IMG/VR virus record: IMGVR_UViG_3300044971_000861
Span: 1 to 39,436 of that record
Strand: one strand, 5' to 3'
Length of the DNA stretch: 39,436 bases
Source: a virus
The notes beneath the pieces are model-generated. The model was not told where the DNA came from. It did not search any database and saw nothing but the letters and a program-made list of their open reading frames with translations. Of the stretch, positions 1 through 39,436 are shown piece by piece. Every line of letters begins with the position of its first letter. Position 1 is the first letter of the stretch. The position numbers were made by a program, and so were the translations under genes.

Positions 1-135
1 CATCAGCGCACAGCACGCTTCCAGTTCTTGGTCTGCGCCCCATTGAGCGGCTGCCAGTAAGGCGTCCTGAGGCCAAAGCCCTAGCCACTTTTCTACCAGC
101 TCGGGCGGTGGGGTGATGGGGTGTTGTTGTGTCAT
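1..135 (-). CDS. Small cyanobacterial-type hypothetical protein, 5' part (cut by window edge)
   Basis: The ATG is at 135 and the frame is open to the window edge (45 codons). The protein begins MTQQHPITPPPELVEKW and contains AAQWGADQELEACC. It is a clear paralogue of the complete gene at 37861-38199, which shares the same N-terminus and the QWGADQELEACC core. I recall this family as repeated small genes in Synechococcus genomes and their phages; its function is unknown. The sequence continues in concept at the right edge (39277-39436), where the 3' half of the same family is found, but the frame does not join cleanly. A terminator hairpin lies directly upstream. Confidence 0.7.
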   Translation of the reverse strand, partial: MTQQHPITPPPELVEKWLGLWPQDALLAAAQWGADQELEACCALM

Positions 136-138
136 AAG

Positions 139-158
139 AAAAGGCCCCCGAAGGGGCC
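139..158 (-). terminator. Rho-independent terminator, leftward
   Basis: On the minus strand, GGCCCC-TTCG-GGGGCC is followed by TTTTC. The 6-bp GC stem with a UUCG-type loop ends the transcript of the 165-416 gene just before the next start codon at 135. An almost identical hairpin sits at 38203-38222 upstream of the paralogous gene, so the hairpin and gene were duplicated together. Confidence 0.75.
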
Positions 159-164
159 GAGTGA

Positions 165-416
165 TCAGCAACCGGCAGGGCCGAGACGGTAGCCGGGGGA
201 GAAGATCATGAACTCGTCGTTCCACTGCAGATCCTTCACCTGCACCGGAGCAGCGGTGTAGTACTGAATTGCGCAGACAGTGACGTGCACTTCGTCACGA
301 TCAACCACCGCGTAATTGATGGGATTGCGCCAGTCGGCGGGATCAGCAACCTTTTTGAAGGCTGCGTCAAGCTGAGCCTCGGTGAAGGGAGTGCCGGTTT
401 CGGAGAGAATCAACAT
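165..416 (-). CDS. Hypothetical protein, 83 aa
   Basis: This small soluble protein starts MLILSETGTPFTEAQLDAAF and ends with a hydrophobic/aromatic stretch (NDEFMIFSPGYRLGP). There is no transmembrane segment or motif I recognise. It lies downstream of the terminase large subunit on the same strand, separated by 108 bp that hold the palindrome GGGGTATACCCC (473-484), and it is followed by a terminator. It may therefore have its own transcript. No clear Shine-Dalgarno sequence is visible, which is common in this genome. Coding potential is supported by strand, spacing and position; the function is unknown. Confidence 0.6.
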   Translation of the reverse strand: MLILSETGTPFTEAQLDAAFKKVADPADWRNPINYAVVDRDEVHVTVCAIQYYTAAPVQVKDLQWNDEFMIFSPGYRLGPAGC

Positions 417-472
417 TTGAAGAGCCGGCGCCGTGCCGGGAGTGGTGGGGTCGCCCCCTGTCCCTTAATTAT

Positions 473-484
473 GGGGTATACCCC
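473..484. promoter_or_regulatory. Perfect 12-bp palindrome GGGGTATACCCC
   Basis: The palindrome lies between terL (ends 525) and the 165-416 gene. The same box occurs, slightly degenerate, as the -10 region of three rightward early promoters (5134, 7190, 9070). Its flanking bases (CCCTTAATTAT before it) resemble those at 7179-7189, so on sequence it looks like a plus-strand promoter that would run antisense to terL. Being palindromic, it could equally be an operator or a leftward -10 for the 165-416 gene. No good -35 is visible in either direction. Confidence 0.45.
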
Positions 485-524
485 TGCCATCTGGCAAGCA
501 CCCCAGTGGTCACTTCATAAATTG

Positions 525-1850
525 TCAATACAGGCGAATACCCGTGCTCTTGCCGGCGTTCGCGTACAGCGGGTTGTACTCCGACATGACCAGATACCCC
601 AGCCCATCGGTCCAATGCTCGATCCCAGCCGACTTGTCGATCACGTAATCGTCAGCACCCTGCTTGTACGTCACGTTGCGCAGCGCCTTGATCGTGTTCT
701 TGCAACGCGGATGAACGAACAGGCGGATTTGGCCATTGGCGTTACGAATCAGGCTGTTGGTGGCGTTGATCTTGTCCTTCACGGCCCAGGGCGCTTTAGG
801 ACTGACGCAGCCGAATCCGTACTGGCGGATGATTTCATGGTCCGTGCGGCCAGCCGATGAAGTCTTGCGGGCACTACCGGTTGGATCCGGGTATGCGATC
901 AGCTTGCGATCCCTGAACCGCTCACGCAGCATTGCGCACACCTCGTCGGTGTTGGTTTGCGTCACGGACACCTCATCCCATATATGAAGTGTGTCGCCAA
1001 CGCGGCTACCAAGAACACCGGCCAGCACGCTCACGTTGAAGTCAGTACCCCAAAGAATTGGGCCGCCGGTATCACGGACGGTATCGGAAATGTTTTCGTC
1101 GCTGAAATCGGGGTAAACACGGCCAGAAAGGGTTTCAAAGCTGGCAAGGTATTCCTGGCGGAAGGTGCGGTCGTCGAGCGTGCGGCGCGCAGCCTCAACC
1201 TCATCCTCAGGGACGTTGCCACCTTGAATTGTGGTGTAACTGAAGGTTGACCAGTCCGGCTGATCCTGTGCCTGTTCCCAGAGATCGTGAAACCAGTTCA
1301 AGCCAGCAGGTGTGGTGATGAACCATGCGGGACCACCTTGATCAGACAGGGCAGGGCGCAGCACCATTTCCCATGCTTCCTGCTTGACGTAAGCGGCTTC
1401 GTCAACGATCAGGCTGCTGAGCGACACACCACGGAGGGCATCGGCAGATTCGGCACCTTTGAGTGCGATCACACTGCCGTTACTTAATTCAACGGACAGT
1501 TCAGATTCATTTTTTCTGGCAAACATTTCAGGCGGCACCATGGCACGAAGCTGACGCCATGCAATTTGTTTTGCCGATTTATAGGTTTGCGTGACGTACC
1601 AGTTCAGGCTGCCGGGGTGCTCAATGGCCCACGCGACAAGGCGGCTGATGCAGAGGTAGGTCTTACCAAAGCGACGGCCAGAGCACAACAGCTTGAAGCG
1701 CTCGGGTGCATCCCAGACCTGACGCTGCGGGCCGGTCAACCCTTGGTAGAGCTGCTCAGCGAATGGCAGCCAGTCCTTTTGATCTTGAAGGTCTGCCGGG
1801 ACGGGCGGCTCAAGCAGGAAGCCACCAGGGGCATTGGCGAGCAGGCTCAA
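525..1850 (-). CDS. terL: Terminase large subunit (TerL)
   Basis: This is the ATP-driven DNA packaging motor and nuclease, 441 aa, a normal length for the family. The ATPase domain has a Walker A motif (SGRRFGKT, about 57-64), Walker B (LIVDE, 147-151) and a coupling motif (TTP, 179-181). The C-terminal RNase H-like nuclease is marked by acidic positions in GTDFN (D270), YPDPT (D322) and HWTDGLGYL (D415). It starts with ATG at 1850 and overlaps the end of the small subunit by 4 bp (ATGA), so the two are translationally coupled. It works with the portal (35804-37288), which follows on the circular map. Confidence 0.96.
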   Translation of the reverse strand: MSLLANAPGGFLLEPPVPADLQDQKDWLPFAEQLYQGLTGPQRQVWDAPERFKLLCSGRRFGKTYLCISRLVAWAIEHPGSLNWYVTQTYKSAKQIAWRQLRAMVPPEMFARKNESELSVELSNGSVIALKGAESADALRGVSLSSLIVDEAAYVKQEAWEMVLRPALSDQGGPAWFITTPAGLNWFHDLWEQAQDQPDWSTFSYTTIQGGNVPEDEVEAARRTLDDRTFRQEYLASFETLSGRVYPDFSDENISDTVRDTGGPILWGTDFNVSVLAGVLGSRVGDTLHIWDEVSVTQTNTDEVCAMLRERFRDRKLIAYPDPTGSARKTSSAGRTDHEIIRQYGFGCVSPKAPWAVKDKINATNSLIRNANGQIRLFVHPRCKNTIKALRNVTYKQGADDYVIDKSAGIEHWTDGLGYLVMSEYNPLYANAGKSTGIRLY

Positions 1851-2164
1851 ATTTCAAGGCCGATCAATTTGGCTTGGAGCTGGATGGCATTGAGTGCGAC
1901 CTGCGTTTGACCGCGTTTGTAGGCGGACTGTTCGTAGGTGCGAGCACGACCTAGGGCTTCAGCGATCCAAGAAGGCCGGGTCATGGCTGCATCTTCTTCT
2001 AGGCGAATTCTGGCGCGTTGAATGTATTCATCAACTTGACGCGGAGTGATATTCCATTGTTTCGATCCGAATTGAACAATTTGACCACGCGATTGTCCTT
2101 CGGTCAAAAGACCGTAAATAGTGTCAACACGGAAGTTGACTTCGGCAGCGGTTGAACGCGCCAA
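1847..2164 (-). CDS. terS: Terminase small subunit (TerS)
   Basis: This protein recognises phage DNA and loads TerL. The conserved core (RVDTIYGLLTEG, HTH-like, then NITPRQVDEYIQRARIRLEE and a helical C-terminus) matches small terminases of cyanophage type, and the gene directly precedes and overlaps terL. I chose the TTG at 2164 (reads M-ARSTAAEV, 105 aa) because typical family members begin at about this residue. An in-frame ATG exists at 2293 (148 aa), but the extra 43 residues do not look like a natural N-terminus and would cover the iteron cluster at 2216-2255. The start is uncertain. Confidence 0.8.
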   Translation of the reverse strand: MARSTAAEVNFRVDTIYGLLTEGQSRGQIVQFGSKQWNITPRQVDEYIQRARIRLEEDAAMTRPSWIAEALGRARTYEQSAYKRGQTQVALNAIQLQAKLIGLEI

Positions 2165-2215
2165 TGTTGCAGAAAAACGAATGAATAAAGGATAAGCCAA
2201 AAAGGAGAGAATGGC

Positions 2216-2255
2216 GCGGATGAGACGCGGATGAGACGGATGAGGCTGTGGAAAA
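2216..2255. repeat. 11-bp iterons abutting a DnaA box: candidate replication origin or TerS site
   Basis: Two perfect tandem copies of GCGGATGAGAC (2216-2226, 2227-2237) are followed by a third, shortened copy GGATGAGGC (2238-2246). TGTGGAAAA (2247-2255) comes immediately after, which is TTTTCCACA on the other strand, the DnaA-box form known from Synechococcus elongatus. The 11-bp unit equals about one helical turn. The cluster lies between terS and the initiator-like gene at 2361, where a phage origin or a packaging site would be expected. Confidence 0.55.
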
Positions 2256-2293
2256 CCGATTCTGAAGACTTTTAGGAATGTGCTGCAGAGCAC

Positions 2294-2321
2294 TTGCCAG
2301 CCTGCAAAATTTGGCTAGTCT
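2294..2321 (+). promoter_or_regulatory. Possible early promoter for the initiator-like gene
   Basis: TTGCCA (2294-2299), a 16-bp spacer and TAGTCT (2316-2321) lie 40 bp before the ATG at 2361. The match to sigma-70 elements is only fair, and the GGGGTATAC box of the other early promoters is absent. Confidence 0.3.
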
Positions 2322-2360
2322 TTGCAAGCTTTCCTTTCACCAAGCAAAAAACAGCAAGCA

Positions 2361-2969
2361 ATGTCAAAGGCCATTTTCCTGCGGTTACCAGAGGATTTGA
2401 TTTGTGACTTGGAGCGTTACAAGCCCAGAACCATGACCCTGACTGGCTTTTGCGCCTATTTGATCGAGCTAGGGGTTGACAGGGACGTTACGCTGGCGGA
2501 GCGACCGACAGGGAGCGAAGCCTCTAATTCTTCTTATAGTATTACTAATAAAGAATCTTATAATCTAAATAATATAGAACGGTCGGAAAAAGTTAAGGAA
2601 AATTCCGAAGAAGTTGCAACCGCTAGCAAAAAGCGCAAAAAAGCTAGCTATTCGCCCGAGTTCGAGCAGTTCTGGAAGCTGTATCAATCTGCGCCTGATC
2701 GTGTCTCATCTCAGACGAAACCGAAGGCGTTTGACGAATGGAGGGCCATCGTTGCCCTTGAAGGCCCTGAGACCCTCCTAGAAGCCGCTAGAAGGGCGAT
2801 TGAGGAGCAGAAGCGGAAGATGGGTGCCGGGGAGTTTGTGGGCAGCCTTCCTGACCTGTTTCGGTGGCTGCGAGATGGCAAGTACGAGGTGTACCTCGAA
2901 GAGCACAAGCGCCAGAGCGGCGGGAAGTATTGGGACGAGGGCAACCGCTGCTGGGTTTACGACGACTGA
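2361..2969 (+). CDS. DNA-binding replication initiator-like protein
   Basis: This first gene of the early block encodes 202 aa from the ATG at 2361; the start at 2322 would add 13 poorly conserved-looking residues. The N-terminus (MSKAIFLRLPEDLICDLER) looks like a ribbon-helix-helix type DNA-binding segment. A Ser/Asn/Lys-rich linker follows (about 65-105). The C-terminal domain (FEQFWKLYQSAPDRV, KAFDEWRAI) resembles phage replication O/DnaD-type proteins, in which a start like FWxLYP is typical. I infer a role in opening the origin or loading the host helicase, because no other replication protein is visible. Its linker is encoded by strikingly AT-rich DNA (2524-2578). Confidence 0.6.
   Translation: MSKAIFLRLPEDLICDLERYKPRTMTLTGFCAYLIELGVDRDVTLAERPTGSEASNSSYSITNKESYNLNNIERSEKVKENSEEVATASKKRKKASYSPEFEQFWKLYQSAPDRVSSQTKPKAFDEWRAIVALEGPETLLEAARRAIEEQKRKMGAGEFVGSLPDLFRWLRDGKYEVYLEEHKRQSGGKYWDEGNRCWVYDD
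2524..2578. other. AT-rich tract inside the initiator-like gene (possible DNA unwinding element)
   Basis: Only 12 of 60 bases in 2521-2580 are G or C, against roughly half in the flanking DNA. The tract encodes the Ser/Asn/Tyr-rich linker. In lambda the origin lies inside gene O, with iterons next to an AT-rich segment; here the iterons are about 270 bp upstream. A duplex-unwinding role is an inference. Confidence 0.35.
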
Positions 2970-2971
2970 TC

Positions 2972-3148
2972 ATGGAAACCAACGACCAACCCAAGATCAC
3001 GCGGCTACCGCGTAGCGGCCCTAAGGACGGGCAAACAACAGCTCAATGGCTGCGCAGGCAGGAGGCATCTGATCGTCAATGGTCAGCCCGTTCGCCCCGT
3101 GCATCAGCAGAGCGCAGGCTGATCAATCCAAAACTTCGAGATCGCTAA
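2972..3148 (+). CDS. Small basic hypothetical protein, 58 aa
   Basis: The ATG at 2972 is 2 bp after the preceding stop. The product (METNDQPKITRLPRSGPK...) is rich in Arg, Gln and Ser, with no fold I can recognise. Its position inside a tightly packed early operon supports it. It may bind nucleic acid, given the charge, but nothing specific is visible. Confidence 0.5.
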   Translation: METNDQPKITRLPRSGPKDGQTTAQWLRRQEASDRQWSARSPRASAERRLINPKLRDR

Positions 3149-3166
3149 TCCCGTTTAAGACTCACA

Positions 3167-3454
3167 ATGAAACTGTACGCACCAGAAAACAAGGGCAAGT
3201 ACGTCTGGCAGACCGCCGACGCCAAAACCAAGCAGGTCAGCTACAGCGTCACCACGACCCGCACAGCACCGCCTGATGCCTGTTACGGGCACCCTATGGG
3301 CAAATACGACGATCAGGGCCTGTACATGACCTTCTGCCCGAACGTGGGTGCTGATGACCCCAAAAGCCCGCTCGCAGCGCGGTACGTCGTGCATCCCATG
3401 GCAGCGTCAGAACGTGACAAGGCGGATCGTGAGCGCCTGTGGCGGGAAATCTGA
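3167..3454 (+). CDS. Hypothetical early protein, 95 aa
   Basis: This soluble protein (MKLYAPENKGKYVWQTADAK...) has two cysteines (ACYGHP, FCPNVG) and a charged helical C-terminus (ERDKADRERLWREI). It stops at 3454 in TGATG, overlapping the next start, which indicates translational coupling. No recognisable domain. Confidence 0.65.
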   Translation: MKLYAPENKGKYVWQTADAKTKQVSYSVTTTRTAPPDACYGHPMGKYDDQGLYMTFCPNVGADDPKSPLAARYVVHPMAASERDKADRERLWREI

Positions 3455-3894
3455 TGAAGCTGGCTTTTGATCTAACTGAAGTCCGCCGCCTGCTTAGGCG
3501 TGGCATTGAAGCAAAACATTGGACGCTTCAGGATCTTGACAACCCATCACCGGGCTGGGTCATCACAATGGAGGATGCCAAGCGCATTCCGGGCTTCACA
3601 CCGCCTACATACCGCAACCTTCTCAGAGATGAGCCCACACCAACAGAGCGCGTCCAAGTCACAGACCCCAGAGACTTCGCGCTGGCTCCCGCCCCTCCCG
3701 ATCCTGTTCAACGAGGAGGCCCATCGTTATTGCTGGGAACCGACGGGGCAATGGCTGAATCACTCAGTAACGCAGGTGTGCAAAGGCACGAAGGATGCGT
3801 GGGCAATGAAGCGGATCATGGAGACCAAACATATCTGGGAACCCCGTGGGAAGGCAGTACACAAGGCGCTGGAGAACTTTCTGACGACTGGTGA
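3454..3894 (+). CDS. Hypothetical early protein upstream of and overlapping the nuclease gene, 146 aa
   Basis: The start is set by the TGATG overlap with the preceding gene. The first ~80 residues (MKLAFDLTEVRRLLRRGIEA..., SPGWVITMEDAKRIPGF, YRNLLRDEPTP, DPRDFA) look genuinely coding and resemble short cyanophage proteins that precede a RecB-like nuclease gene. The last ~65 residues lie in a different frame over the nuclease gene and look low in information. The ancestral gene may have ended near 3700 and lost its stop, or the stop may have been bypassed by a small indel. Confidence 0.55.
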   Translation: MKLAFDLTEVRRLLRRGIEAKHWTLQDLDNPSPGWVITMEDAKRIPGFTPPTYRNLLRDEPTPTERVQVTDPRDFALAPAPPDPVQRGGPSLLLGTDGAMAESLSNAGVQRHEGCVGNEADHGDQTYLGTPWEGSTQGAGELSDDW

Positions 3895-4309
3895 TCCGGG
3901 CGAATGGCCTTCTGAATACGCCGAATGGATTGAACCATTACTGGAGCATTCCATTTGGCAGACCTATGAGGCCATCGCGTGTGAATACAGGCTGGCGGAT
4001 GTTGAACGGCAGATTGCCGGAAGCTTTGACTGCCTGCTGCGCCGTAAGGATGATCACCAGCAACTGGTGTTGGTTGACCTAAAGACACAGGGCAAACCTG
4101 ATGCCAGTCCGTATGACGTGAGCCCGCAGCTTGGCGGGTACTTGGGGATGTTGAGCCTGCACTGGCCAAAGCTGTACGTACAGAAGGCTGGTGTGCTGTG
4201 GTCTCGGCCTGGCGGCACAACACTGCAGAAGGTTGACGTGGGCGCAGCAGTGATCGAGTGGCAGGGCGCCAGGGATGCGTTTCTGATGCTGAACGCGCCG
4301 GAGTTTTGA
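3629..4309 (+). CDS. PD-(D/E)XK (RecB/Cas4-like) nuclease
   Basis: This is probably an exonuclease that makes 3' single strands for the annealing protein at 7254, or that degrades DNA. With the ATG at 3629 it has 226 aa. Family signs are H78 in RGKAVHKALE, E119 in ACEYRLAD, D134 in GSFDCLL, D150-x-K152 in LVDLKTQ, and Q167 in QLGGYL, in the order expected for a RecB-type active site. The N-terminus ILFNEEAHRYCW...HSVTQV is typical of phage members. The frame stays open back to 3500, so the start is not certain. The 5' 266 bp overlap the gene at 3454-3894. Confidence 0.82.
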   Translation: MSPHQQSASKSQTPETSRWLPPLPILFNEEAHRYCWEPTGQWLNHSVTQVCKGTKDAWAMKRIMETKHIWEPRGKAVHKALENFLTTGDPGEWPSEYAEWIEPLLEHSIWQTYEAIACEYRLADVERQIAGSFDCLLRRKDDHQQLVLVDLKTQGKPDASPYDVSPQLGGYLGMLSLHWPKLYVQKAGVLWSRPGGTTLQKVDVGAAVIEWQGARDAFLMLNAPEF

Positions 4310-4310
4310 A

Positions 4311-5111
4311 ATGAAATATGTATTCTCCTGTGGCGGTGGCGTTCAATCAACGGCCTGTTTGGTCTTAGCGGTTCAAGACAAAATTCCGTACAAAACTTTT
4401 ATATTTGCAAACGTCGGAGACAAAGCCGAGTCACCAGACACGATTAAATATGTGGCTCAAGTCCTAAAACCTTACGCCGCCGCAAACGATATTGAATGGA
4501 TTGATATTCAGCGGACACGCCGAAACGGCGAAAAGGTTGATTTACTTGACGATCTATACCGCCCGATTCGTTCGATCAACATTCCAGTGAGAATGAGCAA
4601 TGGCGCACCTGGCAACAGAAACTGCACTGTTGAGTTCAAGATCAAGCCCATCGCTAGATGGATCAAAGCCCATGCCCCTGATTGCGTTTTAGGCAAAGGC
4701 ATCAGCACGGATGAGCCACATAGGGCAACCCCATCGCGTGAAAACGACGGGTACATCAGTGCTTATCCATTGATTGAACTTGGCATAAGCCGTGCTGACT
4801 GTTTGCGCATCGTGCGTGAAGCTGGCTTGCCGCAACCCCCAAAGTCAAGCTGTTGGTTTTGTCCGTACAAGACAACAGATCAGTGGATCACGATGAAACG
4901 AGAAAAGCCTGAACTATTCGATCAGGTTTGCCAGCTTGAAAAGCACTTGAACGGCAAGCGTGTTGATCTTGGCAAGGATGCCGTTTACATCAGTGGGGTC
5001 GGAGCACGCAAGCAACTAATGCTTGAAGATGCCATACCGGATCAGCTTGGGCTGTTCCCTGAGTGGATCGACGAACAAGACGGCTGCGAATCTGGCTACT
5101 GCATGACATAG
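4311..5111 (+). CDS. PAPS reductase-like PP-loop protein
   Basis: This 266-aa member of the adenine-nucleotide alpha-hydrolase superfamily starts 1 bp after the nuclease stop. The PP-loop is at residues 6-14 (SCGGGVQST). Later conserved pieces are NRNCTVEFKIKPI (C105) and SCWFCPY (C181, C184), cysteines that could hold an Fe-S cluster or zinc. Phage proteins of this CysH/DndC-like type are common but mostly uncharacterised. Sulphur transfer to nucleic acid, or a nucleotide-activating step, is an inference. It is probably not sulphate assimilation, because no partner genes are present. It is the last gene before the promoter at 5115. Confidence 0.8.
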   Translation: MKYVFSCGGGVQSTACLVLAVQDKIPYKTFIFANVGDKAESPDTIKYVAQVLKPYAAANDIEWIDIQRTRRNGEKVDLLDDLYRPIRSINIPVRMSNGAPGNRNCTVEFKIKPIARWIKAHAPDCVLGKGISTDEPHRATPSRENDGYISAYPLIELGISRADCLRIVREAGLPQPPKSSCWFCPYKTTDQWITMKREKPELFDQVCQLEKHLNGKRVDLGKDAVYISGVGARKQLMLEDAIPDQLGLFPEWIDEQDGCESGYCMT

Positions 5112-5114
5112 GGG

Positions 5115-5143
5115 TTGCAGGGCCCTGCATTCTGGGGTATACT
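5115..5143 (+). promoter_or_regulatory. Early promoter P1 (sigma-70 type with GGGGTATACTCC box)
   Basis: TTGCAG (5115-5120), an exact 17-bp spacer and TATACT (5138-5143). The -10 is embedded in GGGGTATACTCC. A 14-bp palindrome TGCAGGGCCCTGCA (5116-5129) covers the -35 and spacer and could be an operator. It drives the 5183-5347 gene with a leader of about 30 nt. Confidence 0.75.
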
Positions 5144-5182
5144 CCTTGCAGGCAGCGATGCCTCAACCACGCACAAAACACA

Positions 5183-5347
5183 ATGACCAACCTCAACCGC
5201 GCCACCAAGGCACAACTCCTTGAGTTGATCACCGAGCAGGCCGGCGCCACCACCGCACTGGAAAAACAGGTGAACGAATCCAAAGAACAGGTCACCGTTG
5301 CGCTGTGGATTGCAGCCGTCAGCTTCTGCCTCGGCCTCCTGTTCTGA
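5183..5347 (+). CDS. Small single-span membrane protein, 54 aa
   Basis: The ATG is at 5183, after promoter P1. The N-terminal two thirds are a charged helix (TKAQLLELITEQ..., LEKQVNESKEQ), followed by one C-terminal transmembrane helix (VALWIAAVSFCLGLLF). The gene is monocistronic, bounded by its own promoter and the strong terminator at 5353-5381, which implies high and separately controlled expression. A tail-anchored host-interaction protein is possible; the function is unknown. Confidence 0.7.
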   Translation: MTNLNRATKAQLLELITEQAGATTALEKQVNESKEQVTVALWIAAVSFCLGLLF

Positions 5348-5352
5348 TTACT

Positions 5353-5381
5353 AGCCCCTTCTGGGGCTTTTCTTTTTTTTT
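5353..5381 (+). terminator. Rho-independent terminator, rightward
   Basis: AGCCCC (5353-5358), loop TTCT, GGGGCT (5363-5368), then a run of T with one C to 5381. It ends the single-gene P1 transcript 4 bp before the next ATG at 5385. Confidence 0.9.
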
Positions 5382-5384
5382 GCC

Positions 5385-5693
5385 ATGACGAACCCCACCA
5401 GTCTGCTCGGCGTCATCGCCAGCACCAAAAAGGAAATCGCACGTCATCAGGAAATCCTTGATCGCCTCATGGATGACCTAGCCCTGATGTACACCACAGG
5501 CGACCTAGACGACATCAAAGACGATGAAGGCAACCTCAGTGCTCACGGCGTCAAGGTATCGCGCTGCACCCGCACAAGTTGGCAGTACAGCAATGCCGTC
5601 AAGGAACTGCAGCAGCTAGAGCAGTTTGAAGGCATCGCCACTAAGAAGGAAACAGAATACTGGAGAGTGACGCTGCCAAAGGCAGAGTTCTAA
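5385..5693 (+). CDS. Hypothetical protein, 102 aa
   Basis: The ATG at 5385 comes straight after the terminator T-run. The protein starts with a long helix (LLGVIASTKKEIARHQEILDRL...) and a short acidic stretch (DLDDIKDDEGN), and ends in YWRVTLPKAEF. It looks like a soluble helical protein of a kind often placed before recombination genes in cyanophages; no named domain. Its stop shares bases with the next start (TAATG). Confidence 0.7.
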   Translation: MTNPTSLLGVIASTKKEIARHQEILDRLMDDLALMYTTGDLDDIKDDEGNLSAHGVKVSRCTRTSWQYSNAVKELQQLEQFEGIATKKETEYWRVTLPKAEF

Positions 5694-5908
5694 TGGCTGG
5701 CTCTCCCATAGACGATCAGATCGAGGCCATCTTGGCTAAATACGACCTATGGGATCCAGAGCAATACACCGATGCTGTCGCCGAGCTGACTAGCTACCTG
5801 CTGACCGTTGACCCGAAGGAAGAGGCACGCAGCTTGTACTACCAATCGGCACGCGAAAAAATCCACCTTGAAAACTGCTTGATTCGCTCCCATGGCCAAC
5901 CCTCATAA
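5693..5908 (+). CDS. Hypothetical acidic helical protein, 71 aa
   Basis: It begins in the TAATG overlap. The product is acidic and helical (IDDQIEAILAKYDLWDPEQYTDAVAELTSYLL), and its 3' end overlaps the small gene at 5892. No recognised family. Confidence 0.65.
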   Translation: MAGSPIDDQIEAILAKYDLWDPEQYTDAVAELTSYLLTVDPKEEARSLYYQSAREKIHLENCLIRSHGQPS

Positions 5909-6026
5909 CTTGACTTGGCAAACACGCTTTCTTTTTGGGTTGCTGTCCAAGCGCCCTGATGTGGTCGGCATTACGTTGAGCACGCCAGTTGAGCACCTGA
6001 ATCGTTGCCTGACTCATACGAAATGA
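5892..6026 (+). CDS. Very small protein, 44 aa, bridging to rusA
   Basis: The ATG at 5892 lies inside the end of the previous gene, and the stop at 6024-6026 lies in the ATGA that starts rusA. The product begins MANPHNLTWQTRFLFGLLSK. The two overlaps that chain the genes are the main support for it being translated; it also fills what would otherwise be a 115-bp gap. Function unknown. Confidence 0.5.
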   Translation: MANPHNLTWQTRFLFGLLSKRPDVVGITLSTPVEHLNRCLTHTK

Positions 6027-6433
6027 AGTTTGCTGTTCAAGGGATTGAACCGGCGCCACAAGGCAGCAAAACTCATGTGGGCAACGGGATCATGCGTGAA
6101 TCATGCGCTCGCGTTAAACCGTGGCGCTATGCGGTGAGTCAAGCCGCCCTAGCAACGGGCGAACCGATGATCACCACGCCGGTTTTTGTTCAGATCACAT
6201 TTATTTTCAATCGTTTAGTTTCTCACTACAACACAAAAGGAGAACTTAAAAAGGACGCACCTTTTTACAAGCCAACTAGGCCAGACCTTGACAAGCTGTG
6301 CAGGTCAACGCTTGACGGCATTACAGGCGTGCTGATCAAAGATGATTCGCAGGTCGTTAATTTGATCTGCTGCAAGGTTTACGCCGGTAAAGGCGAGCTA
6401 CCTGGAGCGTTAATTACCATCAATCAACTGTGA
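6023..6433 (+). CDS. rusA: RusA-type Holliday junction resolvase
   Basis: This protein resolves four-way DNA junctions formed during recombination-dependent replication and packaging. It has 136 aa from the ATG at 6023, set by the ATGA overlap (the upstream ATG at 6005 is less likely). Family signs are an N-terminal GIEPAPQGSK, then KPTRPDLDKL (D88, D90), TLDGITG (D98) and KDDSQVV (D107, D108), the acidic residues expected for metal-dependent cleavage. It belongs to the recombination module with the nuclease (3629) and annealing protein (7254). Confidence 0.92.
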   Translation: MKFAVQGIEPAPQGSKTHVGNGIMRESCARVKPWRYAVSQAALATGEPMITTPVFVQITFIFNRLVSHYNTKGELKKDAPFYKPTRPDLDKLCRSTLDGITGVLIKDDSQVVNLICCKVYAGKGELPGALITINQL

Positions 6434-7173
6434 AGCTCACCCAGTACACACGCCCTTGCGCAGTTTGCGGCACGCGGTTTGATATTAAAATCAAGCGCAA
6501 TGGCCGCCCTTCAACACGCAAGACATGCAGTAAGGAATGCAGTGTTGCCAGGCGCGTTGCGCCTAACCCTTGGAAACAGGAAGAGGTTGATTGGCTGTTG
6601 GAAAACATTCAAAGCAGACCGCTGAGCCAGTTCCTGCGGGCATTCAATGCGTGGGCGGCGATGAATGGCTACAAGACCAGAACCAAGAATTCACTGGACA
6701 AAAAGATCAGGGCGCTTGGGCACTCAACAAGGCCAATTATTGAGTATTACTCGCCGATGCGATTGAGTCAGATGCTCAAGATTCCGCGTGACACGATCCA
6801 CGGATGGAAAAAGCTAAAGAAGCATCCGCTAGAGACTTATCAGCACGATCACAAATATAAGGCGTTTAATTACGTAACCGGAAAGCAGTTCAAGGATTTT
6901 GCTCGCCATCATCCTGAGTGCCTTGGCGGGGCAGATGAGATCGGGCTGCAGATCTTATTAGAAGACTCACTTTGGGCAAAGGAGATTTTGCGCGCCTACC
7001 CGAAGCGCCCAGCGAAGATGTTTCCAAGTATGCGGGTGCGTTGCATTGATACCGGCAAGATTTATCCAAGCCTTGGCGCCGCCGCTCGGGATATTCATGT
7101 GGTTAGGCAGTGTGTTGCTAGGGCAGTGCATAACGGCAGCAAGGTTTGCGGCCTGAGATTTGAGGCGGTGTAG
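6430..7173 (+). CDS. DNA-binding protein with zinc ribbon, Myb/SANT-like and NUMOD1-like parts
   Basis: The GTG start at 6430 overlaps the rusA stop (GTGA). Of 247 aa, the N-terminal ribbon has C10-x2-C13 and C33-x3-C37. A Myb-like segment spans about 47-97 (NPWKQEEVDWLLENI ... LDKKIRALG). A helix-turn-helix-like piece lies at about 109-130 (PMRLSQMLKIPRDTIHGWKKL). The C-terminal 45 residues (CIDTGKIYPSLGAAARDIHV...) resemble the NUMOD1 DNA-binding module of homing endonucleases, but no nuclease domain is present. It may be an early or middle transcription regulator. Its stop codon is part of the -35 of promoter P2. Confidence 0.7.
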   Translation: MKLTQYTRPCAVCGTRFDIKIKRNGRPSTRKTCSKECSVARRVAPNPWKQEEVDWLLENIQSRPLSQFLRAFNAWAAMNGYKTRTKNSLDKKIRALGHSTRPIIEYYSPMRLSQMLKIPRDTIHGWKKLKKHPLETYQHDHKYKAFNYVTGKQFKDFARHHPECLGGADEIGLQILLEDSLWAKEILRAYPKRPAKMFPSMRVRCIDTGKIYPSLGAAARDIHVVRQCVARAVHNGSKVCGLRFEAV

Positions 7174-7199
7174 ACAGCCCTTGCATTTAGGGGTATACT
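7171..7199 (+). promoter_or_regulatory. Early promoter P2 (sigma-70 type with GGGGTATACTCC box)
   Basis: TAGACA (7171-7176, 5 of 6 to TTGACA, overlapping the preceding TAG stop), an exact 17-bp spacer and TATACT (7194-7199) inside GGGGTATACTCC. The leader of about 48 nt carries CCGATCACCACAC, shared with the P3 leader. Confidence 0.78.
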
Positions 7200-7253
7200 C
7201 CCTATGGGTCCGGAGGCCCGTCCTCGCCGATCACCACACAACACCGCACGCTT

Positions 7254-7976
7254 ATGAACGATTACCCCAACCTCGGGGATGTGATCACTCAGGCCGATGT
7301 ATCAACCAAGGGCACAGGCTCCTACGCCGCCGATTACATCAACTGGTGCCGCGTCTCTCATCTCCTGCATGACCATGCGCCTGGCTGGCAATTTGCTCTC
7401 AAGGCTCACGATGAAACCGGCCACGCATGGAAGGCTCCCGACGGAACCGCTTATGTGGTCGGGTTCTTTGAGCACATCAACGGCAACGAAACGCCGTGTT
7501 TCCCTCAGGCGGTTATGGACAACCGCAACAACGCGATTGCGTTTGAAAAGGTCACAGCGCGTGATCTCACCGATGCACACCGTCGTTGCCTCTGTACCGC
7601 TGCTGCTGCTCAGTTTGGTTTGGGTTGGCAGCTCTGGGCGCGGGAACCGGTAGAAAACCCGCATCGTGAACAAAAGCCTGCACTGCAGCAGGATGCACCC
7701 AAACCAGAACCGTCCCAAGTGCGGGACACTCAGCCCAAAGCCGAAGCCAAAGCAGAACCCAAAACCAAGGCCAAACCTGAATCCAAGGTCGTCTTCTTAA
7801 CCGACGATCAGATTGAAAAAGTCAAGGGCTTAGTCAAGGCATACGACAAACGCGACGACCTGATCACTGCCTTCAAAAAGCAATTCAAAATCATGGCGCC
7901 GCGCATCGCCGACCGTATCCAATTCCCCGAGCACAAGGAATTCATTGAAAAGTACATCGCTGAAAATCCCGTATGA
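7254..7976 (+). CDS. Probable single-strand annealing protein (DUF1071/Sak-like recombinase)
   Basis: This protein anneals complementary single strands in phage recombination. The N-terminal ~135 residues (YINWCRVSHLLHDHAPGW, PQAVMDNRNNAI, ARDLTDAHRRCLCTAAAAQFGLGWQLW) match the DUF1071-type core as I know it from phages. A Lys/Pro/Glu-rich linker (about 145-182) and a helical C-terminal domain follow. It is the first gene of the P2 transcript; nuclease, RusA and this protein together form a standard recombination set. Its stop overlaps the next start (ATGA). Confidence 0.75.
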   Translation: MNDYPNLGDVITQADVSTKGTGSYAADYINWCRVSHLLHDHAPGWQFALKAHDETGHAWKAPDGTAYVVGFFEHINGNETPCFPQAVMDNRNNAIAFEKVTARDLTDAHRRCLCTAAAAQFGLGWQLWAREPVENPHREQKPALQQDAPKPEPSQVRDTQPKAEAKAEPKTKAKPESKVVFLTDDQIEKVKGLVKAYDKRDDLITAFKKQFKIMAPRIADRIQFPEHKEFIEKYIAENPV

Positions 7977-8155
7977 CAGGGCGCCGGCCCAAAACCGCAG
8001 AGGAAGTGAACAGAAGGAAGAACCGCTACATCGTGGCGGCAAAGCTTCCATCTGACCTTCACCGTCAATTAAGGGCTTACTGCACCAAATCGGGGCAGAA
8101 CATCAATCAAGCCCTGCGTCACATCATCACCACCTTTTTAAGCACACATGGCTGA
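7973..8155 (+). CDS. Ribbon-helix-helix (CopG/Arc-like) DNA-binding protein, 60 aa
   Basis: After a basic N-terminus (TGRRPKTAEEVNRRKNR), the segment YIVAAKLPSDLHRQLRAYC ... NINQALRHIITTFL fits strand-helix-helix. It is a candidate repressor of early promoters. It is coupled by ATGA to the annealing protein gene and overlaps the next gene by 8 bp. Confidence 0.7.
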   Translation: MTGRRPKTAEEVNRRKNRYIVAAKLPSDLHRQLRAYCTKSGQNINQALRHIITTFLSTHG

Positions 8156-8444
8156 CGTTGCCTTTACGGCGAAATTCCGTATTCAAGAAAACCGCAACCG
8201 CAAAAACGACAAATCGCCTGAAGAGCAGATTGTCGTTGATTTCACGCCTGAGCAGGCGATGGCGGCGGCGAACTATTTGATGACCATGGCTGAACAGGCT
8301 GAGACCAACAACACCAAGATTCGCGTTTACACCGGCAAAGACGAATACACCGAGCAAACCGGTTTTTCGTTGTGGGGCGGCAAATGGGGCAACAAAGGTT
8401 CCTTTAGCCCGCTCAAGCCCGAATCTCCTGAATCCTCTTTCTGA
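8148..8444 (+). CDS. Hypothetical protein, 98 aa
   Basis: This beta-rich-looking protein (VAFTAKFRIQENRNRKNDK..., IRVYTGKDEY) has a flexible Pro/Ser/Glu tail ending in Phe (PESPESSF). Such a tail vaguely recalls SSB C-termini, but the match is too weak for a call. It overlaps both neighbours (8 bp, then TGATG), so it is part of the recombination operon. Confidence 0.6.
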   Translation: MADVAFTAKFRIQENRNRKNDKSPEEQIVVDFTPEQAMAAANYLMTMAEQAETNNTKIRVYTGKDEYTEQTGFSLWGGKWGNKGSFSPLKPESPESSF

Positions 8445-8791
8445 TGCAACCCATGATCATCCTTACCGATTCTCAAGTCGTTGAGCTGAACAATCGCATT
8501 GGCCAGATCCAACGGTTGCTTGAAAGCGCACAGGTCATTAAGGCTGGCGGCGCCGCTCAACCCAAGGCCATCACGGAAACTGACGAAACACCTTCAATCG
8601 TTGGTGGTCGCCGTAAGGCCAAGCGTAAGCGCGGTGCATTAAACGAACACAAGGTGGCCGAAATAAAAGCCCGCCTTGCTGCAGGCAATGAATCAGCGCA
8701 ACGTATCGCCAATGACTATGGCGTACACGTGACGACCGTAAACCTGATCAAATACGGCAAGACTTGGAAGAACGTTCAGGCGTCCGCTTGA
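8444..8791 (+). CDS. Helix-turn-helix protein, 115 aa
   Basis: It starts in TGATG with ATG 8444 (an ATG also at 8453). The N-terminal helix (VVELNNRIGQIQRLLESA) may dimerise. A basic linker (GGRRKAKRKRG) is followed by a C-terminal HTH (LNEHKVAEIKARLAAGNESAQRIANDYGVHVTTVNLIK). This type of HTH with a terminal KYGKTWKNV is frequent in phage regulators. It is the last gene of the P2 transcript and convergent with the minus-strand gene at 8776-9000. Confidence 0.65.
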   Translation: MQPMIILTDSQVVELNNRIGQIQRLLESAQVIKAGGAAQPKAITETDETPSIVGGRRKAKRKRGALNEHKVAEIKARLAAGNESAQRIANDYGVHVTTVNLIKYGKTWKNVQASA

Positions 8792-9000
8792 TCGCTTTTC
8801 ATCAGTTGTAGCTCTAGGGCTGCAATTCGATTGGTGGCTTGCTGTAGCAGCGTCTGCTGCATGTTCCAAGCTCTGTACAACTGAGCGGCAATGGGGCCGG
8901 CGTTTGGAGTGTTCTCTAGGCGTCTGGCCTCTTTTTCTACGTTGAAAGCGGATGACGTGTCTGGTCTAGGGATCATCCAATCCCATGCCTCGTTGTCCAT
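8776..9000 (-). CDS. Isolated minus-strand hypothetical protein, 74 aa
   Basis: From ATG 9000 (a GTG at 9024 would add 8 residues) the product is MDNEAWDWMIPRP..., with a C-terminal coiled-coil-like helix (AAQLYRAWNMQQTLLQQATNRI). Residue composition looks like a real protein, and the region would otherwise be a 260-bp gap. It is the only leftward gene inside the early block and faces away from promoter P3, whose near-palindromic box could serve both directions. Confidence 0.5.
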   Translation of the reverse strand: MDNEAWDWMIPRPDTSSAFNVEKEARRLENTPNAGPIAAQLYRAWNMQQTLLQQATNRIAALELQLMKSDQADA

Positions 9001-9050
9001 GGTGAATGCCGGTAGCACATTCACGCTAGGGGCTGTGTCTACATCACGAA

Positions 9051-9079
9051 TTGCGACAACAGGCTTTTAGGGGTTTACC
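9051..9079 (+). promoter_or_regulatory. Early promoter P3 (GGGGTTTACCCC box)
   Basis: TTGCGA (9051-9056), an exact 17-bp spacer and TTTACC (9074-9079) inside GGGGTTTACCCC. The -10 is weaker than in P1 and P2, but the spacing and the GGGG box are the same. It drives the nine overlapping or closely spaced small genes from 9147 to 11442. Confidence 0.6.
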
Positions 9080-9146
9080 CCGCCTAAATAGCCGCTACCA
9101 TCTGCTCAACCGGGGCGACCTGGCCAACCGATCACCACACCAAACC

Positions 9147-9287
9147 ATGAAAAACACCGTCTGCAACGCGCTGTCGTTCCTTGTCCCGGCGGCGATCTTT
9201 GCACTCATCATTCACGATGGCCTGACTCTGAAAACCGCTCACCACAGCGGCACCCAACCCGCCATCACCCACACCGCTTACAAATGA
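9147..9287 (+). CDS. Small single-span membrane protein, 46 aa
   Basis: From ATG 9147, about 68 nt after the P3 -10. The hydrophobic stretch ALSFLVPAAIFALII (about residues 8-22) is one transmembrane helix, followed by a His/Thr-rich tail. It is coupled by ATGA to the next gene. Function unknown. Confidence 0.6.
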   Translation: MKNTVCNALSFLVPAAIFALIIHDGLTLKTAHHSGTQPAITHTAYK

Positions 9288-9583
9288 AACTTGTTGCATT
9301 GTCCGCCCAATGCTCCGGCTTGGTTGCGCCTGTAATTCCTCTCACTCAAAAGGTCTACAAAATGTCGCCCAACGGGCGTGGCGTTAGGGCTGAACGCGAA
9401 CTGTGGCGCTTCCATCCCGGTATGCCCTGTTACGTCCGTGGCTGGCCTCAAGTAGAAGCAACAGTCATCGCCAAGGTCGAAGGCTGCTCATGGCCTACGT
9501 ACATCGTTCAAAGCTTCGCTACAGGCGCCAAGTATCAGGTCTCACAGCTTTATCTCTCCAAGCGACCCATTGAACAACGATGA
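9284..9583 (+). CDS. Hypothetical protein, 99 aa
   Basis: The start at 9284 is supported by the ATGA overlap; an internal ATG at 9362 (MSPNGRGVRAEREL) could be the family start. The core (LWRFHPGMPCYVRGW ... CSWPTYIVQS) suggests a small beta-barrel (SH3/KOW-like) fold of about 60 residues, similar to small proteins in cyanophage early regions. No function known. Confidence 0.6.
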   Translation: MKLVALSAQCSGLVAPVIPLTQKVYKMSPNGRGVRAERELWRFHPGMPCYVRGWPQVEATVIAKVEGCSWPTYIVQSFATGAKYQVSQLYLSKRPIEQR

Positions 9584-9771
9584 TCAACCTTCAACCCCAA
9601 CCACGCCGCTTTTACTTCACCATCCCTGCCTTAAACGTTTATGACTGGGTGGTGGCCTGCGGCTTTACCGAAGCCAAACAACTAGCCCACGAAACATGGG
9701 GCCAGTATTACAAGCACCTGCAGTGGCTAACCCCTGATCGCCATAGTGAGGTGAAACTCCCCACCATCTGA
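9580..9771 (+). CDS. Hypothetical protein, 63 aa
   Basis: ATGA overlap at the start and TGATG at the end. The sequence (RRFYFTIPALNVYDWVVACGFTEAK...) suggests a compact alpha/beta protein. No recognised family. Confidence 0.6.
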   Translation: MINLQPQPRRFYFTIPALNVYDWVVACGFTEAKQLAHETWGQYYKHLQWLTPDRHSEVKLPTI

Positions 9772-10115
9772 TGGCACGAGTTATTGCCACTAAGCTCACG
9801 CCTGCCGATGTTGTTTACATCCTTCAATCCAGCGAAGACAATGCAACGCTTGGCGCAAGGTTCAACGTAACTCGGCAGGCTATTTCTTTAATTCGCAACG
9901 GTAAATCTTGGACCGACATTGCACCTGAAATTCCACGAATCCCCGTCCGTATCAGAAACTGCATCCCAAAATCACGCCTTGAAGCCACCAAGCACTGCCA
10001 CAACTGCGTTGAATACCAGCGGGGTGAATGCTCCTATGGTTTCCCTGAGGCCATAGATGAACCCGAATTCGCAGCCGGCTGCACCCTGTACAAGCGAAAT
10101 TCAAGCAATCCTTGA
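9771..10115 (+). CDS. HTH protein with C-terminal Cys4 zinc-binding-like module
   Basis: This 114-aa protein has an N-terminal helix-turn-helix at about 19-48 (DNATLGARFNVTRQAISLI). At the C-terminus are four cysteines (C76, C79, C87, C104) in CHNC...GEC...FPEAI...FAAGCTLY. The same Cys4 pattern ends the protein at 10917-11297. It is a probable DNA-binding regulator; zinc binding is inferred from the spacing. Confidence 0.65.
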   Translation: MARVIATKLTPADVVYILQSSEDNATLGARFNVTRQAISLIRNGKSWTDIAPEIPRIPVRIRNCIPKSRLEATKHCHNCVEYQRGECSYGFPEAIDEPEFAAGCTLYKRNSSNP

Positions 10116-10263
10116 ACAATGCCTTGCCGAATACTGGGCGCCACGATTTAACGAATTAGCGATTGATCACTGCGCCCGTATGCACGCTGCATTACAACCG
10201 TTCATTCGCTATCAAGTGGCTAACTGCCCAATAGCTAATGGCGTCGATCAAGGCAACAGCTAA
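10057..10263 (+). CDS. Hypothetical helical protein, 68 aa
   Basis: The ATG at 10057 lies 59 bp inside the previous gene, and no later in-frame ATG fits. The helical core (IQAILEQCLAEYWAPRFNEL...) looks coding and fills the space to the next gene, which it overlaps by 26 bp. No known family. Confidence 0.5.
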   Translation: MNPNSQPAAPCTSEIQAILEQCLAEYWAPRFNELAIDHCARMHAALQPFIRYQVANCPIANGVDQGNS

Positions 10264-10435
10264 CCGATACGACAGCCCGCGCCATCACTGCTACGGCGCT
10301 GATTGGGTCGGTTACGGTGTCCACTCAGCCTTTGAACCTTGGTGTTGGGATGGCACCGCTGTATGGCGTGGCCCACTATGCGACACAAGATCAGAGGCAC
10401 TTGCTCTTGCTAAAGCTCATGCTGAATCGCGTTGA
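10238..10435 (+). CDS. Hypothetical protein, 65 aa
   Basis: Rich in Trp and His (YGADWVGYGVHSAFEPWCWDG...), with a C-terminal helix (DTRSEALALAKAHAESR) of the kind seen in small beta-alpha phage proteins that decorate cassettes of early genes. It overlaps both neighbours. Function unknown. Confidence 0.55.
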   Translation: MASIKATANRYDSPRHHCYGADWVGYGVHSAFEPWCWDGTAVWRGPLCDTRSEALALAKAHAESR

Positions 10436-10679
10436 ACTTGACCAGCGGCGTTCCGATTTCATGGAAACGCTTTACGACCACTACCAAGCAGACCACGTTT
10501 ACACGGGCGTTTGGGAACGTTTTGCCTATGACGTTGCCGCCAATGTTCGTGACCTGGATTACAGCGTCCTTCGCGCTGATCTCATCCGTGCTTTTGGTGT
10601 TACTGACAGTGAGCTGGCTAACCGGTACGCTGATACTGCTATCACCGTTCTGACCAGTCACCTGCTGCCAAAGTCCTAA
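10419..10679 (+). CDS. Hypothetical helical protein, 86 aa
   Basis: The most likely start is ATG 10419, overlapping the previous stop by 17 bp; the frame is open back to 10317. The product is helical and acidic (FMETLYDHYQADHVYTGVW..., SVLRADLIRAFGVTDSELA). No recognised domain. Confidence 0.55.
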   Translation: MLNRVELDQRRSDFMETLYDHYQADHVYTGVWERFAYDVAANVRDLDYSVLRADLIRAFGVTDSELANRYADTAITVLTSHLLPKS

Positions 10680-10681
10680 CC

Positions 10682-10915
10682 ATGGCCATCAAGGTTCCGT
10701 TCCTTAACTGGTTTGAAAATTGGTGCTTTGGCGTCCTTGCGCGTAGCAAGCGTGTTGGCACCCTTCAAATTCGGCTAAGGCATACACCGGTTACCTACAT
10801 CATCCGGGATCTCAACGACCCTTTCAGGGAAGGCCAAAACCCCGATGAAATGCCACCAGATCACTTCAACCTAGAGCGGCTTTTTCATATGCCGTCTTAC
10901 GGTGAAGACGAATGA
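10682..10915 (+). CDS. Hypothetical protein, 77 aa
   Basis: ATG 10682 is 2 bp after the previous stop. The N-terminus is amphipathic and aromatic (VPFLNWFENWCFGVLA), then basic, ending in an acidic tail. No transmembrane segment is convincing. Unknown function. Confidence 0.55.
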   Translation: MAIKVPFLNWFENWCFGVLARSKRVGTLQIRLRHTPVTYIIRDLNDPFREGQNPDEMPPDHFNLERLFHMPSYGEDE

Positions 10916-10916
10916 C

Positions 10917-11297
10917 ATGATCAATTTATTCAACGGCAGAGTTGTTTTAGAACGGCGAACGCTCGTTGAAAATTGGCGTGCCAAGGTCAAACTACCCAAG
11001 CAAGGCGGCAACTTTATTGTTATTGATCTTCAAACGACACATCTAAAGACCGCCTTTGTTCGGGCTCACAATATCTACCAAAGCATTAAAAAAGGTCAAA
11101 ATTACAAAGACCTAGATCCGCCGCCGCGCCAGCACGTCACTTGCTGGGATTGCATTCATTGGTCGGTGTTGCGCGTCAACAACGGTGGTAATGGTTGCGA
11201 GTTTGAATTCCCCGAAGCCAAGCAAAGTGCCTACGGTAAGTTCGCGGCCCAATGCCACTTATACGACGATGGAACCAACAGTGCTGAGCAAGACTGA
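10917..11297 (+). CDS. Putative DNA-binding protein with C-terminal Cys4 module, 126 aa
   Basis: ATG 10917 is chosen over GTG 10902, which lies inside the previous gene. The N-terminal half (RTLVENWRAKVKLPKQGGNFIVIDLQT..., AFVRAHNIYQSI) recalls the arm-type/AP2-like DNA-binding segment of recombinases. The C-terminus has C76-x2-C79, C94 and C113 with EFPEA and FAAQCHLY, nearly the same module as in the protein at 9771-10115. A zinc-binding regulator is likely; there is no catalytic domain. Confidence 0.6.
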   Translation: MINLFNGRVVLERRTLVENWRAKVKLPKQGGNFIVIDLQTTHLKTAFVRAHNIYQSIKKGQNYKDLDPPPRQHVTCWDCIHWSVLRVNNGGNGCEFEFPEAKQSAYGKFAAQCHLYDDGTNSAEQD

Positions 11298-11442
11298 ATT
11301 TGATGATGGCAGCGTAATTGAAACACTGGAGCCATCCGGCGGCGGTGAGTTGTATTACCGCACGTGTTACAAGGGTATGTGCCGTTATTCAAGCGATCTC
11401 TGGCAAGCCCAGGTGTACGCACACCAAATGACGGCCACCTAA
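11269..11442 (+). CDS. Hypothetical protein, 57 aa (last early gene)
   Basis: ATG 11269 overlaps the previous gene by 29 bp. The product is MEPTVLSKTEFDDGSVIETL..., with two cysteines (TCYKGMC). It ends 6 bp before a terminator and closes the P3 transcript. Function unknown. Confidence 0.6.
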   Translation: MEPTVLSKTEFDDGSVIETLEPSGGGELYYRTCYKGMCRYSSDLWQAQVYAHQMTAT

Positions 11443-11448
11443 ATACCT

Positions 11449-11468
11449 GCGGCGCAAGCCGCTTTTTT
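11449..11468 (+). terminator. Rho-independent terminator at the end of the early block
   Basis: GCGGC (11449-11453), loop GCAA, GCCGC (11458-11462), then six T. The T-run overlaps the stop of the convergent HNH gene. Confidence 0.88.
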
Positions 11469-11823
11469 AATCACGTTGTATCCAGTCCATAATTCGCGCC
11501 TCGCCGATTTCTGACCAAAACGGCAAACTCCTGTACCACACACGCCATTCCTTATGCCCTTTTGACATATTGCACCCAAAACAGCACGCCACGAGGTTAT
11601 TCATTTCGCTCGTGCCGCCCTTTACCTTTGGGATGACATGATCGAGGGTTGGCGATCTGCCAAGCGGCTCAAAACAATACGCGCAGTGATAATTAAAGTG
11701 CAACAACACTTGATCACGAAACCTGCGCTTTGCATCACGCTTGCGGATCAATTCGGTGCCATCAATGTGCTCAACCACGCGGTAGCCACTGATTTGCTCA
11801 ACGGTAGCTAAAACAACCAACAT
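11467..11823 (-). CDS. HNH endonuclease
   Basis: This 118-aa single-domain HNH protein carries C47-x2-C50 (HCAYC), D61-H62 (TLDHVIPKVKGG), N76 (NNLVACC) and a second Cys pair with CNMSK (C81, C84, N85). These are the metal-binding and catalytic signs of the Cys4 HNH type. It may be a nicking enzyme that assists packaging, or a homing-type free-standing endonuclease. It sits alone between the early terminator and the late terminator, convergent with the early block. The start codon shares CATG with the divergent ORF at 11822. Confidence 0.88.
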   Translation of the reverse strand: MLVVLATVEQISGYRVVEHIDGTELIRKRDAKRRFRDQVLLHFNYHCAYCFEPLGRSPTLDHVIPKVKGGTSEMNNLVACCFGCNMSKGHKEWRVWYRSLPFWSEIGEARIMDWIQRD

Positions 11824-11992
11824 GAACTATTACATCAAGCTGCCAGACAGAACACGCGTCGGGCCATTCCGCACAGTAGGCGCTGTTCAACTATGGGCAC
11901 ATCAGCGTGGTTACGAAGAATTCTCTATTCACTTCCTGCAAGATCCAAACCTGCCTAACGAATTACGGCATGAACAGGGGCCGGATCATTAA
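11822..11992 (+). CDS. Small divergent ORF, 56 aa
   Basis: ATG 11822 lies in CATG, back to back with the HNH start. The product (MNYYIKLPDRTRVGPFRTVG..., WAHQRGYEEFSIHF) looks like a compact natural protein. No domain recognised and no clear promoter, but the sequence between HNH and the late terminator has no other content. Confidence 0.5.
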   Translation: MNYYIKLPDRTRVGPFRTVGAVQLWAHQRGYEEFSIHFLQDPNLPNELRHEQGPDH

Positions 11993-11997
11993 CCAAT

Positions 11998-12027
11998 AAA
12001 AAACCGCCCAGTGCTCGGCTAGGCGGT
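11998..12027 (-). terminator. Rho-independent terminator at the end of the late block
   Basis: On the minus strand, ACCGCC, a 13-nt loop and GGCGGT are followed by six T (12003-11998). It lies 23 bp after the dCTP deaminase stop and ends the long leftward late transcript. Confidence 0.8.
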
Positions 12028-12049
12028 CGTTCCGATCTCCCGGTCCAGC

Positions 12050-12601
12050 TTAGGGAGTTACAACCACGGAACCCTTAAAAGTTTCCCAAGATGGCATTAC
12101 GGTTGTATGTCCGTTGTAATGGCCAAGCTCGGCGTAGGATCGCTCGGGGTTGTCAGAAAGTGGCATGAAAACCATTTGACCAATTAGCAAGCCAGGCCAT
12201 AGCGCCACCTTATGTTTTTGGCGCACGTTCTTCAGTTCAAGTGTTAGACGGCTGCCATGCCACCCTGGATCGCAAAATCCGGCCAGCATGTGCTGAATAC
12301 CAGAACGCGCACGGCTTGATTTCAGTACAAACTGTGCAGCAATCGCCGGATCGTCGGGCAGGTTGAAAATCTCGCGCGTTTCGGCAAGGATGAATTCACC
12401 GGGATGCAGCCAGTAAGGATCTTCCTTTGTATGGCCCGCAATGCTGTGCCGAATCAGCTCAGGCGTCTCCGCCACCTCAAGCATGATGTTGTCGCCCAGG
12501 GCTACGTCGTAACTGGCTGGGTTCAAATGCTCGGGGTCAAACGGATGAATCAACGCGTGCTCTTGGCACAATGCGCGGATCTCCGAATCAGGCAGCAGCA
12601 T
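12050..12601 (-). CDS. dcd: dCTP deaminase
   Basis: This enzyme converts dCTP to dUTP, feeding thymidylate synthesis. At 183 aa it is of typical length. Motifs are LNPASYDVALGD (27-37), ILAETREIFNLP, KSSRARSG (94-101), DPGWHGSRLTLELKN (111-125, general base E122) and GQMVF. All belong to the Dcd/Dut trimer fold; the order and the retained glutamate favour deaminase over dUTPase. As the last late gene it is unusual for a nucleotide enzyme, since in most phages these are early genes. Confidence 0.93.
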   Translation of the reverse strand: MLLPDSEIRALCQEHALIHPFDPEHLNPASYDVALGDNIMLEVAETPELIRHSIAGHTKEDPYWLHPGEFILAETREIFNLPDDPAIAAQFVLKSSRARSGIQHMLAGFCDPGWHGSRLTLELKNVRQKHKVALWPGLLIGQMVFMPLSDNPERSYAELGHYNGHTTVMPSWETFKGSVVVTP

Positions 12602-12608
12602 TCAGGTG

Positions 12609-13658
12609 TCAATAATCCCAGCGGACTCTAGGGCGTCCTGGCCTGATGCCGACATGTATGAAACCTTTAGGTGCGCCATAGCCCAATGAATACGGCCAAT
12701 GCACGTCTGCCCATTTCTGCAGCTCATAGGTGCTTACACCGTCAAGGTAAAAATCAATCGCGCCCGTATCAGGCGCGTCGTACAAATGCTCCGACCTAGC
12801 CGAGCCTCCAACTGCTGCGTTGATCTTGGGCGGCCTGTTGCCGCTAGTAATAATCACAGCCTTGCCGCCAAACGCAGTCCGTGCACGTTCAGCAAACTGG
12901 CAAAGCAACAGCGCCGTGTCGCACTGGTACTGCTTATTAAATCTTCTGGCCTCTTCGTTTAATGTCAACTCGCCGTATTTAATGTTTGGCGTTACCTGAA
13001 AACTAAACGGCTTATCAGGCGTAAATTTCACATCGTTGGTCAGCTGCTTGGTGCCCTTAAGGAACAAATCAAGTTCATCACGGCGCCGACGCACCAAACC
13101 TTCAAGCACCTTGCCGCCGCCTTTGTTCCACCTCGGCAGCTCTTCCATCGCCACCTTCTGCGCATTCTCGCCATTGTTCAGGCGTTTACGCAGCGTGCTT
13201 TCCATCAGCGCACCAGTGCCAACGTTGAACGCAAAACTGATCAACGCACAACGCTGATTGTTCGATAGCGGCACACGAATTTGCGAATCAACGGCACGCG
13301 CAAACCGCTCAACATCAGATCTCAGGAGCGCCTCAGCATCCGCCTCAGTAATCTTCATCCCTTCCTTCACTGTTGAACCTGTATGGCCATATCCGATAGT
13401 CGGTACGCCAGCGGGACAGATGTAACCCTCAAGCCGTAAACCTTCCCATTTTTTGATCAGGTCAAGTGCAGGCTGTAAATCATCCTCATCCTGCTTTCCT
13501 GCTTGGCTCCACGTCTTAAACCACAGTTGATCGCGGCCAAGAATGTGCGGATCGGCTTTATTGATTATCTCCTCCAATTCGCCAATACTTGCCATTTGAT
13601 GTGGCAGCGCCTTGTAAAACCGAAACAGGTCAATCAGGCGAATTTTGTTTTGCGTCAT
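12609..13658 (-). CDS. Two-domain endolysin: GH24 lysozyme plus M15-type peptidase
   Basis: This 349-aa protein degrades peptidoglycan for lysis. After a ~60-residue helical N-terminal region comes a T4/P21-type lysozyme (about 62-200) with catalytic E72 (KWEGLRLEGY), C81 in the place often held by Asp, and T87 (PTIGYGHT). The C-terminal ~120 residues carry a peptidase M15-like zinc site: SEHLYD (H291), GAIDFY (D302) and FIHVGI (H335). No signal peptide is visible, so export would need the holin-type proteins upstream. The start overlaps the preceding small gene by 29 bp. Confidence 0.92.
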   Translation of the reverse strand: MTQNKIRLIDLFRFYKALPHQMASIGELEEIINKADPHILGRDQLWFKTWSQAGKQDEDDLQPALDLIKKWEGLRLEGYICPAGVPTIGYGHTGSTVKEGMKITEADAEALLRSDVERFARAVDSQIRVPLSNNQRCALISFAFNVGTGALMESTLRKRLNNGENAQKVAMEELPRWNKGGGKVLEGLVRRRRDELDLFLKGTKQLTNDVKFTPDKPFSFQVTPNIKYGELTLNEEARRFNKQYQCDTALLLCQFAERARTAFGGKAVIITSGNRPPKINAAVGGSARSEHLYDAPDTGAIDFYLDGVSTYELQKWADVHWPYSLGYGAPKGFIHVGIRPGRPRVRWDY

Positions 13659-13911
13659 TGCTCCAAGGGGCGTGAATACTCATGGCGCCACCTAGCAAGC
13701 GGCTATCACCAGTCTGCAGCCTATCGTCGATTTCGTGCTGCACAACCACAGGCTCAGGCTCTTTAGGTTGCGCTTGGCGCCATCGTTCCTCTTCGCGGTC
13801 TAAGCGCGGCTTAAGCGTTTTCTCAAACTTGTTGTCTTGCGCCCACTTTTGCAAATGATGGCGCCAGTCCTTATCGCCAAACCGCGCTAGCCATGCGGTC
13901 TCAGCATTCAA
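13630..13911 (-). CDS. Hypothetical lysis-region protein, 93 aa
   Basis: It begins at TTG 13911 in a TTGA overlap with the stop of the small membrane protein gene. The product is hydrophilic and charged (KFEKTLKPRLDREEERWRQ...), with no membrane segment. It lies between holin-like and endolysin genes and could be a lysis accessory protein. The unusual TTG start is supported only by the coupling. Confidence 0.5.
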   Translation of the reverse strand: MNAETAWLARFGDKDWRHHLQKWAQDNKFEKTLKPRLDREEERWRQAQPKEPEPVVVQHEIDDRLQTGDSRLLGGAMSIHAPWSNDAKQNSPD

Positions 13912-14045
13912 CGCTTTGGGAAAACCACCTTGAGTGCTTTCACGATCAGTTGCACCCAGCCGTTCTCCTTAATCGGCAGCAGCGCAATAATCTCAGAACC
14001 GGCGGCAATGATGATTGCAATAGCAGCAGCGGTGGTGGGATCCAT
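13908..14045 (-). CDS. Small membrane protein, holin-like, 45 aa
   Basis: From ATG 14045: MDPTTAAAIAIIIAAGSEII, one transmembrane helix near the N-terminus, then a short amphipathic basic tail ending VVFPKR. Similar small proteins precede the lysozyme in cyanophages as I recall them. It probably contributes to membrane permeabilisation together with the 14078-14329 product. Confidence 0.65.
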   Translation of the reverse strand: MDPTTAAAIAIIIAAGSEIIALLPIKENGWVQLIVKALKVVFPKR

Positions 14046-14077
14046 GGCAAATCAATGCTTTCCTTTAGTGTACGGCT

Positions 14078-14329
14078 TTATTTATACTTGCCAACCGTCA
14101 TCTCAATTTGCCTAACTCGTATTTCAAGGTCACTAAGCCTTTCTTTTGAGTCGTTTTTGAGTTCTTGGATGTCGGCGGCCACGGTGCTGACCGACTGATC
14201 CAACTTGGCGACTTGCATAAAAAGACCGCCTAGCCCAATGACTGAAGCAGTCAGCAGTGCCGGGACGGCTTGGTTAAAAGGGTTGTCGGGTGGCTTGGCA
14301 GTAATCGGTGCCTCGTCGTGGTGATCCAT
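14078..14329 (-). CDS. Membrane-anchored coiled-coil protein (holin/XhlA-like), 83 aa
   Basis: A polar N-terminus, one transmembrane helix (AVPALLTASVIGLGGLFMQV, about 21-40), then a long coiled coil (VSTVAADIQELKNDSKERL...). This arrangement is typical of XhlA-type lysis helpers or holin partners. It is positioned between fibre genes and endolysin. Confidence 0.65.
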   Translation of the reverse strand: MDHHDEAPITAKPPDNPFNQAVPALLTASVIGLGGLFMQVAKLDQSVSTVAADIQELKNDSKERLSDLEIRVRQIEMTVGKYK

Positions 14330-14370
14330 TGCAAGGCAGACTGCCGACCTCTTTTATAGGTTAGCGCCCA

Positions 14371-15180
14371 CTATGCCCAAGCACCGATTGACGTGTCAGC
14401 GCCAGAGGCTCCAACTGGATATATTTTGATGTAGCTTCCAGTTTCCGTTGAGTACGCTGCCCCAGGGTTGGCAGAAAGAGTGTACTGAGGGATAAAAGTA
14501 CCACTTGCGTTGACGCTAAAAGATCCCACAATTTGCACAGAAATACTATAAGCTGCAGTTGTAATAGTGGTAAGAATGTTTATGTTGGTAGCCACTACTC
14601 GATACCCTAATGTTGGAGTGCCGCTAGTTGTGCTGCTTGTATCTACGCCAACACGTAGGTACTGGTAGGCAATACTGTTAAGCGTAGCTGTCCCGCCAAA
14701 TGAAATACCAAAGCTATGAGAAGTAGTACCGGAAGCTCTGGAAAATCTATACACAGCTTCAAACAGATACACCGTAGATCCAGCTACGGTGACGCCTTTT
14801 CCAAAAACGCTTTGGGCTGATGTGCCAGTACCACCGGCCAATGCACTATTTAGCCTGTAGGTCAAAACAGAAGGGGAAAGCCCTCGGCCAGCTGTGGCAC
14901 TCGGCGTTGTATAGATAACGTTGCCGTCGTATTCGACTGCGCCAGCTGTTGCAGATGTCAGGTTGGTGCCCGACTGCATCGTCAGCGGCGACAGCGAAGT
15001 GGTGCCAGCCGCAAGCGTCAGGTTGCTTGTAAGCGTGCCGCCGGTAAAACCGCCAGCTGCTACCCATTGCGGTGGTGAGCCAGATCCCTGCGAGGAAAGA
15101 ATCTGGCCTGCCGTTCCTGCTGCATCATTCAGCAGCAATGGAGCCTTTAGGTTTGGTGATGTAAGAAAGTCTCTACTCAT
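14371..15180 (-). CDS. Tail fibre-like structural protein, 269 aa
   Basis: Low-complexity Ser/Thr/Gly/Ala-rich sequence with an N-terminal motif common in phage fibres (FLTSPNLKAPLLLNDAAGTAGQ cut short; then SQGSGSPPQW) and a C-terminal beta-rich domain. It is the last of a run of fibre genes, next to lysis genes, so it is probably a distal or receptor-facing component. It touches the preceding fibre gene (stop and start overlap at 15180). Confidence 0.7.
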   Translation of the reverse strand: MSRDFLTSPNLKAPLLLNDAAGTAGQILSSQGSGSPPQWVAAGGFTGGTLTSNLTLAAGTTSLSPLTMQSGTNLTSATAGAVEYDGNVIYTTPSATAGRGLSPSVLTYRLNSALAGGTGTSAQSVFGKGVTVAGSTVYLFEAVYRFSRASGTTSHSFGISFGGTATLNSIAYQYLRVGVDTSSTTSGTPTLGYRVVATNINILTTITTAAYSISVQIVGSFSVNASGTFIPQYTLSANPGAAYSTETGSYIKIYPVGASGADTSIGAWA

Positions 15181-15971
15181 CAGCCAAGCACCACCACGCG
15201 GTAGGCATTGCTAGCCGGTGCAGTTGCAAACACCAGTGTTGCTGTGGTCGTACTCGGGCGGTACACATCCACTTCTACGTCGTCATAGTTGCCGGAGTTC
15301 GGGAACACGCGAATGATCACGTCGCGTGTATTGAGGCTATGCGTGATCGTGTAGCTAGTGGCACTGCCGTCACCGATGTTGGTGCTGTACTTTCTGATGC
15401 GACCAGACCACGTAGCCAGCTTCAGGGGTGTGACGATACGAAGGTCGTCAGTGCCAGCATCAACCTCGGCCTGCGTGGCTAGTTCGGCAATACCTGCAGT
15501 GGTTTCGCTGGCAGCTGGTGCAGATGTACCGAACGTGACCCAGCTGACCGTGCTGCTGTCGATAGTGCCGTTGACTTGATCCTGTCGGTAGCTAGTGCCT
15601 GCGCTGGTGCCTTCTTCCACCGTAGTGATGGCTTGTTCCAGCTCGGCAAAGGTGCTGGCGTCCAGCGATCGAGTCATGGCAACGGCAGACCCGTTCCAGA
15701 CGTAAATGCCGTTTTCAGATGCAGTGCTTTGCGCCCGCACCAGCACTCGATCCTGTGACGCCATCGTGATGCCGTCGATCGTCGAGCCAGGGCTGCTCAA
15801 ATTGATATTTGCCTGCGTCGCTACACGGCAGCTATCTTTCCATGCCAGTCCCTCAACCAGCGAATCGACATACGACTTGGGTACTACATCACCAGCGGCG
15901 CTCGGCGATGGGACATTGACGACCTTTGATGCGCTCTGCAGGTCGATGTCGGTGAAAAATTTCCGAGCCAT
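15180..15971 (-). CDS. Tail fibre / tail collar-like protein, 263 aa
   Basis: The N-terminal segment (SKVVNVPSPSAAGDVVPKSYVD) and the following WKDSCRVATQANINL are typical of phage fibre proteins that begin with a fibre-repeat module. The middle holds ENGIYVWNGSAVAMTRSLDA, and the C-terminus is a beta-sandwich-like tail. It is probably a trimeric fibre. Confidence 0.78.
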   Translation of the reverse strand: MARKFFTDIDLQSASKVVNVPSPSAAGDVVPKSYVDSLVEGLAWKDSCRVATQANINLSSPGSTIDGITMASQDRVLVRAQSTASENGIYVWNGSAVAMTRSLDASTFAELEQAITTVEEGTSAGTSYRQDQVNGTIDSSTVSWVTFGTSAPAASETTAGIAELATQAEVDAGTDDLRIVTPLKLATWSGRIRKYSTNIGDGSATSYTITHSLNTRDVIIRVFPNSGNYDDVEVDVYRPSTTTATLVFATAPASNAYRVVVLG

Positions 15972-15981
15972 GAGTTAGTCC

Positions 15982-16311
15982 TCAGGTAAGGCGAGCGACG
16001 CCTGCAGTAGCTGGTGTAAGTGTAACAACGGTCTGGTTGACGCTCACATGTGTCACATCACCATCAATTTCCTGGCTACCAGAATCAAGCAATTCAACAG
16101 AAGGCTTGAAGCCAAGGTTGTGGTTGATCGTCCAGGTTGTTGCCGGCGTGGACTGTGTATAGACAAAAGCGCCAGAACCTGCTGGTCCCTGCGGTCCAAC
16201 GGTTATTGCTGTAACAGTAGAAGTTTGAGGAACCGTTACAACAGTTGTACCAGCGTCGCCTTCTGTGACGGTGACGGTGTTGTTTACAGCGGTGACATTA
16301 ACGGTTGTCAT
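15982..16311 (-). CDS. Small fibre protein with collagen-like bend, 109 aa
   Basis: Thr/Val-rich N-terminus, one GPQGPAG collagen-like element (about 39-45), then a beta-rich C-terminal domain (WTINHNLGFKPSVELLD) like those of phage fibre tips. It overlaps the preceding gene by 4 bp (ATGA). Confidence 0.65.
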   Translation of the reverse strand: MTTVNVTAVNNTVTVTEGDAGTTVVTVPQTSTVTAITVGPQGPAGSGAFVYTQSTPATTWTINHNLGFKPSVELLDSGSQEIDGDVTHVSVNQTVVTLTPATAGVARLT

Positions 16312-16646
16312 GCCGTGTAACCTTCCGACACGTAAATGGTGCCTTCTAGGTAATACTCCTTTAAGCCACTGGGGTTAGTAAGTAATACGTCGTAATACGC
16401 TTCAGCGGGAAATGTTGTCGTTTGTTCGTCGGTCAGCGCAATAGCGACAGTTCCAGTGCTGCGGTTTGTGTAGGTGACAGCGAAGTCGGCGTATTTGGTG
16501 GTGCGACCTTGATTCCAAACCTGCGCTGCGACGGTCCAGCCGGTCAGGTTAATTGCAGCATCTGTGCTGTCTTTGAATTGCAGCGTGATGCTGTAATCCG
16601 CCCGGCGTTGCAGGCTGATGTTGTAAGTGCCGGGTGAGATAGCCAT
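16308..16646 (-). CDS. Baseplate/fibre-associated structural protein (BppU-like N-terminus), 112 aa
   Basis: The start PGTYNISLQRRADYSITLQFKD followed by INLTGWTVAAQV (shown in pieces) resembles the immunoglobulin-like N-terminal domain of baseplate upper proteins found beside siphovirus fibre genes. It probably anchors a fibre to the tail tip. Confidence 0.6.
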   Translation of the reverse strand: MAISPGTYNISLQRRADYSITLQFKDSTDAAINLTGWTVAAQVWNQGRTTKYADFAVTYTNRSTGTVAIALTDEQTTTFPAEAYYDVLLTNPSGLKEYYLEGTIYVSEGYTA

Positions 16647-16655
16647 GGCACAAGT

Positions 16656-16793
16656 TTAGCTACCTTGTCCACGCAAGGGCTTTTTGCCACGGCGGCGAGG
16701 GCGGGAGTGTTGTCCCATGCCTTGTGCGGTTGTTTTTGGGCGACCGGCTTTGTGCTCAACACGCCCCAGTGCGGTTTTACTTTTGACTGCCAT
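16656..16793 (-). CDS. Small basic protein, 45 aa
   Basis: From ATG 16793 (TGATG overlap with the gene before): MAVKSKTALGRVEHKAGRPK..., ending RRRGKKPLRGQGS. Very rich in Lys, Arg and Gly, with AT-hook-like GRP. I recall similar tiny basic proteins between tail genes of cyanophages; the function is unknown. Confidence 0.6.
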   Translation of the reverse strand: MAVKSKTALGRVEHKAGRPKTTAQGMGQHSRPRRRGKKPLRGQGS

Positions 16794-16969
16794 CAGTCTT
16801 CGGTAGGCATGTAATACGTACCGTCTTCAGCACGCTTGCAGCCAGGTCCGACCCATACATCATTCTCGACAACGATGAATTCCAGCCCAGCGGGAGCAGG
16901 TGCAGCTGGTTCGCCAACGGTGACGTTAATGACGAGATTAGCGACAGGATCGTAGTGAATAGTTTTCAT
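16793..16969 (-). CDS. Small hypothetical protein, 58 aa
   Basis: The ATG at 16969 overlaps the stop of the fibre gene (TAATG), and the stop overlaps the next start (TGATG). The product is acidic (MKTIHYDPVANLVINVTVGE..., ending YYMPTED), with an Ala/Pro hinge (EPAAPAPAG). It may be a small structural or chaperone protein for the fibre. Confidence 0.6.
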   Translation of the reverse strand: MKTIHYDPVANLVINVTVGEPAAPAPAGLEFIVVENDVWVGPGCKRAEDGTYYMPTED

Positions 16970-18069
16970 TAGAAGAACTCCGTGATACGGACAACACCAG
17001 CAGCGCCATCGCCACCGGCAAAATTACTTGTTGAGGCACTTACAGAGCCACCAGCACCGCCTTCGCCGGGGTTGCTGCCATTGGCTCCATTGTTGTTTGA
17101 TGCGCGATTGCCGATACCAACTGTTCCAAAGTATGGAGCGCATCCCGCCTGGGAAAACGTGCCGAACCCAGTACCGGTTGTTGAAGCAACAGTATTTGTT
17201 CCGCCCCGTAGATTTAGGTCGCCGCCTGTAAAAGTGCTGCCACCACTGCCACCGCCACCGCTATCGGTACTAGATCCAGCGAGAACTCCAGTTCCTCCAG
17301 TGCCACCACTGGCAGTCAACGTGCCAGTCACACTTGCAATAAAAGTCGTTGTTCCGCCAGTGCTTCCGTTATTGACGCCTGCAACACCACCACTTCCGCC
17401 TGTACCAACGCTGTAGGTAAAGGTCTGGCTCATGTTGGTGATCATCTTGGCGACGTAAGCGCCACCACCCCCCGCCCCGGCAAGAGCAGCAGTACCAGCG
17501 CCTTGGCCGTCAACACCACCGCCTCCACCACCTGCACCAACGACTTCGACGTAGATCGCCTTAGTGCCGGTTGTTGGGGTATAAGTCGCGCTAGTGCCAG
17601 AAGTTATGTAGGTGATAGTTGGAACACTTGCCGTCCAACTCAACGTGCCTGAACCGTTGGTGCTCAGCTTTTGACCATCTGTGCCATCGGCTGCAGGCAG
17701 CGTCCAAGTGACATTGGAGCTAACAGTTCCAGGTGCTTGCAAGGCAACCCAGTTGCTGCTGTCGCTATCGGCAAAACGCAGATCGCTTTGGGCGTTAAGG
17801 GTTATGTCTCCGGTGATTGTTCCGCCTGAGGCAGAAAGCAAGCCCAGATTTACAGTGCCCAAGGTGCCGATCGTGACCCAAGCATTATTGGCGGCATTGC
17901 GCTGCTTCAGTAGACCAGCAGCGGTGTCCGCCCATAACTGGTAGGCGTAAGTGGTGCTGGGTTCGCTAGCCCCGCTGTTCTGGCTAACGATCGCTGCTAG
18001 AGCGTTGTTCAGGTCAGAACGAAATCCGGCACCTGACTGGTTAGAAATGATGTAGTCGTGTTGTGCCAT
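16969..18069 (-). CDS. Glycine-rich tail fibre, 366 aa
   Basis: The N-terminal ~80 residues (HDYIISNQSGAGFRSDLNNA..., LWADTAAGLLKQRN) are a tail-attachment domain seen in many phage fibres. The C-terminal half is extremely Gly/Ser/Thr-rich (runs such as GGGGGG and GGGGSGG) and ends AAGVVRITEFF, the usual end of Gly-rich fibre or receptor-binding proteins. It is probably the main host-recognition fibre. Confidence 0.8.
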   Translation of the reverse strand: MAQHDYIISNQSGAGFRSDLNNALAAIVSQNSGASEPSTTYAYQLWADTAAGLLKQRNAANNAWVTIGTLGTVNLGLLSASGGTITGDITLNAQSDLRFADSDSSNWVALQAPGTVSSNVTWTLPAADGTDGQKLSTNGSGTLSWTASVPTITYITSGTSATYTPTTGTKAIYVEVVGAGGGGGGVDGQGAGTAALAGAGGGGAYVAKMITNMSQTFTYSVGTGGSGGVAGVNNGSTGGTTTFIASVTGTLTASGGTGGTGVLAGSSTDSGGGGSGGSTFTGGDLNLRGGTNTVASTTGTGFGTFSQAGCAPYFGTVGIGNRASNNNGANGSNPGEGGAGGSVSASTSNFAGGDGAAGVVRITEFF

Positions 18070-21000
18070 TAGGGCAGCTCCCGTCCGTAACCGACGGCTG
18101 TGTAGGTGAAATTACGGTCCACAGCAGCGTTGGCGCTGTTCCTGAATACTACTTGGAATTCAGTCCGAGTCACGTTGCTGATCGTGTAGTAGTCCCCCGT
18201 CGCCATGTTAAATGCCGTGATTCCAATGTTCGGTGCTTGGTAGAAGGCGTTGGCAAAAGTTGCTGTGTACGTGCCTGCGCCGCTGGCAATAGTGCCCGAC
18301 TGCTCGGTGTGCGCCGTCAATTCCAGGCTGGCACCTAACTCTTCAATGATGATGTTTAGATCAGGGTCAGAGGTGGTGGCTTGCACTTTGAACTGAAAGC
18401 CTCGACCTTGAATCAAGCCGTTGACTAGCTGTTTCCACTCGCTCCACGTCGGTGTACCTGAAGGATCGTCGTTGGTGGTACGGACATACAAAGCGGCATT
18501 TACTTTGTCAAGATTGTCTTCGTCGATCAGCGGCCATGTATCAATCTCGGCTGTTTTGTCGTCCCACAACGATGCGGGTAAATAGGGACGAGTAACCAAA
18601 CGACGACTAGCCATAACATCGTATTTGCCCAGCATGTCGAAACTACTGGCGAATTCGTATTCACCAGCATCAACAACACCTCCTTCAGCGTCAATCGCCG
18701 TGAGAGCATCAAAGTCGCCGTCTAATGCCATATCATCAATATCAATACCGCTGGCAAGAATAAGTCCGTCTAGTTCTAGGCTGTAAACCATATCTGTTGA
18801 ATTGCCGTCAAATGGTGGTGTAGTTGTATCTTCATTGAACGTGGTTACATTGATACGAGGTTGCGGCTCTGGCAGGTCAACAACAACCGTTGTTGCAGTG
18901 AAAGAACGATTACCAAGATCATCCTCAAATTTCAGCAGGTAAGTGCCTTCCAGTAATGGCACTTCGGCGCTGATGTCTGCACCATCTACAGGGCTGATGA
19001 TGTCGGTTGACTCATCCCACTCTGCACCAACCAAGGCTACGTTGTGGCGGATAATTACGCGGCCACCAAGAGTCACATCTAACTCGGTAGATTGCGTCCA
19101 TGAAATTGTGCCGCGATCGGCGCTGATCGGAATGAAAGATACACCTGTGACTGCAGCAGGTGGAGCAGTTTTTCCTGAAGCAGAAAATGTCAAAATAGAC
19201 GGGTTACCTGGCAGCAACGCACTATTTAATGCGTACACTTCCACGTCATACGTACCAGCTCTTGTATCAACTATTTCGTACCCAACTTTTGTGATTAAAT
19301 CTTCTGTCCAGTTATCACTAGCGTAACGATACCGAACACGATAAGCAGTGACGCCGACAATCGCTACCCAACTCAGAACAATTTTGACCTTGGCAACACC
19401 ATCGTCTCCGTAGAAGACTTCTGTTGCTGTTAGATTATCGGGTCCGTCATAAAGAACATTAAGGTTAGTTGTATACCTAGACTCCAGTGGCTCATCACGT
19501 TCAATGAGAGCATATTTACTGGCGTTATAAGACAATGCGGTAACGCTATACACACCGCCTTCTTGTTCGCTGACGCCGAGTACACGCCACGTTGATGTCT
19601 GGATGTCCGTTGACTGTGCGATCCAGACACTGTTGGTAGCCGGTGTCTGACTAAAAGCAGGGCTAACAGTAATTGCAGCACCAGCAACACCGGTAATTGT
19701 GCGAGTCTCTAAAGTGCCATCGGGCATCACCACCGACAACGTGGGCGAGTTGGTGGTCGGAATATCGGTGGATGCGCTGTCGTCAACAGTGACAACAGTT
19801 GTCGTGGCACTCGCAATTCGACCACCGCGACGAACACCAGCCCGCATTGGGTCGCTAATTTCGATGATCTGACCGGGGCGGCAAATTGTTCCAGCGTCAA
19901 TGCTGGTGCTAAAAGTGACGATTTCGGTTTCGTACTGACTGGTGTATAAAACCCATTTGCCGACGCGGCGTGCTTGACTTTGCGAGGTGCAGGCAAAGGC
20001 GTCGATCTGGCTGTTGTTGTAGCCGTACTTCTCAATCAGGTCTGCGTCTTCGACCAGCTCATATGCCACATCGCGGGTGGTTTTAGTGTCGAAATACTTG
20101 ACGGTGACCGCTGTTGGACGAGTTTTGGTGTCGCTTCCGCTGTAACTGAAGCCTGCTTCGGTGACGTTCGCCATCGTGAACAGGAAGGTTGCGTCCTGTG
20201 GACGATCCTGCGAAATCGTGAGCGAGCCTGTGCTCCAATACGGCATTGCTCGGAAGACCGAGCACATCTGATTAATGAGGTTGTAAGCCTCCTCCTGTGT
20301 TTGGATGACGACGTTGCACTGGAAGCGCGGTTCTTTTGCGCTGCCCAAACCTGTTGGAACTAGCTCATTGCAGTATTTGGACGCTTCATAGAAAGACCAT
20401 TTATCTAGGTCGGCTGTTTGGATGTGCTCCCCAAAACCCATGCGGCTGTTACGGAGTAGGTCAAACAAGCACCACGCTGGATCTGCGCACCATTGCGCTG
20501 CACCAAATGCACCATTCCAGATACCGGCGTAGGTAACGCGACCCGTTTTAATATCTACTGTTGCATTGCTTGGTAACTGAATTTTGCGCCCACGAATACG
20601 GTAAGAGCGCGTTGGAATACTATTAAACTGTTCAGCAGAAATTTTGATGCCTACTAAGGCGCTGTATGGATACCGTAAACGGTCAGTAATAATTTCTGTG
20701 TACGCAGTCCATTGAAGTGAGCTACTTTCTCTGCTACTACTGGAGTCGTTGCTAACGCGCTCTACGCGCACATCAACCGGAAAAGTTTTACCAGTAAGAG
20801 AGATGGCAAAATTAAAGGGAAAAGGATCTTTTGTTAAGCCTTTTATCGTGCGCTTGTATGCTTCGTAAAAAGCGCCGCCATCCTCAGACAGCAATACGCG
20901 AAAAGATAACTCGCTGCCTACAAGATCCCCTTTGTCTGTAAAGCGTTGAAGCAGCGGAATTGTTAGTGTAATACCAACTTTGTTGACATCTTCATCTGTG

Positions 21001-21437
21001 ATAGTCCGTGTTAAAGGCAGGTTTTTTACGATCTCAACGCCTACCGCAAATTCACGTTGAACATTCGGGAATACGTTGATCGTGGATTGGTTTTCTGTTC
21101 CGTATCTAGCATATACAGAGGCGCGTTTAAAATTAAAACTAGAAGCTGCTGGATTCGCGTCGCTGTTGCTTGCTTGCTCCCGCAACAAAGATGTGTCGTT
21201 AAAGAAAATATCTTTTTTTAGGATTGTATTGTATAAAGATGTGCCTCGCGTAATACCAAGGCTAGATGGCGTGGCAAAACCTTCAATTTCACCTTCACCG
21301 ATAAGATCCAGCACATAAGCATACGCTGTGGATTCAAGCGTGTCCTTGCCTTCCGATGGCGTATAACCCTCGCCTTTGGAGCCGCCGCCTTTGCCACCGC
21401 CACCACCAGCACCAATGATGAGTTCATCCATGATCAT
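18069..21437 (-). CDS. Tail tip attachment protein, lambda J-like
   Basis: This 1122-aa central fibre/tip protein is of typical length (lambda J is 1132). A Gly-rich start is followed by LDLIGEGEIEGF, the conserved N-terminal motif of J proteins. The next parts include WSTGSLTISQDRP and the fibronectin-III-like region in the last third. It is coupled by ATGA to the I-like gene (start 21437, with an alternative ATG 2 codons in). It forms the hub that carries the side fibres encoded downstream. Confidence 0.9.
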   Translation of the reverse strand: MIMDELIIGAGGGGGKGGGSKGEGYTPSEGKDTLESTAYAYVLDLIGEGEIEGFATPSSLGITRGTSLYNTILKKDIFFNDTSLLREQASNSDANPAASSFNFKRASVYARYGTENQSTINVFPNVQREFAVGVEIVKNLPLTRTITDEDVNKVGITLTIPLLQRFTDKGDLVGSELSFRVLLSEDGGAFYEAYKRTIKGLTKDPFPFNFAISLTGKTFPVDVRVERVSNDSSSSRESSSLQWTAYTEIITDRLRYPYSALVGIKISAEQFNSIPTRSYRIRGRKIQLPSNATVDIKTGRVTYAGIWNGAFGAAQWCADPAWCLFDLLRNSRMGFGEHIQTADLDKWSFYEASKYCNELVPTGLGSAKEPRFQCNVVIQTQEEAYNLINQMCSVFRAMPYWSTGSLTISQDRPQDATFLFTMANVTEAGFSYSGSDTKTRPTAVTVKYFDTKTTRDVAYELVEDADLIEKYGYNNSQIDAFACTSQSQARRVGKWVLYTSQYETEIVTFSTSIDAGTICRPGQIIEISDPMRAGVRRGGRIASATTTVVTVDDSASTDIPTTNSPTLSVVMPDGTLETRTITGVAGAAITVSPAFSQTPATNSVWIAQSTDIQTSTWRVLGVSEQEGGVYSVTALSYNASKYALIERDEPLESRYTTNLNVLYDGPDNLTATEVFYGDDGVAKVKIVLSWVAIVGVTAYRVRYRYASDNWTEDLITKVGYEIVDTRAGTYDVEVYALNSALLPGNPSILTFSASGKTAPPAAVTGVSFIPISADRGTISWTQSTELDVTLGGRVIIRHNVALVGAEWDESTDIISPVDGADISAEVPLLEGTYLLKFEDDLGNRSFTATTVVVDLPEPQPRINVTTFNEDTTTPPFDGNSTDMVYSLELDGLILASGIDIDDMALDGDFDALTAIDAEGGVVDAGEYEFASSFDMLGKYDVMASRRLVTRPYLPASLWDDKTAEIDTWPLIDEDNLDKVNAALYVRTTNDDPSGTPTWSEWKQLVNGLIQGRGFQFKVQATTSDPDLNIIIEELGASLELTAHTEQSGTIASGAGTYTATFANAFYQAPNIGITAFNMATGDYYTISNVTRTEFQVVFRNSANAAVDRNFTYTAVGYGRELP

Positions 21438-22051
21438 TCCTCGTCGATGTCGATGCCAGCGGAAATGGTGATCGAGCCAGTGATCACTTCACCGAAAATA
21501 ACGGGTACGGGCAAGCCTTGTCTGCTTGTATTTTGTACACCATTAAAAAAGTAACTTTTGCTGGGGTCGTTGTCTGAATCTTTGCCTAGTTTTGGTTGAC
21601 TTGGAGTAGGAGTAAGAAGCCCAGCGACACCATTAAGGACAAGACTTGCACCTAAAAAACCACCAAAAACTGCAACATTTGCGATTGCGGCTGCAGTGCC
21701 ATACGAAAGTGCGCCACTCAACACAGCGCCAGCAGCAAGACCAGGAATCAAAAATGCCCCCGCAACGAGGGCTACACCTAATATAATTTGCCCGACGTTG
21801 CCCCCAGCACCAGCAATAACGGGGACGATTTTGATTTCTTGTTGGCCGCTGGGATAGTGCAGCTCATCCAGCGTCAAAGCATCAGCACCTACCAGTACCT
21901 TGTAATACTGGTTTGCCATGTGCTGGTCCAAGCCGGGGAAGTTGGCAAGCAGAAAACGCACGGCTTCGGCGGCGTTTTGAACTTCTGCTTGTAGTACCCG
22001 CTTGCCTACAAACTGAGCCAGCTTGCCGTAGAGCTTAATCTTGCGAAGCAT
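21434..22051 (-). CDS. Tail assembly protein, lambda I-like
   Basis: A beta-grasp-like N-terminus ([18 protein letters not shown]) is followed by long Ala/Gly/Val-rich hydrophobic segments (about 95-165) and an end matching I proteins ([13 protein letters not shown]). ATG 22051 is chosen because a strong Shine-Dalgarno AGGAGG lies just upstream, one of the few in this genome; an earlier in-frame ATG at 22102 would remain inside the K-like gene. 205 aa. Confidence 0.82.
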
Positions 22052-22745
22052 GGCGCAGCCTCCTTCCTGTGCATGATAGGAGCCACTCACCATAGAAGTC
22101 ACGACTTGAAAGCCTGCCTTGTAAGTGGTGCAGCAGGATTTGGTCTCCGAGGTAGACGCCGCAGTGATTCAAGCCACGGCTGTTGATTGCCATCAGTACA
22201 AAGTCGCCTGTTTTCAGCTCTTCGTTTTGGTGTAGCTCGCGGAAACCCGCTTCTGCCCAGCACACGTCAAAAGTGGGTGCAGCAGCAAACTCATCAGGAC
22301 GCACATCACGCGGCCAGTCACGGAGATGCAATCCCTGCTCGGCATACCAATCTCTTGCCAGCGTCCAGCAATCCGTAACGCCCCAAACCCACTGCCTGCC
22401 GATCAATGGTGCTTTGTAGCCGCAGGGCTTGCACTCGCCCCAAGTTTCGAGGACAGGGTTGACGATGTACCAAGGCAGCCCGGACTTTTCACACGCCACC
22501 ATGTCTGCCTGCGAGGGTGTTGGCGCAAGGATCGGATGGCTGTGGACGATGCCAACGATCTCACCTTTGTCTTCAGCGGCTGCCCAACCCTCGGGGTCCA
22601 GCACAAAGTAGTCGGGAGATTCTGCGAGGTTCTTGCATGGCATGTACCGCTGCCGTCCTTTGACAACCACCAGTAGCCCACAGCTTTCGTTGGGAACTTC
22701 GGTTTTGGCGTGTGCCAAGGCAGCAGCGCGAGCGGTTACGTTCAT
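22035..22745 (-). CDS. Tail tip peptidase, lambda K-like (JAMM plus NlpC/P60)
   Basis: 236 aa with two hydrolase domains. The N-terminal JAMM/MPN zinc protease carries E20, HSH (H68, H70) and SQAD (D81). The C-terminal NlpC/P60 domain has C126 (GVTDCWTLA), H194 (NHCGVYLG) and a polar residue about H206. It is likely to process tail proteins during assembly and open the cell wall at infection. It overlaps the L-like gene by 4 bp. Confidence 0.92.
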
Positions 22746-24376
22746 ATATTGATGCCGCCAACACCAGGGAATCCACCGAATGGCAGTTCGCCATTAGGGC
22801 GAATGCTGTACGTTTTAGATGGTGTAAAAGTATATGTTGACGAGGAGAAGGTAACAGGAACATAGAACGTTGCACTTAGGCTATCACCTTTGTTTTTTTG
22901 TAGTGCTTTATCGACCAAAACTTCCGAGGCTCCGTTGCTGTAAATAACTTTTGTTCCTTTAACAACGCCCGATCCTACTACTAAATCACCAATGTTTATG
23001 CCACTTGTGTTACTCATTGCTAAGCGGTATAGCTTTTGTCCATCGCCATAAAAGCCACCACCTGCGCCTTTATATGTAACTGACTTAGTTGTTGCGCTTG
23101 CCCAAGCTAAATCATTTAAATCAATGTTTAGGTTGATAGTTGTTCCACTCACCGATGCGACTTTTGTGCCCGCTGGAATACCCACGCCACTCACCGCAAC
23201 ACCGCTTTTGATGCCAGTAGCACTGCTGACTGTTATAGATAAACCATCAGACGCAAGCGTTCCGGTTCGCGTAAAGGGATTATTAGTAGCTGTTGCTGCT
23301 TGCGAAAGTGTAAGACTGTAGGGTGCGGTCAAATTTTTTGCTGCAACTGTTGTTCCGGCAGGTAATCCATATCCAGTGATTTTGTTGCCTGTACTTGTCT
23401 TTTGTACTTCATTTAACGTAAGTCCCGTCATTGTTGTACTGCCTGATGTCACATTCGCGCTAACGGTTACTGTGTCAAAACGGAGCTTGCAGCTACTCAG
23501 TCGTTTGCCGCATACATCTGCCGCAAGAGTTGTTACAGCTATATCGTCACGATCAAAATAGCCATCGCCTGTATAGTTGCAGCCATCGCCGCGATAGGTC
23601 CATGGACAAATGTTTGCGATGACTTGGCGGCGTGGTGCGCGAACATTCTGTAGGTCAAAAACAGCGGCTAGCTCAAACTCAACAACTTCGCGGTTCTCGA
23701 ATGACTTACGAGCAACGTAATACTCGTCACGTGGAAATTCAGCCGTAGGATCTGGCGTGCCGTAAGGATTGGTGCCACCTTCAAAGTTCGCTGCATCCAG
23801 ATATTTGATCAGCGTGCGGATGCGTGTGACCTTCGCACCAAGCAGGTCATTCCCAGGGTTAAAAGTATTGACCGCCTGCAAAATTGCCGTGATGGTGCTC
23901 ACAAGGTTGGCAACACGCAGTGTTGGTCTGGGAAGCTGACCTTGACCGTTGTATTCAAATCCAGTTGCTTCTACGGGATACCTGAGGTAAGTATTACCCG
24001 CGAACACCACCTGTCCGTATGTTGACGTGGCGTTGGCACCAGCGTGAAAGCGGTAGGTGCTAGCTGAACCATGCAGATTGGCAAAGGTCTCCAGCACAAA
24101 TAATTCGATGATGCCGCTTGGAGCAACGCCCTGCAGATCTGCTGCAAACTGCGTGATTGCTGCCCAGACAACGCCGCCATCCTCGACATAACCCTGCACA
24201 CGTGTGCCGCTAGTCGTGTCGAAGATTGCAATCAGTCGCGGCCATTGAGGTTCCGTTCCGCCTGACGTACCAGCATCAACGCACTTGAAGACCAAGCCCG
24301 TTTCAGGCACCGTCGTGGCGCGAACCACATCGCCGACGACGTAAGCAGTGCTAGCGGTCCAGGCTGCGTATGCCAT
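22742..24376 (-). CDS. Minor tail protein, lambda L-like, with large repeat insertion
   Basis: 544 aa, against about 230 for lambda L. The N-terminal ~70 residues resemble a chitin-binding type 5/12 module ([14 protein letters not shown] ... [12 protein letters not shown]). Residues ~80-300 are the L core with four cysteines (C257, C266, C289, C296), suited to the Fe-S cluster known in lambda L. Residues ~301-528 are a Ser/Thr/Gly-rich insertion with three GxGxxxGTxV repeats (near 337, 397, 467), placed just before the conserved ending [11 protein letters not shown]. The added modules probably display binding surface at the tail tip. Confidence 0.82.
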
Positions 24377-24720
24377 CAGGAGGGTTCAAAGACTTGGCGG
24401 AAGGTTACGTTGATCTTGCTACGCTCGAACTCATACAGCTCGCGGTTCCAGCTAGGGCAAACCCACTTCAGGGCGCTGGCACCACCGGGCGGAGTCCACT
24501 CAAAACTCGCAGCATCAGCAGCGCGGGCGTCAAGGAAGGCTTCGATGATGTCCGCTTCGTCGTCGGTTACGTCGAACGTCAGGCTCCACTCCTTTGGATT
24601 CTGGTTCAGCCCGTAGGTCAGGCGTTGTTCGTAGCCGTCACCGAACTTGACCGTGCGAATCTTGGGTTCGCTGCTCTTGTTGGCGGTGTAAACCGGGTTG
24701 TAGGCGGGGAAGGTAGCCAT
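24376..24720 (-). CDS. Minor tail protein, lambda M-like
   Basis: 114 aa, the usual length. Motifs VKFGDGYEQRLTYGLNQNP, WSLTFDV and the ending FERSKINVTFRQVFEP are typical of the M family. It sits between tape measure and L, as in lambda, and acts in tail-tip assembly. Confidence 0.9.
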   Translation of the reverse strand: MATFPAYNPVYTANKSSEPKIRTVKFGDGYEQRLTYGLNQNPKEWSLTFDVTDDEADIIEAFLDARAADAASFEWTPPGGASALKWVCPSWNRELYEFERSKINVTFRQVFEPS

Positions 24721-24723
24721 TGA

Positions 24724-26985
24724 TTAGTACAGCAGACCGCCGGGTTTCTTTTGTTTGATGATCTCGGCTTGGACTACAGCGGCGAGGGCGCTACCAAGCT
24801 GCGAGGCTTTGGTGTCGTCACCTTGCACTTTAGACCCGCTGGCATCCACGTTCACCACCACATTGGACGAGCCAGAGCTGCCAAGTTTGTTGTTGGGGAC
24901 GATGCTGCCTGAGCGCCCTGGTACGAACAGCTCGGGACCGCGTTCGCCAACGATGTAAGGTCTGCCACCACCAACGGGGCCGCCTTTGGCTCTACCCGGC
25001 AGAAGCGATGGCAAATTGAAGCCATCAGCAAAACCTGCTCCGCCAGGAAGCGTATAACCACCGCTAGCGGCTGCTCCAGTTGCCGGACCGCTAGGAAACA
25101 ACCTCAAAACGCTATTCAGAATTGTCATCTGAATCCATTTGGCAATAATCTGAGCAGCCATGTCAAGGAAGTGATCAGCAACACTTCGGAAGAATCCAGC
25201 AAGCGCCTCTTGCGCTGTCATCGCGCCAGATACAAGACCTTTGAATGAAGTCCCGAAGGCATCACCTATTGATTTTGCAGCTTCCTTGACTTGGTTAATT
25301 GGATTGAGTAAATCATTCAGTTCCTTTTTGGCCTTTGCCGCTTCTTCTGCTATGCCGGTTTCAGGCATAAGGCTAATGTCAGTGCGGAATGCCCCTGCTC
25401 CTCCTGGAAGCATTGCACCCGGCGTCAAACCAGCACGCTTGTAGTATTCCTCAAGTTGTTTTTTCAGCTCTTCAGTTTGAAGCTTGAGTGTTTCAAGGCG
25501 TTTAATCTCGTTGTTTAGGTCAGTGAGATTAACGCGTTGTTCTGCGTTCTTTAATTCACCAATTTGTTTGGCGCGATCTTCAAAATCAAACTGAATGCGT
25601 AGGCGCTTTTGCTCAACTTCACTTGCTTCATCTAATAGTAATACCTGCCGCGAAAACTCAGTGCCAAGACGATCGCCAAGCTCAAGTGAACGTTCAAGTT
25701 CTTTGGCAAGTTTTTCGGCTTCCCGCTCCGCGTCAGATTTACCTTTTTTCCTTCCTCCAGCCCCAGCGCCTCCAGACGAAATAAATGTTGATGGCAGATC
25801 AGGTGTTGATATTTGCGCGGGAGTCTCCATCCGTTGAAGACGATTGCGCATTAAATCCAGCAAAACTTTCGATACAGGCTGCCTACGTTCTTTGGACAAA
25901 AAAGCAGCCTCAGCTTTGAGACCGGTTAATCCAGTGCCAAACGCACCGCTTGTGCCTTTGAACAATTCGCCAGCGCCAGACATTCCACCAAGTCCAGCCA
26001 AAGGCAATCGACCACCTCTAATTGCGATTGCGGCAGCAGTTGCACCGGGCTTAGTGACGGCGTTGATTAAATCAGCGATTGTTCCAAGCGTTTGAGCAGC
26101 AATGCCGCCAATTCCCCTAATAAGCGGACCCAACGATATAAGTACATCTCGCAATCCCTTCATTGCTTCAACCACCATCGGAATTAAATCCTGTGTGGCT
26201 GCTACTTGAAAATTTTCAAATTCGTTTTGCAGGTTCTTGACCGCCTGTGCCGGACCATTCATGGCGGCAGCAAGTTCGTCAGCACCTTCGGTTCCAGCAC
26301 GCTTCAAAGCGCGAATGACTACATCAGATGTGATTTCACCTTGCTCAGCGAGTTTCCGAATCTCATTGACTGGCCTGCCAAGTTCTTTTGTTAGCCCAAC
26401 AACTAAACCAGGCGCTTGCTCAAGAACTGAATTAAGTTCTTGTCCTCTTAGAACACCAGAACCAAGTGCTTGGGTCAACTGCAGTAAAGCGCCGGCACTT
26501 TCAGCAGTTGTTGCACCACTGACCTTTGCCGCTGTATTGAAACCAACGAACGCAGCGTTGATGTCTTCAAGGCTGACATTTAGCGGACGGAGCCGCCCGT
26601 ACAACTGAGCAAATTGTTGATTGCTTTCTGTGGCACTCAACCCAAATGCTCTTCCAGATTGAGCTGCTAATTCCTGCGCCCTTGCAACTTCGCCGTAGCC
26701 TTTTGCTAGGAACGTGAGGCGACGTACTGATTCTTCGCGCTGGATGCCAGCCTGAACAGCCTGCTGTGCCGTTCGTAAGCCAAGATAGGCTGCTGACAAT
26801 CGACCCAATACGCCGATTAACTCAGACGCCGAACTGCTCGCAGCACGAAAAGGTTGAGCGCCTGAAGCGCCGCCAATTCCTTCTAATGCTCTTTGCGCTT
26901 GCTGAGCAGCTTGCTGAACTTCACGCAGTTTCTGGGTTGCGCCACGGCTATCAACATTGATGGCAACGTTGGCGACGACGGACAC
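24724..26985 (-). CDS. Tape measure protein
   Basis: 753 aa; it sets tail length (on the lambda scale roughly 110 nm, an estimate). The N-terminus contains a coiled coil (QKLREVQQAAQQAQRALEGI) and the conserved tape-measure domain (about 75-240, SAGALLQLTQALGSGVLRGQ). A Lys/Glu-rich coiled coil lies at about 415-515, and the C-terminus carries GGRPYIVGERGPELFVPG, a hallmark of lambda-like tape measures. It follows the chaperone pair, as usual. Confidence 0.93.
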   Translation of the reverse strand: MSVVANVAINVDSRGATQKLREVQQAAQQAQRALEGIGGASGAQPFRAASSSASELIGVLGRLSAAYLGLRTAQQAVQAGIQREESVRRLTFLAKGYGEVARAQELAAQSGRAFGLSATESNQQFAQLYGRLRPLNVSLEDINAAFVGFNTAAKVSGATTAESAGALLQLTQALGSGVLRGQELNSVLEQAPGLVVGLTKELGRPVNEIRKLAEQGEITSDVVIRALKRAGTEGADELAAAMNGPAQAVKNLQNEFENFQVAATQDLIPMVVEAMKGLRDVLISLGPLIRGIGGIAAQTLGTIADLINAVTKPGATAAAIAIRGGRLPLAGLGGMSGAGELFKGTSGAFGTGLTGLKAEAAFLSKERRQPVSKVLLDLMRNRLQRMETPAQISTPDLPSTFISSGGAGAGGRKKGKSDAEREAEKLAKELERSLELGDRLGTEFSRQVLLLDEASEVEQKRLRIQFDFEDRAKQIGELKNAEQRVNLTDLNNEIKRLETLKLQTEELKKQLEEYYKRAGLTPGAMLPGGAGAFRTDISLMPETGIAEEAAKAKKELNDLLNPINQVKEAAKSIGDAFGTSFKGLVSGAMTAQEALAGFFRSVADHFLDMAAQIIAKWIQMTILNSVLRLFPSGPATGAAASGGYTLPGGAGFADGFNLPSLLPGRAKGGPVGGGRPYIVGERGPELFVPGRSGSIVPNNKLGSSGSSNVVVNVDASGSKVQGDDTKASQLGSALAAVVQAEIIKQKKPGGLLY

Positions 26986-27011
26986 AGCACAACCCTTTTG
27001 CTACTAGCAGT

Positions 27012-27197
27012 CTACCGACGCCGCTTCATCTGACGTTCCTGCTCCTCGTTCTGCAGCTCAAAATAACTAGACCAAATCAGTAGCTCTTCTAACGTTATCT
27101 CCCGATTTAGGCGAGCCAACGTGTATCCCAGTTCCTTGGCAACTCCAAGCTGTAGTAACAGCAGATTGTCTTTTTTTAGCTCAGCCTTTACTGCTTT
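27012..27197 (-). CDS. Tail assembly chaperone extension (GT-type, frameshift-accessed ORF)
   Basis: This open frame overlaps the end of the 27181-27573 gene and reads KAVKAELKKDNLLLLQLGVA..., ending NEEQERQMKRRR, the typical end of the T part of lambda G/GT-like chaperones. It has no ATG or GTG; only one TTG occurs, well inside. It is in the +1 frame relative to the upstream gene and blocked upstream by TGA at 27198-27200. The switch must therefore occur between 27197 and the upstream stop (27181-27183), plausibly at AAA-G (Lys codon AAA to AAG). The product would be a G-T fusion needed for tape-measure assembly. Confidence 0.75.
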   Translation of the reverse strand, partial: KAVKAELKKDNLLLLQLGVAKELGYTLARLNREITLEELLIWSSYFELQNEEQERQMKRRR

Positions 27198-27573
27198 TCA
27201 TGTCCAGCTCCTCACCTTCCTCGGGATTCGTGATGATCGCCAGCATGAGTGCCTGCAGATCAGCATCCATTACTTCGTTTTTCAGCTCAGCGATTTCACC
27301 AGCCTGAAACAGGCGTTGACCAGCATCGTCTACGGCTTTCGTCACCAACAGGTTGAGCGCAAAGCCATTCGGATCATCACCGCCAGGCATTTTCTGTGCT
27401 CGCTCGCGTTCCGCCATCGTCAACGGCGTTGCGTAAAACTCAAACAACTCACCGTTTGCCAAGGTCACCACACGCTTGATTGGCGTCAGGTTTGCAGCCT
27501 TTTTCAGACGGGCAAGGGCTGACGATGTAGGTGCGGGCATAAAAAAACGGGTTCTTGTTATCACTTTAGACAT
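27181..27573 (-). CDS. Tail assembly chaperone (lambda G-like)
   Basis: 130 aa, placed between major tail protein and tape measure as expected. The core (RVVTLANGELFEFYATPLTMAERE in two pieces, FALNLLVTKAVDDAGQRLF, AEIAELKNEVM) matches phage tail chaperones. It ends DMKSSKG-stop inside the T-frame ORF. The ATG at 27573 directly follows the T-run of a terminator; an internal ATG at 27540 is possible. Confidence 0.8.
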   Translation of the reverse strand: MSKVITRTRFFMPAPTSSALARLKKAANLTPIKRVVTLANGELFEFYATPLTMAERERAQKMPGGDDPNGFALNLLVTKAVDDAGQRLFQAGEIAELKNEVMDADLQALMLAIITNPEEGEELDMKSSKG

Positions 27574-27602
27574 AAAAAAGCCCCCGGTGCAACCCAGGGG
27601 CC
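27574..27602 (-). terminator. Rho-independent terminator after the major tail protein gene
   Basis: Minus strand: GGCCCCTGGG, then TTGCA, then CCGGGGGC with six T. The strong hairpin between major tail protein and the chaperone gene probably attenuates the transcript so that the major tail protein is made in excess over the downstream minor proteins. Confidence 0.85.
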
Positions 27603-27627
27603 GATCTGAACATTCCTCAGAAGCCTA

Positions 27628-28386
27628 TCAGGCAGAGGTGCTGAAATCGAAGGTCGGCACACCCGCTGGGCGGAAGGTGATCTCAACCTGCTGAGCATCG
27701 TCAGGGTTGATGTTCAAGCTGGCGGACAGCAGCACGGCATCCATTGCGATGGAGCGGCTCAAAGCTTCAGAGCTTTGCTTGTCGGTGTACAGCTTGAAGG
27801 CACAACCAACTTGCTGACGCTGCAGCACGTCTTCCACCATCCGGTTCGACAGAGCGCTGTCTTCGTTGGTGACATAGATGCTTGCAGTGCCGCTGCCATC
27901 CGCAAAGCCGGGAATGTAGGCCCGGAAAGGTGCATACTGTCCAGCGGTTTGACCGATGGTGGTTACGTCGATCTCAGCACGGCTGATTTCAAAGCTCCAG
28001 GACTGAACTTGGCCGACAGCTGCGTAATCGGCGTAGTACACTTCAAATTCGTTGGGTGCAGCAGCAGTACCGTCGTCAGACAGGTTGACTGCAGAGCCAC
28101 CAGCAGTTGCCGAGACCTGCAGAGCCCCAGAACTGGCGGTGTAGGCAATCACGTAGTAGGTGGTAGCAGCATCCAAGGGAGCAGGAAGAGTGCCGCTACC
28201 AGCGCCGCCAGTTTGACTGTTGACGACTTTGAACTTAACAGGGTCGCCAACTTTGAAGTTGAGGTAAGGCTCAACCGTGATGGTTTCAGTAGAAGTATTC
28301 ACACCAGACTCACCGAAAGTACCGGTGGTTCCAGCGGGCTTGTAGTAAAGGGCGCCGGACGTACCGGACAGAACAGTGACAGCCAT
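27628..28386 (-). CDS. Major tail protein
   Basis: 252 aa tail tube subunit. The second half (VQSWSFEISRAEIDVTTIGQT, YIPGFADGSGTASIYV, SLNINPDDAQQVEITF) is characteristic of siphovirus tube proteins. Residues ~29-112 look like an inserted surface domain (LPAPLDAATTYYVIAYT ... LQVSATAGGSAVNL). It is followed by a strong terminator, consistent with a highly expressed gene. Confidence 0.9.
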   Translation of the reverse strand: MAVTVLSGTSGALYYKPAGTTGTFGESGVNTSTETITVEPYLNFKVGDPVKFKVVNSQTGGAGSGTLPAPLDAATTYYVIAYTASSGALQVSATAGGSAVNLSDDGTAAAPNEFEVYYADYAAVGQVQSWSFEISRAEIDVTTIGQTAGQYAPFRAYIPGFADGSGTASIYVTNEDSALSNRMVEDVLQRQQVGCAFKLYTDKQSSEALSRSIAMDAVLLSASLNINPDDAQQVEITFRPAGVPTFDFSTSA

Positions 28387-28415
28387 TGTTGTGAACGGTA
28401 TTGGCTGATCAGATT

Positions 28416-28847
28416 CTAGCTTTGCTCATAAGCCTCAAAAGTTATGACCACCTGCGTCTGCGAAAACCCTTCCGGTGACGACGGTTCGATCGTGCGCGGA
28501 CCATTTGCGGCGTCAAATTTTATATTTTCAAGCTGCAAACGTGAAAACAGGTTGATGCAACGCTGAGCAATCGTCAGACCAGCACCAGGACCGCCACCAC
28601 GCGGAGCGAAGATGTTGAAAACAAGAGTGCCATTACGACGATCGAATCCTGCGCCAGTACCACGCGCTGACGTTGTAAGAATCGTCATGTAGGCAGAGTC
28701 ACCCCAGATGATGCTGGTTTGAATCCAGCTCGCATTGTTTGGCGGAGTGAACGGAACGTTTTGATAGGCGACCGGAACGGGAGGTGTGCTCGCAAACTCC
28801 GTAGCAATACGGTTTTCGATGTAAGCGCGGACGGTGTTAAGGCTCAT
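28416..28847 (-). CDS. Tail terminator protein (lambda U-like)
   Basis: 143 aa. N-terminal helix (LNTVRAYIENRIATEF) and NVPFTPPNNASWIQTSI are typical of phage tail terminator/DUF4128 proteins, and the position before the major tail protein fits. It overlaps the upstream gene by 4 bp. Confidence 0.8.
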   Translation of the reverse strand: MSLNTVRAYIENRIATEFASTPPVPVAYQNVPFTPPNNASWIQTSIIWGDSAYMTILTTSARGTGAGFDRRNGTLVFNIFAPRGGGPGAGLTIAQRCINLFSRLQLENIKFDAANGPRTIEPSSPEGFSQTQVVITFEAYEQS

Positions 28848-29248
28848 GAGTTGCGACCAATCCGGTCCGCTTCGGCGTTGACGTAAGTTTGAACGTCTTT
28901 TGCGATTGAATCAACCCAGCCGTCAGGTGCCTGCTTGCTGTGGCCACGAGCCAAGGGCTCGGCGTAAATCAAATTGTTGTGAATGCTGTAAACGTTGCCA
29001 ATTCGCTCGTTGCCAAGACTGTAATTAACAGCAGTTGGCGGCACATTGTTTGGGTACTGCCCTTCAGGTTGCCCTTTAGATGGCGCAGCATTTTCACCAA
29101 TGGCCCAGCTTGCGCGAAAGCGACCTGTATCCACAGGGCTGGCGAGTTTTAATCGTTGATCAGCGGTCAACACAGCGGCTTTAAGCAACAGGTTTAACTG
29201 GCGTTCCGCGTAATCACCAATCTCACCAACCCTGATGGTGCGTGCCAT
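28844..29248 (-). CDS. HK97 gp10-like tail-joining protein
   Basis: 134 aa. VDTGRFRASWAIGENA is the signature SPVDTGxLRxSW of the gp10/minor tail Z family, and IYAEPLARGHSKQAP is the usual C-terminal motif. It joins the tail end to the head completion proteins. Confidence 0.85.
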   Translation of the reverse strand: MARTIRVGEIGDYAERQLNLLLKAAVLTADQRLKLASPVDTGRFRASWAIGENAAPSKGQPEGQYPNNVPPTAVNYSLGNERIGNVYSIHNNLIYAEPLARGHSKQAPDGWVDSIAKDVQTYVNAEADRIGRNS

Positions 29249-29249
29249 G

Positions 29250-29606
29250 TCACTCCCTCAGGAATACTTCAAACACGATAGGCGTATTGTCCTGCTCAAT
29301 TTTGCGCACCTCAACCACCTGCATGATGCGGCTTGATACGGTCACCTGATCAGACACGGCGGGTTCGTAAGCAAGATCAGCAGCAGCAATGGTGAGCTTT
29401 TTATCAGTGCTCTTGATCAGGTCGTTGATTTCGCGCTCAATCACATCCTCAAGCACGCCACGCACAACGGCTTCAGATGCTTCCGGCACCGCTACGCCGG
29501 TGGTTGGGTTATAAGTGCCAGTGGTGATGCGTCTGATGGTGACTTGGCCACCAAATTTCAACATCAGCTTGCTGGCTGTTTTGCGCAGCGAGGTTGCAAG
29601 AGCCAT
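29250..29606 (-). CDS. Head-tail joining / head closure protein
   Basis: 118 aa. It has a small beta-barrel-type sequence (KFGGQVTIRRITTGTYNPTTG, VTVSSRIMQVVEVRKIEQDN cut in pieces). Gene order places it between connector and gp10-like protein, where head-closure (stopper) proteins lie. Confidence 0.72.
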   Translation of the reverse strand: MALATSLRKTASKLMLKFGGQVTIRRITTGTYNPTTGVAVPEASEAVVRGVLEDVIEREINDLIKSTDKKLTIAAADLAYEPAVSDQVTVSSRIMQVVEVRKIEQDNTPIVFEVFLRE

Positions 29607-29860
29607 CAGATTTTGTAGGCGAGACAGGCGCCGTTCTGGAGTTTGATACTGGTGAAATAACCAGTCAAATGAGCGCCTGCATCAATAGTTGCACCGGCAA
29701 AATTGTTGTCAATCACATTGGTCGAAATGATCGCGTCAACCGTGCTGTTTTCCCAGAAGTCAATATGACTGAACTTGCCAGTGTGGGTGGCGGTGTCGGT
29801 AATAACTTCTGCGCCAGTCGCGTAGTTAATAACGGAGGCGCCGCCCTTGGATTTGGACAT
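29606..29860 (-). CDS. Tandem paralogue 3 of a small virion-type protein, 84 aa
   Basis: Third of three adjacent related genes. Shared frame: GAEVITDTATHTGKFSHIDF in the N-terminal half and LTGYFTSIKLQNGACLAYKI at the end. Beta-rich; likely a decoration or head-fibre protein made from the head gene cluster. Extra basic start (SKSKGG). Function inferred from position only. Confidence 0.7.
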   Translation of the reverse strand: MSKSKGGASVINYATGAEVITDTATHTGKFSHIDFWENSTVDAIISTNVIDNNFAGATIDAGAHLTGYFTSIKLQNGACLAYKI

Positions 29861-29862
29861 GA

Positions 29863-30117
29863 TCAGATTTTGTAGGCGATGACAGCCCCGGCGGAGGCCA
29901 ACGTAAAAGCGGTGAACACACCCTGAAGCTCAAAGCCAGCAGGGAACGATTCGCCAATCAGGCTATTGCCCGTGTAATTCTGCGCTGTGATAGCGGTGAA
30001 CGAAGTGTTGTTTTTGGCAATCACAATGCGATTCCAGCGGCCAGTCTTCGCCGCAGTGGTATTCACAAAATCAGCGCCAATGCTGTAACTCGGATCAATT
30101 TCGCTGGTGTTGGCCAT
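29863..30117 (-). CDS. Tandem paralogue 2 of a small virion-type protein, 84 aa
   Basis: Middle member of the triplet. It shares GADFVNTTAAKTGRWNRI and the ending LQGVFTAFTLASAGAVIAYK with its neighbours at perhaps 30-40 per cent by eye. Two bases separate its stop from the next start, the same TGATCATG junction as in the other pair. Confidence 0.7.
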   Translation of the reverse strand: MANTSEIDPSYSIGADFVNTTAAKTGRWNRIVIAKNNTSFTAITAQNYTGNSLIGESFPAGFELQGVFTAFTLASAGAVIAYKI

Positions 30118-30119
30118 GA

Positions 30120-30356
30120 TCAGAGCTTGTAGGCAACGATTTTGCCGGAAGCAAGTGTGACGCTGGTGAATACGCCTTCAATGCAATCACCTGCAGCAAG
30201 CGGAACAGAGGTGAAGGTGTTGCCGCTGGCGTTCTGCACAGTCGCTGCGCTAATCACTGCATCGGCCAAGGCGTACAGCTTGTAAAACCGCCCAGTATGA
30301 GCCGCAGTGTCGCTGATGTACTCAAAGCCAATGTTGTAGGTGTCGCTATCGGCCAT
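30120..30356 (-). CDS. Tandem paralogue 1 of a small virion-type protein, 78 aa
   Basis: First of the triplet, following the connector gene with 2 bases between. It shares GFEYISDTAAHTGRFYKLYA and IEGVFTSVTLASGKIVAYKL with the next two. Probable structural protein. Confidence 0.7.
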   Translation of the reverse strand: MADSDTYNIGFEYISDTAAHTGRFYKLYALADAVISAATVQNASGNTFTSVPLAAGDCIEGVFTSVTLASGKIVAYKL

Positions 30357-30358
30357 GA

Positions 30359-30925
30359 TCAGCTACGGCGAATGGCAATGTTGCCTGGTCCACTGATTCT
30401 AAGCCCGGTCAAATAGCGTTCATAGATCGGCGGCAGACGGTCGGCACCGGTGGCGGAAGAGCTGGCCCCAGCCGATTCAACGCGCAATGTACCGATCTGA
30501 ACGGATTTGTAATCTTCAATGCCGCTCAGCCCCATGCCGTCTCGGTTGTTGTTCAGGTAAACGGCTAGGACGCACTGCGCCTGCTTGATCTGGCTTGGGA
30601 TTTCTGTGTCGGTGTAATAGTCCGTGGTAATGCGGAACGGGAAGCCGATGGCGTACGTATTGATGTACGTATCAGGCTTGCGCACGCCGGTACGGGGCCA
30701 TTGCAGGGCTTGGGTATCGGTAGCCCGTGCGCCAAGGAAACGTTCGCGGTCAAGGCGCTGCGTTGCGGTGTACAACGCCCGATTCTTCTGATCGTTCGTG
30801 GCTGATGCCCAAGCGGTCACGTCGTCGTCTTGAACGAAACCCTCAACTATCAGCTCCGCTGCTGCCAGCGTCAGGTAGCTGTTGGCGTTTGCGCCGCCCA
30901 CCGTTGCGTCGATTGTTATTGCCAT
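30359..30925 (-). CDS. Head-tail connector (adaptor) protein
   Basis: 188 aa. The start AITIDATVGGANANSYLTLA and the following GALYTATQRLDRERFLG-type helix (here NRALYTATQRLDRERFLG) are typical of phage head-tail adaptor/DnaT-like proteins. It attaches to the portal and receives the tail. It lies after the capsid genes in the usual place. Confidence 0.8.
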   Translation of the reverse strand: MAITIDATVGGANANSYLTLAAAELIVEGFVQDDDVTAWASATNDQKNRALYTATQRLDRERFLGARATDTQALQWPRTGVRKPDTYINTYAIGFPFRITTDYYTDTEIPSQIKQAQCVLAVYLNNNRDGMGLSGIEDYKSVQIGTLRVESAGASSSATGADRLPPIYERYLTGLRISGPGNIAIRRS

Positions 30926-31049
30926 CGGTAGACAGCGACTGATCTTCAGTTACTTCAAGTTTAGGTGTGGGCTCTGCTGTAGAAAAAGAGGCCCCAGCCG
31001 AAGCCAGAGCCTCCTGTTCACGCAGTCGCCGGAAGGCGAACAGGCCCAT
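30843..31049 (-). CDS. Small protein overlapping the connector gene, 68 aa
   Basis: ATG 31049 overlaps the stop of the decoration-protein gene (TGATG). The product starts MGLFAFRRLREQEALASAGA, then AEPTPKLEV, and ends in an Arg/Asn/Gly-rich stretch. I recall similar short proteins (MGLFAFRRLREQEA..., basic end) in this position in related phages. Its last 83 bp overlap the connector gene in another frame. Confidence 0.55.
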   Translation of the reverse strand: MGLFAFRRLREQEALASAGASFSTAEPTPKLEVTEDQSLSTDGNNNRRNGGRRKRQQLPDAGSSGADS

Positions 31050-31420
31050 CAGGCAGCAGCAGCCTTGATCACAACGAAGTTGATCACCACTGCTTGACTC
31101 AGAGAACCACCGGACACGTTGCCCAGGGTCAGGTCAAAGGAACCTGCAGCCACGGCGGTCACGCCCAGCACATAAGCGCCAGAGGTGCCACCGGACTTGA
31201 TGCAGGCCACCACAACGTCAGTCGCGGCAACTTCGCTGTTGGTCACGGTGAAGGTGACTTCAGCGCCGTCAGCCAGAGCGGCGTTATGGGTGGTGATAGC
31301 GCCACAGGGCTTATTCAGGGTGACGCCTGTGGACTTGCTGGTGGCCTGGGTAACAGCACCGCCAGTACCGCTGACATAGCCAATCGACTTGCCTGCAGTT
31401 ACTTCAAAAAGGGAAGCCAT
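31049..31420 (-). CDS. Head decoration-like protein, 123 aa
   Basis: Begins SLFEVTAGKSIGYVSGTGG with VTQATSKSTGVTLNKPCG, a widespread phage structural family placed next to the major capsid gene. Ala/Thr/Val-rich and beta-like. It probably coats the capsid surface. Confidence 0.75.
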   Translation of the reverse strand: MASLFEVTAGKSIGYVSGTGGAVTQATSKSTGVTLNKPCGAITTHNAALADGAEVTFTVTNSEVAATDVVVACIKSGGTSGAYVLGVTAVAAGSFDLTLGNVSGGSLSQAVVINFVVIKAAAA

Positions 31421-31435
31421 GGTTAGTTGCTCCTA

Positions 31436-32452
31436 TCAGTCGTAATTGGAGCTGACCGAAGCACGCACGATGCCAATGTTCTTGGTTTCGTACACCTTGC
31501 TCCAGTTACCCACCGTGGCCAGTTGAGCGCGGGTGGGGTTCGTGGTGGTCACGGCCCACTTTGCACCAACCGGGTGGTAGATGTAGTGCATGTCCAGAGA
31601 CATTGCATCCGACTTGGCGAGGATGTCGCGGTCGGTTTCGGTCCGCATTGCAGCCTGCTCACCGGTGGCAATAGCGCCGTTGGTGAAGAAATAAGCGGCA
31701 TACACACCACCGGAATTGGTGATGTCGTCGGACACGATCACGCGCATACCCATGTAGGTAGGAACGCGATAATCGGCGGTGTAGGCAGAAGCCACAGAAC
31801 CACCGAATGCGTCAGGCATGGAGGTATCAGGGGTGATACCCAGATCCGAAGCCAGAACGTAATCAATCGCCTTGCGCTCAACAAGGTCGTAGTAGCAAGC
31901 ACTGTGAAGAGCCACAGCGGCAAGCTTTTCGCCTTGGTCGCCCAGCAGAGCACGGGCCTTAGCCACGTGACGGGGGCTCAGAGCGGTCTGGGTGCTGGTG
32001 TCGAAGCGCAGGGCATCGAAAGCAGGGGAATCGCCACCGGTTAGGGCGCCAAACACACCTTCAAGACACTTGTACAGGTCAGCCTGCTGCTGGTTAGCAA
32101 CGTACTCACCAACTTTGGCGCCAATGGCGGCCATGGGGTCACTTCCCGCCGCCAACGCAGCGAGATCACGCGCTTCAAACGCGCGGCCACGGTGCAGGAT
32201 CACGCCAACTTGCTTGTCAGCAGTGATCTTGCCAGGGGTGAGGCTGGTGGAATCAGTCAGAACTTCCAGATCGCCGGTCAGGTTGGCTTTCCAGAAGGGA
32301 ACATTCACGAAATCGCCGCCTTCAGTTGCATTGAGTTCAGCCATGGGCTGAGCAACACCGCTAGCCAGAAACTGGTTTTTCTGGGTGCTTTGCTCAATGA
32401 CGTAAGGCGTAAAAATTTCGGGAATGATCACATCGGAGCGAAGAGTCGCCAC
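31436..32452 (-). CDS. Major capsid protein
   Basis: 338 aa, HK97-fold type. DVIIPEIFTPYVIEQSTQKN, LNATEGGDFVNVPFWK, SPRHVAKARALLGDQGEKL and YMGMRVIVSDDI are typical of the coat proteins in this family. The start is GTG 32452, with GGAG about 9 bases upstream. The gene has its own 83-bp leader with direct repeats and follows the scaffold. Confidence 0.93.
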   Translation of the reverse strand: MATLRSDVIIPEIFTPYVIEQSTQKNQFLASGVAQPMAELNATEGGDFVNVPFWKANLTGDLEVLTDSTSLTPGKITADKQVGVILHRGRAFEARDLAALAAGSDPMAAIGAKVGEYVANQQQADLYKCLEGVFGALTGGDSPAFDALRFDTSTQTALSPRHVAKARALLGDQGEKLAAVALHSACYYDLVERKAIDYVLASDLGITPDTSMPDAFGGSVASAYTADYRVPTYMGMRVIVSDDITNSGGVYAAYFFTNGAIATGEQAAMRTETDRDILAKSDAMSLDMHYIYHPVGAKWAVTTTNPTRAQLATVGNWSKVYETKNIGIVRASVSSNYD

Positions 32453-32482
32453 GGTGAAATCTCCAAAAATGTTTTACGGTGC

Positions 32483-32528
32483 GGGCGTAACCCAATGCGC
32501 CTTGGGCGTAACCTTCGGGCGCTAACGG
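32483..32528. repeat. Direct repeats in the leader of the capsid gene
   Basis: GGGCGTAACC occurs at 32483-32492 and 32504-32513 (21 bp apart, two helical turns), with a looser third copy (GGGCGCTAACGG, 32517-32528). They lie between scaffold and capsid genes. A binding site for a late activator, or mRNA structure, is possible. Confidence 0.55.
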
Positions 32529-32535
32529 TTACATA

Positions 32536-33231
32536 TTAAGCATTGTTTGCGGCTGCTTTCAACCGTTCGTATAGGTCGCGGTCAGTGCGATACAACCGTG
32601 ATTGCTCAGTCAGGTTGAAATGCTCGCGGGTGAACGGGTTCTTGGTGCCAGCAGGAACCTCACTAGAGCTAGAGCGTGTGCCAACCGGTGCACCAGAACC
32701 CTTGACTATCGGCGCCTTAAATAGGTAGCCACGCTCTTCCTTCAAGCGGGTCACCCACTGTTCCATGGGAATTTCGTTGTAGCCGTCAACGGCCACAGGA
32801 TTCCCGTTTTCATCAAGCTTGAGTTGATCGCGTACCAAGCGCAGCGCATCGTGCGGATTGTGTGCGCCTTGCTCAGCAAGGATTGCCACCACGCGGTTGT
32901 CTAGCTGATTGACGGTCAGCTTTGACTCAAGCTCGGCAATGCGCTTTTTGTACCCTTCCTCGCGCTCTTGAAACTGTTGCGCGTATTGCTTCAGGGCTTC
33001 GTCATACTTGCCTTTTGACTCAAGCTCTTCCTGTTCTTTCTTGCGCTTGAACTCAAGCAGTTCCTGAACATCAACACCATCAGGCAAAGCGGGTGCCTTT
33101 TCCTTTTGCTCCTTTAGCTTGCCGATCAGCTCAAAGTTCTTGCGCTCTAAACCTTCAATGCTTCGCTTGAGCTTTTCCAGTTCGTCGGCGCTTGCAGTCT
33201 GCGTAGCTTCCTGCAGTTGTTCGTCAGACAT
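32536..33231 (-). CDS. Scaffolding protein
   Basis: 231 aa. Highly charged coiled coil (about 15-110: ELEKLKRSIEGLERKNFELI, KRIAELESKL) with a C-terminal segment ending NPFTREHFNLTEQSRLYR. The composition and the place directly before the capsid gene fit a phage scaffold. Confidence 0.8.
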   Translation of the reverse strand: MSDEQLQEATQTASADELEKLKRSIEGLERKNFELIGKLKEQKEKAPALPDGVDVQELLEFKRKKEQEELESKGKYDEALKQYAQQFQEREEGYKKRIAELESKLTVNQLDNRVVAILAEQGAHNPHDALRLVRDQLKLDENGNPVAVDGYNEIPMEQWVTRLKEERGYLFKAPIVKGSGAPVGTRSSSSEVPAGTKNPFTREHFNLTEQSRLYRTDRDLYERLKAAANNA

Positions 33232-33288
33232 TGTGACCCGTAGGGTTTACCACCAAACTGTATAAGTAAACGCTGCTTTTTGCACGTC

Positions 33289-33483
33289 ATGTCACGGCGT
33301 GAGTGGGATACACCAGTACGTGAGCCGTGGAACCCAGTGATTCACCACCTGCTAAAAGCTATTGACCTGCATACACGGGAATACCTGAAGACCGGCGATA
33401 GATGGCACGCGGAGAATGCCAACGCGTTGCGTAAGTACGTGGCAGAGCTAAAAGACCGAATCCAGGCGGCGGAACGTCAGTAG
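33289..33483 (+). CDS. Isolated plus-strand small protein in the late block, 64 aa
   Basis: From ATG 33289: MSRREWDTPVREPWNPVIHH..., a helical, aromatic and basic protein (HTREYLKTGDRWHAENA). I recall similar proteins in cyanophages. It is opposite to all neighbours; the 57 bp upstream contain TATAAG (33261-33266) but no convincing -35. Confidence 0.6.
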   Translation: MSRREWDTPVREPWNPVIHHLLKAIDLHTREYLKTGDRWHAENANALRKYVAELKDRIQAAERQ

Positions 33484-33484
33484 C

Positions 33485-33757
33485 TCACCATTTTTCCTTG
33501 TCAGCCCAGTACGCCGCTGACATTTTGCCCTTGGCGATATTGGCTGCATGGCGTGCCTTAAACGATGATCTTCTTGCTTGCGCTTGTGCCGATTCTCCTT
33601 TTCGTGGCGGTGAGCCTGACACGCCCTGTTGACCGAAACGAATGAGCTTTACTTTCTCGCCTTCCTTGGCCAAGACGACGTGAGATTTAGTCGGATGGTT
33701 TGGCGTGCGCTTGGGCTTGTTGTAGCCCTCAAATTTTTCGCCGCGATACTCAATCAT
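33485..33757 (-). CDS. Conserved phage protein (YRGEKF...NKPKRTP type), 90 aa
   Basis: Basic protein with a recognisable pattern (YRGEKFEGYNKPKRTPNHPT, KVKLIRFGQQG, RRSSFKARHAANI, AAYWADKEKW). The family is frequent in cyanophages and other tailed phages between head genes. The function is not established; nucleic-acid binding is plausible from the charge. Confidence 0.75.
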   Translation of the reverse strand: MIEYRGEKFEGYNKPKRTPNHPTKSHVVLAKEGEKVKLIRFGQQGVSGSPPRKGESAQAQARRSSFKARHAANIAKGKMSAAYWADKEKW

Positions 33758-33941
33758 CGTCTTCCTCCTCTTCGTCGTCGTTTTCAGTGCAGGTAATCAC
33801 CTCAACGCCTTCGGCCAACCGACCCATCAATGCGCCAAGGCCCTCGGGTGAATTAGGCACCGGGAACAGGAAGCGACCTTCAATCAGGCCGTCAGCGCAC
33901 TTGAGGTAGGTGCAGCTCCCTTCCCAGATCTTGCCTTTCAT
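33750..33941 (-). CDS. Small acidic-tail protein, 63 aa
   Basis: Begins MKGKIWEGSCTYLKCADG and ends in a purely acidic tail (DDEEEEDDD). It overlaps both neighbours by 4-8 bp. The tail suggests interaction with a basic protein such as its 33485-33757 neighbour. Function unknown. Confidence 0.65.
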   Translation of the reverse strand: MKGKIWEGSCTYLKCADGLIEGRFLFPVPNSPEGLGALMGRLAEGVEVITCTENDDEEEEDDD

Positions 33942-34171
33942 TTGCGCTTCGGAGCTTCCTTCAATTCTGATCGTTTTTTCAGAACTGGGTTACCAGTCGA
34001 TTCAGATTGAATGCGCAACACCGGATCGGCGTCAGTACCAACACGGGTGACCTTGCCGCCGGATGGACCTTCAATGGTGGCACGATTGCCAGCCTTGCCG
34101 GTCACGGTGCCGTAGGTGGTTTTGCCCTGATAAACCCAGCTAACGCGGGAGCCGATACCAATAGCCATCAT
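33938..34171 (-). CDS. HVA1/DUF2945-like small barrel protein, 77 aa
   Basis: GSRVSWVYQGKTTYGTVTGK followed by AGNRATIEGPSGG resembles the small SH3/Tudor-like barrel of DUF2945 proteins. The C-terminus is basic. Two adjacent ATGs are present; overlaps of 4 bp on both sides mark a coupled operon. Confidence 0.65.
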   Translation of the reverse strand: MMAIGIGSRVSWVYQGKTTYGTVTGKAGNRATIEGPSGGKVTRVGTDADPVLRIQSESTGNPVLKKRSELKEAPKRK

Positions 34172-34356
34172 TTTTTACCTTTGGGTTTGCGAGCCTTGCC
34201 AGCTTCGGACAGAGCAATGGCGATGGCCTGTTTACGGCTTTTGACGGTTGGACCTTTGCCGGGGCCTGGCTTGCCGCTTTTCAGCGTTCCGGCTTTGTAC
34301 TCGCTCATCACCTTGCCGATTTTCTTCTCGGCTTTGGTCGGCTTCTTTGCCATCAC
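34168..34356 (-). CDS. Small basic protein (DUF6496-like), 62 aa
   Basis: KKIGKVMSEYKAGTLKSGK followed by PTVKSRKQAIAIALSEAG is a distinctive pattern of a small, widespread phage/bacterial family. Lys-rich with a C-terminal basic tail. Probably binds nucleic acid; the function is unknown. Confidence 0.75.
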   Translation of the reverse strand: MMAKKPTKAEKKIGKVMSEYKAGTLKSGKPGPGKGPTVKSRKQAIAIALSEAGKARKPKGKK

Positions 34357-34513
34357 GCCAGTCGGTAACTGCCATCAATTTAATGCCGAGATCAGGCGTG
34401 AACCATCCTTCGTTCGTGTAGATGGCATTGATCCATGTTTCGCCAACCAAGGCGTATAACGGATCGCTGTAAACGTAGCCATCGCGGAAATGCTTAAGGT
34501 TCGGGTTTTCCAT
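34232..34513 (-). CDS. Hypothetical protein overlapping the 34168-34356 gene, 93 aa
   Basis: The first ~53 residues (NLKHFRDGYVYSDPLYALVGE, WFTPDLGIKLMAVTDWRDG in pieces) look coding and fill the gap after the head protein gene. The remaining 40 lie in another frame over the DUF6496-like gene and are Arg/Gln-rich, as expected for overprinting or a lost stop. Confidence 0.6.
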   Translation of the reverse strand: MENPNLKHFRDGYVYSDPLYALVGETWINAIYTNEGWFTPDLGIKLMAVTDWRDGKEADQSREENRQGDERVQSRNAEKRQARPRQRSNRQKP

Positions 34514-35807
34514 ATCTCTGCTGTAGCTGTTTCAGGCTAACTTCGCTGCCGTCTTCACGCACAAAACGAGCAAGTGCCTGTTGCGGGCCTAGTTCTTTGC
34601 TGAGCTTTTCAAAGTACGGGAGACGTGATTTGCCTAGGACTTCGGCTTGATATTCCTTGGACTGGCGTTGCAGCCATTGCCCGTAGTTTGTGTCGGCTGA
34701 GACCTGGCCACCTTCTGCAGCGCGACGCGCAGGGCCAATCACTTCCTCTGGCGGACGCAAGCCAAGAGCGCGGTAATCAACGATTGGGATCGTGGTGCTG
34801 CGGCAGTTGAAGTGAACCGGGGGCATTGGGCCTTCGCCGTACTTGAATTCCTTGCCGTCAAGGCTGCGGCAGATGGCTGAGGTGCGGCTGTCCAGCGTGG
34901 CAAGGTAACGGTATTTCTTGGTGATGTCACCGTTGGCTTGGTAAACCTGCGTGCTGGCAGCGTTGGCGACCTGCTGAATGCTCGTGCGAACGACGGTCAA
35001 TACCTGATGGTCCGCCATTTTGGTTAATTGGCCACCGGCTAAAGCTTGCTGTCGTGCGGTCTTGGCAAGGTCACCAAAATCAAGGCTGCCAACCAAACGA
35101 TTAGCGATCTGTGCTGTGGGTTCACCAGCAAGGATGCCAGTACGGACAACAGCATTGAACTGTTGAGCCTGCGATTCAGCTAGGCCACGGAATGCCTTTG
35201 ATACGACTTCGCCATTTGGCAGCGTGATTGCTGCGCCTTGGCCTGCGGTCAGGTTGAAAGCGCCAGTGCCGGGCAGCGTGAAGTTAAGGTCAGTCGGGTC
35301 AATCGTGGCAACACTAGCCGCAAAGTTTGGCGCTACCTGCACCGTGTTGATCTGAGCCAAAGCGTTGACCTGTGAGGGCAATAATTCGCGGCCATCAACG
35401 ACGCCGCCAGTAATTGCCAGCCGCATTTGCTCTTGGACAAACTCGGTTTGCAGCTCGGCTAAGCCCTGTAGTTCGCCCGTCACATACACCGTGCTGCGAT
35501 CAGCCCAACTATCAAGCGACTCCTTGAGCTGCGCCAAAATCACACGCAACCGCTGAGCCTGAACAGATGACGGGCTGACAATGCCTGCGCCTGCTGTTGC
35601 TTCGCCAAAATTGATTGCCCTGAGATCAGCAACGGCGCTAAGAATAATGTTGTTGTAATCCCGCACAATTTGACGGGCAACAGAATTGCTGAAGCGGTTC
35701 AGATCAATGGCATTGCGATAAATGTTGGCAACAGGATCTTTGCGGTTGATAGGCCGCTTGAACTGCTCAACGTTGAGTAGGCGTGGGGTTACGCCGGATT
35801 GCGTCAT
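34494..35807 (-). CDS. MuF-type minor head protein
   Basis: 437 aa. The C-terminal domain holds the phage Mu F/SPP1 gp7 motif (RYLATLDSRTSAICRSLDG ... MPPVHFNCRST, C-x-H-NCR), used in head morphogenesis near the portal. The N-terminal part is helical. It overlaps the portal stop by 4 bp (ATGA). Confidence 0.9.
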   Translation of the reverse strand: MTQSGVTPRLLNVEQFKRPINRKDPVANIYRNAIDLNRFSNSVARQIVRDYNNIILSAVADLRAINFGEATAGAGIVSPSSVQAQRLRVILAQLKESLDSWADRSTVYVTGELQGLAELQTEFVQEQMRLAITGGVVDGRELLPSQVNALAQINTVQVAPNFAASVATIDPTDLNFTLPGTGAFNLTAGQGAAITLPNGEVVSKAFRGLAESQAQQFNAVVRTGILAGEPTAQIANRLVGSLDFGDLAKTARQQALAGGQLTKMADHQVLTVVRTSIQQVANAASTQVYQANGDITKKYRYLATLDSRTSAICRSLDGKEFKYGEGPMPPVHFNCRSTTIPIVDYRALGLRPPEEVIGPARRAAEGGQVSADTNYGQWLQRQSKEYQAEVLGKSRLPYFEKLSKELGPQQALARFVREDGSEVSLKQLQQRYGKPEP

Positions 35808-37288
35808 TGTTCAATCGGTGCTTGGTCATCTTCCATCGAAACTTCCTCGGCTGGCATATCATCCGAAATCAGATCCATGCCACCGCCCATTTCAATTAGG
35901 CCACCGGCTTGGGTTGCTTCCAGCTCCTCCTCAACATCAAAATCGTCACCCAAAACTTCACCCTCAGCAAGCTGATCAAGGAGGGTTTTCTGCGTGATGG
36001 ATCCTGCAGTGTAAAGCTGCAGCAAGGCGAGGATTTCCGCAGGCTCAAGGCGTGCGCCCACAAAATCCCGGTTGACATAGCTGGAACCGGCTTGAGGTTG
36101 GCCGACATAATCAGCGTGGAATTGCAGGCAGTTATCGATTAGGTCCTGCACCTGCTGAGCAATCACCATCATGGTGCTGTCGCCTTGGCTGCGATCAATT
36201 CGCTTGGCTTCAGCGGTTTCGGCTGACAACTTCTGACCAAGAACAGCAGACAGGCCCAGTTCGTTGATCTGACCGGCAAGTTGCTCAAGACGGCGGAACT
36301 GAGCTTCAAAGCTCTTGCCATCAGGTTCAATGTATTCAGCGCGGCCTTCGGCTGGGAATGCGATCGCTTCACCGGGACCAGCTGACACTTCCTCGGCAGA
36401 ACTCGGGAACCCGAAGAACGCCAGCATCGGCACGGCGCTGATATGCAGCATGTTGTCCAGATCGCTCTGGATTTGATACGCCTTCAGGTTCAGCTCTGCG
36501 ATGTCTTCCATCGGTGGCCGCGACTCAAGCAGCCCGACGCGGTTGGAATAGGCAACGGCAAAGGGAATGTAATCAAGGCTGGTTTGGCCTTCGGCTACCT
36601 TTTCAAATTCACCCGTTGTTTCGTCTTGGCGGTGCAGTTCATACGAACCGGGGCGCAGCACGCGAATCTGCTCTAGGTATTTTTCACCAAACTCACCATC
36701 GGCAACAACGACGCGTTCCATCAGGCGGAGCATGGTCAGCTGCTGTGCGCCATTGATGATTTCAGAACGCCAGCCGAGGATGTCACGCGGGGTGTAGCAA
36801 ACCCAATAAGGACGCAGGCTCGCTACGTCAGTGATGTTCTGGGTTTCGTCGTCAGTGGCAGTCGGGAAATCAACTAGAACGCCAACGTGGCCGTAACGAA
36901 CAATCTTCCGCGTTAATTCATACGTGAAGATATTGAGATCATTGCCCTGCAGATCTACGTCAAACAGTTGTTCACGGATCAAATCAGGTACGTTGTCCAG
37001 CTTGACCGGCTTACGGGTCAGCATCCCAGCCAACATGCGCTCAAGGCGCTGGTAGTAAGGCGGGCAAACAGAACGGGCCAGACGGTTATCAAAGCTCTCG
37101 TCTAATTCGCGTGGCTCCTGCGGCAGATAACGGCGGTGCTTACGCCGCATCCCATAAGTGCCTTCCAGCAGATCTTCAATCAAGATCCAATGGGGCTCCA
37201 TGCTGGCCCAAGCCGAGCCGGGGTCCTGCACCTGCGTTGCTTGGCGCTGGATACTCCGGTCATAACGCCTGTAGCCGGTGTAAGTCAT
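35804..37288 (-). CDS. Portal protein (DUF4055 type)
   Basis: 494 aa, the ring at the capsid vertex through which DNA passes. PPYYQRLERMLAGMLTRKPV, DLNIFTYELTRKIVRYGHVG and YIEPDGKSFEAQFRRLEQLA match DUF4055-type portals. A 124-bp non-coding stretch lies upstream. The C-terminus is acidic (EEVSMEDDQAPIEQ). On the circular map it is downstream of terL. Confidence 0.92.
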   Translation of the reverse strand: MTYTGYRRYDRSIQRQATQVQDPGSAWASMEPHWILIEDLLEGTYGMRRKHRRYLPQEPRELDESFDNRLARSVCPPYYQRLERMLAGMLTRKPVKLDNVPDLIREQLFDVDLQGNDLNIFTYELTRKIVRYGHVGVLVDFPTATDDETQNITDVASLRPYWVCYTPRDILGWRSEIINGAQQLTMLRLMERVVVADGEFGEKYLEQIRVLRPGSYELHRQDETTGEFEKVAEGQTSLDYIPFAVAYSNRVGLLESRPPMEDIAELNLKAYQIQSDLDNMLHISAVPMLAFFGFPSSAEEVSAGPGEAIAFPAEGRAEYIEPDGKSFEAQFRRLEQLAGQINELGLSAVLGQKLSAETAEAKRIDRSQGDSTMMVIAQQVQDLIDNCLQFHADYVGQPQAGSSYVNRDFVGARLEPAEILALLQLYTAGSITQKTLLDQLAEGEVLGDDFDVEEELEATQAGGLIEMGGGMDLISDDMPAEEVSMEDDQAPIEQ

Positions 37289-37412
37289 CTTGCGCGCCTA
37301 GCCATGCACAAATTCTATGGTTCTAGGTTAATGCTGATTGTTGACTGGGCCTCCGATACCGCCACACACGGCGTTCAGCCTTACGGACAGAACCGACCCA
37401 GCGGTTCAAAGT

Positions 37413-37601
37413 TTATTCGGATTGATCAGCACGGTTGATTTCTTCGTCAAGGGCATCACCAGCTTCGTCAAAGCCTTCGTCGTAAAGCCATTGCTGGAGG
37501 GTGGTGAGCATGGCTGAGGCGGCTTCGTTGAAGTCGTATGAGCCGTTGTCTTGAACGGAGTCAAAGGCGGCTTCAAGATCGCGCCAGAGGGGAGCGGACA
37601 T
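37413..37601 (-). CDS. Small acidic protein, 62 aa
   Basis: ATG 37601 is preferred: MSAPLWRDLEAAFDSVQDNG..., helical and acidic. The open frame extends to 37697, but that extension covers the end of the previous gene. I recall similar MSAPLW... proteins from Synechococcus. Function unknown. Confidence 0.6.
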   Translation of the reverse strand: MSAPLWRDLEAAFDSVQDNGSYDFNEAASAMLTTLQQWLYDEGFDEAGDALDEEINRADQSE

Positions 37602-37663
37602 AAGGAAAAGGCACAGCCCGATGCCAAGGCAGAGCGGGAACAGGTGCAGTTTAGTGAAGGTGT

Positions 37664-37846
37664 CTACGAGGGTCGGCTGAGATCTTCTGGCTGCCAAGCC
37701 TTGATCGACTCAGCGATAGCCTCTCGCATACTTTTGACGGTGAGGTGTGCCACCATTGCAAGAAGCGCAAAAGGTATTCCAAAAAGGATGTAGAGGCGTC
37801 TGACGTAAAGGTTTCGCAACCAAGGTTTATAGATGGAGCGGGACAT
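37664..37846 (-). CDS. Small membrane protein, 60 aa
   Basis: A basic N-terminus (IYKPWLRNLYVRRLY) precedes one transmembrane helix (ILFGIPFALLAMVAHLTV, about 20-37) and a short cytoplasmic helix (MREAIAESIKAWQPED). Similar proteins occur in the small-gene cassettes of Synechococcus and its phages. Function unknown. Confidence 0.65.
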   Translation of the reverse strand: MSRSIYKPWLRNLYVRRLYILFGIPFALLAMVAHLTVKSMREAIAESIKAWQPEDLSRPS

Positions 37847-37860
37847 AGAAGTGGAAGCGA

Positions 37861-38199
37861 CTACTCGTTGTCGGGGAGTTGTTCAAGGGCGCGGCGGATA
37901 ATGTCCGCTTGGTCCGAGCAAATCCCCTCTGGCGGGGTGTCATCAGCCATTTTGATGGCTTCAGCAAGTGCTTGTAACGCCTGCTTCTTCAAGCTCGGCG
38001 GCTTGGAGCGGCGGGCGGCGCGGAGTGCATTGATGTAGTTGGTCGGCGTCTCGTCCGCCATCCATTCACAGCACGCCTCCAGCTCTTGGTCTGCACCCCA
38101 CTGGGCAATAAGGAAGGCAACCGTATTCCAGTCGGCAGGCAAATGTGCCCACTGCTCTACCAGCTCCGGCGGTGGGGTGATGGGGTGTTGCTGTGTCAT
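37861..38199 (-). CDS. Cyanobacterial-type repeat-family protein, 112 aa (complete copy)
   Basis: MTQQHPITPPPELVEQW..., QWGADQELEACCEWM, then ALRAARRSKPPSLKKQALQA and LEQLPDNE at the end. It is the intact paralogue of the broken copy at 1-135/39277-39436. I recall the family as multi-copy in Synechococcus; the function is unknown. It is preceded by its own terminator hairpin. Confidence 0.75.
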   Translation of the reverse strand: MTQQHPITPPPELVEQWAHLPADWNTVAFLIAQWGADQELEACCEWMADETPTNYINALRAARRSKPPSLKKQALQALAEAIKMADDTPPEGICSDQADIIRRALEQLPDNE

Positions 38200-38202
38200 A
38201 AG

Positions 38203-38222
38203 AAAAGGCCCCCGAAGGGGCC
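38203..38222 (-). terminator. Rho-independent terminator, leftward (duplicate of 139-158)
   Basis: Minus strand GGCCCC-TTCG-GGGGCC followed by TTTTCTTA, just before the ATG at 38199. It ends the 38229-39284 transcript part and is identical in stem and loop to the hairpin at 139-158. Confidence 0.75.
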
Positions 38223-38228
38223 GGTAGA

Positions 38229-38597
38229 TCAGGCGATTTTGCGGTAGCCCTTAGCGGTAAAGGCTTGATAACGCTGGCGCATGATGCCAACCCAGTTAAA
38301 ACCGCCGCTTTGGATGACCCACTCACCGGCTTCGATAGCAAAGCGGTTCATGAGCATCTGATGGTCGCCGGCGTCAGAGAAACGAATCAGCTCAGTGCCA
38401 TCGGCAGAGATCAGGAAGTGGCCGGCGCCGCATGGTGCGGCGTTTTCGAACGCTTCCCAGTAAAGAGCCTTCAGCTCCTCATCCGTCGGTGTGGAACAGC
38501 CTACGAGTACCCACTGCTTCCCATCCCACAGCTCAACAGGAGAGTTCTGAGGCTCGCCCTGCCACCTGATCTCACCCACATGCGGTTCGTCAGTCAT
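38229..38597 (-). CDS. Hypothetical protein, 122 aa
   Basis: ATG 38597 is chosen because it overlaps the previous stop in TTGATGACTGA, with GAGG upstream; the open frame reaches 38651. The product (MTDEPHVGEIRWQGEPQN...) has an N-terminal WDGKQWVLVG strand pair and helical TPTDEELKALYWEAFE, and ends YQAFTAKGYRKIA. No recognised function; part of the cyanobacterial-type gene cassette. Confidence 0.65.
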   Translation of the reverse strand: MTDEPHVGEIRWQGEPQNSPVELWDGKQWVLVGCSTPTDEELKALYWEAFENAAPCGAGHFLISADGTELIRFSDAGDHQMLMNRFAIEAGEWVIQSGGFNWVGIMRQRYQAFTAKGYRKIA

Positions 38598-38772
38598 CAA
38601 GCAGTCCTCCATCAACGAGACCGTCGCACCACTCCTTGAACGGTGCTTCAATCTGAGCCATGGCTTTGTTGTCGATAGTCTCAGGCTTGCGGATTATGCT
38701 GATTGCCAAGCCCAAAGCATCGCCAAGGCGATTCTCCAGCGTGTCCAGTGGCACAAACTTGTAGTCAGTCAT
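38590..38772 (-). CDS. Hypothetical protein, 60 aa
   Basis: MTDYKFVPLDTLENRLGDAL..., ending GLVDGGLLDD; helical. It starts within the stop of the previous gene (ATGA) and ends in the same CTTGATGACTGA junction used by its neighbours. Function unknown. Confidence 0.65.
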   Translation of the reverse strand: MTDYKFVPLDTLENRLGDALGLAISIIRKPETIDNKAMAQIEAPFKEWCDGLVDGGLLDD

Positions 38773-39284
38773 TGATTTGCCTCCTGCTCCAGCCAGCGAG
38801 CGGCTGTATAGCCGACTTCGTTCTCACGCATCCACATTGCCACCTCGCGAATCGCGGCGCGGGCTTCAGGTGACCAGTTGACGGCTTCCTCATCCGTTTC
38901 CGAGCCGTACTCAATCCCGCTAATGGCAAGTGCCACGCGCTTCACCAGTGACCTACCACTTTGAGAAGAATTAGGGGTGGGGCTGGAGTTGGGCCGCAGC
39001 AATGCGTTTAACTGATCTTGTTGTTTTGAAGTGAGTTTTAGCGGTTTACTAATTTGGTAAACCTTTGATGCTTCACGTTCGGCGGATTCCAGTGATTCGA
39101 TCCGACTGGCCAATTTCAAGATGTTGTCGCTGGTTTCGACGATGTGCTTGTGAGCCGCAGCTTCCAGTGTCTCGACCCTGGCGCGGAGTTCAAGGATGCA
39201 AGCATCACTGGCACCCACAACGGAACTTCTAACCCAGTCTTCACACTGTGCCCACTGTTCGGGGGTTGCTTTGTAGTCAGTCAT
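38769..39284 (-). CDS. Cyanobacterial-type TPEQWAxCE protein, 171 aa
   Basis: ATG 39284 overlaps the preceding stop by 8 bp. The modules ATPEQWAQCEDWV, ACILELRARVETLEAA, a Ser/Pro linker (SSPTPNSSQSG), LVKRVALAISG and WSPEARAAIREVAMWM are a family I recall in many copies in Synechococcus islands and phages. Middle coiled coil at about 35-80. Unknown function; a useful host marker. Confidence 0.75.
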   Translation of the reverse strand: MTDYKATPEQWAQCEDWVRSSVVGASDACILELRARVETLEAAAHKHIVETSDNILKLASRIESLESAEREASKVYQISKPLKLTSKQQDQLNALLRPNSSPTPNSSQSGRSLVKRVALAISGIEYGSETDEEAVNWSPEARAAIREVAMWMRENEVGYTAARWLEQEANQ

Positions 39285-39436
39285 CAAGCTGCTCCAGTGC
39301 GCGGCGGATGGTGTCGAAACGTTGAGACCACTCCGCTTCCGTTGAACCGAGGTCAGCTTCGGCAAGGGCCTGTAGCGCCTGCTCCTTCAAGCTCGGCGGC
39401 TTGGGGCGACGGGCGGCGCGGAGTTAATCGCTCATA
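39277..39436 (-). pseudogene. 3' part of the MTQQHP-type gene, frame-disrupted at the window edge
   Basis: Reading leftward from the edge, 48 codons from 39423 give LRAARRPKPPSLKEQALQAL..., ending RRALEQLDD, the counterpart of the last part of the 37861-38199 product. Just upstream is an in-frame TAA (39424-39426). Joined to position 135-1 across the ends, the two parts differ by one reading frame, and a single-base change near 39424 would restore a ~98-residue protein. Either a junction error or a true pseudogene. Confidence 0.6.

Follow-up and report, generated by a model that had tools for sequence, protein, structure and literature searches.

A predicted +1 frameshift at a conserved AAA_AGC site in the tail assembly chaperone genes of a virus related to Cyanophage KBS-S-2A

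How is a tail gene translated when its reading frame has no usable start codon and is out of phase with the gene that it overlaps? This question is raised by the virus record IMGVR_UViG_3300044971_000861, analysed over its 39,436 bases (the window; all coordinates are positions within this record). Four coding segments follow one another on the minus strand: major tail protein (28386-27628; phrog_158, E 1e-8), G (27540-27181), the T frame (27197-27012) and the tape measure protein (26985-24724; PF20155 TMP_3, E 1e-35; phrog_339). The 3' end of G reads GAG GAG CTG GAC ATG AAA AGC AGT AAA GGC TGA. One base forward of G, the T frame, 61 codons followed by a TAG at 27014-27012, translates as K-A-V-K-A-E-L-K-K-D-N...M-K-R-R-R and would be read only after a shift. 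The initial annotation had correctly placed the G stop (TGA, 27183-27181), the open T frame and the TGA that closes it upstream at 27200-27198, overlapping a conserved ATG at 27201-27199. It had also described T as having no ATG or GTG, which is literally wrong: T contains an ATG five codons before its end, as well as a mid-frame TTG. Neither is able to start the conserved domain. The nearest named phage is Cyanophage KBS-S-2A (71.5% nucleotide identity, with 98% of a 1.5-kb query aligned), and the host of the virus is therefore probably a picocyanobacterium. No tRNA gene was found within the window.

We next considered the identity of G. The mechanical open reading frame starts at 27573, but homology begins at the ATG at 27540 (MPAP...), which is the likely true start and gives a protein of 119 amino acids; this start is favoured because the ATG at 27573 sits in the T run of a terminator-like hairpin. 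The hairpin, GGCCCCTGGGTTGCACCGGGGGC followed by the T run (27602-27579, minus strand), lies between the major tail protein gene and G, and KBS-S-2A carries a similar one at the same place (GCCCTAGCATTGCTGGGGC-T6). Its effect may be to keep transcription of G-T below that of the major tail protein. Just past the hairpin lies CTAAAGTGATAAC (27569-27557, minus strand), which has a counterpart in KBS-S-2A (CTAAAGTAATAGC) and no second good copy anywhere in the window. G matched phrog_20784 (E 1e-34), a PHROG family without assigned function; a Pfam search returned no match for G or for T, and a PDB sequence search using the G-T fusion profile returned none either. An AlphaFold model of G built from 49 sequences was of moderate confidence (pLDDT 73.8). 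When the model was compared with the PDB by Foldseek, the best match was the HK97 tail assembly chaperone 2OB9 (probability 1.00; 2ob9_A and 2ob9_B at E 2e-3 to 4e-3, TM 0.47-0.53), and its BFVD matches included named tail assembly chaperones. G is thus a predicted tail assembly chaperone, both by its position, with the major tail protein gene before it and the tape measure gene after it, and by its modelled fold. The T frame matched phrog_26456 and the tail proteins phrog_337 and phrog_14766. In the last of these, a 224-position profile, T aligned to positions 123-161, the pattern that would be expected of a G-T fusion. The locus therefore resembles the siphophage G/GT pairs in the location of its genes, in the tail-chaperone fold of G (moderate model) and in a T frame that overlaps G in another frame, lacks its own start and shows conserved coding.

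To see how far the frame offset extends, junctions were collected by searching viral contigs with the tape measure protein, G, T and two distant G proteins, and named phages were added. Among 316 distinct readable junctions, T was in the +1 frame in 263 and in the -1 frame in 53; an in-frame G-T fusion was found in none. The +1 (equivalently -2) offset given by the initial annotation was thus confirmed and is widely shared. No prophage relative was confirmed among genome contigs. The annotation had also reported that a -1 heptamer is missing, and indeed the overlap of the window contains no X_XXY_YYZ and T lies in the +1 frame. An A7 run at about 27173-27167 is situated beyond the G stop; transcriptional slippage on this run was rejected, since the run is past the zero-frame stop and is interrupted by G in about half of the relatives.

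Comparison of the relatives revealed purifying selection on G and on the +1 frame of T, and it also showed where the frame changes, how the slip bases are conserved and that the stop is retained. For this, 93 distinct window-type sequences were aligned on the ATG, and substitutions were tallied on a tree for which the nine core bases had been removed. Upstream of the core, frame-0 third bases change often (6 times at -1, 20 at -4 and 16 at -7). Within it, ATGAAAAG (positions 0 to +7) did not change at all, and the C at +8 changed once, whereas most wobble sites flanking the core, counted in frame 0 before it and in the +1 frame after it, change 6 to 30 times. From +9 onwards, changes cluster at the wobble positions of the +1 frame (19 at +9, 29 at +24, 19 at +27) and many other positions are quiet. 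Selection therefore acts on frame 0 up to AAA|A and on frame +1 beyond it, so that, judged from these substitution patterns, the selected frame switches exactly at ATG-AAA-A|GC (27201-27193). The zero-frame stop of G, which lies 15 nt past the start of the shift codon, is kept in all 93 sequences, 18 nt past the ATG in 88 and 27 nt past it in 5, and its T (+18, a third base of the +1 frame) changed only 4 times. Both products, G and the fusion, appear to be needed.

The predicted shift site is the AAA_AGC at 27198-27193. AAA-A is the sole point in the invariant core where a P-site tRNA can move +1 with full re-pairing. The zero-frame lysine codon is AAA in 93/93 sequences, while elsewhere in the same G genes AAA and AAG are used 307:319. 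All 93 window-type relatives carry AAA_AGC, in one of them as AAA_AGT, and of the 263 +1 junctions 258 show AAA_AGC in frame, 3 AAA_AGT and 2 AAA_AGA. Both AAA_AGA junctions (L419 and L421) belong to a clade with GTA before the site, and in them the hexamer directly precedes TAA. The same frame switch at AAAA was observed in two more clades, GTA-AAA-AGC (77 sequences) and CTN-AAA-AGC (73 sequences), where the site is preceded by GTA or by one of various leucine codons and a stop, be it TAA, TAG or TGA, comes 6 to 15 nt later. Throughout the leucine clade AAAAGC is unchanged, against 17 changes at the wobble base of the codon before it. In the GTA clade (L064-type), the codon before the site is GTA in 76/77 sequences, though GTT is the commonest valine codon in those G genes; an E-site or A-run effect is possible. 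All together, it is very likely from these alignments that this virus and hundreds of its relatives make the chaperone fusion by a forward skip of some ribosomes at a fixed AAA-AGC.

Programmed +1 frameshifting, with peptidyl-tRNA-Lys moving from AAA to AAA while AGC occupies the A site, is the best explanation of these patterns, and we hold it with high confidence. We infer a ribosomal event in which most ribosomes would read G through to the TGA at 27181 and yield G. A minority, at an efficiency that would leave the fusion as the rarer product, would pause with peptidyl-tRNA-Lys on the AAA at 27198-27196 while the AGC at 27195-27193 is presumably decoded slowly, and would slip one base forward. 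The tRNA-Lys would then re-pair perfectly with the overlapping AAA (27197-27195), and the next codon would become GCA (Ala, 27194-27192) in place of AGC. Reading would continue in the T frame to the TAG at 27012, producing the fusion ...EELDMK-AVKAELKKDN...MKRRR. The Ala codon after the slip is nearly fixed, and by analogy to Ty1 a well-supplied +1 tRNA may help. The second AAA (27189-27187), also partly conserved, could contribute to the shift. By analogy to lambda, the role of G may be to cover the tape measure protein, and that of the rarer GT to bring in the major tail protein.

Other explanations must account for the same data. The initial annotation had placed a +1 shift inside ATG-AAA-AGC-AGT-AAA-GGC-TGA; the segment and the direction hold, but the exact site that it chose, AAA-GGC-TGA, where Lys-tRNA would move from AAA to AAG close to the stop, is improbable in our judgment. 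This site is intact in 76/93 window-type relatives, and the first base of its AAA changes 6 times against 15-30 at many +1 wobble sites. Yet 8/93 have no second AAA_R in the overlap, all 93 having the upstream AAA_AGC or AAA_AGT; moreover, the position and codon of the stop are variable, the site is absent from the other +1 clades, and +1-frame selection is already present at base +9, upstream of it. The alignment of relatives that the annotation proposed as a check therefore upholds the offset, conserved in 263 junctions, but not this site, and the junction D-M-K-S-S-K-A-E-L-K-K is replaced by the predicted D-M-K-A-V-K-A-E-L-K-K. A -2 shift at the same place, as in phage Mu, where it is known for this gene pair (PMC5009743), would reach the same frame with one extra residue, giving the junction peptide DMKSAVKAELKK. 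We consider it very improbable: no codon of the overlap re-pairs at -2, the AAA at 27198 meeting TGA and the AGC meeting AAA, and perfect re-pairing is available for +1 only.

Could T instead be made separately, from its own start or by reinitiation past the G stop? The close overlap of G and T and the upstream Shine-Dalgarno-like 5-mers found in 83/93 relatives would suit such a model, but a TGA shuts the T frame right before AAA, and in 140/263 of the +1 T frames the stretch before the conserved core lacks ATG, GTG and TTG alike, such codons being variable where present. Separate translation would also leave unexplained both the invariant AAAAG and the heptamers present at the same place in the -1 relatives. 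We regard it as highly unlikely, and a separate T start, which the annotation had named as a finding that would overturn a shift, did not emerge. The annotation had likewise named a sequencing indel. Offsets known from one genome alone are often errors; here, the offset recurs in 263 distinct junctions drawn from many assemblies, none of the junctions analysed is in frame, selection on the +1 frame is clean and the zero-frame stop is kept. Sequencing error or gene decay is therefore excluded in practice by the independent assemblies, and we give it a negligible probability.

We then searched for elements that might stimulate the preferred +1 shift at AAA_AGC. The A-site codon is AGC and not a stop. 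A prfB-like Shine-Dalgarno element at 3-nt spacing was not found, the bases at that spacing being mostly CTGGAC-ATG; an upstream Shine-Dalgarno stimulator was rejected more generally, as the wobble bases across the 5-mers mentioned above vary freely. No conserved 3' RNA structure was detected in the window-type clade (alifold z 0.4), and folding of single sequences in 70-nt windows gave z-scores of -0.9 to -1.6 versus -0.8 in the -1 group, with no clear difference. A downstream RNA structure was rejected on the grounds that there is no conserved fold and that these z-scores are weak. A pause due to codon rarity was also rejected because AGC is not rare in the window genes, where it ranks 15th among codons (241/10,293, 23 per 1000); around the GTA-clade loci its frequency drops to 9 per 1000. 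AAA_AGC occurs once in the other window genes against 4.6 expected, but its avoidance is weak in larger sets and is also seen near -1 loci, hence it is not specific.

The 53 relatives with T in the -1 frame provide a contrast. All but one carry an in-phase X_XXY_YYZ (C_CCA_AAN, A_AAA_AAC or A_AAA_AAA); the exception, L323 (Prochlorococcus phage P-HS2), has no perfect heptamer and reads GCA-AAG-GAA-TCC-TAA. KBS-S-2A (NC_020854; Synechococcus WH7803) has homologous G and T, but its T is in the -1 frame and its junction, GTA-AAA-AAC-TAA, places A_AAA_AAC directly ahead of the G stop. The predicted fusions are nevertheless colinear: D-M-K-A-V-K-A-E-L-K-K-D-N in the +1 type, D-V-K-N-L-K-Q-E-L-K-K-D-N in KBS-S-2A and D-P-K-S-L-S-A-E-L-R-K-D-N in another -1 relative. 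The public record of KBS-S-2A (NC_020854.1) annotates no gene in the T frame, and the chaperone fusion of this phage has therefore been missed. A tree of 79 representatives placed the window-type clade (SH-aLRT 99) among -1 phages, and by parsimony the direction changes at least 3 times on this tree. The AU test rejected neither a single +1 clade (p 0.44) nor a single -1 clade (p 0.42); since the data are compatible with one +1 origin, we do not claim independent origins of +1.

How does this site compare with known systems? Xu, Hendrix and Duda reportedly described, in 2004, -1 programmed frameshifting in lambda/HK97-type tail assembly chaperones. In bacteria, prfB undergoes a programmed +1 shift at CUU_UGA_C. 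The present site is likewise a predicted bacterial programmed +1 shift, but its A site holds no stop and no Shine-Dalgarno-like element lies 3 nt upstream of the shift codon. For lambda gpG/gpGT and HK97-type chaperones, -1 programmed frameshifting is documented (PMC5009743); our locus shares with them the order major tail protein, G, T, tape measure, the overlapping frames, a T without start and, for HK97, a G model that resembles 2OB9, and it differs in shifting +1 on AAA_AGC where theirs is -1 on X_XXY_YYZ. Tailed phages differ in whether they shift this gene pair by -1, -2 or +1, and +1 frameshifting is "very likely" in the chaperone of the haloarchaeal myovirus HSTV-2 (PMC5009743), which shares with our locus the shift and the gene pair but has an archaeal host. 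The +1 shift proposed here thus belongs to a rare variant already on record, in agreement with the initial annotation, which had called +1 or -2 rare for this pair. The yeast sites Ty1 CUU_AGG_C and Ty3 GCG_AGU_U, with AGG and AGU in the A site (PMC5009743), are similar in combining a P-site event with an A-site codon of the AGN type, which for Ty3 is serine AGU; at our junctions the A-site codon is AGC or AGT in 261/263 and AGA in the other 2. They differ in belonging to yeast retroelements with slow A-site codons, whereas AGC is common in the phage genes; moreover, unlike in Ty3, the P-site tRNA here would re-pair fully, AAA to AAA. In yeast, AAA-AGG-C gave 1.2% +1 shifting versus 0.05% for AAA-CGT-C (PMC4627075), thus a P-site AAA ahead of an AGN codon is able to shift. 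Neither the use of AAA_AGC as a natural shift site nor a change of direction among these phages turned up in the open papers searched, and both appear unreported.

Programmed +1 shifts in bacteria are few. According to a 2024 method paper, a general motif for forward shifts has yet to be identified (PMC10885494). In these phages, the predicted function is ordinary and it is the +1 signal that is unusual and strongly conserved, one hexamer being almost fixed across three clades beside -1 heptamer relatives with the same product. We tentatively suggest, as an idea more doubtful than the shift itself, that AAA_AGC might be a compact, general bacterial +1 signal, able to set the G:GT ratio of hundreds of aquatic phages with no help from a stop, rare codon, internal Shine-Dalgarno or RNA structure; on this view it would have replaced -1 heptamers, or given way to them, on more than one occasion, the fusion remaining colinear. 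A search for -1 heptamers would miss the window-type relatives, and annotation tools could use the AAA_AGC motif to find missed chaperone fusions. What decides the direction of slippage could be studied in the +1 and -1 relatives, which nature offers as matched pairs.
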